Shown here in pieces: positions 1 to 64,000 of a DNA stretch of 64,000 nt (positions are counted from its first letter, which is position 1; each line of letters opens with the position of its first letter). The stretch is from Chaetoceros tenuissimus. Its lineage: Eukaryota; Bacillariophyta; Thalassiosirophyceae; Chaetocerotales; Chaetocerotaceae. Under the pieces are notes generated by a model, which was not told where the DNA came from, made no database searches, and saw only the letters and a list, made by a program, of their open reading frames with translations. Where the stretch lies: the NCBI GenBank assembly GCA_021927905.1, contig BLLK01000027.1, forward strand, positions 248,001 to 312,000. The letters are read 5' to 3'. A program made the position numbers and the translations under genes.

Positions 1-117
1 TGTAATTTTACAGAGGTCAAATACTAGGAGTAGACACGAAATAAAGCTTGATTCAAGTACAGACTGTTCTGAAGGAGGCATCTCCTGATCATATATCTAT
101 AGAGTTATATATTCAAA

Positions 118-1413
118 ATGTCGTCTACTAAGAATAGGTTTGGAAAGAAACCGACTAGACAGACTTCGGCATCTTCATGCGATAGCAAGAGCAAGAAAGA
201 AGAGGCAAGCTATTTGGAAAGCTTCATCAAAGAAAAGATGAACAACCTAATGAGCTTGGGTTATGCATGTGGGGTGGCAGATGGTGAATCCGAATATAAT
301 AAAGTTGTTGAAGATGAAGAAGTAAAGATTACTTGGAGAATGGACCCTATCAGATCAAAGAGTGATTGGGTCTTGGTTGTCAAAGATGGACGACAGAATT
401 ACATCTATCATGTTCATCAAAGTAGTCTCGTTTATGGTCAACGAAAGAGTGGATTTTTCCTTAAAAAGTTTGACGAGATCTATGCAGACAGTAACAGAGT
501 AGATAAGAAACCAATCACAGAGGTGTTGATTGATGCTTCAGTTGCGCCTTTCATCCCTATGATGTTGGACTATGTATACGAAGATAAGCTTGACCTCACC
601 ATTTCAAATGCGGCAGCACTCCGAAAACTTTCAAATCAATTTGATATCAGAACTTTGTATGCACTAGTTTCGTCATTCATTCAGCAAGATATAACTTTCA
701 ACACTGTGGCTGGATACATCGAACAGGCTGATGTTGTCAATGACAAAGAGTTATCGAAAGTATGTGTGATGATGGCACTCCAGCTCTTCAATAAGATCCC
801 AGACAATGAGATTAGTAAGATTCCTATTGATAAAATGCAAAACTTAGTTGCAGATCAGAAATTGAATGTATCAACACCTGAACGTTTGTCTCAGCGAATC
901 GCAGCATATATCAAGGGGAGGAATGATATTGACCACGAGACATTTTATTTCTTGACCCATGCAAATATTCTCCCTTCTTTTCATCCGAAAGAAGCTATGT
1001 GGTATTTGAGCTATGCTAGTAAAAACTTTCCAAGTACTCTTACTGAAGGAGAAGATCGTGAATCAACATTGCAATATCGATGTGTTGTTGCAGTGACCAA
1101 AAACTGGCAAGAGAATCTATTGGGACCTGTTGAAAGTGCAGTGAAGCGTACATCAGGCAGTTTTGATAGTGAAGATAATCAAGGCCGTCTCTTTCGTGAT
1201 GGAGATAGCTCCAACGACGAAAGAGCAAGGGACTACATGATTCTTCCTGATGAAATAAAGGTGGACATTCTTCAAATGGCCCTTTTAAAATCAAATAGTG
1301 GATTTATGGGGAAAGTAAATATGAAACGGCAGTCGAGATCTGAAGTGACTAGTACATCTCGAGCACACAAAGATGTTCGAGAGATTCCACAAAGAGCTGC
1401 AGGTTTCTATTGA
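118..1413 (+). CDS. BTB/POZ domain protein
   Basis: Intronless, 431 aa. Residues about 80-180 read as a BTB/POZ fold: the VHQSSLVYGQRKSGFF stretch corresponds to the usual 'H+xxLaxxSxyF' core and is followed by a VLIDASVAPFIPMMLDYVYEDKL strand/helix segment. A BACK-like helical region follows (about 185-260). The N-terminus is basic and Ser-rich, and the C-terminus is low complexity with no kelch, MATH or zinc-finger module visible. BTB domains mediate dimerisation and often act as cullin-3 adaptors; no partner can be named here. The start ATG follows an AT-rich leader with an in-frame context free of upstream Met codons. It converges on the N-myristoyltransferase gene. Family is clear, specific function unknown. 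Confidence 0.72.
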   Translation: MSSTKNRFGKKPTRQTSASSCDSKSKKEEASYLESFIKEKMNNLMSLGYACGVADGESEYNKVVEDEEVKITWRMDPIRSKSDWVLVVKDGRQNYIYHVHQSSLVYGQRKSGFFLKKFDEIYADSNRVDKKPITEVLIDASVAPFIPMMLDYVYEDKLDLTISNAAALRKLSNQFDIRTLYALVSSFIQQDITFNTVAGYIEQADVVNDKELSKVCVMMALQLFNKIPDNEISKIPIDKMQNLVADQKLNVSTPERLSQRIAAYIKGRNDIDHETFYFLTHANILPSFHPKEAMWYLSYASKNFPSTLTEGEDRESTLQYRCVVAVTKNWQENLLGPVESAVKRTSGSFDSEDNQGRLFRDGDSSNDERARDYMILPDEIKVDILQMALLKSNSGFMGKVNMKRQSRSEVTSTSRAHKDVREIPQRAAGFY

Positions 1414-1687
1414 ATAGGCTGAATAAATACTCATGCAGACTATCTCTCCCGAATTAGTTTAGCTTACCTAGGAATGGTGATGTGCATAGGACTAATTCGA
1501 GATTAAGAGTCGCCAGCCAACAAAGTATAATAATATATAGATCTAACGACAAATTAAATTCAAGGCATAGTAATTATTCAATGGTGTTTGTGATTGCGTT
1601 ACTTATTTCAGCACTGAATTCATTAAACCAGAATATGCAAATGCGTTTGAAAGAAAACATAGTTGGTGAAATAATAAATTGTGTTTT
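1414..1687. other. Convergent intergenic spacer
   Basis: A 274-bp AT-rich spacer between the 3' ends of the BTB gene and the N-myristoyltransferase gene. A short open frame here has no coding character, and I see nothing else in it. Confidence 0.6.
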
Positions 1688-2977
1688 TTAAAGTAGAACA
1701 ATACCAATATCCTTGTCCTCCATGGTTGGGCAACACCAGTTATACAAGTAGTATTGTAAGTTTCCATCTCCCATTCCAAACTTCAAGTCAGAAAAGAATT
1801 GCTTGTTTTTCATCTGCTCCAAAGCGTTGAAGACATCCATGTTTTCGTTCTTTGCAAGAATCAATGCATTTCTCATCAAATCTTCCAACTCAACGGTTGT
1901 GGCAACATTGTAAAAACTGTATGCAGCATTCAATTTGTCATGAAGCTCGTGATTCACGATAGTGGAATTCAAGTGATAGTAAGAAATCATATCTGTCACG
2001 TCACCATCATCATTGCTAATGACATAGGAGGTAATGACACCCTTTCTAGGCAAGAACCAATGCTTGAAATCATCTACTGAGAATTCAATCACAAGTTTAA
2101 ATTGATCCAAATGTGTTTTGAGTAATTTGCATGCACTCTCACAGTCTTTTTCTTCCAACGGTCTCAAACCAGAAATAGTTGTTTCAGTAGGCAACTTGTA
2201 AAGTTTCTGAAATCTTGCCATGGTCATACGAGGTGGTACTCTTGTGAACTGGATATCACACAACTTCTTCGGACTCAAAGTACGATGATAATATCTGCAA
2301 CATGAAACTGGTCCAGGGAGCTCAACACCAGCAGTATAAACAGCTTGGAAAACACCGGTATGGTTCACTCTTCTAGTGATTTCCTTAATTAATACAGGTG
2401 CTAATCTCTTACTTCTCAATTTCTTGTGTACACACAAAAAGTTAATCTCAACTGAATCAAATTTCTTCTCATAACTGCGCACTACAGCAGGCACCGCACT
2501 AATGAAACCTACGAGGTTACCCTTGGAGGATCGAACTCCGAGATGAAGTTCTTTTTTATATCCAGGAGGAGTGAGTGCCCAAAGCAAGAATTCATGAGAG
2601 TAATCAAATCGAAACATTGCTTGATCATCTTCCACATAGTTTTTGTTGAGAAGGTCATAGACTTGCATTCTTTCTTCAGCGTTAGTGATATCAATGTCAC
2701 ACCACTCGAATCCCTTTGGCATATTGTATGGAGTTTGTCGCAATTCCTCTTTTGGCTTGTTAGGGATTAGTGGAGCATGAAGCTCTTGCTTTTTCTCTGG
2801 ATCATCTTCGCCAAGGAACATTGGCTGTGTGTCCCAGAAAGCATGAGTTCTTGTGACTTCCTCCTGTGCTGCTGGCAATGCGGTAGGAGAAATGTTTTGC
2901 TGTTTGAGTGCCTGAATAATGGCAGCAATCTTTTGCTTTTCATCCTCTGTCGGTTTACGTTCCTTTCCGTCAGACAT
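1688..2977 (-). CDS. NMT1: Glycylpeptide N-tetradecanoyltransferase
   Basis: 429 aa, intronless, full length for the family. It transfers myristate from myristoyl-CoA to N-terminal glycines of cytosolic proteins. Family signatures are easy to read: the substrate-entry segment GFEWCDIDITN, the acyl-CoA-binding core EINFLCVHKKLRSKRLAPVL, a GVELPGPVSCCRYYHR stretch matching the peptide groove, and a C-terminal GDGNLQYYLYNW block ending in GIVLL, whose terminal carboxylate is the catalytic base in this family. The N-terminal 60 residues are Gln/Lys-rich and variable, as usual. It diverges from the downstream mitochondrial-protein gene across a 305-bp promoter containing a long palindrome. Confidence 0.97.
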   Translation of the reverse strand: MSDGKERKPTEDEKQKIAAIIQALKQQNISPTALPAAQEEVTRTHAFWDTQPMFLGEDDPEKKQELHAPLIPNKPKEELRQTPYNMPKGFEWCDIDITNAEERMQVYDLLNKNYVEDDQAMFRFDYSHEFLLWALTPPGYKKELHLGVRSSKGNLVGFISAVPAVVRSYEKKFDSVEINFLCVHKKLRSKRLAPVLIKEITRRVNHTGVFQAVYTAGVELPGPVSCCRYYHRTLSPKKLCDIQFTRVPPRMTMARFQKLYKLPTETTISGLRPLEEKDCESACKLLKTHLDQFKLVIEFSVDDFKHWFLPRKGVITSYVISNDDGDVTDMISYYHLNSTIVNHELHDKLNAAYSFYNVATTVELEDLMRNALILAKNENMDVFNALEQMKNKQFFSDLKFGMGDGNLQYYLYNWCCPTMEDKDIGIVLL

Positions 2978-3282
2978 GATTCTTGATGTGTTGAAATTCT
3001 ATTGTGATCCTCTTCCGTGTATCAGAGTATGGAAGCACTTCTTCGTAATGAATAGAAAGAAATAATAGGAAGAAACATCATTTGTCTTCATTTTTTCGTT
3101 TTAGTTGTGTGCTATTGCTCTTCCCTTCCCCTTCTTTTCCGAAAATTGGAAAAGTGAGCGGTCTAGACCGTTCACTTTTCTAACACAAAAAATACAGCAC
3201 AGAAAGGTTGTGAATGTATCTAATTCAATCATCTCAACTCATTCAAGTCCTGTTTGAATCAAAATAACTCATCTTTCACAAC
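2978..3282. promoter_or_regulatory. Divergent promoter region, NMT / mitochondrial protein
   Basis: A 305-bp intergenic region between two divergent start codons, so it must carry both promoters and both 5' leaders. It is pyrimidine-rich in its middle and holds the 32-bp palindrome annotated separately. Confidence 0.55.
3149..3180. repeat. 32-bp near-perfect palindrome
   Basis: Two 16-nt arms that are reverse complements of each other except for one pair (G at 3158 against T at 3171), with no spacer; the centre is CGGTCTAGACCG. It lies about 170 bp upstream of the NMT start codon and about 100 bp upstream of the divergent gene's start codon. Such symmetry could be a dimeric transcription-factor site or could form a cruciform. 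Function is inferred only from position and symmetry. Confidence 0.8.
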
Positions 3283-4632
3283 ATGATGCTCAATAAAAGT
3301 CTACGCAAGGCAGTGACAACGATTTCCAAGAGATCTTTCCAGAGAAATCTTGGTAGATGCCTTGCAACAACCCCTCCTTCAGATGCAACTTCTGATGAAA
3401 CAAAAGCTGCAAAGAAGACTGCTCCTAGAGATTTACCTTTGAGACACAGTAGACATCTTCCTGCACAAGTTGCTTCAGAAGATATTTTGGTTAGTTCTGT
3501 GGAGAAACTTTTGACTGCTATGCCAGGAACTTTGTTCTGTAAGTATAAATTGTAGATGACACAGTGAATCTTTTCTTGAATACATTTTTCTCATAGCTCA
3601 TCCATAATAATAGCCTACAATCCTAAAAATTTGAACATGACACAAAGTGATGAATATGAAAATGCACTTTTGGAATGTCATGCTCTTCAGCAAAAGGTTG
3701 AATATCTGTTGAGAGGATATTCATCAATGTTGGAAGGATCCATGACAAAAAGCGATAACAGTTTTGCAGAGAATAAAGATGAAATCATTCATAATATGAT
3801 TGAATTATTGGAGAGGATGGAAGCAGAAGGCAAAGCGTATGTAGAAGTAAGATCCAAGTATCGTTCACAATTGGCGCGAGTTGCTGATAATACAGATTCA
3901 GGAGAAAATGAATCTGATCCTGCAACTGGAGATAAGGAAGATAGTATTGACGAAGATACAGACGTGGATGCTTGGAAAATGACTGCACTTGTGAATAATT
4001 ATGGCGCTCCTCCTGGCCCATCTAATATCATGTATGATCTTGTCCTTGATGCAATCGCGGTTTCAATTGAGTCATCCAAAAACCCAGTTTCTCTTCTTGA
4101 AAAATCTAGAGCGATCTACACCAGATCTTTGGAACGATATGATTTAGATGAAAAATCGGGTTTTGATCAATTGAATCCTTCTTCATGTCCTACTGCTGCT
4201 ACATTTAATGCTGTGATTCGTACTTCGGCAAATATTTCAAGCAAGGGTGATGATGCACAGATTAGAGATTATGCTATGGAAAACGCTTTTTTTGCATTTG
4301 ATGGTATGCTTCACCATCCTGTAGTACCTCGAAACTCTGCTACTTATAGATATATGCTCAATATGATTGGTGGATTATTTCCTGTTGGAGAAATAAGGGG
4401 TAATTTCATCCGAGTCATGTGGGAAAAAGCAATTCAGGATGGTGTACTAGATTTGGAGTTATTCGATACTGTCCAACAAGTTGCAGATGAACAACATGGT
4501 GAATTATTCGATACATGGTGGAAAAATACAAAAGCAAAGCTTGTCAAGGACGTAAATGGATATGGATTCCCAATCAGTTGGGGAAAGAATAAAAACATCA
4601 GAAGATTTGAAAGAAGTTCCGCAACTTATTAA
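3283..4632 (+). CDS. Mitochondrial protein of unknown function, PPR-like helical tail
   Basis: Two exons, 3283-3538 and 3614-4632, giving 424 aa. The 75-bp intron has donor GTAAGT and acceptor TAG; only this acceptor joins the frames (the nearer AG at 3595-3596 leads to a stop), reading ...GTLF-S-YNPKN. The N-terminus (MMLNKSLRKAVTTISKRSFQRNLGRCLATT) is basic, Ser/Arg-rich and lacks acidic residues, typical of a mitochondrial presequence. The middle is acidic. The C-terminal half contains helical segments (CPTAATFNAVIRTSANIS, SATYRYMLNMIGGLFPV) that resemble degenerate pentatricopeptide repeats. I do not recognise a named ortholog; a role in mitochondrial RNA or ribosome biology would be a guess. 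Confidence 0.75.
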
Positions 4633-4721
4633 CTACATAAGCTATTAATACCCTAGAATGACCTTTCTTTATCTGAGTAGATCTTTTATCATACACTAAA
4701 ACTATTTTAATTAATTATACA

Positions 4722-7700
4722 TTACTTTTTCTTTGCAATTCTTTGTTGTCTTATCCGAAGAGCCTTTTCTCGATTTAGTCGCATACGTTCACGTTGGGCT
4801 TCTGTCAACTTTGAATTGTTGTGAGGTACAGGAGGTTTGGGATTTCTTACTTTTGCGTCTTTCTTTTGATTGTTTTCTGCAGTAATGTTTTGATGTTGCG
4901 AAGGTTCATCTTGCTGGGATGTAGCTGAAGCTTGCGATGTCAATGAGGCATTTTGTTTCATAATTTCATGGTAACCTTGCTCTAACTCGTCAGCATCACC
5001 GCCCTCACGATGATGTTCAATGACACTTCTAATAAAACTCATCTTTCCAAGATTACGATCAGATGACGGAATAGACATTTGTGTATGCTCGGGATTCCTT
5101 CGTTTTAGTAGAGGGGTAGCAAATGCATCTTCATGAACGTGCATCATGTCAACTTGTCTGTAAAGAGAGGCACCTCCTTCATCGCTCGATTTTTGGACAC
5201 TATCGCTACATACCAATCTATCAAGGTCATCCTGCGTAAAACCTAGCTGCGAAGAATCGTTGATGAAACTATCTTGAGAGAGACCATTATCGTCTTCATC
5301 TTCTTCCGAATCAGAATCGCTCGCAGCACATTCAATGTCCAGGAATTTGCTGATTGTGTTTGATTTCTTGTGTCTCTTAGCCAGGGCTTCTACTCTATTC
5401 CTTTTTGTGCCAACTTGCACTTTAGGGTCGCTTGGTGCCGAGCTTTGAAGTAAATCTTTTTGTTCGCTAGCAGGAGTATTCGTCAGGTCTATCTCATATG
5501 TATCTCCTTTTCGTTTCCTTGTCATTACTCTTTTCGAGGGGTTTGCTTTAGACTCGGGTGTATCTTCTAATTGCGAGGTCGCATTTTCCATTTTATTTTC
5601 AGCTGTCATGGGTGTATCAGTAAGTTCCCCTGCTAGAGCTGAAGTTGTCGCAGGCTTCCTAAAACGAGGGAGAAGAGGAGTCTCTTCCTGAGACGAACTA
5701 AACGATACATTTGTTTTCTTTGAAGCTAGTCGTCTCCTGTTTACAATAGGGGTTTCATCCACATCACTTGTTTCTTGGGCATGATTCTCTGTACGAAAAA
5801 CAGTGGACTGTATTTGTGGGTTGTTTTCATTAGAACATTTTGAGGGATTATTCAAAGCTGGGACATCGTTGGCATCTTTTGGTTCGTGATGACCTTTGTC
5901 GGGCACGTCTTTATCTTTAATCGCTGGGGATGAGTTGATTGCATCACATAGTTTTGCAGTAGAACAACTAAAATTAGTTTCCTCCTTCATGCTTGAGTTT
6001 TTGTCATCACCAATATTTAGTGAAAGCGACTTCTTTTGTTCAGGATTTTTGTCGACTAAACATTCTTTCTGAGGCGAAGAAAAATCCTCGAGTTGATCCA
6101 TTTTTGCATTTAGATCAGTTTTTGGAGAATTTTCTTCGTGTCCTTTGCAACTTTCCTCATCTTCTGAAGAAGATGAAGAGGAATCCTGAATGTTTAAATC
6201 AAAGCAAATCGATTCTTCGTCGCTACTGCTCATATTGATCTCAAAGTTTAGACTTCTTGAAGATTCAGAGCAACTGGCATTATCATCCATATTTGTGCCC
6301 TCCTGAATCATAAAACTTTCTTTGGTAGAGTTCAGAGGAGCTGGTACATTTAGGTGTTCAGATTGAAGATTGACTTGTCCACCATTTGGCGACTGGGTAG
6401 AAGCTCTAGAATGGATACTCTCAATGGCTTTGGGTGATTCGTTGCAATGGAGTACAGCGATACTGGTATTCATAGTTTCTTCTTCTTTCGTGGATATTTC
6501 CGCATCATTATTTTCTCCATTATTTAATGTCTCATCATCATTTGAGTTTTGTATGTCCTCTACAAATTGAGGCGATCCATGCCCCAAGTCCGATTCATTG
6601 CAAAACTCAGGACTGGTTGTATTTGTATCTAAATGCACTCCAGATCCATTCCCTTCATCTTGTAGACCAAAGATGATTTCACTAGCTTTTGCTTGGAGAC
6701 GATATCCACTGTCTTCGTCAGTTGTTACAACTCCAAAGATAGATGACAAAGTATCTTCAAAACCAGTAGTGCAATGTTTTGTCGGGCTTTCTAAAACTAC
6801 ACATTCAATGCTTTCTTGAGATCCAAATACAACATTTGCAAATTCATCTTCACCATAATCATAGTCATGATTCTTAGACTCTTTAGCCACGTCACATTTC
6901 TCGGTTGGAGAAAGAAGGAGAATCTCAACATCATCTTCAGATTTGTCTTTTTGAACCTCCTCACTTCCGTCTGGGCTTTCAAAGCAATCCCTGAATTTTC
7001 CAAGAAGATTCCTTTTCTCATACCTCTGCTTTGAAGGCACGATATCTTCTATTCTAGCATTTATGGCCCTCGATTTTTGTATCTTTTCATTCATTGTCCT
7101 CGATTTCTCGTTCATTTTACGGTCCTTCATGACAGTTGCTTCCAATTTATTGAGTATAGAGCAAGATCTCCCCGTACCACGTGAAATCCGATTCCCAGTA
7201 AGCACATTTCGCTGCCAGGATTTCAAAGCACTTTTACGAAATGATGGATTCATGTTACATTCCCCAAAATTTTGTAATCTAGTATGGTTTTCTTTGAAGC
7301 TTAGCTTCCAAGCATTTGAGTCTATTTGAATTCGTGGTGGTTCTTTCTTTTGTCCCTTTCCTTTTTGGTGACTGTGACCACCAACTTGAGACATTCTATA
7401 TTCGCGAATGATATTCATATTTCGTTTTTCCATTGTAGGACGTGAGGGTAAAAGGGGAATGTTCTTGTGCATCGTGAAATGTTTTTCACCTTTTTTCAAT
7501 GCATTCCATAGGCGCTTTGCATCGGCATTGGATTTATCGAGCTTTTCTTCTTCCATGCCTTCCATTACTTTGGGGTAAAACAGGGACAATTATGATGAGG
7601 AACTAAATAAAATCTATATGGAGCATTTAGTGATGTGATAGAAACTTACCTAACCATATCACTTCACCGTCACGAGATCGCCCAGTTCGCCCTATTCTTT

Positions 7701-10410
7701 GTAGATTTCTTATAGGAGAACGGACACAATCAAAATTAATGATTAAATCAACGCTTCCAATGTCAAGTCCTTCTTCTCCAATAGCTATTGATTGTAATTC
7801 ATTAGTTATCGCAAAATTCAGAGGCATATCTTCAATGAGTAAACTTACATGTACAAACCAAAATGTTGTATTTTCCATCCTTGAATTCTTTGATAACTTT
7901 TTGCTGGGTAGCTTGGTTCATCCCTTTGGTTACTTTAGCCTTTCCATCCTTGTCTTTCTCGCTTCCTGAACCTTGCCCCACAAATTCTGTTGGTTTCAAT
8001 CTAGATTTGCTTGATCTTGGCTTACTAGCTTGAAGCATTGTGACAATTTCTGTTACGGACTTTCGCAAATTCGAAAATACAATGGCTCTTGTGTCCTGAC
8101 CAATGGCCTCTGACTTTTCAAAATGATCTTTCAATATCTCCTCCAATTTCTGTAATTTGGGGTTGTTTAATTGCAAGTCGGAAATGTCATACTGGCTAAG
8201 AGGTTTATTCACATTCTGGGTTCCAACCAACGTCTCCCACAATGTCATAAATTCATCAGTTCGTTGGACCTGCTTTGCATATGCAGTGTTTAATTTCATA
8301 AATTTGAATAATTCATCTCTTGCCGAATTGATACCAGATTGCATCAGTTGAGTTCGTGCGGTCAGTAGTGCTTGTGCAACATTGAGGCGCGGAAATAGCA
8401 CCGATTTATTCATATGCGCGTTCTCTGGCTTATTTAGATCCTGTTTTGCTGCAATGATGGTATATGGTTGCATGTTTGATATTGAACCTCCATATTTACT
8501 TAGTGCACCGCACTTCTTGAGGTCTGTCGCAACAGGCTCAATTATTTTGAGTAGACGTTTTTCAATTGCCTTAATAGCATCAGTTTGCTTAATTATTTTG
8601 GTTCCCTCATGACGATTAAACATGTATGGTTTAATTTCGTCATCTGTATCAACATATGCTTCAATTTTAGAAGCACCCAAGTTTGAAATGATTGTCTGAA
8701 TTGTTTTAAGGTCTTTTCCAGGAGTTGCAGAAAGGCCTACAATTCTGGCTTTAACGTTCTTCTCCAGGAATAAACTTGTAATCTTGTTGAAGGCAAATTT
8801 TTTCGTTGCTTTATGAGCTTCATCTATCACCAAACACACGACATCATTGATATCTAGACTACCAGCTTTAATATCTCTTTCTACAGTTTGGGCTGTACAA
8901 AAGAACACTCGCCTTTCTCTCCATAGACGCGATCGGTTTCCTGACTTATTGTCTCCAGTAATCTCAGCAGTATCTGTTTCGGGAATTCCCTGAAAATGAA
9001 AATTATGGTTAGAAAAATTGAAAAGAAAGGATAAATGTGATAAACATATTCAAATATATTACATGAACATACCATGATGTTGTAACACGCTCCTATTTGC
9101 TGGGAAACCAATGGTTTTGTAGGAGCAAGGAAAATAATTTTACCAGTTGGAAACCATCTATAGAAATTGTACATAACAACAGCCGCAATCAAAGTTTTTC
9201 CCGTTCCTGTAGGGATGGCTACGAGAGTATTGTTGTGAATTGCAGTGTTGCATATATTCACTTGATATGCACGTTCTTGATATTTTGTACTAGTTGGATA
9301 GATCCAGGTTTTCGATGCATCCCCTTCCACCAGAGGCACTTTTCCCGGTTCATAACCACGTTGAAGTACATTGCGCTCTACAACATTGGGATTTCCAAAT
9401 GTCAGAGTTTGTTGGTTTCTACCTACAGCTATTTTTTGTGTTTGTTTGCGCTTTGCAGGTTTCTTTTTGCTCACGGCCTTTTGAGTATCTACATTGGTTT
9501 GTGGAACAGGTTGTATACTTTTACCTTGTTGCATGTTGGAAGTTGTCGAATGCTGCTGATTTACATTCGGATTTGAAGTATGACTACTTGATGTAGAAGT
9601 ATTCCTAAATGTATTTGTCGAATATGGATTCAACTGGTTGACTTGTCGATTGGCATTACTTGCCCCTTGATTTCCTAATGTGACATTGCTCTGATTCATC
9701 CTTTGACTTGCATTACGATTCAAATAAGGATTGACTGTTGTAGAAGATGTGACAACGTTTGAGTTCCCACGGTAATTTGATATTTGAGCAGGCTGACCTC
9801 CTCTCATGGTATTGTTTTGACTTGTAGCATTATTTGTTGTCTGGATAATAGTTCGTGATTGACTTTCATTTGCATTCACCATATTATTCCTAGCATTATT
9901 TGCAGAATAATTATTTCCCCTTGGTACTGACGCAGCACCTTTATTTGTAGCATATGGATTACTAATGATTGACTGTTGCGTTTTCTTTTGTGGTTCACTA
10001 CTTGGAGTAATTCGTGCTGTATTCGTAGCTATAGTCTGATTCTGTTGCCTATGAAATCCCCCATTATGTACATTATTTCCCTGTTGCCGTTGCTGCATAT
10101 TATTTGATCTGACACTACTACTGTTATTGTTTTTCTTTTGATTGGCATAGACATTGACAACACTCTGCCTATTCTTGCTAGCATTCTGATTTGAATTGCG
10201 TGCATTTGAATTCTGAGTATTTGCAACTGTCTGACTCGGGCCAGTATGGCCACTACTATTTCCATTTTTGCTGACATCTACTGTTTTCCCCTGGACAAAG
10301 TCTCGCATCTGTTGCTTCGTCACTCTCAAAGAATTGCACATTTGACATCGTTGGGCAGGAAACAGATGACGAAATGTACAAACAGAGCAATTCCATTCAT
10401 CACTCGGCAT
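4722..10410 (-). CDS. FANCM: FANCM/Mph1/Hef-type replication-fork helicase
   Basis: Four exons (9073-10410, 7849-8989, 7650-7784, 4722-7567) with introns of 83, 64 and 82 bp; joined product 1,819 aa. In order: an NZF/RanBP2-type zinc finger (W6, C8, C11, C22, C25); an Asn/Gln/Ser-rich disordered stretch (about 50-310) with a QQTLTFG motif at 333-339 that weakly resembles a PIP box; the SF2 helicase core with Walker A IPTGTGKT (399-406), [15 protein letters not shown] (502-505), SAT, and motif [10 protein letters not shown] (about 860) encoded by the small exon 3; then about 950 residues of acidic disordered tail including a DSFINDSS segment. The final 32 residues form a basic helix like RPA32-binding motifs. 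Exon joins restore [12 protein letters not shown] and [14 protein letters not shown] exactly as in FANCM. No ERCC4 nuclease or HhH domain is present. Expected role: fork remodelling, crosslink tolerance and crossover suppression. Confidence 0.92.
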
Positions 10411-10811
10411 TTTGACTCAACTAAAGCTTCTACTTTTCCATTTGTCAAGTGGAGGATATGGCTGCAGATTGCTTTGATTCTATGTGTTATCTATGTGTGG
10501 AACTAGTAATTATGTACGAGCAAAGCATTCAGTTGAAACTTGCATCCATCGCATTTCGTTTTTGTTCGATGGTGTTGGACGGCGGAAAGCACTTGCTCTT
10601 TCATGGCTAGCTAAAGCCTGATTATAGAAAAATGGAACGCGTTTGATACGTTATCGAATACCATAACGGTATTTTCAAATAATTGTATGCTACAAAACGG
10701 GCAAATTTGAATTGAAAGAACATCATCAACATCATTGTTGTTGATTGCGATACAAAGAGTTTAGCAGAGTAACCATACAGCCACTTCAAATAGAAAACAC
10801 ATTACTCTACA
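10411..10811. promoter_or_regulatory. Divergent promoter region, FANCM / coiled-coil gene
   Basis: A 401-bp region between two divergent start codons. It contains two overlapping short inverted repeats: CGTTAT paired with ATAACG (10649-10668), and AATACC paired with GGTATT across a 5-nt loop (10657-10673). The AACGG within them resembles plant mitosis-type MYB sites, but the match is short and may be chance. Confidence 0.4.
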
Positions 10812-12512
10812 ATGGCGACATCTCTTGACCAGATTCGGGAATCTCTAGCAACCCTCGAAAGCTACAAATTACCAGATTGGTACAAACAAATTTTGGCTGA
10901 AAATGAAAAGAGTTCCAATGGTAACTCTACAGATATACACAGTCAACCTCTTTTGGATCCTCAAACAACACAAAGATATCAACAAGCTCGATCGAAATAC
11001 CTCAAAGCTGCAATCAATGCTCGCATCATTCATCACTTGAAATCTATCCATTATGGTGAAGACCCATCGAGACCTGCCATAGACTTGCCATCACCCATCA
11101 CACAAGAAGAAAAGCAAGAGCTCGAAGAGAAAATTCATTCGGCAAAAGAATCTCTTGCGAAATCTATTCATTCTGTAAAGTCAAGTTATGAATCTGTAGC
11201 GTACAAATATCAACTCTTGACTCAAAAACGCGCACAATTGCAACAAATTGTCAAACAGATGGAGGAGAATGGTCAAGTTGTCACTCTTGATTCCATGGAA
11301 GATCAAATGGATGAAAATGATTCGTTACTTACAAAGACTGAAGTTGATGCTCAGAATGAAAGAATTGAATCATTGATGCGTGAAAAGAGTGAAATGGAAG
11401 CCAAGTTGCGTAAAATTCGTATGGAGAGCCAAGTGGTTCAAGGTGAAGTGGAACGCAAGAAGGAATTGTTGGTGGAACTCATGGGCGATGAGCAAAAGAG
11501 CGATGGAAGAATTTCTCCACAGTCTATTGTAGAATGGATGGAGAGTGCAGATGTAGATGCCATCAATGAAGAAGCAGAACAATTGAAACAACAGGCTCAA
11601 GAGTATAGGGATATTAGTGATTACTACGAGTCAACCAAGAGTGCCATTGAAGTGATTAGCGGTATTAAGATACTCTCTATTACAGATGCACAACCTAATG
11701 ACTCTGAAGATGTAGTTATGGAAAGTCCAACAAAAACTAGTTCCAGGAAAAAGATGGACGCTTCTCCAAGTAAAAGTGATTCTTCTCTTCCTGACGGTTC
11801 TATTATGCTTAAGGTGCAACTGCTTGAACAGCACATCATTGATATCACACTTGCAAATACGGCTAGTAATAATCGCATGGCATCTGTCTCCGCAGCGAAT
11901 GGATCTATTGATATGTTCCGAGTTGTTTCTGCAAATCTTGTTACCTCATCGACTTTATCTGATACTCTTGAAGATGAAGAGGAACGTCAGCGCAATTCTC
12001 TCCCTACAGTTTCAATCACGATTCCACCTTTGAACGACTTGGTTGCTCTTGCTGCTAATCTTGAACCTGTTCAGGATCTCAAATTCCTTTTGCGAGAATC
12101 GTTAGCAAGAATTCGTACTCTTTCCTCAAGGTTGAATGAGTTGGCATTGTTGAGAACTAAATACTTGACCAAAATTACAGACCCCACCAAGAATAAAATC
12201 AAATATGGTTATGGAGGAGAAGACCAAGAAATTTTCTGCTCCCTCAAGTCGCAAATTACTGCGGTTCTTAGATTATCTGCAGACTGTCCTATATTGAAGG
12301 GAAGTGTTTACATTCAACGCCTTGTAGGATGTGGAGGTTGGTCCGAATCTGTTCTACAAAAGATCAAGAATAAAGTCAATGACCAGAGGTTTCACAGTCC
12401 TGTTGATCTCATGGACTTTTTGGTTGAAGAAATTGATCGTGTTGTGGAAAAAGACGGTGTGAAGATGCCAAAGACTCCTGTTCTATTGCAACGAAAAAAG
12501 GATCGAGCATGA
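10812..12512 (+). CDS. Coiled-coil protein with conserved C-terminal globular region
   Basis: 566 aa, intronless. Long heptad-like helices occupy about 85-280 (many E/K/Q with regular L/I/M), an acidic linker with SPTK and SPSK motifs follows, and the last about 170 residues look globular, with the conserved-looking string ADCPILKGSVYIQRLVGCGGW. A short coiled coil followed by an RWD-like globular end is the layout of several kinetochore subunits (Spc24/25, KNL1, CENP-O), so a kinetochore role is possible, but I cannot identify a family from residues alone. SP/TP sites fit cell-cycle phosphorylation. It shares a divergent promoter with FANCM. Confidence 0.6.
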   Translation: MATSLDQIRESLATLESYKLPDWYKQILAENEKSSNGNSTDIHSQPLLDPQTTQRYQQARSKYLKAAINARIIHHLKSIHYGEDPSRPAIDLPSPITQEEKQELEEKIHSAKESLAKSIHSVKSSYESVAYKYQLLTQKRAQLQQIVKQMEENGQVVTLDSMEDQMDENDSLLTKTEVDAQNERIESLMREKSEMEAKLRKIRMESQVVQGEVERKKELLVELMGDEQKSDGRISPQSIVEWMESADVDAINEEAEQLKQQAQEYRDISDYYESTKSAIEVISGIKILSITDAQPNDSEDVVMESPTKTSSRKKMDASPSKSDSSLPDGSIMLKVQLLEQHIIDITLANTASNNRMASVSAANGSIDMFRVVSANLVTSSTLSDTLEDEEERQRNSLPTVSITIPPLNDLVALAANLEPVQDLKFLLRESLARIRTLSSRLNELALLRTKYLTKITDPTKNKIKYGYGGEDQEIFCSLKSQITAVLRLSADCPILKGSVYIQRLVGCGGWSESVLQKIKNKVNDQRFHSPVDLMDFLVEEIDRVVEKDGVKMPKTPVLLQRKKDRA

Positions 12513-12886
12513 TTGAGATAATTAGGGTTACCAATTTGATAGAGGGATACGAAATACGTACATAATAGTGTCATAAACACCATGATTTCAATATTATACT
12601 CTATTCTACACATTGTGATCATATTAAATGCAATAGTAGGTACCATAGTGACGGACAATAGTACTAGTTAGGAGAGTTAGGAGTAATAGGTACCCCAATG
12701 ACTAACAAATCGTCATGGTTCCATCGAATATTCCTAACGTAATTCTAACCTCCATGTCAACAATCATAAAATATCACATTATATATATTCTGTAGACTAT
12801 CAAAGCTTTAAAAAAGTGATAAAAATAAATAAAGAATACATAGCTACATTTTTTAGCATAAAAACTTCTTCCATTAACTTCCTAAT
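12513..12886. other. AT-rich spacer before the PhyH-Tudor gene
   Basis: A 374-bp AT-rich intergenic stretch. Its last 30 bp (from 12857) belong to the inverted-duplication arm and match the region just upstream of the second copy. A TACGTA palindrome sits at 12555. Nothing else seen. Confidence 0.5.
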
Positions 12887-15800
12887 ATGGTTGCAGAAAA
12901 TGTTAACGAGAGCCTAACAGCTCTTCGTCAGCAAATCCTTCTATACGATGGACTTGATTCAAAAAGTGAAGCAGTGAAATTTGCTTTGAAAACGATTGAC
13001 GATGTTCAGAAGGAAAGGGTGCATGTGGCAGACAAGGATGTGCCTAGGCAACCAGCAGAGATAACAATAGATAATGGCAAACTAGAAGAAGTGAAAGTCA
13101 GGAAAATAAACAAAGACAAAGTTGAGAAAAAGACCTTTGGAGTTCTCTCTTTCGTCTTTGCTTTTTTGCGATTCTTGATTGCTGAACTACCTCTTGTAGT
13201 TTTGATGTCATTTGCTGTCGCTGCACATGTTGGTGAATATGTGTATAGAGCTTATTTGGACCCTCAAATTGATCTAATGGAATATACCGATCTTAACAGA
13301 ACAGTTGATCGTACTTTTTATCAAATGAATTGCGATGCTAGTGATATTTCTACACTCGATCCTCAAGATCTATATATACAAAGTCACTTCACTACAAAAA
13401 ATTCTGTGGATCATATGTTGACGCATGGAATGAGTGTATACAAGAATATTTTGAAGAAAGATACTGCAATCAAGCTAAGAGAATGGATACTTGAGCGAAA
13501 CAAGTCACTCAACAAAGGCGATGAGATTGATGTCATTGCAAATGAGAATCGCTGGTCATTTTACATTGGGGCAAACGAAGATCCTATTGTGACTGAAGCA
13601 ATCAAAGAAGTTGCAAATCATGAAATCTTTCTTCCAGCAGTGGAGAAGATCGTCGGTACGAATCCTGCTATCATTGAAATGACGGCGATCACTTCAGCTT
13701 ATGGCGCAAAAGATCAAATTTGGCATTATGATATTCCTGCAGAAGGATCTCCTGCAAAGTATGGTCGATCATTTATCCCCAGCTATTCGCTTTTCATGAA
13801 TCTTCAAGATACGACTGCTGCAATGGGAGCAACTGAGGTATGCCCCGGAACATATAGATGCACAAACTCGGGAGATTTTGACGCTTACCAAGAAGACGGC
13901 TTTCCAGTTAGTGGAGATGGTGTATGGGAGCAAGGCGATGCAGTGTTTATGAACCAGCAAAGTTATCATCGAGGAGCAGCACATACCGATCCAAACGGTC
14001 CTCATAGAGTATTATTTATCATAACTTTCGCCCCACGACCAATGGATATTAAATATGAGACACGTCTAGTTGGACAGGGAGGATCTTATTCCTTAAGATG
14101 GGATATGTGGGGACATACATTAAATGATTTCCGATCATCAGAGTCAAGAATGGTACAGCCTTGGACAACCTTGCGCTCATTGGGAATTTATAAACCAAAA
14201 GAGTATCAATGGGGATGGGATTGGATCACACAGCAATCCATGCGTTTAGCAAATGGAGACACAGGATACGATGAAAGTGAGTTTGAGCCTATGGTGGACG
14301 ACATACGTAGCTTCCTACCAAATATTTTCAATGTTGAAGTATCAAGGGGGATGGGATACAAAGAATATTTTCAAAGTATGACCAAGAGGTTCAAAGAGAT
14401 ATTTACCAAGATTGCTTTGTGGGCAAGTGGTGTCTATGTTGTCATCTCTTTATATGTTTCTGTACTCCTTCATGTGGTACTTTCGAGACGTGAATATCAT
14501 ACATCACCTATCAAGGGTGCCATGAGATCTATTTCGCGTGTTGCTATGCTTGATGCAGTAGTAGTATGTATCGGCTATCTACTTATCTGCCGTACAGACA
14601 ATTCTGACTGGGCAAAAGCTATCAGGTCTAAAACATTATACTCATCGGCATTTCTCTCTGTACCACAAATAATAGAAGAAAAGCCTCTCGCAGTTGTATC
14701 CAGAAAAGATATGTTAATTAGTGACCGTCTTGATTTCAAGAATTTAGGTAGTCTCAGTGATATGCTTGACTTTCATGGAGGAAATGTGAAGTTTAGATCA
14801 GTTATAAGCGGAGGATCAAAGATTGTTCAGAATTTGACCCCTGAAGAAGTAGAAATGTTAGTTGAGGATGTTGTAGATGGTTTAAGAAGAGAAGGGACAC
14901 GTTTGCTGCTTCAAAATCACAATGCAGACTGGGTTGAGTTGTCTGTTGAAGATGCGAAAGCTTACACTAAGCAGTATTTATTTCTGGAGACGAACAATGC
15001 TGTGAAAGCAATACATAGAGAGTCTCGGTACCTCGAATCTTCCTTTAAGTATGGGTTGAAATACAAGGGTGCTATGGCACAAAGGTATGGCCCTGCGCTT
15101 GTAAAAAATCTTACAAAAAGCATTCTTGACAATGCAGGGGTTCCATACTTCGATCCTTACCCTTTGTCTGGGAACAGTTTAAGTACACCCAAGTCATCAA
15201 GTTCTTCTCAAAAGAAAGTAATGCCAACGCCTTTTGGAATGCCTAGATTCGCATTATTATATCCTCAAAAATCCTTTTCACTGCAGCGAACCACATCATC
15301 TATTCCAAAGAAGATTCAAATAGAAAAAGGAGGAATGTTGAAAGTTGGAGACATTGTGGAAGCCAAATATGAAGGGTCTTACAACGAGTTCTACAAGGGA
15401 CAGATTATGGACGTTCAGGAAGGTAATATTGTTGATGTTTTGTATTCAAATGGATTATACAATGAACTTGACCAGAGTCATGTGAAAGCTTTTGTTCCGT
15501 ACTACGAAGGGGAATCAATCGAAGTCAAGAGATCCGTAGATGGTGCCTTTTTGCCAGCAGTAGTGACAGGCATTATATCCGAAACAGCAATTTACGTTCG
15601 TATGAATGATAACAACAAGAGACGAAGAGTAGATCATTCAAATGTAAGAAGAGTGAAACAGTTCAAGGTGGGGGATCCAGTGTTTGCCCCGTTCAATGAC
15701 AGTGGTGAATTCTTTCCAGCCAAAATAGTTAAGGAAAACGCTGACGGAACAGTAAATTTATTATTTGACGATGGTGATAAGGAAAACAATGTAGAGAAGA

Positions 15801-15887
15801 GAGTTCTCGAAGCTATCGAGTACATTTAGATTTAAAACTGAGAGTATAGATCGAAGGTATTTACAGTCACATTAGCAATATTTGTCA
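12857..15887 (+). repeat. Inverted duplication, left arm
   Basis: This segment is repeated in inverted orientation at 19128-22191. Homology begins about 30 bp before the start codon and ends about 58 bp after the stop codon, so it covers one whole gene with little flank. The arms are separated by 3,240 bp holding two unrelated genes. Confidence 0.9.
12887..15829 (+). CDS. Membrane PhyH-type 2-oxoglutarate dioxygenase with Tudor/Agenet-like tail, copy 1
   Basis: 980 aa, intronless. A charged N-terminus is followed by a long hydrophobic segment (about 84-120), then a phytanoyl-CoA-dioxygenase-like domain (about 175-385). Iron ligands can be read as H280-x-D282 (WHYDI) and H361 (SYHRG), with R374 (GPHRVLF) as the 2-oxoglutarate-binding Arg. 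Two further membrane segments lie near 508-530 and 548-566 (LWASGVYVVISLYVSVLLHVV; MLDAVVVCIGYLLIC). The last about 170 residues hold three tandem Tudor/Agenet-like units, each starting like 'hkVGDhVeAk...G.fy.gqI' (for example VGDIVEAKYEGSYNEFYKG and VGDPVFAPFNDSGEFFPAKI). The substrate is unknown. It is about 92% identical to the inverted copy at 19185-22157. Family of each domain is fairly clear; the combination is unusual. Confidence 0.85.
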   Translation: MVAENVNESLTALRQQILLYDGLDSKSEAVKFALKTIDDVQKERVHVADKDVPRQPAEITIDNGKLEEVKVRKINKDKVEKKTFGVLSFVFAFLRFLIAELPLVVLMSFAVAAHVGEYVYRAYLDPQIDLMEYTDLNRTVDRTFYQMNCDASDISTLDPQDLYIQSHFTTKNSVDHMLTHGMSVYKNILKKDTAIKLREWILERNKSLNKGDEIDVIANENRWSFYIGANEDPIVTEAIKEVANHEIFLPAVEKIVGTNPAIIEMTAITSAYGAKDQIWHYDIPAEGSPAKYGRSFIPSYSLFMNLQDTTAAMGATEVCPGTYRCTNSGDFDAYQEDGFPVSGDGVWEQGDAVFMNQQSYHRGAAHTDPNGPHRVLFIITFAPRPMDIKYETRLVGQGGSYSLRWDMWGHTLNDFRSSESRMVQPWTTLRSLGIYKPKEYQWGWDWITQQSMRLANGDTGYDESEFEPMVDDIRSFLPNIFNVEVSRGMGYKEYFQSMTKRFKEIFTKIALWASGVYVVISLYVSVLLHVVLSRREYHTSPIKGAMRSISRVAMLDAVVVCIGYLLICRTDNSDWAKAIRSKTLYSSAFLSVPQIIEEKPLAVVSRKDMLISDRLDFKNLGSLSDMLDFHGGNVKFRSVISGGSKIVQNLTPEEVEMLVEDVVDGLRREGTRLLLQNHNADWVELSVEDAKAYTKQYLFLETNNAVKAIHRESRYLESSFKYGLKYKGAMAQRYGPALVKNLTKSILDNAGVPYFDPYPLSGNSLSTPKSSSSSQKKVMPTPFGMPRFALLYPQKSFSLQRTTSSIPKKIQIEKGGMLKVGDIVEAKYEGSYNEFYKGQIMDVQEGNIVDVLYSNGLYNELDQSHVKAFVPYYEGESIEVKRSVDGAFLPAVVTGIISETAIYVRMNDNNKRRRVDHSNVRRVKQFKVGDPVFAPFNDSGEFFPAKIVKENADGTVNLLFDDGDKENNVEKRVLEAIEYI

Positions 15888-16973
15888 TATAAAACTTCAC
15901 GATTGTTCCTGAAGTTTTTTTCAAGGGCTCCGAACTCAGCCCCAGGTTGTTTGTGATCTTTCTTCATTCCTACTGACCTTCCAGGGAGAGAATTTTAATC
16001 AATAGGTGCTTGATGTGCTTGGGCAGGAACGTACGTACTGTTCTAGTCCTTGGACATAGAATAGAAACAAGCCAATCTTATTTCAAGCTTATTTTCACTT
16101 CTATATGACGCTGGAGTGCATGACATAGTAATCATTCTTGCATTAGAACCGAAAACACAAGTCTAGATAATAGAACTTCAGCATGAAGAACATTTTCTGA
16201 CATGGAATCCAGAGAACATACTTAAGCTTTGCATATTAGACTAAGAGCTGTCTTCCAAGGAAAGCAATGACCAAGCAAGTCGGATTAGACCCTTAGTAAG
16301 GTAGTAAGGTCATTGCAACATTCATATTGTTTTAGGCATTTTGACAATCTCCAAGATTTGCTAGAGAAGTGAGGTGGACTTTCGACCCACCTCCAACTTA
16401 TTACCGGATGGACCTTTAAGTTGTAAGTTGTGTGGCTATCAGTTGAATATCACATGTTTGAGATATGTAGTGGAAGGAAAACACCCAATGCGGCTTTAAT
16501 TTTATAAGTACTGTACTTCGTGCATGTTTTCAACTTCCCAGAACTCTGTTTGTAAGCTCCTTTTCTCGTCATCTTGTAGTACGTAGGCTACCAAGTTCTA
16601 GAATTATATTTCACTCAATAGTGAGCTTTTATTGTGTTTTTGTAATATATATTAAATTGATTATGCCAAACAATCAAATCAAATAGAAATGATCAAATAG
16701 ATCTTTCATCATAATCTATGAAAATAAATATGGGTTGAAAAGACCTGCGAGCAGAGCGAAGTGAAAGAATAAAATAATGACACCCATAGCTAGCTACGTA
16801 GCCCTATCAGAATTGACTAGCCGATAAAGTCGGCATCAAATTTTTCACACTACAAAAACGACAAAACGTGAAGGAGCGATGAAATCATCAAAGAAAGGAC
16901 ATCACATCACTTCTGTTCCGTAAAATCAATATAATTGACCAAATATATGGGCTCAACACCATAATCGCGGAAG
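15830..16973. other. Gene-free spacer inside the inverted duplication
   Basis: 1,144 bp without a convincing open frame. The first 58 bp are the end of the left arm. It contains three TACGTA palindromes (16032, 16580, 16795) and a small hairpin at 16371-16393 (GAGGTGG, 9-nt loop, CCACCTC). I see no tRNA, transposon end or conserved ORF. Confidence 0.5.
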
Positions 16974-17765
16974 ATGAACACACCTAGTCATAATCCTCTT
17001 GATGCTGGTGCGATTCCTGTTTTAAGGGATCCACAGGAACTCAAAGAGGCTCTATTCCTGTTTCAACATGTTCTAGAGCAGACTAGGCGGAACCCAGATC
17101 CATCCATCGAGAGATATCTACCTTCCCAGAGTTTCATAGACTCCATTACAAAACTGCTAGAGGTGAATGGAATATGTGTGAAGGAAATGGACGCTAATGA
17201 GAAGACAATTGGAAGACCACTTCAGTCCAAAGCAAAACAAGAAGAGAACAGTCAAATTGAAAATGTTGGAATTCCGCCAATGTCACCGAGCGATCAAAGA
17301 GATGACGATGATAGCCATACAACATTAGAATGTAAAAAGCCAAAAGCAAGAAAGCTAGATTTTGACTTTTTGAATGACAAGCAAGTTGATGAATGCAAAG
17401 TGAAAGTAGAAAAGAAACTGTCACCTCCCATCAATCCTCCATTGACACCGCCACCAGCTGTACACGATACACCAAAAGTCATGAAACGTAACGAGGAAGG
17501 TGGCCGTGTATGGAACATGTCTACACCTAGATCAAGAAGAAAGCGAAGAAAAAAGTATGGAGGGTCAATGAATAAAAAATTCAAACATTTGGGGTCATTG
17601 CTATCTGAAAAGCCAAAGAATGTAGAGGGAATTCCATCGAGCATTCAGATTGACGATAAAAAGCAAATAACTCTATCACCAGTTGGTATCTCGGCGACTC
17701 AAGATCAAATTTCAAATGATGATTTTGCGTTTCATTCGCAATCTTCTTTACCAAATGGCTTTTGA
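16974..17765 (+). CDS. Small basic nuclear-type protein of unknown function
   Basis: 263 aa, intronless. A short helical N-terminus (LKEALFLFQHVLEQTRR...ITKLLEVNGI, residues 20-70) is followed by a disordered tail. The tail contains proline-directed sites (LSPP, PLTPPP, STPRSRRKRRKK) and a strong basic nuclear-localisation cluster RSRRKRRKK. TP sites placed next to basic clusters resemble cyclin-dependent-kinase substrates. No family is recognised; the ORF is supported by length, codon character and a clean start. It lies in the spacer of the inverted duplication and is transcribed in the same direction as copy 1. Confidence 0.6.
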   Translation: MNTPSHNPLDAGAIPVLRDPQELKEALFLFQHVLEQTRRNPDPSIERYLPSQSFIDSITKLLEVNGICVKEMDANEKTIGRPLQSKAKQEENSQIENVGIPPMSPSDQRDDDDSHTTLECKKPKARKLDFDFLNDKQVDECKVKVEKKLSPPINPPLTPPPAVHDTPKVMKRNEEGGRVWNMSTPRSRRKRRKKYGGSMNKKFKHLGSLLSEKPKNVEGIPSSIQIDDKKQITLSPVGISATQDQISNDDFAFHSQSSLPNGF

Positions 17766-18323
17766 AACAAAGAAATTGTATTGTAGGGAAATAGAAAATA
17801 ATTTGTAAAAAAGAGTAAAACTAGTATATTGAACATATATTTCCGTGAAATGTATTCAACGACTTCTATCTCAGTTAGGAAATAGGTGCATTATTGAAAT
17901 TGCAAAGAGAGGTTAAAAGTGGCGAAAGGGACTTTTGCCATGGACCTATGTTCATCCGGTTTTCAACTTTTGACCGTGTGATCATTCAATCTTTTAGTAA
18001 TAGAGGATTTTTTCATTGATCTCCAAATCAAACAATCTGGTAATGAAAATAAACATAAATTCCAAGATTACGGAATAGCTCGCACTAGCTCACAGTAAAA
18101 CTTCTGGAAGAACAATGACATTGTAAAGAACCCGCTGATGGAAAGGAGTCTAGGGGGTCACATTACTGATCAAAAATTAAAATGGGGATGATGGCAGGGG
18201 GTTCGCATTGGCTAAAACCCCTCCAACGCAACAAAGGCAAAAGGCTGAAAGGCTAACAACTAACAACCATAGATCAAAGATCGAGTACATAATCATAAAA
18301 CAATTTGCTATAAAAAAATAGAC
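17766..18323. other. Intergenic spacer
   Basis: 558 bp between two co-directional genes. It is AT-rich; GGGGGTTCG...AACCCC near 18197-18226 can pair as a short stem. Presumed promoter of PITHD1. Nothing else recognised. Confidence 0.4.
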
Positions 18324-19049
18324 ATGGCTTGCACAGGACATTCACACGATCATGATCATGAAGATCAACTTGGGCTTTCTCTTTTACAATATATCGACCA
18401 GAGTCAAGTCTTCTGTTTGAATGAACATAGGGAGAACGCTGGAAGGTCAGTCTTGAAGCCTTATGAGGATAGACTTAGTTTGGAACCAAATCTTCAATCT
18501 CCTAGAGATGACGATGATATTGAGTTATTGATGCATATTCCATTTACAGAGGCTGTTACAATCAGATCTATTTGCGTTAGTGGACGAGCGTCAATATTTA
18601 AACCTGATGACGAAGATGAATCAACATCTGCTCCATTTACTTGCAAAGTTTTCGCCAATCGTACTGATTTGGATTTTGACACAGCGCGGGAATTAGAGCC
18701 TGATGTTAAAATTGAGCTTTTGCCACCTGAACATTTGGCAGAGGTCCAAACAGACGATTCTAAAGGACCAGGGACTCTTGACTTTCCTTTGCGACCTGCA
18801 TCGAAATTCAAGATGTGCACTTCCATAACTCTTTTCTTCGGCGACAATTATGCAAAAATCATGGCCGAAGCTGAGGGCAATGACGATGAAGATGTTATTC
18901 CTACAGAAATAAATTATATCGGCTTCAAAGGAAGCGGTACATCCGTAAAACGTCAAGCCGTGGAATGTGTCTACGAGACAAGAGGCATGAAGAAAGATCA
19001 CAAACAACCTGGGGCTGAATTCGGAGCCAAGGAGGGTCCTTCTATCTAA
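18324..19049 (+). CDS. PITHD1: PITH domain-containing protein
   Basis: 241 aa, intronless, full length. The His-rich start (MACTGHSHDHDHED) and the following SLLQYIDQSQVFCLNEHRENAGRSVLKPYEDR match the beginning of PITHD1 homologs. The beta-rich PITH domain runs from about 40 to 215 (DIELLMHIPFTEAVTIRSICV...NYIGFKGSGT). The PITH domain is also found at the C-terminus of thioredoxin-like protein 1, where it binds the proteasome; PITHD1 itself is implicated in proteasome regulation in animals. Here there is no thioredoxin domain. It converges on the second PhyH-Tudor copy with a 135-bp gap. Confidence 0.92.
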   Translation: MACTGHSHDHDHEDQLGLSLLQYIDQSQVFCLNEHRENAGRSVLKPYEDRLSLEPNLQSPRDDDDIELLMHIPFTEAVTIRSICVSGRASIFKPDDEDESTSAPFTCKVFANRTDLDFDTARELEPDVKIELLPPEHLAEVQTDDSKGPGTLDFPLRPASKFKMCTSITLFFGDNYAKIMAEAEGNDDEDVIPTEINYIGFKGSGTSVKRQAVECVYETRGMKKDHKQPGAEFGAKEGPSI

Positions 19050-19127
19050 AGCACAAGTAGTACTGTATATATCCAAATAGGAATTTCAAGAAAAAACTAA
19101 AGGGAATGCATGTAGAGAATTTCAATG

Positions 19128-22100
19128 TGACAAACATTGCTAATGTGAATGTAAATATCTTCATCTATACTCTCAGTTTGAAATCTAAATGTACTCGATA
19201 GCTTCGAGCACTCGTTTCTCTACATTGTTTTCCTTGTCACCATCGTCAAATAACAAATTTACTGTTCCGTCAGCGTTTTCCTTCACTATTTTGGCTGGAA
19301 AGAATTCACCACTGTTATTGAATGGGGCAAACACTGGATCTCCAACTTTGAACTGTTTCACTCTTCTTACATTTGAATGATCTACTCTTCGTCTCTTGTT
19401 GTTATCATTCATACGAACGTAAATTGCTGTTTCGGATATAATGCCTGTCACTACTGCTGGCAAAAAGGCGCCATCTGTGGATCTCTTGACTTCGACTGAT
19501 TCCCCTTCGTAGTATGGAACAAAAGCTTTCACATGACTCTGGTCAAGTCCTTTGTCAATTTCGCCATCTGAATACAATACATCAACAATACTACCTTCCT
19601 GAACACTCACAATCTGCCCCTTATAGAACTCGTTGAATGCCCCTTGATATTTGGCTTCCACAATATCTCCAACTTTCAACATTCCTCCTTTTCCTACTTG
19701 AATCTTTTTTGGAATGGATGATGTGGTTCGCTGAAGTGAAATAGATCTGTGAGGATATAATAATGTGAATCTAGGCTTTCCAAAAGGCTTTGGCATTTCT
19801 TTCTTCATAGCAGAACTTGACGACTTGGGATTATTCAAACTGTTCCCAGACAAAGGGTAAGGATCGAAGTATGGAACCCCTGCATTGTCAAGAATGCTTT
19901 TTGTAAGATTTTTTACAAGCGCAGGGCCATATCTTTGTGCCATAGCACCCTTGTATTTTAACCCATACTTGAAGGAAGATTCGAGATACCGAGACTCTCT
20001 ATGTATTGCTTTCACAGCATTGTTCGTCTCCAGAAATAAATACTGCTTAGTGTAAGCTTTCGCATCTTCAACAGACAACTCAACCCAGTCTGCATTGTGA
20101 TTTTGTAGCAGCAAACGTGTCCCTTCTCTTCTTAAACCATCTACAACATCCTCAACTAACATTTCTACTTCTTCAGGGGTCAAATTCTGAACAATCTTTG
20201 ATCCTCCGCTTATTATAGATCTAAACATCACATTTCCACCATGAAAGTCAAGCATATCACTGAGACTACCTAAATTCTTGAAATCAAGACGGTCACTAAT
20301 TAACATATCTTTTCTGGATAAAACTGCGAAAGGCTTTTCTTCTATTATTTGTGGTACAGAGAGAAATGCCGATGAGTATAATGTTTTAGACCTGATAGCT
20401 TTTGCCCAGTCAGAATTGTCTGTACGGCAGATAAGTAGATAGCCGATACATACTACTACTGCATCAAGCATAGCAACACGCCAAATAGATCTCATGGCAC
20501 CCTTGATAGGTGATCCAAAATGTTTATTTCTCGAAAGTACCACATGAAGGAGTAAAGAAAGAAACAAAGAGATAACAACGTAGACACCACTTGCCCACAA
20601 AGCAATCTTGGTCAATACATCTTTGAACCTCTCTGTCATACTTTGAAAATATTCTTTGTATCCCATCCCCCTTGATATTTCAACATTGAAAATATTTGGT
20701 AGGAAGCCACGTATGTTGTCAACCATAGCTTGAAACTGACTTTCATCTGCGTATCCTATGTCTCCATTTGCTAAACGCATGGATTGCTGTGTGATCCAAT
20801 CCCATCCCCATTGATACTCCTTTGGTTTATAAACTCCCAATGAACGCAAGGTTGTCCAAGGCTGTACCATTCTTGACTCTGATGATCGGAAATCATTTAA
20901 TGTATGTCCCCACATATCCCATTTTAGGGAATAAGATCCTCCCTGCCCAACTAGACGGGTCTCATATTTAATATCCATTGGTCGTGGGGCGAAGGTAATG
21001 ATAAATAATACTCTATGAGGACCGTTTGGATCGGTATGTGCTGCTCCTCGATGAAAACTTTGCTGGTTCATAAACACTGCATCGCCTTGCTCCCATACAC
21101 CATCTCCACTAACTTGAAAGCCATCTTCTCGACAGGTTCTGTCTGAATCTGAATTTGTGCATCTATATGTTCCGGGGCATACCTCAGTTGCTCCCATTGC
21201 AGCAGTCGTATCTTGAAGATTCATGAACAGTGAATAGCTGGGGATGAATGATCGACCATACTTTGCAGGTGATCCTTCTGCAACAATATCATGATGCCAA
21301 AATTGATCTTCTGCGCCATAAGCACTTGTAATAGCTGTCATCTCAATTATTGCTGGATTCGTACCGACGATCTTCTCCACTGCTGGAAGAAAGATTTTAT
21401 GATTTGCAACTTCTTTGATTGCTTCAGTCACAATAGGATCTTCGTTTGCCCCAATGTAAAATGACCAGCGATTCTCATTTGCAATGACATCAATCTCATC
21501 GCCTTTGTTGAGTGACTTGTTGCGCTCAAGTATCCATTCTCTTAGCTTGCTTGCAGTATCTTTCTTCAAAATATTCTTGTATACACTCATTCCATGCGTC
21601 AACATATGATCTACAGAATCTTTTGTAGTGAAGTGACTTTGTATATATAGATCTTGAGGATCAAGTGTAGAAATATCACTAGCATCGCAATTCATTTGAT
21701 AATAAGTACGATCAACTGTTTTGTTATGATCGGTATATTCCATCAGATCAATTTGAGGGTCCAGATATACTCTATACACGTATTCACCAACATGTGCAGC
21801 GACAGCAAATGACATCAAAACTACAAGAGGCAGTTCAGCAATCAAGAATCGCAAAAAAGCAAAGACGAAAGAGAGAACTCCAAAGTTCTTTTTCTCAACC
21901 TTGTCTTTGTTTGTTTTCCTAACTTTCACTTCTTCTAGTTTGCCATTATCTATTGTTATCTCTGATATACCATTTGTTTTCTCGCGTTCTGGTTGTCTAG
22001 GCACATCCTTGTCTGCCATATGCACCCTTTCCTTCTGAACATCGTCAATCGTCTTCAAAGCAAATTTCACTGCTTCACTTTTTGAATCAAGTCCATCGTA

Positions 22101-22191
22101 TAGAAGTATTTGCTGACGAAGAGCTGTTAGGCTCTCGTTTGCATTTTCTGCAACCATATTAGGAAGTTAGATAGAGGAAGAAATTTTTATG
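19128..22191 (-). repeat. Inverted duplication, right arm
   Basis: Reverse-complement counterpart of 12857-15887. Identity extends about 57 bp past the stop codon (to TTTGTCA) and about 34 bp before the start codon. Three short indels relative to the left arm add 10 residues to the encoded protein. Confidence 0.9.
19185..22157 (-). CDS. Membrane PhyH-type dioxygenase with Tudor/Agenet-like tail, copy 2
   Basis: 990 aa, intronless and intact. Same layout as copy 1: N-terminal membrane segment, PhyH-like domain, two more membrane segments, three Tudor/Agenet-like units. The iron-ligand motif is retained with a change of the middle residue (WHHDI for WHYDI), as are the distal His (SFHRG) and the Arg (GPHRVLF). 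It carries an 8-residue insertion near residue 57 and about 77 substitutions against copy 1. Substitutions cluster: eight fall in a 17-residue stretch just before VSGDGVWEQGD, while about 165 residues after the last membrane segment differ at only two positions. Both copies look functional, suggesting either recent duplication or continuing gene conversion. Confidence 0.85.
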   Translation of the reverse strand: MVAENANESLTALRQQILLYDGLDSKSEAVKFALKTIDDVQKERVHMADKDVPRQPEREKTNGISEITIDNGKLEEVKVRKTNKDKVEKKNFGVLSFVFAFLRFLIAELPLVVLMSFAVAAHVGEYVYRVYLDPQIDLMEYTDHNKTVDRTYYQMNCDASDISTLDPQDLYIQSHFTTKDSVDHMLTHGMSVYKNILKKDTASKLREWILERNKSLNKGDEIDVIANENRWSFYIGANEDPIVTEAIKEVANHKIFLPAVEKIVGTNPAIIEMTAITSAYGAEDQFWHHDIVAEGSPAKYGRSFIPSYSLFMNLQDTTAAMGATEVCPGTYRCTNSDSDRTCREDGFQVSGDGVWEQGDAVFMNQQSFHRGAAHTDPNGPHRVLFIITFAPRPMDIKYETRLVGQGGSYSLKWDMWGHTLNDFRSSESRMVQPWTTLRSLGVYKPKEYQWGWDWITQQSMRLANGDIGYADESQFQAMVDNIRGFLPNIFNVEISRGMGYKEYFQSMTERFKDVLTKIALWASGVYVVISLFLSLLLHVVLSRNKHFGSPIKGAMRSIWRVAMLDAVVVCIGYLLICRTDNSDWAKAIRSKTLYSSAFLSVPQIIEEKPFAVLSRKDMLISDRLDFKNLGSLSDMLDFHGGNVMFRSIISGGSKIVQNLTPEEVEMLVEDVVDGLRREGTRLLLQNHNADWVELSVEDAKAYTKQYLFLETNNAVKAIHRESRYLESSFKYGLKYKGAMAQRYGPALVKNLTKSILDNAGVPYFDPYPLSGNSLNNPKSSSSAMKKEMPKPFGKPRFTLLYPHRSISLQRTTSSIPKKIQVGKGGMLKVGDIVEAKYQGAFNEFYKGQIVSVQEGSIVDVLYSDGEIDKGLDQSHVKAFVPYYEGESVEVKRSTDGAFLPAVVTGIISETAIYVRMNDNNKRRRVDHSNVRRVKQFKVGDPVFAPFNNSGEFFPAKIVKENADGTVNLLFDDGDKENNVEKRVLEAIEYI

Positions 22192-22481
22192 TTCGCATGA
22201 GATATCTTCGAAAGCTCTGCTACAATCGCACTTTTTTTGCAAGCCTTCTCTTTTCCGTTCAACTCGCAAGATTGAATTGTCAAGACGTCTAAATGACACA
22301 AATTTGGTTTTCAAAATGTAACCAAACAGGTTTTGAGACTCTTTACGGCTTCTTCGCTGCCATTCATTCTTTCCATCTGGAAACTCGGAACATCATCTTT
22401 TGTTTCTTTCAATTATTGTATTACTTAGTTCTGTCTATTGTCTTCTAGGTTTCATTCAACTAGGTCACTTTCATTTCAAAT
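22158..22481. promoter_or_regulatory. Divergent promoter region, PhyH-Tudor copy 2 / RRP15
   Basis: 324 bp between divergent start codons; the first 34 bp are duplication arm. AT- and pyrimidine-rich, no distinct motif recognised. Confidence 0.4.
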
Positions 22482-23697
22482 ATGGCAAAACATCACGTGA
22501 AAGGAAAGAAAAAGAAGTCTGGAAAGAAAGATTCTGAGGCAAAAAAACAAGAAGAGTTGCTCAAGAATTTGGATAGATTTGCTGGATCGAGTGAGGAGGA
22601 GGATAATGACCAAGATGAAGTGGAAAATGAGTATGACGATAGTTCAGAAGATGAGATAAACGAGAATATTCCTCAGAAGCATGTAGCTGGTGGAGATGAA
22701 GCAGATGAGTCATCGGTTGATGAAGATGAGGAGACCGTATCTTCATCAGATGATGATGAATATGGTCCTGTAACAACGAAGGCAGTAAGCAAGAAGAAAA
22801 AGGCACCAGTTGACTCCGATGAAGAAGAGTCAGATAAAGATGATTCTGATGATGAGAACATGTTTCCTGAAGCATCTCAGAACGGTATGGCTGGAGCTAT
22901 GTCTAAAATTCTAGGTGTACCTATGCCAAAAGCAAAAGATACAAAGGCTGTTGTTCTTTCCAAGACAATTACACCATTGCAAAAGCAGCAAAAGAAAGAG
23001 AAAGAAGAGTATGATGCACTCAGACTGAAAAGAAAACAGCGAAGAGAAATAGCTCTCACTGCTTTACATGTACCACTTTCAGCAGCAACTTCTAGACCTA
23101 TTGTAGGAAAGGACAAGTCATCAGATATGATCGCAAAAGCTATGGCGCAAGAAATCGAAGTAGAGAGTATGCACAGAAGAGTAGCAACAAGAGGTGTAGT
23201 TGCACTCTTCAACACTATTTCTCAACATCAACAACAAAGAGCTCAGGAACAGGTAAGTCTTTTTTTACTGTAGTATTATGCTTTTATTTTGTTTTCATCG
23301 TCATTTCTAATTTTTCCAAAATGGATAGGCTGATGCTGGAATCAATACAAAGAAAAGCAGTGAGATTAAAACAATGTCCAAACATGGTTTCTTGGACATG
23401 CTAAAGAAAACAGGATCCTCAAAAATAGAATCTTCAAAAGATGGTTCAACTTCAGCTCAAAAGGTGGATAGTGTAAGTGACAAGAAAGCTTCAAAGGGAG
23501 GATGGAACGCACTGAAGGATGACTTCTTGATGAATAAAAAGATAACAGATTGGGACAAAGCTCTTTCAGATGATGACGATGATAGTGAAGATGAAGACGA
23601 TATCCGCGGAATGAAAAGAGCAGCCGACGTCGATGATATGATGGATGATGATTCAAGTGAAGACGAGAAACCAAAAAGAAGAAAACTAAAAGCTTAA
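22482..23697 (+). CDS. RRP15: Ribosomal RNA-processing protein 15
   Basis: Two exons, 22482-23252 and 23329-23697, joined in phase 0 across a 76-bp GTAAGT...AG intron; 379 aa. Nucleolar factor needed for 60S pre-ribosome maturation. A Lys-rich start and a long Asp/Glu/Ser tract (about 30-125) precede the Rrp15 core: AGAMSKILGVPMPK, LSKTITPLQKQQKKEKEE, LRLKRKQRRE, and the diagnostic HRRVATRGVVALFNTISQHQ (human counterpart IATRGVVQLFNAV). Exon 2 adds a conserved WNALKDDFLM/ITDWDKAL segment and a second acidic-basic tail ending KPKRRKLKA. Assignment is strong because the RATRGVV block and its position fit the family. Confidence 0.9.
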
Positions 23698-23765
23698 ACA
23701 ATTCTTTTTAGATATTTTTCAATTTCTGTCGGCCTACTTTTTTATTTTTCATATTTTAATAATAT

Positions 23766-24887
23766 TTATTCCTCCATATGTTCATCGTCATCTTCGACAG
23801 GGAGTGCCTTTACGATCTGATCAACTATCCTATTCATAGAAGTAGAAGCAGCACTCTTTGGAAAATGTTGTACAAAGCATTTCCCTTCGTCACATGATTT
23901 CAGGAGATTTGTGTCAAGTGGAATGGAACCGAGATATGGCACTTGGAACTTTGCAGCCATACCAGCTGGTCCATTTCCAGATGGTGGGAAAACATTAGCG
24001 GTGGCAAACATATCCAAAAGCTCTGGGCATTTCTCTTTAATTGTTTCGAGGACAACATCTGTTTTGTCAGTCTCTTGTCCATTTTCGTCTCTAGAAAGAA
24101 ATGTCAACTTATTCACAGGTGTTTGAAATCTACTCATATTTTCTACAACCCCCAAAACATTTAGCTTTGTTTTTACACAAAAGTTTAGTTCTTTTCTCAC
24201 ATCCATCATTGCGACTTCTTCTGGAGTGGTAACCATGACAGCACCTCCTAGCTTCGCGCCTGTTTCTCCATCTCGAGATGCCAGTGCACCCTGTAAGTAT
24301 TGTACAGTTGAAATATGCTCATCTGACGTTCCAGGAGGTGTATCTATGAGTAAATAATCCAATCCTTCCTCATCCCAACACGTTTCAGTCAAAAACTGTT
24401 TAATAAGTCCATTTTTTCTTGGGCCACGCCAAACAACTGCAGCATCGTCATCACCAAGAAGAAATGAAATAGACATGACTGATAAATTTGGATTCGCATA
24501 TACTGGCATCCAACCGGAACCAGACTTGTGAACTGTGCGGCCAGAACAACCCAACATTCTAGCTACACTTGGACCGCAAATGTCTACGTCTAGAACACCA
24601 ACTCCGTAGCCTCTTGCAGCAAGTGTATGTGCTAATTGACAACAGACTGTGCTTTTTCCAACACCTCCTTTGCCACTCAACACCAAAATTACATTCTGAA
24701 TATTTGATAATGCATTTCTTATATTTTCATGCTCAAGGTCTTTCATTTGTTGCGCTTCAGGCGATGAAAATTGCCCAGATGCACAAGCTTTTTGATTGGG
24801 ACAACCTTCGCAAGCAGATGATTTTCCAGCATCTGCTGATGATGGCCCTACACATTTTTCGTTTGCATTGGCAGGTATTTCCGACAT
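23766..24887 (-). CDS. NBP35: Cytosolic Fe-S cluster assembly ATPase NBP35
   Basis: 373 aa, intronless. Scaffold P-loop ATPase of the cytosolic iron-sulfur assembly pathway. The N-terminal four-cysteine cluster motif is present (C12, then CEGCPNQKAC at about 26-35). The deviant Walker A GKGGVGKS, switch-like DVDICGPS and LIDTPPGTSDEH follow. The C-terminal part departs from fungal/animal NBP35: where those have a CPxC pair after VENMSGF, this protein reads VENMSRFQTPVNK and carries a longer insertion with KCPELLDMFATANVFPPSG, a layout I associate with plant NBP35. It converges on RRP15 with a 68-bp gap. Identity is very secure; the cluster chemistry at the dimer interface may differ. Confidence 0.95.
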   Translation of the reverse strand: MSEIPANANEKCVGPSSADAGKSSACEGCPNQKACASGQFSSPEAQQMKDLEHENIRNALSNIQNVILVLSGKGGVGKSTVCCQLAHTLAARGYGVGVLDVDICGPSVARMLGCSGRTVHKSGSGWMPVYANPNLSVMSISFLLGDDDAAVVWRGPRKNGLIKQFLTETCWDEEGLDYLLIDTPPGTSDEHISTVQYLQGALASRDGETGAKLGGAVMVTTPEEVAMMDVRKELNFCVKTKLNVLGVVENMSRFQTPVNKLTFLSRDENGQETDKTDVVLETIKEKCPELLDMFATANVFPPSGNGPAGMAAKFQVPYLGSIPLDTNLLKSCDEGKCFVQHFPKSAASTSMNRIVDQIVKALPVEDDDEHMEE

Positions 24888-25238
24888 ATTTCTTTACAAA
24901 TTCACAGATAAGTTGATTAATTCAGAATTGAAATTGTTAAAATGTGCATATCCGATTTTTCTCTCATTTTTCATTGAGATTTTGATGGTGCTTCTTTTGG
25001 TGGTTGACAGGTGCAGTACTAGCAGTACGTACAGAGGTTGCATCGGGAGCTAGGTAAATAGCTACTTACGTCGCAAGTAGCTGCTCTGATCTTTTTCTTT
25101 TCTTTGAATTTTGAACAATTCTTAATTCGAAGGAATAAACTACACAGGGTCAGTTATAATGGTATTGTACGTTATTAGCTTTTCAGTTATTGTTTTACTT
25201 TGTAAACATGGGCTTGGCACAAAAAACATGCCTTCTAT
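24888..25238. other. Intergenic spacer upstream of NBP35
   Basis: 351 bp separating the NBP35 start from the 3' end of the Rieske gene on the same strand; presumed NBP35 promoter. One TACGTA palindrome at 25026. Nothing else recognised. Confidence 0.4.
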
Positions 25239-26990
25239 CTATGATGTTTCATCTTCACCTTCCTCCAATTGTGAAGATATCTTGATCTCAAGATTTTTAC
25301 CTCGACTGCGCAGAGTGAATGTTGTGAGATTATTCTCGCTCTTCACTGTGCCCATAACTTTACCTAGAACTGGTGGATAAGGACACCACTCTCCTCGCAC
25401 TTCACCTGTATCAAGACTAAATGCCGTTTTGTGAAGTGGACAAACGATGCAATCTTCAAAACCATCATCTACACTTTGTTTCGTATCGTCTTCTGTACTC
25501 AAACCAGTCGACTTTAAGCCTGGTCCAGAAACCTTTGAACATGCCCTTCGCTCTACCATGCCTGTCTCTAGTGGTGTGCCAAGGTGAGGACATCTATTTG
25601 ACACACAGTAAACTTTTGTACCATCTTTAGAACCAATCACAAGTAGTTCTAATCCACCCGCCACGACGGGATATACTTCTCCTGGACTTATTCTTGTTTT
25701 AGGGCAAACTTCGATCCATTCATCTTTGTCTTGAATCTTAGCGGTTGATCGAATTGCTTGCCAAGCGTTTCCAATTGCATTTGATCCTGCTACAAATGCG
25801 CCATCAATAAATACTCCCACACGACCCTTTTGAATCTCAATGATTTCTTCGACATCATCCTCTCCTGATTGACTCTGAGTACCTTTAGCTCGTGCTTCGC
25901 GGATTTTCTTTGCTTTGGCTGTCTCTATTGCTTGTCTTTCTCTCTTTTTCTTTTCATCTTCAAGGATCATATTCTTTCGCCTAATTTCCAAATCTCTTCG
26001 TATTTTATTTAGCCTCTGCTCTTCTTGTTTTGGAGTTAAAAATAGAACGTTGCTATCATCATTTTTGTTCATACGGACATCACTAAGCTTTTCTCTTACA
26101 AAAGAGAGGCTATCATCAAGTGACTGAAGTGCTTGATCAATTCCTAATGTTCCCTCTGCCGGTGAGCTCGGCAATAGCTCTTCAGGTATGTCATCACTAC
26201 TCCCAGCTATGTAATTTTCTAGGGCACGCTGTTTTTCCAATTCTTTCGATAGTGCTACTTCACTTTTGAATGGATCACTAAATGATTTTTGTCCAAAAGG
26301 ACTTCTACTTCTTGGTTCAGAATCGCTTTTATCTTGTCCCTGAACTTGATCGTCACTTTCTCCTCTATTTTTTGGCTTTATTTTGAAAGTGGTGGAGACA
26401 AAACCTCGTACAACGCCTGAATTACCTATTTGTTCACCATTGGATGAATCTTCGCCTGATTTCTCTTTTTTCTCCTTGCGTTTCCTACCAAACCAATTTC
26501 TCTTCTTTGTCTCCTTTTCTTCGTCTACAGTAGCCTCATTTTCATCGCCGTTCTCATCTGAATTGTTATCTTCTCGACGGATAGAAGATATGACACGAGA
26601 ACCAACTCTACCAACCTTATTGAAAATATTATTATCAACTTCTTCAGCTTTTTCATCATCAATAATGTCATCGTCTGGATTGTTTGTAACATGAAGCTTT
26701 GAAGATTGAGAAAAGCTTCTGGAGCTGGGTTCTTGCGAATTCCTATTAGAATATCTAGATCTAGCAATATGTTGAAACACAAGGTTGGGACATAAACTAT
26801 CGACTTTTTGTATGCGGTATGTCCTCGATGGTAGCACAACAGAACTGCATTTGTCAAAGGAACAAATAAATAGCAAACATAGCAACTTGATCTCTCTTCG
26901 ATTTGGGGTGAAAGATGTTTGTTCTTTGTGGGGATGAAAGGATGAATGATGAGGAGAGTCTAGTAGTGGAAAGTGAACCTTTGATCCCAT
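25239..26990 (-). CDS. Rieske [2Fe-2S] domain protein with long disordered N-terminus
   Basis: 583 aa from the first ATG (the open frame runs on 4 codons further, to a TTG). A hydrophobic segment near residues 36-50 (LLCLLFICSF) could be an organelle-targeting signal but is preceded by a long polar leader. Residues about 90-360 are charged and low complexity (Lys/Glu/Ser), then a coiled-coil-like stretch. The Rieske domain occupies about 415-570: CPHLG (Cys-x-His) and CPLHKTAF (Cys-x2-His). The two halves are 47 residues apart, much longer than the usual 15-17, because of an acidic insertion. There is no catalytic oxygenase domain, so an electron-carrier or NirD-like role is more likely than a full Rieske oxygenase. 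Confidence 0.8.
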   Translation of the reverse strand: MGSKVHFPLLDSPHHSSFHPHKEQTSFTPNRREIKLLCLLFICSFDKCSSVVLPSRTYRIQKVDSLCPNLVFQHIARSRYSNRNSQEPSSRSFSQSSKLHVTNNPDDDIIDDEKAEEVDNNIFNKVGRVGSRVISSIRREDNNSDENGDENEATVDEEKETKKRNWFGRKRKEKKEKSGEDSSNGEQIGNSGVVRGFVSTTFKIKPKNRGESDDQVQGQDKSDSEPRSRSPFGQKSFSDPFKSEVALSKELEKQRALENYIAGSSDDIPEELLPSSPAEGTLGIDQALQSLDDSLSFVREKLSDVRMNKNDDSNVLFLTPKQEEQRLNKIRRDLEIRRKNMILEDEKKKRERQAIETAKAKKIREARAKGTQSQSGEDDVEEIIEIQKGRVGVFIDGAFVAGSNAIGNAWQAIRSTAKIQDKDEWIEVCPKTRISPGEVYPVVAGGLELLVIGSKDGTKVYCVSNRCPHLGTPLETGMVERRACSKVSGPGLKSTGLSTEDDTKQSVDDGFEDCIVCPLHKTAFSLDTGEVRGEWCPYPPVLGKVMGTVKSENNLTTFTLRSRGKNLEIKISSQLEEGEDETS

Positions 26991-27406
26991 CAGCCCTTGC
27001 AAGTATTTATGTAAGACGTTCGAGTTGCTATGATTATGTAAAGCGAGATAATTGAAAACTCGAGGTACTACTTAATCGTTTGTTTATTTCATCACAACAT
27101 GTAGTGCATTTTAGAAAGAAGATTTCATCTAATACGTGGGGAATGGTGAATGATAGACGCCTCTGTTTCGAATGTACGTACGTACGTACGTTCCGACGGT
27201 TTAACGACGTAGAAATCCATCAAGAGAATGGGTATGAACATGAAATAAATTCAAATTTTTCAGCAGAAGGAAGGTATAATACTCATTAAGGACCATTATA
27301 TATTAATACCGCAAAGATTCCCCAATTAACTGATAAACTTGGTTTTGTTCACGCTTGTTCAAGGTAATTCTCTTGAAATGTTTGTGATTTGCTATTTATT
27401 GCGTAT
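26991..27406. other. Intergenic spacer with GTAC microsatellite
   Basis: 416 bp between the Rieske start and the 3' end of the methylthioribose-kinase gene. Holds the (GTAC)n tract annotated separately; otherwise AT-rich with no recognised element. Confidence 0.4.
27174..27191. repeat. (GTAC)n self-complementary microsatellite
   Basis: An uninterrupted alternating GTAC tract of 18 bp, perfectly self-complementary. It lies about 180 bp upstream of the Rieske-protein start codon. It contains three overlapping TACGTA hexamers. Confidence 0.9.
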
Positions 27407-28746
27407 CTATTTTGCACATTCCTTTTCAATACTTTCGATGAGAAGTTTCATTCCATTCTGATGACGATTCACTATACACTTCTCAACAATTTGAAGAGCC
27501 GCCTTTCTTGAGTTAGATTTGACTTCAGTGTCTTCGAATTGAAGCCACTTCCTTCCTCCTGCAAATTCCAAAGCAGTTCTACAAACTTCAGCAACCGTGT
27601 ATCCAACAGTTTCAGCTTCAATTTTAGCAATGATATCTTCTGAAATCCCTGCATTCTTCAATTCATTTGAATATGATTCCCATATTGCAGCAATTCCTTT
27701 GATAATTGAATCCACTGCTTTCGAGTTATTTGAAAATGCTTGATGAACTGCTCCTAAAACGTATCCCGACAAAAGACTTCCAACTTTCGAAAGAAATAAA
27801 GCATCAATTCAGAATTCACAAACCTCCAGAAAAATTCTGAAATAATCAATATATTTATAAACTGAACCATTGTTCACTTACCATCAAGGCCTGGAGGTCC
27901 ATACACGGTGAATTCTGGATCAATGACCTTTACATCATCTCCACTAATCATGATTGAGCCCGGATGAAGGTCCCCATGATTGAGAGCCAAGTTATCAGTA
28001 TTTCCATCATACATTGATTTCAATTCATTAACCTCTTTCATAAACTTTTCATCCACATTCAACCCTGCTCGTTGCTCTTCAGTGGATTCTTTGTAGCATT
28101 TTGTAAACACATATTCCAGTTGAATGTCTCGCATTGCTCGGTTCTCAAAATTCTTTTTCAAATACTCTAATCTTTCCTTTGAGACTTTGCTACTATGTGT
28201 TGCAGCATGAGTCTTTCCCATAAACTCTCCGAGACCTTTTGCAACTTCATTACTAACAATATCTTTTCCAACCAACTCGTGATCGAGCAACGTATGGGTC
28301 TCCAAGAAATCCATCACAAATACCATTCTTTCAGCTGTGTTCAAGTTGGCATTAGATATGTGACTATAAGGATGTTACATAGTTCAAAACACAAGAATTT
28401 ACTTACTGTCGAATTTGTAAATATTTGGTAGATATTTTGCACAAAGTTCTGGTCCAAGAATCCCTTTCCATTCTTCAAACACAGCAATCTCTTGCTTCAT
28501 ACGAGCTGATGTCAAAGGTAGGCCATCTGGTCCAAAGATAGCAACAAATTCCGGTGCCTGCTTTACAAAAATTTTCTTGTTTGTTCCCTCCTCTGTTGCA
28601 CAGAACGCATAGTTTACGTTTCCACCTAGAATAGCATTGGCAGTCATTTTTGCATTTGGAGGGAATACTCCAATTTCCTCAGCATGTTCATTCAAGTACT
28701 GTGGTACTGTTTCTGCGGTAAGGATCTTATCTGATGCTTCTGGCAT
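27407..28746 (-). CDS. mtnK: S-methyl-5-thioribose kinase
   Basis: Three exons, 28407-28746, 27882-28334 and 27407-27783, with introns of 72 and 98 bp; 389 aa. Phosphorylates methylthioribose in the methionine salvage pathway. Exon joins give KFD-T-ERMVFVMDFLETHTLL and GPPGLD-VGSLLSGYVLG, both continuous family motifs. Visible signatures: GGNVNYAFCA (nucleotide loop), FVKQAPEFV (ATP Lys), NLALNHGDLHPGSIMI (catalytic Asp), KVIDPEFTVYGPPGLD (metal-binding DPE and the family-specific GPxGxD). Length is normal. The N-terminus shows no targeting peptide, so it should be cytosolic. The assignment depends on the aminoglycoside-kinase-like fold plus the DPEF/GPxG motifs, which distinguish this family from choline kinases. 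Confidence 0.93.
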
Positions 28747-29222
28747 TTTCTATGTAATATATGTGTGTTTGATTTATTATTGATATCAATAAGTTTCACT
28801 GGAATGCGAATGCGGGTGACTTCATCAACTCTTACATACTCGTTAACTCGAGTTCAGCAGAGGGGAAAAGCAGAAAAGTATCTTTCGCAATCCTGTTTAT
28901 ATCCATAACCTATTAGAAGAAGACGAGTTCTTCCAACGCATCAAATTCGTCAAATTTCACATGAATCTTGCAAGATTGTCTCCAAAAAAGAGTTCTGAGC
29001 CCTTCATATCTTTGGAACCAATCAAAATACAGCTGTGAACGACTTGCTTCGATGGAATTGACAGCACGAATGAATCAAGTGCCAACTAGTAACCAGAGAA
29101 CTCCACTCTTCAAGAAAGAAAGAAGCTTTTCTGTGGTGGAAAACCAAGAGAAAGTGATATTGATATCTGAATAGAGTTCTTCTACACAATACATCACTAC
29201 TTCACCCCATAAGTTATACAAC
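28747..29222. promoter_or_regulatory. Divergent promoter region, mtnK / silicalemma-type protein
   Basis: 476 bp between divergent start codons. AT-rich; several short Met-initiated frames are too short to support. No recognisable motif. Confidence 0.4.
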
Positions 29223-31262
29223 ATGAAGTTCAACAAGAGCAGCGCAACAATAGGACTCATATTGAGTCAAAGCATATCATGTGTGAGGGCAGTACATGAT
29301 GGGAAACCTGGCTCATCTCCTCCTAAGCCATTAAAAATCACCGAATGGGAAGGTAGGTCTATTCAAGCAAGCCAAGTTCGCGCATGGGCTGCATGTGCAT
29401 GCATACACTTGCAATTATAACTTCATCAATCTCCTTATGCCTCGTATTCATGACACAAAACCAAATCACTAACCTTTCTTTCGCAGATGTTCAAGAACGG
29501 AATGGCAATAATGATGTAGATTGCTTTGATTTGGATGTCAAGTGTACATTTCTTGACGAAGAATCTGAGAAAGTATCCTGTGCAAAGTTTGATTCTAAAA
29601 TACACGGATGTGATCTGCTCACCACTTCTTTTACAATTGGTATTACGAACATTGCATCTGATACAATTAGATTCAACACTGGTAATGCCAATGGCTTAGC
29701 TGAAGATTCCCCAATTGAAGACTCTTCTTGTTTTAGCGACCTGGTAGATTCTGCAATAGCGACGGGTGACACAGCCACATATCAGTGTGGAATAGATATA
29801 AACTTTTGTACCTTTGAAGGTAAATATGGAATATTCAATCTAACTGGGGCAAAAGCTGACTCGGATAGTCCAGACACATTCAAGTGTAATTTAGAAAGTA
29901 AAGCTTTTGATTTTCAGTCAACAAGCCCAACCCCAGCTCCAACGCTATCCCCAACTACCAGTCCAACACCTCAAGTTACTGCAGATCCAAATGCACAACC
30001 TTCCACTGCCAAACCTACGCCACAAGCCACAAAAGAACCAACTTCTGATCAGGATCCAACTTCTCCTCCACCAACAAAGTCTACGAAAACATCCAAGAGC
30101 CAAAAAGCCAAATCAAGTAAATCTTCCAAGGGCAAATATTACAAATATTCCTGTAAAGGAGATAGAAGATTGTCTTCTCGTCGATCATCTCCTTCTACGA
30201 GTCAGAAAGCTCTTCCAAGTTACTCATCAAGGAGAACAAAAAGTAAGAGTACAAAGAGTGGGAAATCAGGTGTATGGTTTCAAAACCCAGATCCTAAGAG
30301 TTGTGACGAGTGCGCTGCCATCATGGAAAATGATGGAGATCAAACCATTGGAGGTTCTGAAAAACTCAAAGTATACTATGGTTTGAAAATTGGCGTGAAG
30401 AGTAACTCAACCATGACCGACAAAGAGATGGAATCTGCTTTGAAGGAAGTTTTGAATGGATATTACCAAGCTGAATTTGGGGGCTGCAATCCTTCCTCTA
30501 CCACAGACCCAGATAGAAAGTTGCAAGTGGAAGGCGGTGAAATCTCAACCATTAGCCTCGAAAATGCTGATTTCAACTGGTTGGATTTGAGTGTGAGAGG
30601 TACAAAAAGTAAGTTCTGTTTCTTTTTCATGAAAAACGTTTCATTTATATTAAAGTCTAACATTCTTTCTTCAATATTATTTAGCATTCTGTTCCAGCAA
30701 AGACGAAAACTGCATGGGAGGAGAAGGTAGAATCGGGATGGCATACGAGACTGATGGTGATAACAGAAATCTTGACATTAGTGCCATCACCATTTATACT
30801 CTTCAGATTCTACAGGAAAACAATGAAACACTTGCAGCGTACATTCCAGATTTAGAGGAATTATACTTTGTCTCTAGTGCTACTTCTAGAAATGCCATCA
30901 TTCCTCAAATCACAGTTCAATCTGGATGGGTTCTTTTCCCTTTGATTGCTGGAATAATGCTTACAATTTATGGCGCATTCGTGATTCTTCGTGAAAAATT
31001 CTCGCCAAGGTACCAGAATGTCGAAGAAGATAGCAGTGTCAACTGTGGGTTATTTGCACCAAATGATAAGTTGCGTTCTGATGATGACTTTGATTTACCA
31101 CCATCCACAAATATAAATTGGGATAAGGTTGAAATAATAGTTGATGATGGGATTCTAGAAGTACATGATGAATTCAATCGGAACTCACTTGCTAGTAAGG
31201 CGGGCGATCGCTTTCAAATCAGAACAAGTATAACATCTGGATCTTACGATCCAGTTTCGTAA
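29223..31262 (+). CDS. Silicalemma-associated-type membrane protein
   Basis: Three exons, 29223-29352, 29487-30608 and 30685-31262 (introns 134 and 76 bp), 609 aa. In order: signal peptide (1-24), a Cys-containing lumenal domain (about 44-187), a Pro/Thr/Ser linker (188-240) and a Lys/Ser segment with lysines every second or third residue from K241 to K260 (pattern KxxKxxKxxKxK), then a second Lys/Ser/Arg stretch, a conserved-looking domain (about 320-490), one transmembrane helix (about 496-518, WVLFPLIAGIMLTIYGAFVIL) and a 90-residue acidic cytoplasmic tail. This is the layout of the diatom silicalemma-associated proteins; the KxxK spacing also resembles silaffin pentalysine clusters. The Lys/Ser spacing and topology are seen; silica function is inference. 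Confidence 0.7.
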
Positions 31263-31546
31263 ACAGATTATTGCGTCAGAAGGGGATTTTGGTGTATGCA
31301 GCTGTGGCTGTAAAAAACGCAATGATTCAAAGAAGAGGTGTATAAGCACTTTTCAGGGTGTTTGATAGTAGATAAATGTTTATTTAAAAAGAATTACGTA
31401 TTTTCTAAACGCTCGCCAATTGCGTATGTTTCTTTGTAACTCTTCAGTTTGAATAATGTTTCTTTCAAAATTTGAAATCTGAGGATATCAGCAATATGGT
31501 TCATGGTACTAGAGATAATAACACAGGCAGATACACAGTTCCTTGC
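31263..31546. other. Convergent intergenic spacer
   Basis: 284 bp, AT-rich, between converging genes. Nothing seen. Confidence 0.5.
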
Positions 31547-32593
31547 TTACTCCAGTTTTGGTGCAAGTCCTACATCTCTTGCATATTTTAGGCTTACTCC
31601 TTTCTCATCAAGCATCTTCTCGACGTCTTGATAAGTAGGTCTTGAGGCTTGAGTTCCCATGAAAATGAAGTCCGTCTCGCTATCGTTCTCCGCAAAAACA
31701 ACCCAGTCAGAGTCGAATCTCTTCATCAATCGCACATTACCACCCTTGCATACGTATCCCTCGATAGTATATACTTCCTTGTAACCGCATTCATCCAGTC
31801 TCTTCAAAGAGTTTCCTTTCCCTCCGAGGAAACTTGCAATGTTTCCAAAAATTCCATCGCTCTTTGAGGCACTATCAAGAGCGTCATCAACATTTCTCCA
31901 TTGAGGATTCATAAGTATGCACAATCTTTGACCAGCTTGCCCCGAGATAGTTTCAATCGCATCTACAGTCTCCTGAAGAGGCTGTACAAAGCATGAAATA
32001 TCATCTTTTGGATCATTGGAATTTGACATGAGCAAACCTGTACCATCAACTCCACTTTCATCAATAGATCTGTCCTCTACAAGCTTAGGAGGAACTCCTC
32101 CAACTTCTCCTCCAATCTTTCTAAGAATTTCTTTGCATGTAGGCAAAGCTGCACGATACAATTGCTCAATTCCCCCCTGCCAGCTTTCGTCTGGTGGAGC
32201 TAAAAGCAAATCTTGAGTTCCACGAGTGCCGCCTTCTACTTCTACACCGTCTTCAAAGTAAATCCCAAGATTTCCAGAGTTTGGATCGCGTGGAAGCAAT
32301 ATTCTGATAATCTGACGATTCATACCTTGATCCTTTGCATCAATCATTGCTTTACTGGTTTGTTTGATCATATCGTTAAATGTAAGAGGCACACTAATGC
32401 TATCATTTGGACTAACTTCAGTTACAGCTTCGTCCCCTGATGTTTCAGTACTACGAAGGACAGTAGAAGTAGTCTTTTGAACTGAAGGTGAATACGAAGC
32501 CACTGCATTTCTACGGACAGAAGAATTCTGCGAAAAGGAGAAAGCTGATACTCCTGTCGCACATAGAAGAAGACTCAAAGCCGAAATCCTCAT
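31547..32593 (-). CDS. Plastid DUF1995-like protein
   Basis: 348 aa. I chose the ATG at 32593 rather than the upstream in-frame Met because it begins a signal peptide, MRISALSLLLCATGVSAFSFS, whose SAF motif marks a diatom plastid preprotein; a Ser/Thr/Arg transit stretch follows. The mature part (about 75-345) fits DUF1995: DESWQGGIEQLYRAALPTCKEIL near the start, then QRLCILMNPQWRNVDDA and a C-terminal YTIEGYVCKGGNVRLMKRFDSDWVVF strand block. Plant members such as LPA3 help photosystem II assembly, so a thylakoid-biogenesis role is plausible. It shares a divergent promoter with the plastid pyrophosphatase. Confidence 0.75.
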   Translation of the reverse strand: MRISALSLLLCATGVSAFSFSQNSSVRRNAVASYSPSVQKTTSTVLRSTETSGDEAVTEVSPNDSISVPLTFNDMIKQTSKAMIDAKDQGMNRQIIRILLPRDPNSGNLGIYFEDGVEVEGGTRGTQDLLLAPPDESWQGGIEQLYRAALPTCKEILRKIGGEVGGVPPKLVEDRSIDESGVDGTGLLMSNSNDPKDDISCFVQPLQETVDAIETISGQAGQRLCILMNPQWRNVDDALDSASKSDGIFGNIASFLGGKGNSLKRLDECGYKEVYTIEGYVCKGGNVRLMKRFDSDWVVFAENDSETDFIFMGTQASRPTYQDVEKMLDEKGVSLKYARDVGLAPKLE

Positions 32594-33063
32594 TGTCAAA
32601 TAAAGGTAAGAATTGAACTTTCGCTCTCTAAGAGAAGAATTTGTATTAAAAGTTTCACAACTAAGTTGTGAGAAGAACAAGCAACACAAAGATAGACAAT
32701 AGGTAACAACAATAGTTAGCATTTACTCGTATCATTCTCAGTCAGGAAGAAAAAGTGATGTGGACACATCTAATTTGGGGCTCAAAACCTCTATCTTCCC
32801 TACCTAAAAAGACATACCAAAGCATCTGCAATTCCAGCCTCACAAAACACCAAGGCTAACGAAGTACGCACGAAGGCGGTTTGCAAGCAAGTTGATGTCA
32901 ATCAAAAAGCCACCCTCCAATAGATTTTGATGAGATGTGGTGGAGAGCTGCCAACGCATCGTTGTTACGCGCAATCTTGACAAGTGAATCTCGAAGTAAA
33001 CTTGCAATATCATCGTCTTCTGTAAGGCTTGGAAATACATATTCCCATATCAAAGATAACACC
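32594..33063. promoter_or_regulatory. Divergent promoter region of two plastid-protein genes
   Basis: 470 bp between the start codons of the DUF1995-like gene and the pyrophosphatase gene, so both plastid preprotein genes share it. Short open frames reading through it are not supported because both proteins have clear signal peptides at the chosen starts. Confidence 0.5.
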
Positions 33064-33929
33064 ATGAAGCTTTCCATCTCCACCGTATTCGCACTCGCTG
33101 CATCTGCAAACGCTTTCTCCCCAGCAATCTCTGGAGCAAGATCTCTTTCTGCTGCTGCTCTTCACGGAATTTCCACTGAGCAATCAGGAGAGACTGCTAC
33201 TGAGTCCTTCCGTCTTAACTTCAAGGGTGAGGAGGGAAACATCTCCCCATGGCATGACATCCCACTTAAGGGAGAGAAGGGATACAATATGGTTGTTGAG
33301 ATTCCAAAGATGACCAAGGCAAAGATGGAGATCGCAACCAAGGAGGAGTCTAACCCAATTGCTCAGGATATTAAGAAGGGAGTTCTTCGTGATTACCACG
33401 GACCAATCTTCTGGAACTACGGATGTCTTCCACAGACCTGGGAGGATCCTAACGAGGAGCACCCAGAGCTTAAGGTATTCGGAGATGATGATCCAATTGA
33501 TGTTGTAGAGATTGGATCAAAGGCTTTGGATATGGGATCTGTTGCTGAGGTTAAGCCACTTGGAGTTCTTGCTATGATTGATGATGGAGAGCTTGACTGG
33601 AAGGTACTTGCTGTTTCTGTTGACGATCCACTTGCTGAGGAGTACAACGACATCGATGATGTTCCAAAGGCTGTACAGGATGGAGTAAGAGAATGGTTCC
33701 GTTGGTACAAGACCCCAGATGATAAGCCACTTAACGGTGAGTGAATTTCGCATGTTCTACAAAGGTTTTTTATATGCAAACTTATCTAACTTTTTACATT
33801 ACAGGATTTGGATTCGACGAGAAGTTCTTGAATGCTGCTGAGTCTGAGAAGGTTATCGAGGAGACACACGAGGCATGGAAGAAGCTTAAGTCTGGAGAGA
33901 CTGAGGCAGGAAAGCTTTGGGTTAACTAA
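33064..33929 (+). CDS. Plastid soluble inorganic pyrophosphatase
   Basis: Two exons, 33064-33736 and 33805-33929, joined across a 68-bp GTGAGT intron within the glycine of PLNGFGFDEK; 265 aa. The start ATG opens the signal peptide MKLSISTVFALAASANAFSP, with the ANAFSP plastid motif; the longer upstream frame is rejected. Family I PPase signature DDDPIDVVE with the three metal-binding Asp is intact, as are GNISPWHDIPL, KGVLRDYHGPIFWNYGCLPQTW and the C-terminal THEAWKKL. It hydrolyses plastid pyrophosphate and so drives biosynthesis such as ADP-glucose and lipid formation. Codon use is strongly restricted (GGA, CTT, AAG, GAG, GTT), unlike neighbours, which suggests high expression. Confidence 0.96.
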
Positions 33930-34274
33930 GCACTTCTTTTATAGGTGAATAAATATATAGTTACCTTTTTGTAATTTTAAAATGAGTTTCTTTCCTTGAT
34001 TAGCTAGTTTCAATTAACATTTTGAAAATGATGGCAAAGCGTGGATAGTTCAAACCTTACCTTTGGGTTCTATTTACACCCCCTTTCTTAGCGCCAGATA
34101 TTTGAGGGTGGATCTTGGATCTTACGAAGAAAAATGAAGGTATTGGGTACGTACCACTGGAGATCTGATTGCTCTTTTGGATAATTGTTGTCATGAAATA
34201 TGCTGCATAGTTTGATGTAGAATCATAGAAGCAGTGATTAAATATATCTACTATCAAGCTAAACAAAAACCTCA
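33930..34274. other. Intergenic spacer
   Basis: 345 bp between co-directional genes. Contains GGTACGTACC (34146-34155), a 10-bp perfect palindrome, about 120 bp upstream of the next start codon. No other element. Confidence 0.5.
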
Positions 34275-35486
34275 ATGTTCTATCGCGGGCACTTCATCTG
34301 TCTGATCACATATACCATCATCATTCAATTTGTCAAAGGATTTACATTTCCGTCAGGCTGCAGGACAATCGCTTCTCATGTGAAATACTCTAATTGGAAG
34401 ATGTCGACATTGATTAGAGCTTCTGAGAGCAATTTTGAAAAAGGAGAGGAATCAAACTCCAAGCCTACACATGGCAGTGAAAGAAGTAATAACGAGACAG
34501 CGTTATCAGATGGTGAAAGTACCGGTGAACATCCAAACTCTAGGAAGCTACACACACAAACTGTCTGTATGGTACCACCAAGTGTATACACAAATGTATG
34601 GGATGCAATCACAAAGGCAAGGACAGAATTGAGGGATCCTGGCCTATTTCGATGGCCGCCTCATGCGAACATTTTGTATCCCTTCTATGATGTAAAACCG
34701 AAAACGGAAAAAGAATTTGATATGGATGTGATTGATAAGTTGGGTTTAGCAGTAAAGAGTATTGAACCTTTCGAAATATGCCTAGACTCCTTTGGAACTT
34801 TTGGTGGTAACAATCGTGGAGTTCTTTTTCTATATCCAAGAAGTTTTAGAAGGGTTGATCAAAAAAGCTTTGAGACTGAAAACAAAGAAACAGAAGAAGA
34901 AGAAAGTCTAATAGAATTGCAGTCTGTATTACAAGACCATCTTCCAGAATGTAACGATCAAAAGAAAAATGGAACTTATACTCCCCATATTACATTATCA
35001 CATTTTAAGAATCTAGAAGATGCTCTAGAGGGGAAAGACAAGATAGAAAAATGGTGGGAACCATTATCGTTCACTGTGAATGAAATTTATTTGTTGAAAA
35101 GAGTGCGGGACGATGGTCAGTTCAAAATATTAGCCACATTACCTCTAGGAAAAGATGGTACAGATATAATTTTACACGATCCTTGTGTAGTATTCCCTGG
35201 TATGCCTTTGGAAGAAGAAGATTGGGTTAGAGAAGAACGAATGGCTTTGAAGGCGAGAAGGAATGGTAAGGGAAGATGGGGGAAGCGAAAAAGCCGGAGA
35301 AGAAAAAAGAAAGGTCCAGTTGATAGAGGTCCAAGTAAAAGCAGAGATACACCTGAAGAAATTGCTAGGAAAAGAGCAGAAAGAGCTGCTAAAAGAGAAA
35401 GACTGGCGAAGGAAGCAGCAGCAATTGAAGCTGCGGCTATCGAAGCAGCCATTTTAGGCACTAACATGGAAGAAAAAGAGTTGTAG
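34275..35486 (+). CDS. Predicted plastid 2H phosphoesterase (2'-5' RNA ligase-like)
   Basis: 403 aa, intronless. The N-terminus MFYRGHFICLITYTIIIQFVKGFTFPS is a signal peptide ending in a GF motif, suggesting plastid import. The 2H phosphoesterase core spans about 95-300. The second catalytic His motif is canonical (TPHITLSH), while the first reads PPHANILYPF, so the usual HxT/S is HAN. This superfamily includes cyclic phosphodiesterases and RNA-end-processing enzymes acting on 2',3'-cyclic or 2',5' linkages. A highly basic then Ala/Glu-rich tail follows (about 320-400, with GKRKSRRRKKKG), which could bind RNA. The substrate is not predictable. Confidence 0.75.
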   Translation: MFYRGHFICLITYTIIIQFVKGFTFPSGCRTIASHVKYSNWKMSTLIRASESNFEKGEESNSKPTHGSERSNNETALSDGESTGEHPNSRKLHTQTVCMVPPSVYTNVWDAITKARTELRDPGLFRWPPHANILYPFYDVKPKTEKEFDMDVIDKLGLAVKSIEPFEICLDSFGTFGGNNRGVLFLYPRSFRRVDQKSFETENKETEEEESLIELQSVLQDHLPECNDQKKNGTYTPHITLSHFKNLEDALEGKDKIEKWWEPLSFTVNEIYLLKRVRDDGQFKILATLPLGKDGTDIILHDPCVVFPGMPLEEEDWVREERMALKARRNGKGRWGKRKSRRRKKKGPVDRGPSKSRDTPEEIARKRAERAAKRERLAKEAAAIEAAAIEAAILGTNMEEKEL

Positions 35487-35643
35487 TAATAAATTGATCA
35501 ATTTCTTTTATGAACGCTAATTCTGGTTGTTGGTGAATTTCATTTAAATGTATACTGTAATATTCTGTAATGACTCCAACGATGAGCAGTTTCCCATTGT
35601 ATCAAGCTATCTTACGAAAGAACTTGGTGTTATGAGAGAAGGC

Positions 35644-37179
35644 TTAAAGTTGACGACACCACTCCTCTGGAATAGAAACCCCATCTTCATCTGCACGACC
35701 GAGAATTTTCTCAACAAAATCTGCACTGGTTGCTTCTACTAATGAATCAAGAACAAATTGATTCACATAGCCATCTCTGCAGCATTTACGAAATAGGTTC
35801 TCTGCAATATTTTGTCTTTTCCCTTCATCCTTCACTAAATTACTGAGTCCTTTGAGAAACAAACCAAAAGTTACTTGATTTGGTTGATGGCGAGATTCTG
35901 GTATTTTCATTTCATTAAATGTTTCTACCATTATCTTCAAAGCCTCTTCGCATTCCCCTTCATTTCCTCTTGTAAATGCACAAGCTGTAATGACATTGTT
36001 ATAAGTTCGCAAATTAGGAGAATAGTCATCATCTTGACTTTCCTTGTGGGCCTTCACTAGATCAGAAAGTAAATCTTTTGTCAACTGCGCTTTCCCTTTT
36101 GCCTTTGTTCTAGCTACAACATTCATTACTGCGTTCACAACCCTTGTGTCAGGTTTTAACTTTTCCCAATTTCCTTCTGACTCTAATTCTTTTTTATACA
36201 TATCCTTCAAAACCTCGAGAAGAGTCATGGACTTCTTTGTCGCACTTGCTGATCTATCACCTCTCAAAACATTTATTGTATTAATGAAGGTTGACGCACT
36301 AGGTTTCTCATTTTCGTCTAATCTCTCGGTCATCTCCATTAATAGTTTCTCGGCATCTTCAAAAGCTGTTTTGTCTCTTCGAGTTGCAATACTTTTGATC
36401 CTCTCATTCATTATGCTTCTATCATTAGCATTTACATCATCTCTTCCTAGATTTTTCATAGTATCTGCCAATTCATTGATTTTCTCAATTGCAAGCAAAA
36501 CTTTCGACTTGTGAGAGTTTCTATTGTAGCATTGCATAACCAAACAAAATGATTTTGTGTTTGGCGATGGCATTGACTGTAGTAATTCTTCTGCTTCCTG
36601 TGGAGAATTCCAGTCTCCACTGCGCTTGTAAAGTGTAAGCATCATATTATAGATATCGACACTGATATCGTCATGTTTTTCTTGATACAAGGCCAAGATT
36701 TCTTTAGCTTTCTTCATATTTCTATTTTTCTCGTATATTTCAAGCATCGTAATGTATGTTTGCTCATCTGCTTCTGGGATACCTTCTGTGTCATCTACCA
36801 TCTTCTGGAAAATAGATGATGCAGTTTTTGCGTCTCCAGAGTGGCCATAGACTGATATCAAAGAGTTATAAATGGCAGTTGTTGGTTCCAAATCTTCTCT
36901 ATCGTCGTCGTACCATTTTTGAAACATATTATCGAATATTTCTTGAGCCTCTCCAATAAGATCTGTAGTATCTGATGCAACAGTTGATAGAAAAGAAAGA
37001 GCTTCCATTTGCTCTTGATAATCATCATATTTTTTGAGAACATGTATTTCATCCGAAGCTTGGTTCAAGAGAAATGAAGGGGATCGTTGTACAATTGATG
37101 AATAGACTGGACTGAAGGCGTATGAAGTCCTTAGACAAAGTGGAAGAAGTATGAACTTGTGGGATATTGTCAATTTCAT
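35644..37179 (-). CDS. Plastid pentatricopeptide-repeat protein
   Basis: 511 aa, intronless. The start chosen (37179) gives MKLTISHKFILLPLCLRTSYAFSPVYS, a signal peptide with the YAFSP plastid motif; the open frame runs 32 codons further upstream without such a signal. At least six PPR-like helix pairs are visible: TTAIYNSLISVYGHSGDAKTA, DEQTYITMLEIYEKNRNMKKA, SVDIYNMMLTLYKRSGDW, PSASTFINTINVLRG, TRVVNAVMNVVARTKAKG, NLRTYNNVITACAFTRGN and QVTFGLFLKGLSNLV. PPR proteins bind single organelle transcripts in a sequence-specific way. No DYW or SMR domain is present, so an RNA stabilisation or translation role in the plastid is likely. Confidence 0.85.
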   Translation of the reverse strand: MKLTISHKFILLPLCLRTSYAFSPVYSSIVQRSPSFLLNQASDEIHVLKKYDDYQEQMEALSFLSTVASDTTDLIGEAQEIFDNMFQKWYDDDREDLEPTTAIYNSLISVYGHSGDAKTASSIFQKMVDDTEGIPEADEQTYITMLEIYEKNRNMKKAKEILALYQEKHDDISVDIYNMMLTLYKRSGDWNSPQEAEELLQSMPSPNTKSFCLVMQCYNRNSHKSKVLLAIEKINELADTMKNLGRDDVNANDRSIMNERIKSIATRRDKTAFEDAEKLLMEMTERLDENEKPSASTFINTINVLRGDRSASATKKSMTLLEVLKDMYKKELESEGNWEKLKPDTRVVNAVMNVVARTKAKGKAQLTKDLLSDLVKAHKESQDDDYSPNLRTYNNVITACAFTRGNEGECEEALKIMVETFNEMKIPESRHQPNQVTFGLFLKGLSNLVKDEGKRQNIAENLFRKCCRDGYVNQFVLDSLVEATSADFVEKILGRADEDGVSIPEEWCRQL

Positions 37180-37649
37180 GCTGTGAGTTGGGTATTCGAA
37201 TTGGACTGATTTTTCGATAAGATGTTTGTGATAATTGAATAAGACGCAAGCTAGGTTATAGCCAAAATATTCCAATTCTGAAAATAAGCACCCTTGTTTT
37301 TATGCGAAGTGGTAGATTATATAGCCTTCAGCTGATGAATTAGTTTTGTTGGAGTGAAGTGACTTGATGGCTGATGGCTGATGCCTGTGATGATGAGTGG
37401 GGTGTGGTGATGGTGATAGGAGAAAGAATTTCATTTTGACTGGCCAACAATGAGGGGAAAGGATTCTTTCGCCTTCCATTTAACGGTTCTCACGGAGGAC
37501 ACTATTTAATTGTTGAAGTATCTTTCAATCTGCGTACATTTATTTGTTCTTCGTAATACATTTTGGTCAGATCTCAATACTTTGAAATTTTATATCTAAT
37601 AGCACATTCGCGTGAAAAGGGGATTTAGAAATTTATGTGCTATTTGTTG
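37180..37649. other. Intergenic spacer
   Basis: 470 bp between the PPR gene start and the 3' end of the ABHD10-like gene. Contains a GATGG/GATGC-rich stretch near 37365-37415. No feature recognised beyond the presumed PPR promoter. Confidence 0.4.
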
Positions 37650-38420
37650 TCATATTATTTCATTGATTCCATCTAAAATGATTTCAATTTCATGATGTTT
37701 TGAAAGTCTGTGATCTCCATCTTCGATTGAGTATAGGACTTTATCATTTGTATTGAGTTGATCAAGCAACATGTTTGCATAATCCAATGGTATGTCTTCA
37801 TCCCGTGTTCCATGGAATAGTCGAACTGGACATTCGATATCTATCATGCTTTTGCTTAGGATATAATGTTTTTTTGCCTCTTCTAGCCATGTTTTGTGAA
37901 TTTTGTAACCATTAGCATCATACTTCGAAGGTAGAGTGCAAAAATCAAGTTCCGTCATCTGCTTCGTGAGATTTTCATCCCTGGCAATTTGTTCTTCCAA
38001 TAAAATAGAAAAGTCAGGAGCGGATGCAATACCTATCAATCCTTTTATTCGTTGCTTCCGTTCTAATGCTAACAAGATCATGAGCCATGCTCCCATGGAA
38101 GATCCAATTAAAATCTGTGTAGGAGATTTTGTTACAGAATCCAAAATAGCCAACGAATCTGCAAACCACCTCCCGATTGTCCCTTTTGTCCCATCATCTC
38201 CAGAACTTTCCCCATGTCCGTAGTAATCAAAGGTAGTAAACTCTAATGAGTTTTCTTTGCAAAAGTTATAGATTGCCTTGGATTTTGTACTATCCATAGA
38301 AGAGCGAAACCCGGGCAGGAAAAGAACGCCATCTTGTGATGTCCCTTGCTCATGTTTGTATGCAATCACTTCTCCGTCATGGAGATTAAAAAAATTCGTT
38401 GTTGGTAGATCAATTAACAT
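37650..38420 (-). CDS. Alpha/beta hydrolase, ABHD10-like
   Basis: 256 aa, intronless. A serine hydrolase with nucleophile elbow GSSMG, acid D in HGTRDEDIP and His in DGDHRLSKH. The order and spacing of motifs follow ABHD10: VLFLPGFRSSMDSTKSKAIYNFCK, FDYYGHGESSG, TIGRWFADSLAILD, LPSKYDANGY and CPVRLFHGTRDEDIPLDYA. ABHD10 in animals is a mitochondrial acyl-glucuronide esterase and depalmitoylase. The animal protein has an N-terminal mitochondrial presequence that is absent here; this protein begins just before the hydrolase fold, so a cytosolic location is suggested. Confidence 0.85.
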   Translation of the reverse strand: MLIDLPTTNFFNLHDGEVIAYKHEQGTSQDGVLFLPGFRSSMDSTKSKAIYNFCKENSLEFTTFDYYGHGESSGDDGTKGTIGRWFADSLAILDSVTKSPTQILIGSSMGAWLMILLALERKQRIKGLIGIASAPDFSILLEEQIARDENLTKQMTELDFCTLPSKYDANGYKIHKTWLEEAKKHYILSKSMIDIECPVRLFHGTRDEDIPLDYANMLLDQLNTNDKVLYSIEDGDHRLSKHHEIEIILDGINEII

Positions 38421-38651
38421 ATGTATCTATAAGTAAAATGAACAATGACCAACCAAGTAAGTACGAAGGTGTTCAATTCTAAAATGGAGTTCAGAGTTAA
38501 ATAATGAGAGGGGCATAGTTGGTCGTTCATCAAATGTTTAACGTTATTTTAACGGTTACTAAGTGAGATATATTTTAATTTTGAAAGCTGCGAGTCAAAT
38601 AGTTCGTAATTTATAATTGTTAGTAGAGCTGAGGATATATTCTCTTTTTCT

Positions 38652-39497
38652 TTACTTGCTGCCTCCATTCCTTGCTGCAGCAGCCTCAAACTCCTCAGCT
38701 GCAGATATTGTCAATTGTTCTTTGAATAATTCTCTTGCGATATCTGGATTGAAGGTAAAAGTGTCCATACCCTTGCATATCAAATCCCCCATACTTTTCA
38801 CATCACGAATGCTGGCAACAAGTATTCTTGTGTTACTTCCCATCCCATCAGCTATGCTTTGCATTCTTTCACATTCTTCGATACCATTCTTGCCATTGTC
38901 GTTCATACGACCAAGGTATGGAGCTGCATTTCCGAATAATGGGGATGAGTCAAAGTTTCTCTCAATGTCATGTCGAATTACTTATTACACTGGATGCACA
39001 AAACTTTACTTACCTAAATACTCTGCACCTATTCCACAAGCAGTAATGGCTTGGTCTGAAGAATAACAAGCAGTAAGACATACACGAACTCCTGCATTGA
39101 TCAATTTTGATGCAGCTTTTGTACCTTCGAATGTAACAGGTACCTTAATAACAATTCTTTCTCTATCAATTTCAGAAAGCTGCATGCCTACATTAAACAT
39201 ATCTTCTACTGTGGGTCCCCATGCTTGACACATGAATTCATCACATCCAACCATGTTCAGAGCCTTTAGAGACAATTTCTGTACTTGTTCAATGGTGCAA
39301 TCATGACCAGCTCTTTCTAAGAGAGTTGGATTAGTTGTGATACCATGAAATATACCAGTAGGTATTAATGAGTCCCATTCTGCTGTTTCAGCTGTATCTA
39401 AAAATAAACGATTTGTACCTCGGTGTGGGGCAAACGCTTGTGTGCTCATCGACAAACTTCCTAGAACTGCAAACAACGTTATCACCTTGCCTAGCAT
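38652..39497 (-). CDS. Plastid transaldolase of the TalC/fructose-6-phosphate aldolase type
   Basis: Two exons, 39014-39497 and 38652-38923, with a 90-bp intron; the join reads GAEYL-A-PYLGRMNDNGK, a family-typical block. 251 aa. The start ATG opens MLGKVITLFAVLGSLSMSTQAFAPHR, whose QAFAP motif marks plastid import; the open frame continues 33 codons upstream without a signal. Visible motifs are LFLDTAETAEW, GITTNPTLL, and IVIKVPVTFEGTKA with the Schiff-base Lys. The short subfamily (about 220 residues mature) catalyses transfer or cleavage of dihydroxyacetone units in the pentose phosphate pathway. Whether it is a transaldolase or a fructose-6-phosphate aldolase cannot be decided by eye. Confidence 0.9.
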
Positions 39498-41841
39498 CTT
39501 TTCATACAAGAGATTCTTTATTACAATTCGAGAGTGGTACTTCTTTTCTAGACTACCACTAGGCTTATTGTGCGTGGGGATCGGTACGATTTGCAAGCAC
39601 CCTTAATTCGTTTACTTAGCCCCTCGAACATAAAACCTTGAGCAATTCCTAAGGTTTTATGTTCACTGGAAAAAGCTAAACTAGCTGATTTGCTTTTTTT
39701 TTGAGCTACGTAGAAGTACGCAACAGAAATTGACATGAGTTGACAAACACATAGACACCTATCAACGGAAAATCCTCATATGGGACTATCTCATTTTAGT
39801 ATCTATTTAGACGTGTAAGCGGCTAATTTACAGGGTGTTTTTTTAAATTTTTGAATATAAAAAAGCAATTTCCTTCTATTTCTAGGTTTCTGGGCATTTG
39901 ATTGATGCATCCAACTACCACATAGCAAAATTCAAAAGAAATAAAGCGATAATATAGTTTTCTCACGAAATTTCTTCTGCTTTGCCCAAGTTCTGATTAT
40001 AAAATCTAACAACTTCGTCTCAGAAAGTATCAATATGTCTTTTTTCTTGATGGCAGCTAGCATTTTCTTGTATTAGAACATATTTTTATTTATAGTCTTT
40101 TCATTTTGTTCTAAAAAGAGGCTGTTGATTTTAATGAGTTTTGATTTTGATTGACTCTACGTACCTTTTTGAAGTAATTTCGGCCGGTCTAAAATAAAAA
40201 TCAGTGGCAGACCTACCGTACCTGGTAAAATATTTCTCTCAACACATGCCGCTACTTTTTACATTTCATTCATAGAATCATGAAGAAGGACAAATTTATT
40301 GAACAAATTCACTTACAATTATCTTCACTAATGAGTGTAAAGGAGTCATCCTTTCTTAGGAATGCGAGCAGCGATTTACTCGTAAAAGACAAAAATCAAT
40401 TTGACGACGCAGCTCATTTCAATACGTAGAACCTGCTGCTGATGTATTTAGATGTATTTAGAAATAGTTCAGTTCAAACAAAATATGTACGTAAGGTAGA
40501 CCAGTCAAGTGACAAGTGAACTTCGGAAGTGTAATACTCAATATAGTCGGTAGTCTACTATACATAACTTCCCATTTACGCTAGCTTTGACTTAGTGTGC
40601 TTGAGGAGAAAGAAGCAAGTTGCTTGCGAATACACATTTTCTTTCTACTACATAGGAGCAAGAAAGAAAATGGAAATAATGGAACTTCTTCGTGTGTATG
40701 TACTACTACACATAAACATGATTGATCTAGTGGATTTGTTTTCTACTATTCTCGATAAACCTACTTCTTCATGAATGTAGAATTCTTTCCTTTGTTCCCA
40801 TGGACGGTCATCTTTCTATCTTTGGATTCATCGTTCAAAGTATCATCACCTTTTTTACTGCTGCTTCACACATTCAACGCACATTCGAGAGGCCATTTTT
40901 CAGGCTCAACGGTACGTAGACAGAAAAGTTTGTGAAATTATGCAATTCAAATTGAAAAAAGAAATAGGAGGAGAAATAACGGTATAACTTTTGACTTCGT
41001 CTTACTTCAGCTATGAACAAAACAATTAGAAAGGAAAAACCAGATACAGGTAATTCTAACAAAGGTCAAAAAAGTACCTGAAGCCTCTAGCAGATATGAC
41101 TGTAAGAGAAAGGGAAAAATAACTCAGGATCGACTATCACAGATTGCAGTAGCCATTACAAGTAGAAAAAGAGTACGTAAGTATGAACAAAGTAGACATA
41201 AACAAAAACAATGAACAGAGACGAGTGAGCTAAGAAAATAGTGCAGATTTAAGTGCCAACTGTAATACTGCGTGAATGTACGTATAACCAATTATTTTGC
41301 GAAGGCAACGTATACTGAAGAAATGACCATTAATCAAGATAAATAAACTTTCAAATCATGCTCTACGAAATTTGCGAAGGCAATGCATCCTGAAGAAATG
41401 AACATTAATATATATGTAATTAAATAAAAAAAAAACATACAAAAACAATTCATGAAAGTAAGGTACGTACTACCATAGTATCAATTCTTTCCAATCCGAT
41501 CCCCACGCACCATTCGTTTGCGAATGTTTTCCTTCATTGTTGTTGATTTTCACTTTGTTGATGAGTATTGCAATTTTTCACCATTAAAAGATGTCATTGT
41601 CTATTTGATCTTCCCCTGTCCCCTTTTCCCAAAAGGGGGTAAAGTGCGTCATCCTGTGTGATGCCAATTCCAGCCAATCAGATTACTTCAATTTTCACTG
41701 GCTGAGAGCAATCCACGCATACATACTGCTGGGACTACGTAGGCACGGTTTTTTTTCCTCTTCGTGATGCGGAAATGCTCTTTTCCATTCCCTCGCTCAT
41801 AACACACAATTTTCAACTCGAACATTTGTACAGCTGTCAAA
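39498..41841. other. 2.3-kb gene-free divergent intergenic region
   Basis: The longest gene-free stretch in the window, between the divergent plastid transaldolase and B12D-like genes. I find no ORF with coding character, tRNA or transposon end. It contains nine TACGTA palindromes (39707, 40158, 40423, 40488, 40913, 41174, 41279, 41464, 41736), a 10-bp tandem duplication GATGTATTTA at 40441-40460, and the 39-bp direct repeat annotated separately. Confidence 0.6.
41296..41409. repeat. Degenerate 39-bp direct repeat, 75-bp period
   Basis: Units at 41296-41334 and 41371-41409 both begin TTTGCGAAGGCAA and end in CATTAAT; they match at 35 of 39 positions. They are separated by 36 bp of unrelated AT-rich sequence. 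Probably an old local duplication in non-coding DNA. Confidence 0.8.
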
Positions 41842-42331
41842 ATGAATGCTCTTACCAGAACTGCACGCTTTGCTCTTCCAAGGTACGATAAACCTAGCTT
41901 TGTTTGGGAGGATGTGGAGGTGATGCGAAGGAACGATGCTCTTTGGAGATTCTCTCGTTTGGGCATTGCTTCTTTTCAACGGATGCTTCGCTTTCTAAAG
42001 GCTTTCAACCTTGAAAGTGCATTGTGTCACCAAATTCCTGTTCATGAAATTGCATTTTTCTTCAATCAAAATAAGAATGAATCACTAACTAATAACTTCC
42101 TTGTATAGATCCAACAACTTGACTCAGGTTCGCACCAAGGCGACCCACCAGTTCAAGGCTGATTTCGATAAGAAGCACTGGGTTAGTGATCCAGGTGCAT
42201 ACCCAGTTATGGGAATTGTTGCATTCGCGTGCACCTTCTGCACATGGAGATTGATTGTTTCCACCGGAAATCAAGATGTAAGAATCATGCCAGGTGCTCG
42301 TCAGAACTTGATTCGTCCACACCAGTCATAA
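41842..42331 (+). CDS. B12D/NADH dehydrogenase MLRQ-like mitochondrial protein
   Basis: Two exons, 41842-41882 and 42109-42331, with a 226-bp intron (donor GTACGA); 87 aa. The 5' exon encodes MNALTRTARFALPR, a typical mitochondrial presequence start, and the join gives ALP-R-SNNLTQVRTKATHQ. The rest contains HWVSDPGAYPVMGIVAFACTFCTWRL, one membrane-spanning helix, and GNQDVRIMPGARQN, matching the 'hP-hYP ... NPDVR' layout of the B12D/MLRQ family, whose members are small inner-membrane proteins associated with complex I or IV. A continuous reading frame runs on past the donor, but only the spliced form gives the family match. Confidence 0.75.
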
Positions 42332-42602
42332 GCAATGAATTTAAAATTATGAAGTGGTCGGATGATGTATAATAATGATTAGCTGATGATGATCGGTTTT
42401 GTTTGTACAGTTGGGGTGAAATGGTATTTGAAAGACAACAATCTAATGCTTTGAGATGATTGACGTTAAGTTTTGTTATCGTTGCTCTCATAATTTCTAA
42501 GAAATGATTAGAATGTCTCAACAAATATAATTTATGCTATGAATTTTAGCTTAGCTGTATTATCATGATTGAATAATTGGATCTTCAGTCATGTTTGCCG
42601 AT
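42332..42602. other. Convergent intergenic spacer
   Basis: 271 bp AT-rich spacer between converging genes; nothing recognised. Confidence 0.5.
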
Positions 42603-45540
42603 TCAATTAGGACCTCCTGATTCTTTCAGTGCACCACCTAATACATCCAGATAAAGTTTCAAGTCGTCGTTCCCAATGCCAAATGAAATTCTAATGGCGT
42701 CATACACCAGAAATTGTAATGCAACAATCAAGGTGTAGAAAAACATTCTCACACCCAAACCTCGAAACAAGGCTTTTGTTCCGCCTTCATTTGCCAACTT
42801 TTGAAAAGTGACCAAAGGACCATCATCGCTTTTTGCCTTTTTCATCTGAGATATAGTCGCATCGGCTGGATTCGAAACTACAGCAGCGCAAATCCCGCCT
42901 AAGGTACCGCCCGCTAGGCTCACCAAAAGAGATAATTTTATATCTTCAACAGCAGCAGGGAACTGCTGATAGAGATATTCTGTTGAAAGGTCGAATACAG
43001 TAAATTTTGCCACAGTAAAAGGGATTTCCTTGAGTAGGAAAGCAGGCAGAGCATTAAAAAGACCATCGAGTCCCTCTTCATCGATCATGCGGCGAGCAAC
43101 ACCAAACACATCACTAGCATAGTCTGGCTGTGCAACGCTACGAATTCGAATCGCTTCTGAAGGTGTTAATGTGAACGCGCCAATGACTGCAGCAGTGAAC
43201 TGATTGTGTACAAGTGAAAATATTAGGACCAAAAACGATAAAAAGTAAAATATATAAATATACAAAGTCACTCACAGACGATAGTAAAATAATTGGAACC
43301 TCATAGCTCGATGCTAAATCACCAGCGATTTCAGTATAGAATCGTCTAAAGAACTCAATACAAGTGTAGACTATACCACCGTTGATGAAAAATCCTATGA
43401 ACGTTGGAGCCCAGCCAGCGAAGAAACCTTTCACACCACTATCCTCAGAAATCTTTTTGAAGCTGGTGAAAGGGTCGGGGTAGAGGTCTGGCTTGGTCTG
43501 CATGTTCGTTTTTACTACATCAATTGGTGTCAGCACTAAATGAACGGTGGAACAACATATCGCCCCTGCAAGATAAAAACGAAGCAATGTGCTCAAATCT
43601 ATTTCCTTTTCCCGCTCGATAGGAGATCGCCCTCGTGGACCAAACATAGGGTTAAGAGGTTTTCCAGGAGACACACTGTCTTTCCAGTCATAGTCAAGTA
43701 TATCGTCTCCAGCTACAATATCATATCGTTTCAATTCATTATTATAGAGCAGTCCAATGCCGGAAGGAAGTAATGATAGTAGCTGTGGACTCGTGTTCGA
43801 AGTCCCACCTGTCCAGAATGGCATTGGAGTGTTCGAATTTTCATCGCCTTTTGCTTGAATTTTTTGCTTCAACAATGCTTTTTCAAATACTATAGCCTGA
43901 TTATCGTTGGCCTTCCTGAAACTTTTGTATGAATTTGTCTCTGCAACACAAAAGGCTCTTGCCTTGGCAGATTCAGAGAATTTCCCTCTCAAATCAAGTA
44001 AAGTCTTTGACATATCCTTAGAGCCTGCAAATTCATCGACATTCAAACGAAATTTTTTCACGACAAGAGGATCTAACATGTTCAATCCAGCTGTTGGTGG
44101 TGGTTCGTCAATCACCAAATCTAATGGTTTCTCCGTAGCGTAGCCCTCACCTGGGTCAATAATCTCGATTGATCCAACTTCATATTCAAGCATTGCTTTT
44201 GCTTGACATGTCTTACTTGCATCGGCATCTGATGAGACAGAGTCTACTTTGATAAGAGGAGTACTTGGAGGGGCGATAGTAACTTGAATTTGATCATCCT
44301 CAGTATATCCATAACAAGGATCGATTATTTGAATACTTTCTATCCTTCCTTTGTTTTCACCACTTTTGAAAACAGTAGCTTCGGCTGTTGCCGCTCTTGA
44401 TTCGGCTCCTTTATACGTACTCAAATTTGGTGGAGAGATGGTAACCATCGGTGGCTTTGTGTAGCCTTTACCTCTATTTTTGATATCTACGTCAATCCTG
44501 AGCAACCTTGAGGAAGGTCGGAGTATAGCTCGTCCTTTTGCAATTTTGCCTGATTCATAAACTTCAGGAGCTGGAAAATGAACACCTGGTTGGCCATACC
44601 CATTTGCGTAACCCCTTCCAGGTTTGAGAATCTCTACTCTATCTACCTTTCCATCATCAATCGCCGCTAACAGTTGTGTCATCATCTCTGTTGGCTGATT
44701 ACTCTTCATCACACCAAACAACAATGCAATTTGTCGCCGTGCTTCCTTCACCTCTCTTTTTCTTCTCAAACGTTCGTCGTCAGACATTGTCTTTTCGTCA
44801 ACAAGGTAGTCAGAAGATTTAGGACCACTTCCTACAAATCCTACTCCTCCCCCGTATCTATCTACTAATGATTTCATCAACACCTTAGGTCCTCCGCTAC
44901 TATTGCCTAGATTGCTCATATTTTCAATGTTGTCATTTTTCAAATCCAGAAACTCTTGTAGACCAACTTCCACACTCGCAGAGAACATTGCAAAATGTTT
45001 CAATCTAATCTCTTTTACTTGTTCAGCAGTTGATGTACTAGGAATATCTACTGCCCCCCTTCTATACCACCACTTTTGGCATTCTTTGTCAAAAGAAAGC
45101 AAAAATCTAGATAAGTAAGTAACAAATCGTAAGTCGTAAACGGATTCAGCTTGATACAACACAATTCCACTACGTCTATTTATGGGTGAAGATGTCCATG
45201 GTATTTGAGATGGTTCTGGTAGTGCTTCCGCTTCATGAGGGTATATTGCTATGGATGTAGTCATCAAAACAGAAGACAAAAACATTCTTCTCGATTCATC
45301 ATTTCTTCCCACTTCGCTCAAAGGACTTTGAGAGTATGATACCGTAGAATTCCTTTTGTCGATATTTGCTAGAACTGATAAAAAGTCTTCTCCACCATAT
45401 ATTTCCTCTGCATTTGCCTTGGCTCTTTGATTTATTTTATTTCTCAATTGATTCAAAGATATCAAAGGAGAACTATGAAATCCATTGACGAGGGTTAGGA
45501 CCGTGGCAACGACAGCAGAGGAGAGGGAAAGATTTCGCAT
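42603..45540 (-). CDS. Plastid-targeted phosphate-carrier-like protein with long N-terminal beta-repeat domain
   Basis: Two exons, 43276-45540 and 42603-43199, joined in phase 0 across a 76-bp intron (LLSS-FTAAVIG); 953 aa. The start gives MRNLSLSSAVVATVLTLVNGFHSSP, a plastid-type signal, followed near residue 85 by RRMFLSSVLMTTSIAIYPHEAEALP, resembling a twin-Arg thylakoid signal. Residues about 300-480 carry four repeats like 'I.IIDPGxGYTxPPxVxIxPP' (GRGYANGYGQP, GKGYTKPPMVTISPP, CYGYTEDDQIQVTIAPP, GEGYATEKPLDLVI). The C-terminal third holds three mitochondrial-carrier repeats with signatures TPIDVVKTNMQ, TPSEAIRIR and NPADATISQ. The second repeat (EEGLDGLFNALPAFLLKEIPFTVAKFTVFD) most resembles phosphate carriers. 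Carrier family is certain; location and substrate are inferred. Confidence 0.85.
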
Positions 45541-45998
45541 TATATACTTCTGGGAAATTAGCCTTTGGATTTGTATGCTTTTTGGATCTCTTATTCTCAA
45601 TCGAGGTAGTAGCTTCCTAAACAATACCTACAAAGAGGAAGAGATGGAGTAATGCGTATCTTTTTGGCATCTTTCTCGTTTGAGAGAATTTGGAATTCGG
45701 GATATTTTGACATTTTCGGAGTGTTTCGCTGTCAGAACCCGGAAATTGTGTATTTTTAAATTTTCGCATGTTTACACATAGTCTTAGTAGTTGTCATACA
45801 AAGACATATTTTGGAGGATATTACAAATTCAATTTCAACGCGCAATTAGCGCAAAATAATAATCAATAGGAACTGGTCATTCGTTCGGCTCGTACATCTT
45901 CTAACTAATTCTTGATGACTCATTCATTACTATGTTGAATAATTCATTTGTAATCGCACTTACAGTACGGTACTTTATTGGGATGATCCAATTTACTT
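45541..45998. other. Intergenic spacer
   Basis: 458 bp between the carrier start and the 3' end of the glycosidase gene on the same strand; the presumed carrier promoter. AT-rich, no distinct element. Confidence 0.4.
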
Positions 45999-48714
45999 TC
46001 AATCTTCTATTGAAATCCACTCTATAATTGCTTCATCAGTGGTACTGTTAACTCCAAATGTGATAGTATTTTCTCCCATCGTAAAGTTATCGAGCTCCAA
46101 AGTCAAAACTGTAGAAATTCCTTCTTCGTGACACCATTTTCCTGTTTCCAACATCTCAAATGTTTGTATTGACTCATAATTATTGTTGACCTGTACAGTC
46201 AATGGTCTTTTTTGTGCGCTAATGTAGGATACGTTAATTGCGTGGTTTCCATCAGTCTCCATGAAAATTTTGAACTCTACTGTACTATTTTTACCAATGT
46301 TTCTTTGTAGCGGAGAAAACAAGGAGATATTCATTTGTCAGCAATAGGTTGAGAGGAAATATGCAAGTGAAAGTATATTTACTGTCTCACCTTATCATTT
46401 TTGTGCCAGTTCCTTTGCAGAAAAATAGTTCGGCTTGACCATGGAGTATTGCAGTATCCGCTGTGATCATGTCTCCATTGAAGTCACAGTCAACATTTTT
46501 GTCTCCTGGGTTCAAGAATCCTCTTCCAACTGGGGTAAGTGCACCATTCTTAGTTGTAAGATAATGTGGTTTAAGCAATGTGGGATTCCACAGTGTCCAC
46601 CAAGCATATCTTTCAATGCTATCAAGAGACTCCATAGCTGCTAATGATCCTTTTCCATACAAGTCAGGTTTTTGGCCAGTGATTTGCTCACATTGTTCTT
46701 TGCTACTTGCATACGGCAGTCGAAATTTTCTGTTTTTACCTTTGATATTCATTATATCCCACATGCAACTTGTTTCAGTTATCCAAAGCTTTCGTCGATT
46801 CATGAAATAATCCTTCCAATCTGCCCGATCTCGATATCCTTCCATATGTTCAAGTAATGATGATATCAAAAGAGATGTATCATACCCATTATACCAACTA
46901 TTCCACAGAGATTCTTTACAATCATACTGATGGATGTTTAGTTTTTTGATCAAGTCTACATCACAAGGGTAATTTTCATCATTTCTTCTCTTGTAACATT
47001 GCTTCAGAAAAGTTGCAAACCACTCGACAGTAGATTTGTTTGCGTTTAAAGTTGGTGAAACAAGGGTCAAATTATTTGCCACAGCTGCCGGCTGAACATA
47101 TACGCTCCAAAAGTAAGCCGTTTCCCAACCCTGTAAGGTGAATGGCTCTTTGTAAAGTTCATTGAAGCCAATTAAGAACCGCACTGGTGCTCCATTCTTC
47201 CTTTCGGCTTTTGATCTGGCAACGTCGTCAATAACTTGCTGCGTTGTACAGAGTGGGTAGTCGACGTTGTCTTTAGGATAAATTCCTTTTCGAAAAACAC
47301 ATTTTGGTTTGTTACCATTCAAAATCCAGGGTTTTGCAATCATTGGGACATACTCTATACCGTGAAGATCGAACCATGATGCCCCTTCCTCTTCCTTCAA
47401 GAAGATATCAAAGTTATAAGTCCATGATACCGCATCAAGAAAATGGCTGCGAGCTATAGAATTGGTTTGAGCATTCGTTATAAGTCCCCTTTTGACACTG
47501 TTATGCTTTGCGCATGAAAGCTTGCATTTTTCCTCGACAATTGTAGCATTCATTACTTTTTCACAGTATTGCTCCTGTTTGCTTAATGTATCGTACACAT
47601 CACTTCCTATTGTAAGCCATTCACAACCCCTTTTGATATTGTCATCATCAACAAAAAGAAACGATTCATCGTCAAATAAGCTGCTTTCACATAAACCACA
47701 TGACCACTTGCATGCTGAAGTCACTTCCGAATTACAATATAGACGCCTTCTGTATGCACCAAGTATTGGAGAGCTACTCAACCAATCGCATGAAACCATT
47801 GTTCCTTCTGCATCAATTAGAAAGCTATAGTTTGAATCATTTTCACAAATTGTTGGTTGCATAGAAACACTAGGTAAGGAAGATGGGACTGTCGAGATGC
47901 TTGGATTTGAAGATGGATTAAAGGACAGAGTTGGAGATGAGCTTGGGATCAAGGATAAACTTGGAGATGAGCTTGGAATCAATGACGGAACCATAGATGG
48001 TAGATTTGATGGGATAGTAGTGGGATTCAAGGTTGGTATTGATGTTGGTCTGAAACTTGGGTTCGTAGACGAAAGTTCTGATGGAGAATGACTTGGATTA
48101 TTTGAGGGATATGATGACAATGAGGGAAAGTTTGATGGAGCTGATGATAAAGTCGACAAGCTTGTAGGAGAGTATGTTGGCAATGTGAAATGCCCACAAG
48201 AGCTTTTACAAGCATTGCGGATAACTGAGTTACTACAATACTTTGTTTGCCTATCTTTTCTCTTTTTCTTTTGAGTATCTGTAATCCATTTGCATCGTAC
48301 AACCTTTCCACTCCACTGTAATTGGAATGAGAAAGAGGAGTCATTTTTTGCACTGTTGGAACATTTTCCACAGCTCCATTTGCATTTTCTTGCAACTTTG
48401 CCGTGGCATAGTTCTCTCCTTTTTTGCACAAGTGATCGTTTCGGTGTAGATAGATACGAACAATTTCGCCGTCTCCTCTTGCCATTTCTTTCTACCATGA
48501 ATCGGAAGTGAGCATTATCCTTACAAAGTCCTTGTGCCACGATTTCATTTACACTTTTGGGCTCGTAAAATGATGCCTTTTGGCGAAGATTATCTCTGTC
48601 CGAGAGTACTTCCTCATATTCATGTTCATGTATGCTTACAAATATGTTGTTTGCATTGCAACAATTTACTGCAAGAAGGGTTAGAGTAATAAGCAACATA
48701 TAGTGATTCTTCAT
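45999..48714 (-). CDS. Secreted GH128-like glycosidase with Cys-rich modules
   Basis: Two exons, 46391-48714 and 45999-46302, with an 88-bp intron; the join gives MI-R-NIGKNSTVEF. 875 aa. A signal peptide (1-21) is followed by two Cys-rich modules, a Ser/Pro linker of about 110 residues and two more Cys-rich modules. Each module ends like 'YC......aCKwSCgxC'. The catalytic region (about 430-740) has the GH128/Asl1 outline: FLIGFNELYKE (acid/base Glu), TLVSPTLNANKSTVEWFATFLKQC, LNIHQYDC and WITETSCMWD (nucleophile Glu), then YAWWTLWNP. A C-terminal beta-sandwich (about 775-875) resembles a carbohydrate-binding module. GH128 enzymes cut beta-1,3-glucan, which in diatoms would be chrysolaminarin, callose or cell-wall glucan of prey or parasites. 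Confidence 0.75.
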
Positions 48715-49208
48715 TTCTCTTCATAAAACATTTAATTACAGTTTTGGTACACATGAAGAACTTCAGTAAATGCTACCTCTATTTCTGATGTAATTGATAT
48801 TCAATGTGGAGCACCACCGATAGAGAATATATCATAAGATGTGAGAACCCTTGCACTCCGTGGTGCACCTTCACGTAAAAGAAAAATGAGAACCATCTCA
48901 ATCCCACCACGATCTCTTCATAAAAAAGGAGAATTGAAAACCGGATGGGACGCTTGGAACTTTGCTAATAAATGGATAATGTTTATCTATTTTATTAAAA
49001 ACAAGTAACATTTTGCTTTACTTTTCCAAATATAATAATGCATGTATTACCTTTATATATTTCATACTCATTTTTATTGATATTTATTCAATTGAAAGTG
49101 AAATCTCGCACAAGTCATTGAATGTTGACCTGATGCTCTTTCAAATGTTCCCGTTATGCAATTTTCAACTTTTTTCTGGATTATGTAGTATGCAGACTCC
49201 TTGTTCAT
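48715..49208. other. Intergenic spacer
   Basis: 494 bp AT-rich stretch between two co-directional secreted-protein genes; nothing beyond a presumed promoter. Confidence 0.4.
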
Positions 49209-49748
49209 TTACATTGTGATAAGTACAATAAGTAATAATCCTGGTAGTAATAGCGACCGTTTATACCATTGCTCACTTGAACCAGATGATTCATTTTCAT
49301 TAATAGGTCCAGTTCTCGTTAATCCTGAGAATTCATATTCTGACCCATTGCAAGGGCATTCTCCCAATGGATCAACAGTGTATGTTCCATCGTCCAGTTT
49401 CTTCACATTATCAAGAAAGAAATCGTTGATAAACATTGGAAGAACTTCTGTTAGTATTGTTTCATCATAGGTACATGAAACAGGAAGACAAAAAACTTCA
49501 TTGATGTGCTCAAACTGCTCATCAGCACAAATGGTCGAGCCAGAGAAGAAGAACATATCCCAGGATTTATCGCAAAGACCGTAAACATTGAAAGAATCAC
49601 CAATCAGAGAAGTGGAATCCTTTGCTTGTTTGTAAGCTTGGTAGAAATCAAAGAATTTCTCCGTTGTTATCTCTGATTGACATGCGCTAAATTCATCTGC
49701 ATAAGCAAACCTATTGAGTATGAAGGCGGAAAGCAGTATGCTGCGCAT
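49209..49748 (-). CDS. Small secreted Cys-rich protein, probably membrane- or GPI-anchored
   Basis: 179 aa from the ATG chosen because it opens the signal peptide MRSILLSAFILNRFAYA. The mature part contains about eight cysteines, including FCLPVSCTYDE, a motif like the CxPxSC of NRF-type extracellular domains, and ECPCNG. The C-terminus has SSGSSEQWYKR followed by the hydrophobic tail SLLLPGLLLIVLITM and no cytoplasmic residues, which is what a GPI-anchor signal looks like. No function can be named. Confidence 0.65.
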   Translation of the reverse strand: MRSILLSAFILNRFAYADEFSACQSEITTEKFFDFYQAYKQAKDSTSLIGDSFNVYGLCDKSWDMFFFSGSTICADEQFEHINEVFCLPVSCTYDETILTEVLPMFINDFFLDNVKKLDDGTYTVDPLGECPCNGSEYEFSGLTRTGPINENESSGSSEQWYKRSLLLPGLLLIVLITM

Positions 49749-50094
49749 GATGATTAGAATTAAATAATGACGATGAAAGGTTAAATAAAATAGGAATGTT
49801 GTGCTATTCTTCTTCATGATTCAAAGCTATTCAAAGAGATGCATTAATTGCGCTGAAGCATGGAAAGAAGTTGAGAAGAACTTCTCTTGAAATGAAAGCA
49901 GAAGGCAACGTCCAAATGTCCAAATCGCAATCGTTGTAAGTCGTATGAGACATCATAATTCTAAATTTATTGTCATCAATCTCGTACATTATTCTGATTA
50001 AAGCTCTTATGAAATCATCATAATATGTTATAGCACAATGAATTCCTCTACATTTAGTTTGGAAGGATATTGTGCTATAAATATTTTGAAAAGC
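49749..50094. other. Intergenic spacer
   Basis: 346 bp between co-directional genes (RecQ 3' end and the secreted-protein start). AT-rich; no element recognised. Confidence 0.4.
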
Positions 50095-52143
50095 TCATTT
50101 AAACATGTTTTCCATGATATATGACATAAGATCCTCGTATGGAGCACCTTCCATTAGCCCGAAATTACTAGATTTTGAAAGTCCTGTCGATGTAATTCTT
50201 GGAGATTTGAAGCCTAAAGCGAAGCGTGCAATCAACTGAGGATCATCACGAGGTAGTTTTGGATCATTCACAAGCTTTCTCCATAGATTTGGATCAACAC
50301 TAAAATCTTTTCGCTGATTTAGCGTTATAGGAGTTCCAGATTTGCAGAAAGGACAAAATTCACAAGGAAACGCTGTTTTGTTCTCCTTTGTTGAAGGTCC
50401 ATATTTCCCCTCAAAATGGTCTGTCAACAATTGTGCTTGGCAAGTGCCGGCTGTTAAAAAAGACATGACTTCGCCTATTCGCGATAATTCCCTCTTTTCA
50501 CGATTCTGAAACCGTTCATACTCTCTTTCTACAATTGCAGATAGATCTGTCACTTTCTTTTTTATATAATAGGTATGTTCGACTTGTGATGGCATCACCT
50601 CTATCAAGCTTTTTTGTTCAAGATTTGTGAGAGCGTTTATCAATGCATCTCGAGGTGCAAACTGTGAAGCACATCCAATATCAATATGTGCCCATGTTTT
50701 CTTAACTTGGCATTCACGACGTAGTGCTGAGGCTGCAGTAGAATCTTCACATGAAGCTAGTAATGCAGGAACAGATGAGATGTGACTATTACGGCTTTTG
50801 ATTTTGTACATTCCATATCTTGGTGTTCCTTGTTGTATAAGTTCTTGGTAAATATCAACGAATGCCAAAAGCATTTGAACGGTAGTGATCTGTAAATCAT
50901 GACTTCGAGCAAGAGAGTAATGGGAGACATGCCTTTGAACACCTTGACTATATGGATTACCATAAGAGTCAAAGAAAATGTCTCGTAGAACACCCATGAT
51001 TGATTTCTTGCTTGGAGATCCGCAGTATGCAAAAGCTTCAAGTTGAGCAATATCATCTAGACAACAAAATACTTCACAGTATGAGTCTTTACCGTCTCTT
51101 CCAGCTCTTCCTATTTCTTGTGCATAACTCTCGAGTGACTTTGGTAAATTGTAATGATAAACATAACGAATGTTGCTTTTATCAACACCCATACCAAATG
51201 CAATAGTTGCCACAACTACTCGAGCTTTTGTACTAGATTTAGTATTTTCCATGAACCAATCTTGTGTGAGTTTTCGATCATCTTGATTCATTCCAGCATG
51301 GTAATGCTTAGCATCAATGCCAGCGTTTTTCAGCATACTTGCTACTTTTTCAGTGGTCTTTTGCAATGTAGCATAAACAATAGTTGCCCCCGAAGGATTT
51401 TGTGAATTAATGGCTGCAATGAGCTGTCTATCACTTTCTTCTGTGCTTCTAGATGGAGTAAAGGCAAACTTGAGATTTGGACGATAGAAAGACGTACGAA
51501 CTGAATTATTCTGCTGGATACCGAACTTTTCACATATATCTCTTTCCACTTGTGGAGTGGCTGTCGCTGTTAGCGCAACGACTCGTTTCACATTGATGTT
51601 AGGATTATTATGAAATTTCGATAAACGCAAGTAATCTGGTCGAAATGCATGCCCCCATTCAGATATACAATGTGCCTCATCAATCGCCAAGAGTGAAATA
51701 GGGACAGATTTTATTAGTGCAAAAGTGTTTTCATTATTTAGTTGCTCAGGTGCAACATACAAAATTGCAGTTTCTCTACATTGCACTCTTTTCTTTACTG
51801 CAATTTTTTCATCGAGAGTAAGACTTGAACCAAGTAGATCCACTGGGTGTCCCAGTTTTCTCATTGCATCTACTTGGTCTTTCATCAGAGCCAGAAGTGG
51901 TGAAACTACAAGAGTCAAACCCTCATTCTGTAATATCAGTCCTGGGAGTTGGTAGCAAAGACTTTTCCCTCCTCCAGTTGGAAAAATGGCTGCAGCGTTC
52001 TCTCCCTTGATAAGAGCTTCGATTACCTTCTTTTGTCCCTTCCGAAAGCAACTATGGTTAGGGAAGTACTTCTTCAATGCTATTTCAAGCGAATCATCAG
52101 CGTGACTTTCGTTCAGCGCGTCACTCTTCCTCTTTTTACTCAT
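50095..52143 (-). CDS. RecQ-family DNA helicase
   Basis: 682 aa, intronless. 3'-5' helicase core with motif 0 FRKGQKKVIEAL, Walker A FPTGGGKSLCYQ, VVSPLLALMKDQ, DEAH with the RecQ aromatic loop IDEAHCISEWGHAFRPDY, ALTATATP, TIAFGMGVDKSNIRYVYHYNLPKS and QEIGRAGRDG. After the core, a winged-helix-like segment (ALINALTNLEQKSLIEVMPSQVEHTYYI) precedes a zinc module (TCQAQLLTDHFEG...PCEFCPFC). In E. coli RecQ the zinc module comes directly after the core and before the winged helix, so the order is reversed here. No HRDC domain. Expected role: recombination and fork repair. Confidence 0.93.
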   Translation of the reverse strand: MSKKRKSDALNESHADDSLEIALKKYFPNHSCFRKGQKKVIEALIKGENAAAIFPTGGGKSLCYQLPGLILQNEGLTLVVSPLLALMKDQVDAMRKLGHPVDLLGSSLTLDEKIAVKKRVQCRETAILYVAPEQLNNENTFALIKSVPISLLAIDEAHCISEWGHAFRPDYLRLSKFHNNPNINVKRVVALTATATPQVERDICEKFGIQQNNSVRTSFYRPNLKFAFTPSRSTEESDRQLIAAINSQNPSGATIVYATLQKTTEKVASMLKNAGIDAKHYHAGMNQDDRKLTQDWFMENTKSSTKARVVVATIAFGMGVDKSNIRYVYHYNLPKSLESYAQEIGRAGRDGKDSYCEVFCCLDDIAQLEAFAYCGSPSKKSIMGVLRDIFFDSYGNPYSQGVQRHVSHYSLARSHDLQITTVQMLLAFVDIYQELIQQGTPRYGMYKIKSRNSHISSVPALLASCEDSTAASALRRECQVKKTWAHIDIGCASQFAPRDALINALTNLEQKSLIEVMPSQVEHTYYIKKKVTDLSAIVEREYERFQNREKRELSRIGEVMSFLTAGTCQAQLLTDHFEGKYGPSTKENKTAFPCEFCPFCKSGTPITLNQRKDFSVDPNLWRKLVNDPKLPRDDPQLIARFALGFKSPRITSTGLSKSSNFGLMEGAPYEDLMSYIMENMFK

Positions 52144-52694
52144 ATCTATGATTAATGGACAGAGAAACTAACTTTTACAGATACTTCTTCGTTTAATCCA
52201 AAAGTTTCTTTCTAGTTTTTGAAGTCTCTCTCATCCCTGTGTCATGACGTGATGTCTATGTCCGTTAGATGTAAGGTTGAATGGTACAATAAGTACCTAC
52301 ATGATTGAAGCTCATCTTTTTCATTGCACAATGCACACGCGTCTACAACAAAATAATACAGAGAGAGACACATACTACACCTTTCACTTTCATACATAAG
52401 TACATATATTTTCAAAGTTAAATAATTACTTTCAGAGAATAGAGTCGTCAGTCAAAAGAAGTTCAAAAGGTTGCGAAATGTGAGAGGGGGGAAGGCGGTT
52501 TAGAAAGACGTTAAATTGATATGGCTTTTACACACCTTTTACTTACCTTATCACCTTATCACCATAGTACGTAGATATTCTGCTTGCTATTACATTTTAT
52601 TGGCTTTGTGCATAAATTTTAGACAGTGAGCCAAGGCTGAAAATCTCATAACAGTCTCATCTTTGAGTAATCTAGAACCTGAGTTGGAGGGTAC
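52144..52694. promoter_or_regulatory. Divergent promoter region, RecQ / choline kinase
   Basis: 551 bp between divergent start codons. It contains a short tandem ACCTTATC-CACCTTATC near 52545-52562 and one TACGTA at 52568. No other motif. Confidence 0.4.
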
Positions 52695-54083
52695 ATGAGA
52701 TTTCGATATTTGCCTGCATCTCTGCTTCGACTCTCGACAATAAAGGAAATGACAAAATCTGGATCTTTTTCATCATGTCCTGCAATGGAGAAATCTCCAT
52801 ATCTAAACAACTCAGAACTGATAGCACCCCTCAGTATTAGGATGTGTAAGAACCCAAACTCTGACGATTTGAATCATCAGGTTTACAGTGTATTGAAAGA
52901 AATAATACCTGCATTCCTAGAACAGTATCAAATTGAAATGTCGTCACAGCTTAATGTTCAAACACTTTCAGGAGGACTCAGCAATCATTTGTTAACTGTG
53001 AGACCAGGGAAAGTTGAGGAAGATCCGATAGAACTGAAGAAATCAGATGACAATGCTGCTCCAAATACAATCTTAATCAGAATTCATGATGCTGATGGTG
53101 ACGAGAAGAGTGGTGAGGAGGAATTCTCCCTTGTGGATAGAGCACAAGAAAATAAAGTATCGGCAATGCTTTCCAAATATGACCTTGCGCCAGCATTTTA
53201 TGGTCGTTTTTTGAATGGTCGATTGGAAGAGTTTTATGAAGATATTCGTCCACTTTCTCATTCCGAGATGGGATGTTATACTTGTACCGGAAATGAGAAT
53301 GACATCACTAGAGAATGGGATGGGAAATATAATGGGTTTACTATTGAACTCGCGAAAAAGCTATCAAAATTACATCAACTGGACTTGGAAAATAATGAAG
53401 ACCAGAAGCTAGGAGAAATTTGGCTACGAATAGATGAATGGATCAAGATGGCGAGACAATTGAATGCCAATGACGACGATAACAATGACAAAGCTATCGA
53501 GCAAATGTTGGATTTATTGGAGAGGGAATGGAGTTGGCTTCGAGCTGAAATTGGACCTGAGAAGAAAGTGGTACTGGATGATTCTTGTCAGAGTGATGCA
53601 ATACGCTACAGTCGAGACATAGTATTCGCACACATGGATTGCCAGAGTCTAAACATTCTCACACCCAAATCTAGATGCGAGAAGAGTGACGAAATCGCTA
53701 TCATAGATTACGAGTATGCAGGGTATAACCCAAGAGCAGCTGATATTGGTAACTCGTTTGCAGAGTTTTGTGATATGAATAACTTGATCCCTGACTACGA
53801 AAATGAATACCCTTCTGATTCTTGTCAAAACATATTTCTCTCCACATACATCCGCTCAAATGATTCAGATTTAGCAAAGAAATTAGATGACAGCCAGGAA
53901 TGGGGTCAGTTTCTGCATGTCATGAGGGATGAAGTTGGAAAGCATTCATTGCTATCGCATTTAGGATGGGCTTGTTGGTCATTGATTCAATTGAAAACTT
54001 CATCCATAGATTTTGATTATCTCCGCTATGCTCAGATACGTGTTGATGGTTATCTGCTTTTCAAAGCTAAACATTGGCCATAA
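52695..54083 (+). CDS. Choline/ethanolamine kinase
   Basis: 462 aa, intronless. Phosphorylates choline or ethanolamine in the Kennedy pathway of phospholipid synthesis. Motifs: LSGGLSNHLLTV (nucleotide loop), TILIRIHD (ATP Lys position occupied by Arg), LAPAFYGRFLNGRLEEFYEDIRPL, FTIELAKKLSKLHQLDL, VFAHMDCQSLNIL (Brenner motif), AIIDYEYAGYNPRAADIGNSFAEF (choline-kinase signature), and the C-terminal LGWACWSLIQLKTSSIDFDYLRYAQIR. The Brenner motif reads HMD rather than the family's HND, but catalytic Asp and following Asn are kept. The first 50 residues are poorly conserved, so the true start could be one of the later Met codons. Confidence 0.9.
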   Translation: MRFRYLPASLLRLSTIKEMTKSGSFSSCPAMEKSPYLNNSELIAPLSIRMCKNPNSDDLNHQVYSVLKEIIPAFLEQYQIEMSSQLNVQTLSGGLSNHLLTVRPGKVEEDPIELKKSDDNAAPNTILIRIHDADGDEKSGEEEFSLVDRAQENKVSAMLSKYDLAPAFYGRFLNGRLEEFYEDIRPLSHSEMGCYTCTGNENDITREWDGKYNGFTIELAKKLSKLHQLDLENNEDQKLGEIWLRIDEWIKMARQLNANDDDNNDKAIEQMLDLLEREWSWLRAEIGPEKKVVLDDSCQSDAIRYSRDIVFAHMDCQSLNILTPKSRCEKSDEIAIIDYEYAGYNPRAADIGNSFAEFCDMNNLIPDYENEYPSDSCQNIFLSTYIRSNDSDLAKKLDDSQEWGQFLHVMRDEVGKHSLLSHLGWACWSLIQLKTSSIDFDYLRYAQIRVDGYLLFKAKHWP

Positions 54084-54216
54084 TCACGAAAATTCCAATG
54101 GTTGTCTGTACCCTGTACCTTAGATTTATAAAGATAGTAAAGTAATATTGGTCCTTTCACCTCATTCAAATCACGCTTGAACTGTAGATTATTACCAACA
54201 TTACAAAGGTATTTCC

Positions 54217-54564
54217 CTATGCGATGCGATAAATCAAATGGTAACCACTATCACTGGACACGATTCCACTCATTTCTCCCACATTCAAAGCAAACGCAGC
54301 AGTCTCAAAACTTTCTTGCATCATTCCTCTCCCAAAGAAACCAAGGTCTCCATTTGCTCTAAAAGAACTGCAGTCGCTTCTCTCTTTTGCATAATGTGGG
54401 AAAGATCCAAGCCCTTCCTGTTGAATTTTGTTCATGTATCCAGTAAGTTCTTGCATTGCTTCTTGAGGTGAAAGAGTCACTTGTTGTCCAGTTCTTCGAG
54501 AAACTGGATTTCTGGATCCAGTGTGCTTGATTAGGAGATGTGCTGCCCTTACTTGATCAGTCAT
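54217..54564 (-). CDS. PIN1-type parvulin peptidyl-prolyl isomerase without WW domain
   Basis: 115 aa, intronless. Starts MTDQVRAAHLLIKHTGSRNPVS, the first strand of the parvulin domain, so no WW domain is encoded, as in plant PIN1At-type enzymes. The active-site block RSDCSSF is intact with the catalytic Cys, followed by GDLGFFGRGMM, FETAAFALNVGEMSGIV and SDSGYHLIYRIA. The basic phosphate-binding loop (residues about 13-26, RNPVSRR) suggests specificity for phospho-Ser/Thr-Pro bonds. Likely nuclear or cytosolic. Confidence 0.95.
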   Translation of the reverse strand: MTDQVRAAHLLIKHTGSRNPVSRRTGQQVTLSPQEAMQELTGYMNKIQQEGLGSFPHYAKERSDCSSFRANGDLGFFGRGMMQESFETAAFALNVGEMSGIVSSDSGYHLIYRIA

Positions 54565-54968
54565 GATGATGTTCTATTCAAAGTTTAATTAATATATATG
54601 GTATATTAAAGATTAGACTAATATGGTGAGAATTGAAAAATTTTGCATTTTGTAACAGATAGATACTAGCTACTGATAACTCGTACGGTACGTACATTTA
54701 TAACATCCAGTACGTATCTTACTCAGTAAGTCCAGATTTGAATAGATAAAAAGAGAGCTTTTTAGCCGCGCTATTTTAGAGGGCGGGAAACTGTGGCATA
54801 AAAAAGCACTCCGCATACCTATTCAAACATAATGCGTGTGTTTCAATAAATTACTTCAGTACCTATCAACAAAGCTTACCTCATTCTATAAGATCTAGTT
54901 TCATTTCAATTCATTTACGAAAAGCAGCGCTTCGTTATCTAGTCGTGTTTACGAAACATTAGAAAAGG
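54565..54968. promoter_or_regulatory. Divergent promoter region, parvulin / coiled-coil gene
   Basis: 404 bp between divergent start codons. Two TACGTA palindromes (54689, 54711) lie 22 bp apart. No other recognised motif. Confidence 0.4.
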
Positions 54969-57900
54969 ATGCAAAACCATCACCCCAACATAGCTGATGA
55001 AAAGGGTAGTCAAAGTCATCAACAGGTGAAGCTTTCGTATTCTCAGTCTCCGTCAAAATATCTCAATACAAGCATAGGAAGTGCATATGAAATTAAGCTT
55101 CCATCATCCAATGAAAGGTTAGCTCAAAGACAACAGGAGGTCCGATCTGCTCTCAAGGAAATATATAGCGACATGCACAGTGAGTCCAAAGACGAACATA
55201 AAGACAATCTTGAACAGATCACACATCATGCCAATCACAATGTACCCGACACACCACTCTTGAACTTTTATAACGCCAATACTTACACTGTAAATGAAAA
55301 TAGCGGTGAATCTATCGAAGGAGAGAGTCTCAGCTTTGACCCTGTCGTACTACAAGACAGTGACGACCTCATTAACCAAGAAGGGAAGGAAGATGACAGC
55401 GATTTGATTTCATCAGATGTAGGATCAGCTTCAAGTTTATCATCCTTCTCGCTTCCTGAAATACAAGAAGGAGCAAGTGCTAATGCTAGTACAAGTCATC
55501 AACATATTCAGGCCAAGAGTCAGACGAAATCTATAAACAATGTAAATACCAGTCATTTGCAAGCCAATTTTGCAACTCCGCAAATACGTAACCATTCCAT
55601 ACATGCATCTAAAGATCAGATGCAAAGTCAGGATTATGTCATGTATTTGCAAGCAACCATTGAAAAATTGAAAGATGAGAATCATCATTTACAAGAAGAA
55701 CTTGATATTCAAAAGGCTGAAAAGGTTCTGTTGTCGCCTACCAAATTTCAAGTAGAATTAGATAGTATGAGACTTGCAGCAGAACAAGTTCAATTGGAAG
55801 CGGAAGAAAAGGTTTCTACCATGGAGCGAGAGAATAAAGAGATCAAAGATGAGTTAGAAAACATGAAGAAGTTGATGACTATGAATGGGGTAGAGCAACA
55901 GTATTCAACAAATGAATTAAATGATTCAGTTTGGGAGCAAGCATTTAATGCCATTTTAGAACAAGTTTGTCTTCTGGAAGAAAGCGGTTTGAGAAAAGAC
56001 CCATCTTTAAGAATGGACCATGTCGTTCGAGATGCATTAATTGGTATGGAAGAGAGTGCATGTGGAAATGACAAGTTTTCGAAATTGGAATCTAGTCTAG
56101 AGTTATATGATTACTTGGAGCGACTTGCAAAGGGGTGCGGTAGCTGTAATACAATTGATTCAATTGTATCTGATGGAATTGAAAGTGACAAGAATGCAAT
56201 ATCTGAGATAGGTAAACGTTCTCATGCATCTGGAAGCGAGTCACATACGACAGGAAAGTATGTATCGGTCGGTGTAGACACAGATGATTTGAAGTGTATG
56301 GGAACGCTTTTCACATCGGCACTTTCTTCCAATAACGTTTCCATTATCGATGCTCCTTTGCCTCATCTGCAACAGAAATTATCAGAGCTCCAATTAGAGA
56401 ACGCAAGTTTGAAAGGATCAAATATACACATGAAGGAACAAATTGTGAAATACAAGAAACAGGTTGAGATGTCATCCCTAGATCTGGAACAAAAATCATC
56501 TAGACTTCAGCAGAGTTTTCAGCTTTCTGAAGAACAGATCCTTCATTACAACAATTTGAAGAAAGTCAATCCGCAACTGCAAAAAGAAATTGGAATCTTG
56601 AAGCAGAATAAATGCATTATCGAAGAAGAAAACCGGACAGTAGTTGAGAGATGTGTTGAATTAGAAAGTGTTGCTGAAGATGCAACACAAGAATGTGAAA
56701 CACTTCAGAAGAAGGTCTTTACTTTGGAGCAAAAGGTAGCGAGTCTTGAAAACTCTCCCCAAAACCTCAAACAAATGCAAGACATTGATGACTTGAATGC
56801 CGATTTAGCCATGCTACAAGAGCAATGTGACTCGTTGATTGCTACAAATGCTGAACTTGAATTGCAATTGGAATCTGCATGTGAAAAGGAGGTGCATCTG
56901 ACCAAGGAACTAGAGGAAACGAAACGGGAGCTTCAACTTAGACGCGAGCAAATTGCCGATCTAACCCGTAACTTGAATAAAGCCAAGTCAACTACGACTT
57001 CCGATTGCAATGAAAAGATTAAGGATCTCTCTGTAAAGCTTGAGAAATCAAAGACTCAGTTAAGGGATCTTCAAGAACAGTTTGAAAATGTTTGCTCCGA
57101 GAAAGATAGTATTGATAAGAAATTACGTGATCAAACCGAACAAAGCTGCAAGGAGATCTCATTATTGGAAGAAAAGATTGCTAGTATGGAACAAGTACAT
57201 CGCGATGCTTTAGTTAATATCAAAAAAGAAAATGAAGAGTTGTTAAAGGTCAATACAGAAAAGGTAGAGGCATTTGATAAAGAGCGCCAAAAAATGAAAC
57301 AAAAGCTCAAGGATGCATATGAGGAACTTGACACTCTCAAAAGACGAAGTCAATTAGGCACTGATCTTGAAGATGAGTGTAGCAGACTTCGAAATCTGAA
57401 TGGCATGATCAAGGCGAAAATTGAGTTGGTCGAAGATGAATTATGTAGTATGAAAGAGAAAAATGGTTCAATGCGCAAGCAGATAGCAACACTTGAGACT
57501 GACTGTGATAATTTGCGTATTGAAAATGTGTCCCTTGCAGATATGAAAACAGACCTAGAAATGGAGGTGAAAGAATTGGAAAAGAGCCTTTCGATAGAAA
57601 AACAGAGATGTAGCGACATGGAAAAGGAATTGCAGATAATACTTTCATCAATTAATGATGACAAGACTCAACCTTCATCGGGGCGGGAACAAAATCCGGA
57701 GGTCAAATCAATACTTAGGCTGCCGAGCTCTATTCCTGAAAACAGTAGAGTAGGTGTTCAAACTCCACACACATTATCATTTGGAGTAGCAACTCCTGCT
57801 GCATCCCATGTGAACACTTTTGAATCACCAATTCCTTCCACAAATGCTGGTTCTGATCCTATTGAAGAAAGAATAGATCGGGTCAACTCTGCCCGAGAAA

Positions 57901-58040
57901 AGGCATCGCAAGCTCTTCGGTTGATTTCAGAAAGGAAGCAAAAACAAGAGAAAATGCAAAAACTCAACAGTCTGAATGAAACAGAAAAGTTTGTGAACAA
58001 TATACTAAACTCTTGTGGGAAGAAATGGGCACGGTCGTAA
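54969..58040 (+). CDS. Large coiled-coil protein
   Basis: 1,023 aa, intronless. A disordered acidic/Ser-rich N-terminus (1-220) is followed by a first coiled coil (about 225-310), a short globular region (about 320-400, NDSVWEQAFNAILEQVCLLEESGLRKDPSLRMD), then a very long coiled coil (about 470-900) with regular heptads and many Glu/Lys/Gln. The tail is Ser/Pro-rich with a final basic helix. No motor, Golgi GRIP, or centrosomal signature is visible. It could be a spindle, Golgi-tether or basal-body-type scaffold; I cannot choose among these. It shares a divergent promoter with the PIN1-type isomerase. Confidence 0.7.
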   Translation: MQNHHPNIADEKGSQSHQQVKLSYSQSPSKYLNTSIGSAYEIKLPSSNERLAQRQQEVRSALKEIYSDMHSESKDEHKDNLEQITHHANHNVPDTPLLNFYNANTYTVNENSGESIEGESLSFDPVVLQDSDDLINQEGKEDDSDLISSDVGSASSLSSFSLPEIQEGASANASTSHQHIQAKSQTKSINNVNTSHLQANFATPQIRNHSIHASKDQMQSQDYVMYLQATIEKLKDENHHLQEELDIQKAEKVLLSPTKFQVELDSMRLAAEQVQLEAEEKVSTMERENKEIKDELENMKKLMTMNGVEQQYSTNELNDSVWEQAFNAILEQVCLLEESGLRKDPSLRMDHVVRDALIGMEESACGNDKFSKLESSLELYDYLERLAKGCGSCNTIDSIVSDGIESDKNAISEIGKRSHASGSESHTTGKYVSVGVDTDDLKCMGTLFTSALSSNNVSIIDAPLPHLQQKLSELQLENASLKGSNIHMKEQIVKYKKQVEMSSLDLEQKSSRLQQSFQLSEEQILHYNNLKKVNPQLQKEIGILKQNKCIIEEENRTVVERCVELESVAEDATQECETLQKKVFTLEQKVASLENSPQNLKQMQDIDDLNADLAMLQEQCDSLIATNAELELQLESACEKEVHLTKELEETKRELQLRREQIADLTRNLNKAKSTTTSDCNEKIKDLSVKLEKSKTQLRDLQEQFENVCSEKDSIDKKLRDQTEQSCKEISLLEEKIASMEQVHRDALVNIKKENEELLKVNTEKVEAFDKERQKMKQKLKDAYEELDTLKRRSQLGTDLEDECSRLRNLNGMIKAKIELVEDELCSMKEKNGSMRKQIATLETDCDNLRIENVSLADMKTDLEMEVKELEKSLSIEKQRCSDMEKELQIILSSINDDKTQPSSGREQNPEVKSILRLPSSIPENSRVGVQTPHTLSFGVATPAASHVNTFESPIPSTNAGSDPIEERIDRVNSAREKASQALRLISERKQKQEKMQKLNSLNETEKFVNNILNSCGKKWARS

Positions 58041-58808
58041 AATAAGATTTTTTGTTAAAATTGATTAATTAATTTAGTGCCTTGGTTTACCACTTATAAA
58101 AGGAATATCTACTTCGTGATTGGGAAACCTTCGAATACTTTTCGAAAAAGTAAAATTATCTAAAAAGCACTTCAAAAATAGATTTTTATGAGGTGCTTCC
58201 TCCTCATGGGCTTTGCTCTGCAATGTCATTCTAGTTTTGTTCTAACTTTGAGAGCGCCTCTTTTCTGTAACTAATGAGAGTTTTATGTCAGTGAGGATAT
58301 TGGAGTACGTATGGGGTATGAGTTCCATGAGAAGAACATGCATATTAAATAAACCCAACGACAACTGTCCCTTGAGAGAGTACTCTCTTGTATCTCACTC
58401 GACATTGTTTGCTTGGACTGGAGCAATCACAAGAACCTAATTACAGCAAAGGTAAAGAGAGAGTGAGATTTCGAACAGACAAAAACGAAAAAAGATTTCA
58501 ATATCTGATTGGGAGAAAAGACCTCACGGTTTTGGGTTTGGTGATATTACTCCTCTCGGAGCATGGTCCGCAGCGCTTGTAGTTGATTCGCAAAGGTAAA
58601 CCAAAAGCTCACACTAAGCATCTCCTTTCGGAAACACAGAGCGCTTACTAGACACATTGCTGTGTCAGTTTACCAGTCAGACATGAGCTTGTTCATCATT
58701 GGTCTCTTCTAAATCCAGTTGATATTCTTTTAACTACTGGTTCTGACTAAAACATAAGACTTACCTCTCATGTGGATGTGTAAATATGAAAAAATGAAGC
58801 CCTAAAAT
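58041..58808. other. Convergent 768-bp gene-free spacer
   Basis: Between the 3' ends of the coiled-coil gene and the SmF gene. It holds a perfect 14-bp palindrome AGAGAGTACTCTCT (58375-58388) and a TACGTA at 58306. The small reading frame beginning at 58388 is not supported as coding. I looked for spliceosomal snRNA signatures in both strands and saw none. Confidence 0.5.
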
Positions 58809-59356
58809 TTACTCCTCCATTTTAACACCAGTATCCCCTGATTCCCTAATGTACAGCACGTTATTGCATCTAATAAGTACTTCCCCAAGAGCACCTGCGA
58901 ACTCTCCATTGATGAACTCTTCGGTGTTGACTAGTTGGAGATTCATGTATGCATCGGAGGAAGCAAGCTTTCCCTTATACTCTTGTCCCCATTTCAGCTT
59001 CACTTGTACTTCCTTTCCTGTCAAAGCCTCAAGGAATGGCTTTGGATTCACAATTAAATGACTCTATTCATGGCAACGAAGGATGAGTTAGCTAATTCTT
59101 TGCGAACAAAGTTCAGAAGAATAAAGAAATGTAGGAAGCCTTCCAGGACAAAGCAGCCATTGAATAGACCGTATTGTCCAACTATATAGGCATTCCAAAT
59201 ATTCATCTAGCAAAAGTTTTGACCGATCAAAGCATGGCACTCAACTCTGAAAATAGAGGAATGCAACCTGAAGCCGGAGATACATATTGCGTCGTAAAAT
59301 CATGAGGAACCCATTCCAGTCAGTGGTTCTACACTGGCAACGTTACCACTTACCAT
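58809..59356 (-). CDS. SNRPF: Small nuclear ribonucleoprotein F (SmF)
   Basis: Two exons: the start codon alone at 59354-59356, then 58809-59063, separated by a 290-bp intron with donor GTAAGT directly after the ATG and acceptor TAG. The spliced product is 85 aa, reading [18 protein letters not shown]. Without this intron the downstream frame has no ATG near the conserved start. Sm1 and Sm2 motifs are clear: [26 protein letters not shown] and [21 protein letters not shown]. SmF is one of seven Sm-ring proteins that coat U1, U2, U4 and U5 snRNAs. Length and motif spacing match human SmF. Confidence 0.93.
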
Positions 59357-59609
59357 GATGTTGTTGTGAATTTATGAGGAATAGCGGTTCTACACATCTG
59401 TGTGTCCTGTATCTTACGGCAGTATTCTGTGGCTGTCATTGCACTTAGAAGCTTCCCACTAAACAGCTATCCAGATAGATATTTACTCATTTATTTGAAA
59501 TTTGACAATAAAAAAATGCTCATTTTTACATAATATCAAAGTAGTCACAATGTATTTCTCTATTAGTATACCTTCCTTACAATATTGTTACAATATAGAT
59601 AGACAATTT
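59357..59609. other. Spacer upstream of SmF
   Basis: 253 bp between the SmF start and the 3' end of the SWSAP1-like gene on the same strand. It should hold the SmF promoter and 5' leader. A partial direct repeat, ATGAGGAA...GGTTCTACAC, occurs here (59373-59394) and inside the SmF intron (59302-59333). Confidence 0.4.
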
Positions 59610-60652
59610 CTATGTACTTTGCCAAAATAAAAAATGCTCTTCGTCTTCCTCCCACCCAGAAGGAGAACTGCCGATTATGTAGTTGACGTGTTGTTTTGAT
59701 TTGTCTTGTTGATTTCTTATGCTAATAGAGAAAGATGTATGGATATCAAAGGCTTTATCCCCAGAGCCCCAAATCTGAAAGTCCGTTTGAATTCCAGAAT
59801 CGCCATTTTGTTTATCTTGATCTATTTCAGCAATGATTGGAGTGTACTTCTTCAACAAGGAATAGTCTATTGCACTAATCGATAGTCGGTCGCTATTGAT
59901 AGCAGTATAAATATGAATATTCTTCAATGTAGAATGATTGCAGACCTCATGAAAGAAATTTGCAGCGTCGTTCATTAGTGCCACTATTACGTTATTTCGT
60001 TGTGAGAAATAAATGACAATTATAACAAGAGAAAATGAAAATAGTAGTGAGACTTACACAAATGCATTAACGATATGATCTCAGTTGTTCTAGCCGATGC
60101 ACGTTTTTCAGCACTCGAGTAATGAATATCATCTTTTACGTAAAAGTCCAAATCATCCACAACTACAGCGCGCAATTCGCCATCATTTTCATTACCATAA
60201 TGACACTGCAAGAGAGCCAATAACTGAATCAATTCCTTGACATCTTTGACATAATGTACATCTATGCGAGAAAGAACTTCTTCTTCATCTCGGGACCAAG
60301 AAGAAAATTGATTTCCAATTGTACTGGTGACATCGTTTGTAATTGGAATAATCTCGTCGGTATTTCTTTCCCATTGATGGCATCGCATAGGAAAATCAAG
60401 TTGTGACTTTTTATGTTCTGGCATAATAAATATTGCTCTTCCATTTGGACTAGATGCACAACAATTGTAGGCAGCATCCATCAATAGACTAGTCTTGCCA
60501 CTTCGTCTTGGACCCAATAAAGTCAAACCACAAGGATTACCATCGTCTGATTTGTAGCTGCTGTTTGCTAAAGATTGCAGCAATGATTTCCGCTCTACAT
60601 TCTCATAGACGACCTCTCCAGTGCATTCATTACGAAGAAACCCGCTATCCAT
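59610..60652 (-). CDS. P-loop ATPase, SWSAP1-like RAD51-paralogue candidate
   Basis: Two exons, 60058-60652 and 59610-59983, with a 74-bp GTAAGT intron; 322 aa. Walker A GPRRSGKTSLL (about 45-55) follows a short N-terminus; Walker B is AVVVDDLDFY (about 170-180). Between them, IDVHYVKDVKELIQLLALLQ matches the position of IRFQYPPSTRELFRLL in SWSAP1, and after Walker B the ISLMHLLALMNDAANFFHEV helix matches LLLDTAAHFSHRL. SWSAP1 is the ATPase subunit of the Shu-type complex that promotes RAD51 filaments. The small size and single RecA-like fold fit, but similarity was judged by eye only; another small RecA/ORC-like ATPase is possible. Confidence 0.55.
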
Positions 60653-61116
60653 TACAAAATCTTTCTAGAGACCTCTTTAATTTTCTTAATGATGAGTATT
60701 ATTGACATCACTTTTACTTCGATCACATGAGTTGTAATCAAAGAGCAGTACGTACCGGTAAAGCAGTGTTGCTCAATGACATTGCTTCTACAGGAGGATC
60801 CTACATTCCAAACTTTCCGCGACATAATCCTCCTCAGTCTTGCAAGAAGTATGTAATCTTGATCTAATTAACTCTGAATTAATCGGTAATCACATAAAAA
60901 TCCCTCTCACGTCATGGAATCTTTACGTCTACTATTTCAATAACGTCCAACCATCTCCACTATTGTGTAACAACGACAAACGAGAAAAATGAAACTGCCA
61001 AAATGAAAATATCGTTTTCGCATATAGATGGAAAGACATGTATTGAGATCAAGACATAACAGCCATATTTCTTCGCCATAAGTACTTAACTCAATTGCTT
61101 TTCATCTTTTCGCAAC
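60653..61116. promoter_or_regulatory. Divergent promoter region, SWSAP1-like / J-domain gene
   Basis: 464 bp between divergent start codons. A TACGTA at 60749 continues into ACCGGTA. Nothing else recognised. Confidence 0.4.
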
Positions 61117-62310
61117 ATGAAATTCAGCAGTCTCTTTCTAGCGAGCTTTCTCATGTCACAGGTGCATGGGTTTGTTCCATCGCGCAACCTCAACAATCAT
61201 GAGATTCCATTGAACTATCAAAAAGAAACTTTACCAGCATCTTCCAACTTCAATTTTAATCAAAAGGTTAAAGCGCAGGTAAATGGGGAATACATTCCAA
61301 ACACTATTGAAGCATGTAAACTACTTCAATATGAACCTACCATGAATCTCGAGAATTCAAAGCTCGTGATGAAATTTGATCAAACTGAAATTAAGAAAGC
61401 ATACCGTCAGAAAGCCAAAGCCTATCATCCTGACTCTAGAATCAAAATGTTGAAGGATGAAGGAAAGATTCTTTCAGAAGAGCAGAAGCACATGATCAAT
61501 ATTGAGTTCCAACGATTAAATGCAGCATACAGAGTTTTGAAATTCAAGGCTAACCAGTCCCCAGAGGAGAGTGCAAAAGAAGTTGTAGTTTCAAGTAAAT
61601 TTGGAAGTTACAGATCTCAAGCTTACTCTGATTATCACACTGATAATGATCAACGCGTTGGTATCTGTCTAGGCAATACATCAATCAGTCCAAACAGTTT
61701 TGAACGCAAAGTATCTGCACATGAACCTCCAAGAAAGAAGGGGCCTGTCAGGGCTAGAGATGATTATTCCACAAGTAATGAAGATAGAGTGAGCCTTTAC
61801 AGGACAGGAGCTCAAAAACCAGTCACACCTAAACCGAAAGCGCAACATGTCAAGAGAACAGAAAAGCACGTTTCACGACAAGGCCCTCAAAAGATGGATG
61901 TCAGTGAAGAGAGAAAAGTAAATGCTTATTCTGAGTATAACTCAAGCATTGAACAGAACGTTGGAAAATTTAGTGTGAATGATGAAATTGTGGAGAAGAT
62001 GTTACGAGACCAAGAGGCAAAGGCTAGAAAGATGAAAGCAAGTATTAGCGTCGAGGAGGTTACTGAGAAATTGCAGCAAGAACCACTCGTAAAAACTCCA
62101 AACCCAAGCCCTAAGTCTCCTGAGCCTTTGCAAGAGGAAATGCCAGGCTTCTCTTATGATTTCAAAGATTATACTTCAGAGCAGACTTCATATGCAAGTG
62201 ATGATGAAATTCTTCAACGACCAAATAGAAGAGTCAGTGCTTTTTCTGACTACACCACTTCGAATGATCAACGTGTTGGTCTATATGGAAGAGTTGGATC
62301 TAGTAGCTAG
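61117..62310 (+). CDS. Plastid J-domain protein with four A-Y-S-D-Y repeats
   Basis: 397 aa, intronless. The signal peptide MKFSSLFLASFLMSQVHGFVPS ends in a GF plastid motif. A J domain spans about 85-143 with helix II EIKKAYRQKAKAYHPDSR (HPD at 104-106) and helix III INIEFQRLNAAYRVL. The rest is largely disordered but carries four copies of a 14-residue motif with consensus A-[YF]-S-[DE]-Y-x-[TS]-[SD]-N-[DE]-Q-R-V-G at 169, 213, 270 and 375. Three are preceded by a basic [RK]-x-[VR]-x-A string. J proteins recruit Hsp70, here presumably the plastid chaperone; the repeat may bind the client or a partner. No zinc finger or DnaJ C-terminal substrate domain is present. Confidence 0.85.
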   Translation: MKFSSLFLASFLMSQVHGFVPSRNLNNHEIPLNYQKETLPASSNFNFNQKVKAQVNGEYIPNTIEACKLLQYEPTMNLENSKLVMKFDQTEIKKAYRQKAKAYHPDSRIKMLKDEGKILSEEQKHMINIEFQRLNAAYRVLKFKANQSPEESAKEVVVSSKFGSYRSQAYSDYHTDNDQRVGICLGNTSISPNSFERKVSAHEPPRKKGPVRARDDYSTSNEDRVSLYRTGAQKPVTPKPKAQHVKRTEKHVSRQGPQKMDVSEERKVNAYSEYNSSIEQNVGKFSVNDEIVEKMLRDQEAKARKMKASISVEEVTEKLQQEPLVKTPNPSPKSPEPLQEEMPGFSYDFKDYTSEQTSYASDDEILQRPNRRVSAFSDYTTSNDQRVGLYGRVGSSS

Positions 62311-62591
62311 TATTTTTTCGAAGCTACAGTTTCGGGGACCACAGGGAAAGTTTTCAAATTGGGTTTGATTGATTGTAAGTAAATAGAATTGAGAAGACTG
62401 CAAACAAATGTTTTTATAGAGTTACATGTTGAAGAGATTAAGAAAGCATGAGTATTATTATAAATTAATAATATTATTTGGCTTCTACTAAAAAGGAATA
62501 ACTTTATTCGATGGAGGAGTGCTTTTGCTTCACTAGAAACTTTAGATTTGATTAGGAACTAGCTAGGTATTTAGATTATTTATTCAATATA
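62311..62591. other. Convergent intergenic spacer
   Basis: 281 bp AT-rich spacer between converging genes; nothing recognised. Confidence 0.5.
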
Positions 62592-64000
62592 CTAAATTTC
62601 ACGTAACTTCGATTTTCTTCCATCTTCAAGATCGAAAGAATAGGAGTCAGTGAAGCAATCGTCTACCAAGTCTTGGAGATCACGATTGTCTGAGTTTGAG
62701 AGTTTGGTGTAACGAAAAGGACCGTATCGTTGTATGTAGAACAACAGAGTATCAACGTTGACACTTTTTAGGAAAAGGGCAATGATAAATATCATCATTC
62801 CTACCAAATGCATAGGTGTGCATCTATTGTTCTTGAATGCAATGAAACTGATGAATAAGGTGAATGCTTTCCTTGTAGTAGAAGTGATGCTCATGGACAA
62901 GGCACCAAATCGTTTTGTAATTGCTCCAGCACAAGATGATCCACATAGACCAGTCAAAGTAAACAGTATAAGAACCACAATTTTGCGACTTATAGTCCAA
63001 AATATTATGCTGTCTTCCTCGGATCCATCAGCGAGGTTTTGAATTTGAGGTATCGTTCCATGTCGAAGGAAAAAGTGCTGGAATCCCGGTATAAACTCTC
63101 CGCTTATTATGGTCGCGACAAGCATTGCTACAAACGATATCGAGTAGATGACAAGTTGAAATTCATCTTGTGTAGTACGATGATTTACCATGATCAATTC
63201 AGAATAATTCGCAACAGCACCATCACATATCAACGATACAGTCTAGATATATTGGCAAACATGAAAGAGTTTGTGAGATTATGAAATATTTCCTACAAAA
63301 TCAAATCAAGAAGAATAATATGAATTGAAACTTACCAACATTGCGAGTCCTAGTGGGTGAAAGACAGTTGTTTTGGAATGCATATCTGCATTAATAAAAA
63401 GCGATAGACCTGTTACCAATAGACCAACCATCCAGTAGTCTTGTTTCGAATATGTTCTTTTTCCAATTACAATTCCACCAATCATGGTAAACATCACTCT
63501 AGAACTCTTGATGAGGGTTTTCATGGGATAATTTAAGTAGCGCATGGCAGCGTTCGTCATACCAACATCAGTGGCTCTAATCAATGATAAAGTCAGGTAC
63601 AATTTGATTAAAGCCCAACGATGATTGCTGCTCTCTACAGATGGTTTCGTTTCTAATATAGTCGAATCGGTGTTGTTGCTTGTAGGTTCAAAGACTATCG
63701 ACTCATCATCAGTTATGGACTCTGTCGTCGAACTTCCACTTGTCGACACTGGACCTTCATTTCTATTCCCAATGGAGACAGGAGACATGGAAGCAGTACT
63801 CATAAGCACTAATGATGGAGAGGAATCAGAAAGTGAAGCCTCTTGTTGCGCTCTTTTTTGTTTCATATAGCATCTTAATCTGTCCAACATTGTCAAAATA
63901 AAACTCCAGAATGCATATCCTAGAAATTGACAAGTACTGAAAAACATTGTATATTTTCTTCCAGTAATATGAACAGCAATCAGTTCTTGTAGATATCCAT
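62592..64000 (-). CDS. UAA-family nucleotide-sugar/PAPS transporter (SLC35B type), 5' end missing
   Basis: The gene enters from the right edge; the visible part has exon 63336-64000 (open to the edge) and last exon 62592-63242, joined in phase 0 across a 93-bp intron to read LAML-TVSLICDGAVANYSE. The coding frame is open from the edge, beginning GYLQELIAVHITG, the conserved first-helix region of SLC35B proteins. An insertion of about 90 Ser/Thr-rich residues lies between the second and third membrane helices. Further helices carry MTNAAMRYLNYPMKTLIKSSRVMFTMIGG, a family-specific block with the KTLIKSS motif, and CAGAITKRFGALSMSITSTTRKAFTLFISFIAF. Substrate could be PAPS or a UDP-sugar; Golgi or ER location is expected. 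Confidence 0.88.

Follow-up and report, generated by a model that had tools for sequence, protein, structure and literature searches.

A single open reading frame of Chaetoceros tenuissimus, located at positions 12887–15829 of the forward strand of the analysed window (64,000 nucleotides), codes for a predicted membrane-anchored Fe(II)/2-oxoglutarate (2OG) oxygenase of the PhyH type with Tudor-type domains, a pairing which is uncommon but not unprecedented. The frame, termed copy A, is intronless and comprises 980 codons free of stops. On the basis of Pfam profiles and hydropathy, its product is composed of an N-terminal region, a hydrophobic segment (TM1), the PhyH domain, two further hydrophobic segments (TM2 and TM3), a DUF6824-like domain and three Tudor/Agenet-like units. 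An inverted second copy of 990 residues and the same architecture, copy B, occupies positions 19185–22157 of the reverse strand. A fusion of membrane segments, PhyH domain and Tudor/Agenet-like units in one protein had been suggested in an earlier note on this DNA, and both the uninterrupted frame and copy B agree with that suggestion. The parts named there are all present; its inventory was incomplete, as it contained neither the DUF6824-like domain nor the full-length copy B.

Copies A and B are identical at 902 of 990 aligned protein positions (91%) and at 93% of the DNA positions over 3071 aligned columns, and the 990 codons of copy B are likewise devoid of stops. As the codon alignment was built on the protein alignment, its gaps are in frame by construction and were therefore verified separately on the nucleotide level. 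Two of three scoring schemes produced five gaps of 24, 3, 3, 3 and 3 bases, while the third split the small gaps near residues 333 and 856 into pieces whose totals are again multiples of three. The copies differ at 52, 40 and 86 first, second and third codon positions, respectively, and overall they have evolved under purifying selection (dN/dS about 0.29). Because copy B preserves the frame through each junction, an assignment of 12887–15829 to two separate genes is unlikely. The intact copies, the gaps in threes, the overall dN/dS and the pattern of the third Tudor unit together suggest that the whole fusion, including its Tudor end, is translated and constrained.

The regional dN/dS values are rough, as a patchy identity between the copies suggests gene conversion; they amount to 0.20 for the N-terminus, 0.23 for PhyH, 0.29 for residues 391–500, 1.66 for TM2–TM3, 0.13 for the DUF6824 region (four synonymous and two replacement differences), 0.35 for residues 701–805, and 0.34, 0.44 and 0.02 for Tudor/Agenet-like units 1, 2 and 3. 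Between the copies, about 10 synonymous differences and 1 replacement difference fall in unit 3 (p 0.003), and about 15 replacement and 3 synonymous ones in TM2–TM3 (Fisher p 0.011), both p-values being uncorrected and the regions having been selected after viewing a table of 12 regions. The pattern of unit 3 is the strongest argument for translation of the Tudor end together with the rest of the protein. The TM2–TM3 region looks relaxed or adapting in one of the copies, but its raised replacement rate is a weak result due to the uncorrected post hoc choice of regions, a caveat that applies equally to the p-value of unit 3. The longest identical run between the copies extends over 151 nucleotides. 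When the 163 differences were distributed at random 5000 times, 2.4% of the trials attained this length, a result only suggestive of some gene conversion.

The PhyH-type 2OG oxygenase domain spans approximately residues 151–390 (13337–14056), on the evidence of the Pfam match of copy B and of hhalign. The Fe(II)/2OG-binding residues H280, D282, H361 and R374 given in the earlier note are all found at these positions and recur in copy B as H288, D290, H369 and R382, their roles in the site being assigned by alignment. Likewise, hydropathy places the domain between TM1 and TM2, in line with the suggested location of the site between membrane segments. The HxD motif reads H280-Y281-D282 (13724–13732; H-H-D in copy B) in DNA, translation and profile alignment, and the segment from the distal histidine H361 to the arginine R374, HRGAAHTDPNGPHR, is encoded at 13967–14008. 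The Pfam PhyH model (PF05721) gave no match to copy A at E≤1, either with the whole protein or with the domain alone, and scored copy B with 19.9 bits (whole protein) and 21.9 bits (domain alone), just short of its cut-off of 22. Since Pfam was insufficient alone, the domain was compared by hhalign with a bacterial PhyH profile built from 30 of the PhyH loci in a set of 200 genomes, 60 of which had a match. The comparison resulted in a probability of 90.7 (E 1.2e-6, 180 columns), whereas the controls, one of them reversed and ten column-shuffled, stayed at 0.08–0.84. HxD and H361 are in register in this alignment, which ends short of R374. Profile-profile comparison thus argues for homology of the domain to the PhyH family.

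In a sequence search against the PDB, the best solved structures were chains of okaE, with weak E-values of 0.052–0.058 for copy A, 0.024–0.027 for copy B and 0.027–0.033 for a two-copy profile; these chains align with copy B in the H361–R374 segment and show the same spacing between histidine and arginine. SptF chains followed with matches that are also weak (E 0.86–0.95). Both okaE and SptF are fungal natural-product enzymes, and the substrates of these nearest solved PhyH relatives are small natural products. A distant bacterial relative was the sole match in a search of 398 genomes; its protein (P0003 of locus L032) scores 60.4 bits with Pfam PhyH, the only Pfam domain in the translated stretch, and shares 28% identity with copy B over 160 columns. 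An AlphaFold2 model of the whole protein, calculated from the two sequences alone, was too poor for use, also for judging the double-stranded β-helix fold of the domain (mean pLDDT 28.7).

The DUF6824-like domain (residues 629–698, 14771–14980) is positioned between TM3 and the Tudor units. Its assignment relies on Pfam PF20710, which scores 24.9 bits in copy A (E 2.9e-5) and 24.0 bits in copy B (E 5.2e-5) and in neither case reaches the cut-off of 27. The best PDB match of the region had an E-value of 0.13, the name DUF6824 was found in no paper by the literature search, and a search for the domain was negative in the one genome and the 14 control genomes covered, a sample too uninformative to show absence. 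We take DUF6824 to be a diatom or stramenopile domain, for which the fusion offers a testable context.

The C-terminal tail consists of a Tudor-like unit 1 (residues 818–870, 15338–15496), an Agenet-like unit 2 (residues 871–923, 15497–15655) and a Tudor unit 3 (residues 924–980, 15656–15826). Scans of the whole proteins gave no Pfam family above its own cut-off in copy A or copy B, and NCBIfam and PHROGs yielded sub-threshold or unnamed matches only. When residues 806–980 were scanned alone, Tudor_3 (34.9 bits, cut-off 25.8), Agenet (31.1, cut-off 27), DUF4537 (30.9, cut-off 27) and SGF29_Tudor (26.6, cut-off 23.8) exceeded their thresholds, as they do in the tail of copy B, and 53-BP1_Tudor barely passed in copy A (22.4, cut-off 22). 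These matches are confined to units 2 and 3. Unit 1 remains sub-threshold in Pfam, and hhalign links it to unit 3 with a probability of 72.9 (39 columns, 33% identical), while unit 2 resembles neither unit 1 (0.76) nor unit 3 (1.92). The three Tudor/Agenet-like units recognised previously are recovered, two of them by Pfam and unit 1 via hhalign.

Unit 3 matches the Tudor chains of PHF20 with E-values of 0.0031–0.027 in the PDB search, followed by 53BP1 chains at E 0.13 and worse, and also aligns with the Pfam models of Crb2 and SGF29. The best of these chains, 2ldm (E 0.0031), is deposited as "Uncharacterized protein" and resembles the PHF20 chains 3p8d and 3qii. At the positions that form the methyl-binding cage of 53BP1 (W1495, Y1502, F1519, D1521 and Y1523), unit 3 carries F936, F943, F960, D962 and D964. 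Four of the five are thereby aromatic or acidic in kind as in 53BP1, with phenylalanine replacing the tryptophan, and an aspartate takes the place of the last tyrosine. Unit 2 shows no set of cage residues in this comparison, and unit 1 reads YSNG in copy A and YSDG in copy B. A basic cluster, KRRR, is found at residues 911–914. The tail model of AlphaFold2, again from two sequences alone, is of low confidence (mean pLDDT 36.7), and its 389 Foldseek matches at E≤10 all lie above E 0.001, the lowest E being 0.15. Among the best 50 of the 389, only 4c5i (MBTD1), 4uhv (VgrG1) and 8ram (Sen1 complex) are non-Tudor by title, the others being counted as Tudor, Agenet or Spindlin by title or protein name. 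This pattern leans towards the five-stranded barrel of a Tudor fold, short of proof, and recruitment of the protein to a methyl mark by its tail appears possible from the residues retained. The likeness to PHF20, 53BP1, Crb2 and SGF29 resides in unit 3 and that to Agenet domains in unit 2; compared with these Royal family readers, the cage is partly kept in copies A and B. All four readers are soluble, reside in the nucleus and lack an oxygenase part.

A precedent for the overall design is the lamin B receptor of the inner nuclear membrane, which combines a membrane sterol reductase with a Tudor domain on one polypeptide (PMC5617974); copies A and B share the pairing of Tudor units with a membrane enzyme. 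The earlier view of Tudor units as unexpected on a membrane-bound hydroxylase was therefore too strong. Nevertheless, the enzyme families are unrelated, the Tudor domain is N-terminal in the receptor and C-terminal here, and eight membrane segments contrast with about three. In neither copy does Pfam detect the C14 sterol reductase domain of the receptor at E≤1, the enzyme being of the PhyH type. With the PhyH family (PF05721) the copies share the HxD...H...R site and the region of the GAT-x-V-x-x-G motif, to which they add the membrane segments and the C-terminal DUF6824 and Tudor units. PHYHD1 and related nucleoside 2′-O-demethylases are PhyH-family oxygenases with eukaryotic members as well; unlike copies A and B, they are presented in the abstract of the report without mention of membrane or Tudor parts (PMC12709175).

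Hydropathy predicts TM1 at about residues 81–119 (annotated at 83–119, 13133–13243), a long segment that may be a single span or a re-entrant hairpin, TM2 at about residues 504–535 (annotated at 510–532, 14414–14482) and TM3 at about residues 544–571 (annotated at 549–571, 14531–14599). If TM2 and TM3 both span the membrane, the PhyH domain and the Tudor tail would reside on one side of it, and the N-terminus would lie on the opposite side provided that TM1 is a single span. The net charges of the flanks are +4 (residues 65–84), −3 (118–150), +2 (484–506), +3 (533–548) and 0 (570–600). The values of +4 before TM1 and +3 in the TM2–TM3 loop suggest cytosolic flanks, so that the charge bias mildly favours a lumenal position of PhyH and Tudor tail; a re-entrant TM1 would alter this reading.

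Tentatively, we favour a single duplicated gene for a membrane-anchored PhyH oxygenase with a docking tail, operating in a manner like the lamin B receptor, which likewise combines the two kinds of part but has an enzyme of an unrelated family. The protein would be inserted into the ER or nuclear envelope with PhyH domain and tail directed towards the cytosol or nucleoplasm, the Tudor array might dock it to a protein or nucleoprotein partner that is methylated or basic, and the oxygenase might then hydroxylate a nearby lipid or protein. The placement at the nuclear envelope we infer from Tudor biology alone. Should the tail recognise a methyl mark, the protein would represent an independent route to the role of the lamin B receptor or a reader outside chromatin. 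The intact frame and site, the profile matches, the predicted membrane segments, the two constrained copies, the basic cluster KRRR and the precedent of the lamin B receptor speak for this scenario; the charge bias favouring the lumen, the uneven dN/dS and the only partly kept cage speak against it. Less probable, and in our view doubtful, is a membrane-bound hydroxylase of small molecules or lipids in which the Tudor/Agenet units merely serve as protein-protein or scaffold modules and do not read methyl marks. Such a function would fit the okaE and SptF matches, weak as they are, as well as the cage-less unit 2, the asparagine in place of aspartate in unit 1 of copy A and the two substitutions (F for W, D for Y) in unit 3. 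However, few parts of the protein are as constrained as unit 3, with its about one replacement against 10 synonymous changes, and the unit thus probably fulfils some specific role. That the gene model itself is misread, with two neighbouring genes joined by chance or an artefact of splicing or frame, is highly improbable. The failure of the whole-protein scan to lift any family over its cut-off would be compatible with it; the junctions that stay in frame and stop-free in both copies, the gaps in multiples of three, with the third scoring merely splitting two small ones, and the excess of third-position differences argue against it.

Unlikely, and more so than the small-molecule or lipid hydroxylase with scaffold-like Tudor units described above, is a type II membrane hydroxylase whose PhyH, DUF6824 and Tudor domains all face the ER or Golgi lumen, and whose Tudor units bind methyl-lysines of the secreted proteins that it hydroxylates. 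Silaffins, the trimethyl-lysines of which are δ-hydroxylated, would be the natural candidates as clients in a diatom. Beside the positive-inside balance of the flanks, six sequons at matching positions in copies A and B, five of them after TM1, are in favour of such an orientation. To our knowledge, however, Tudor/Agenet domains are intracellular in every case; together with the lamin B receptor as a model, this is the reason for rating the cytosol or nucleoplasm above the lumen. Furthermore, hydropathy reveals no hydrophobic stretch upstream of TM1 that could act as a cleaved signal peptide, and the substrates of the nearest solved PhyH relatives are small natural products. The δ-hydroxylation of silaffin trimethyl-lysine is documented in a study whose main text does not contain the word "hydroxylase" (PMC4557024). 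The more specific version, a lumenal tethered hydroxylase whose Tudor part reads methyl-lysine and which modifies trimethyl-lysine or a neighbouring residue in silica-forming cell-wall proteins, presupposes a diatom host and is very improbable; if true, it would mean that a methyl-mark reader and writer had been shifted from chromatin to biomineralisation.

The domains of the protein are of known or nearly known kinds. Their order is unfamiliar: we know of no architecture with TM, PhyH, two TM, DUF6824 and three Tudor/Agenet units in succession, and literature searches on pieces of it (titles and starts of abstracts) retrieved nothing on this domain order, novelty being judged by these two sources alone. 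No relative with this architecture was detected among viral contigs, genome contigs, phages and plasmids (for plasmids, with the PhyH part only); these collections are prokaryotic or viral and their result says nothing on the eukaryotic distribution. The only candidate locus from the genome contigs (L001) was rejected as spurious, its translation reading as LysM/transglycosylase-like.

The surroundings of the copies provide hints on the direction of the duplication. Downstream of the copy A stop codon, a 46-nucleotide stretch (15926–15971) forms an inverted repeat (96%) with positions 18983–19028, and corresponds to the 3′-end of the intact PITH-domain gene at 18324–19049 (forward strand; Pfam PITH E 1.1e-39), the convergent neighbour of copy B. 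A PITH fragment beside copy A and the intact gene beside copy B indicate that the duplication of the block proceeded from B to A, copy B probably being the parental locus and copy A the derived one. Upstream, the similarity ends 30 bases before the ATG of copy A (blastn start 12857), and copy A therefore probably possesses its own promoter. A retrocopy origin of copy A was considered because of this short upstream similarity; the flank inspected after the PITH remnant contains no visible poly-A tract. The neighbouring genes are eukaryotic-nuclear in kind and include those for an N-myristoyltransferase, a NUBPL-type P-loop NTPase, a PITH protein, Rrp15p, a PPR protein, a mitochondrial carrier and a choline kinase.

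The oxygenase-Tudor gene is part of an inverted duplication of about 3 kb, in which window 12887-15829 (copy A, + strand) corresponds to 19185-22157 (copy B, − strand). A 46-nt remnant of the PITH gene, the intact neighbour convergent with copy B, sits downstream of copy A; copy B is apparently the source and copy A the derivative. Identity between the copies is uneven along the duplication, and this patchiness looks as if partial conversion had occurred between them. In the region of the predicted membrane segments TM2 and TM3 (aa 501–570 of copy A, window 14387-14596), copy A differs from its inverted counterpart by about 15 replacement and 3 synonymous changes, a replacement-heavy pattern which contrasts with most of the remaining protein.

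Elsewhere in the window, the 955-aa open frame at 4722-7589 (−) gave no Pfam match in a scan at E ≤ 1. The 828-aa frame at 43138-45624 (−) contains a single matched stretch of mitochondrial-carrier repeat (residues 683–765), close to the C-terminus; Pfam returned nothing else for this frame at E ≤ 0.01. A DEAD/ResIII helicase is divided between two overlapping frames on the − strand (7832-8908 and 8881-10410), one carrying the N-terminal and the other the C-terminal motifs, due to either an intron or a frameshift.
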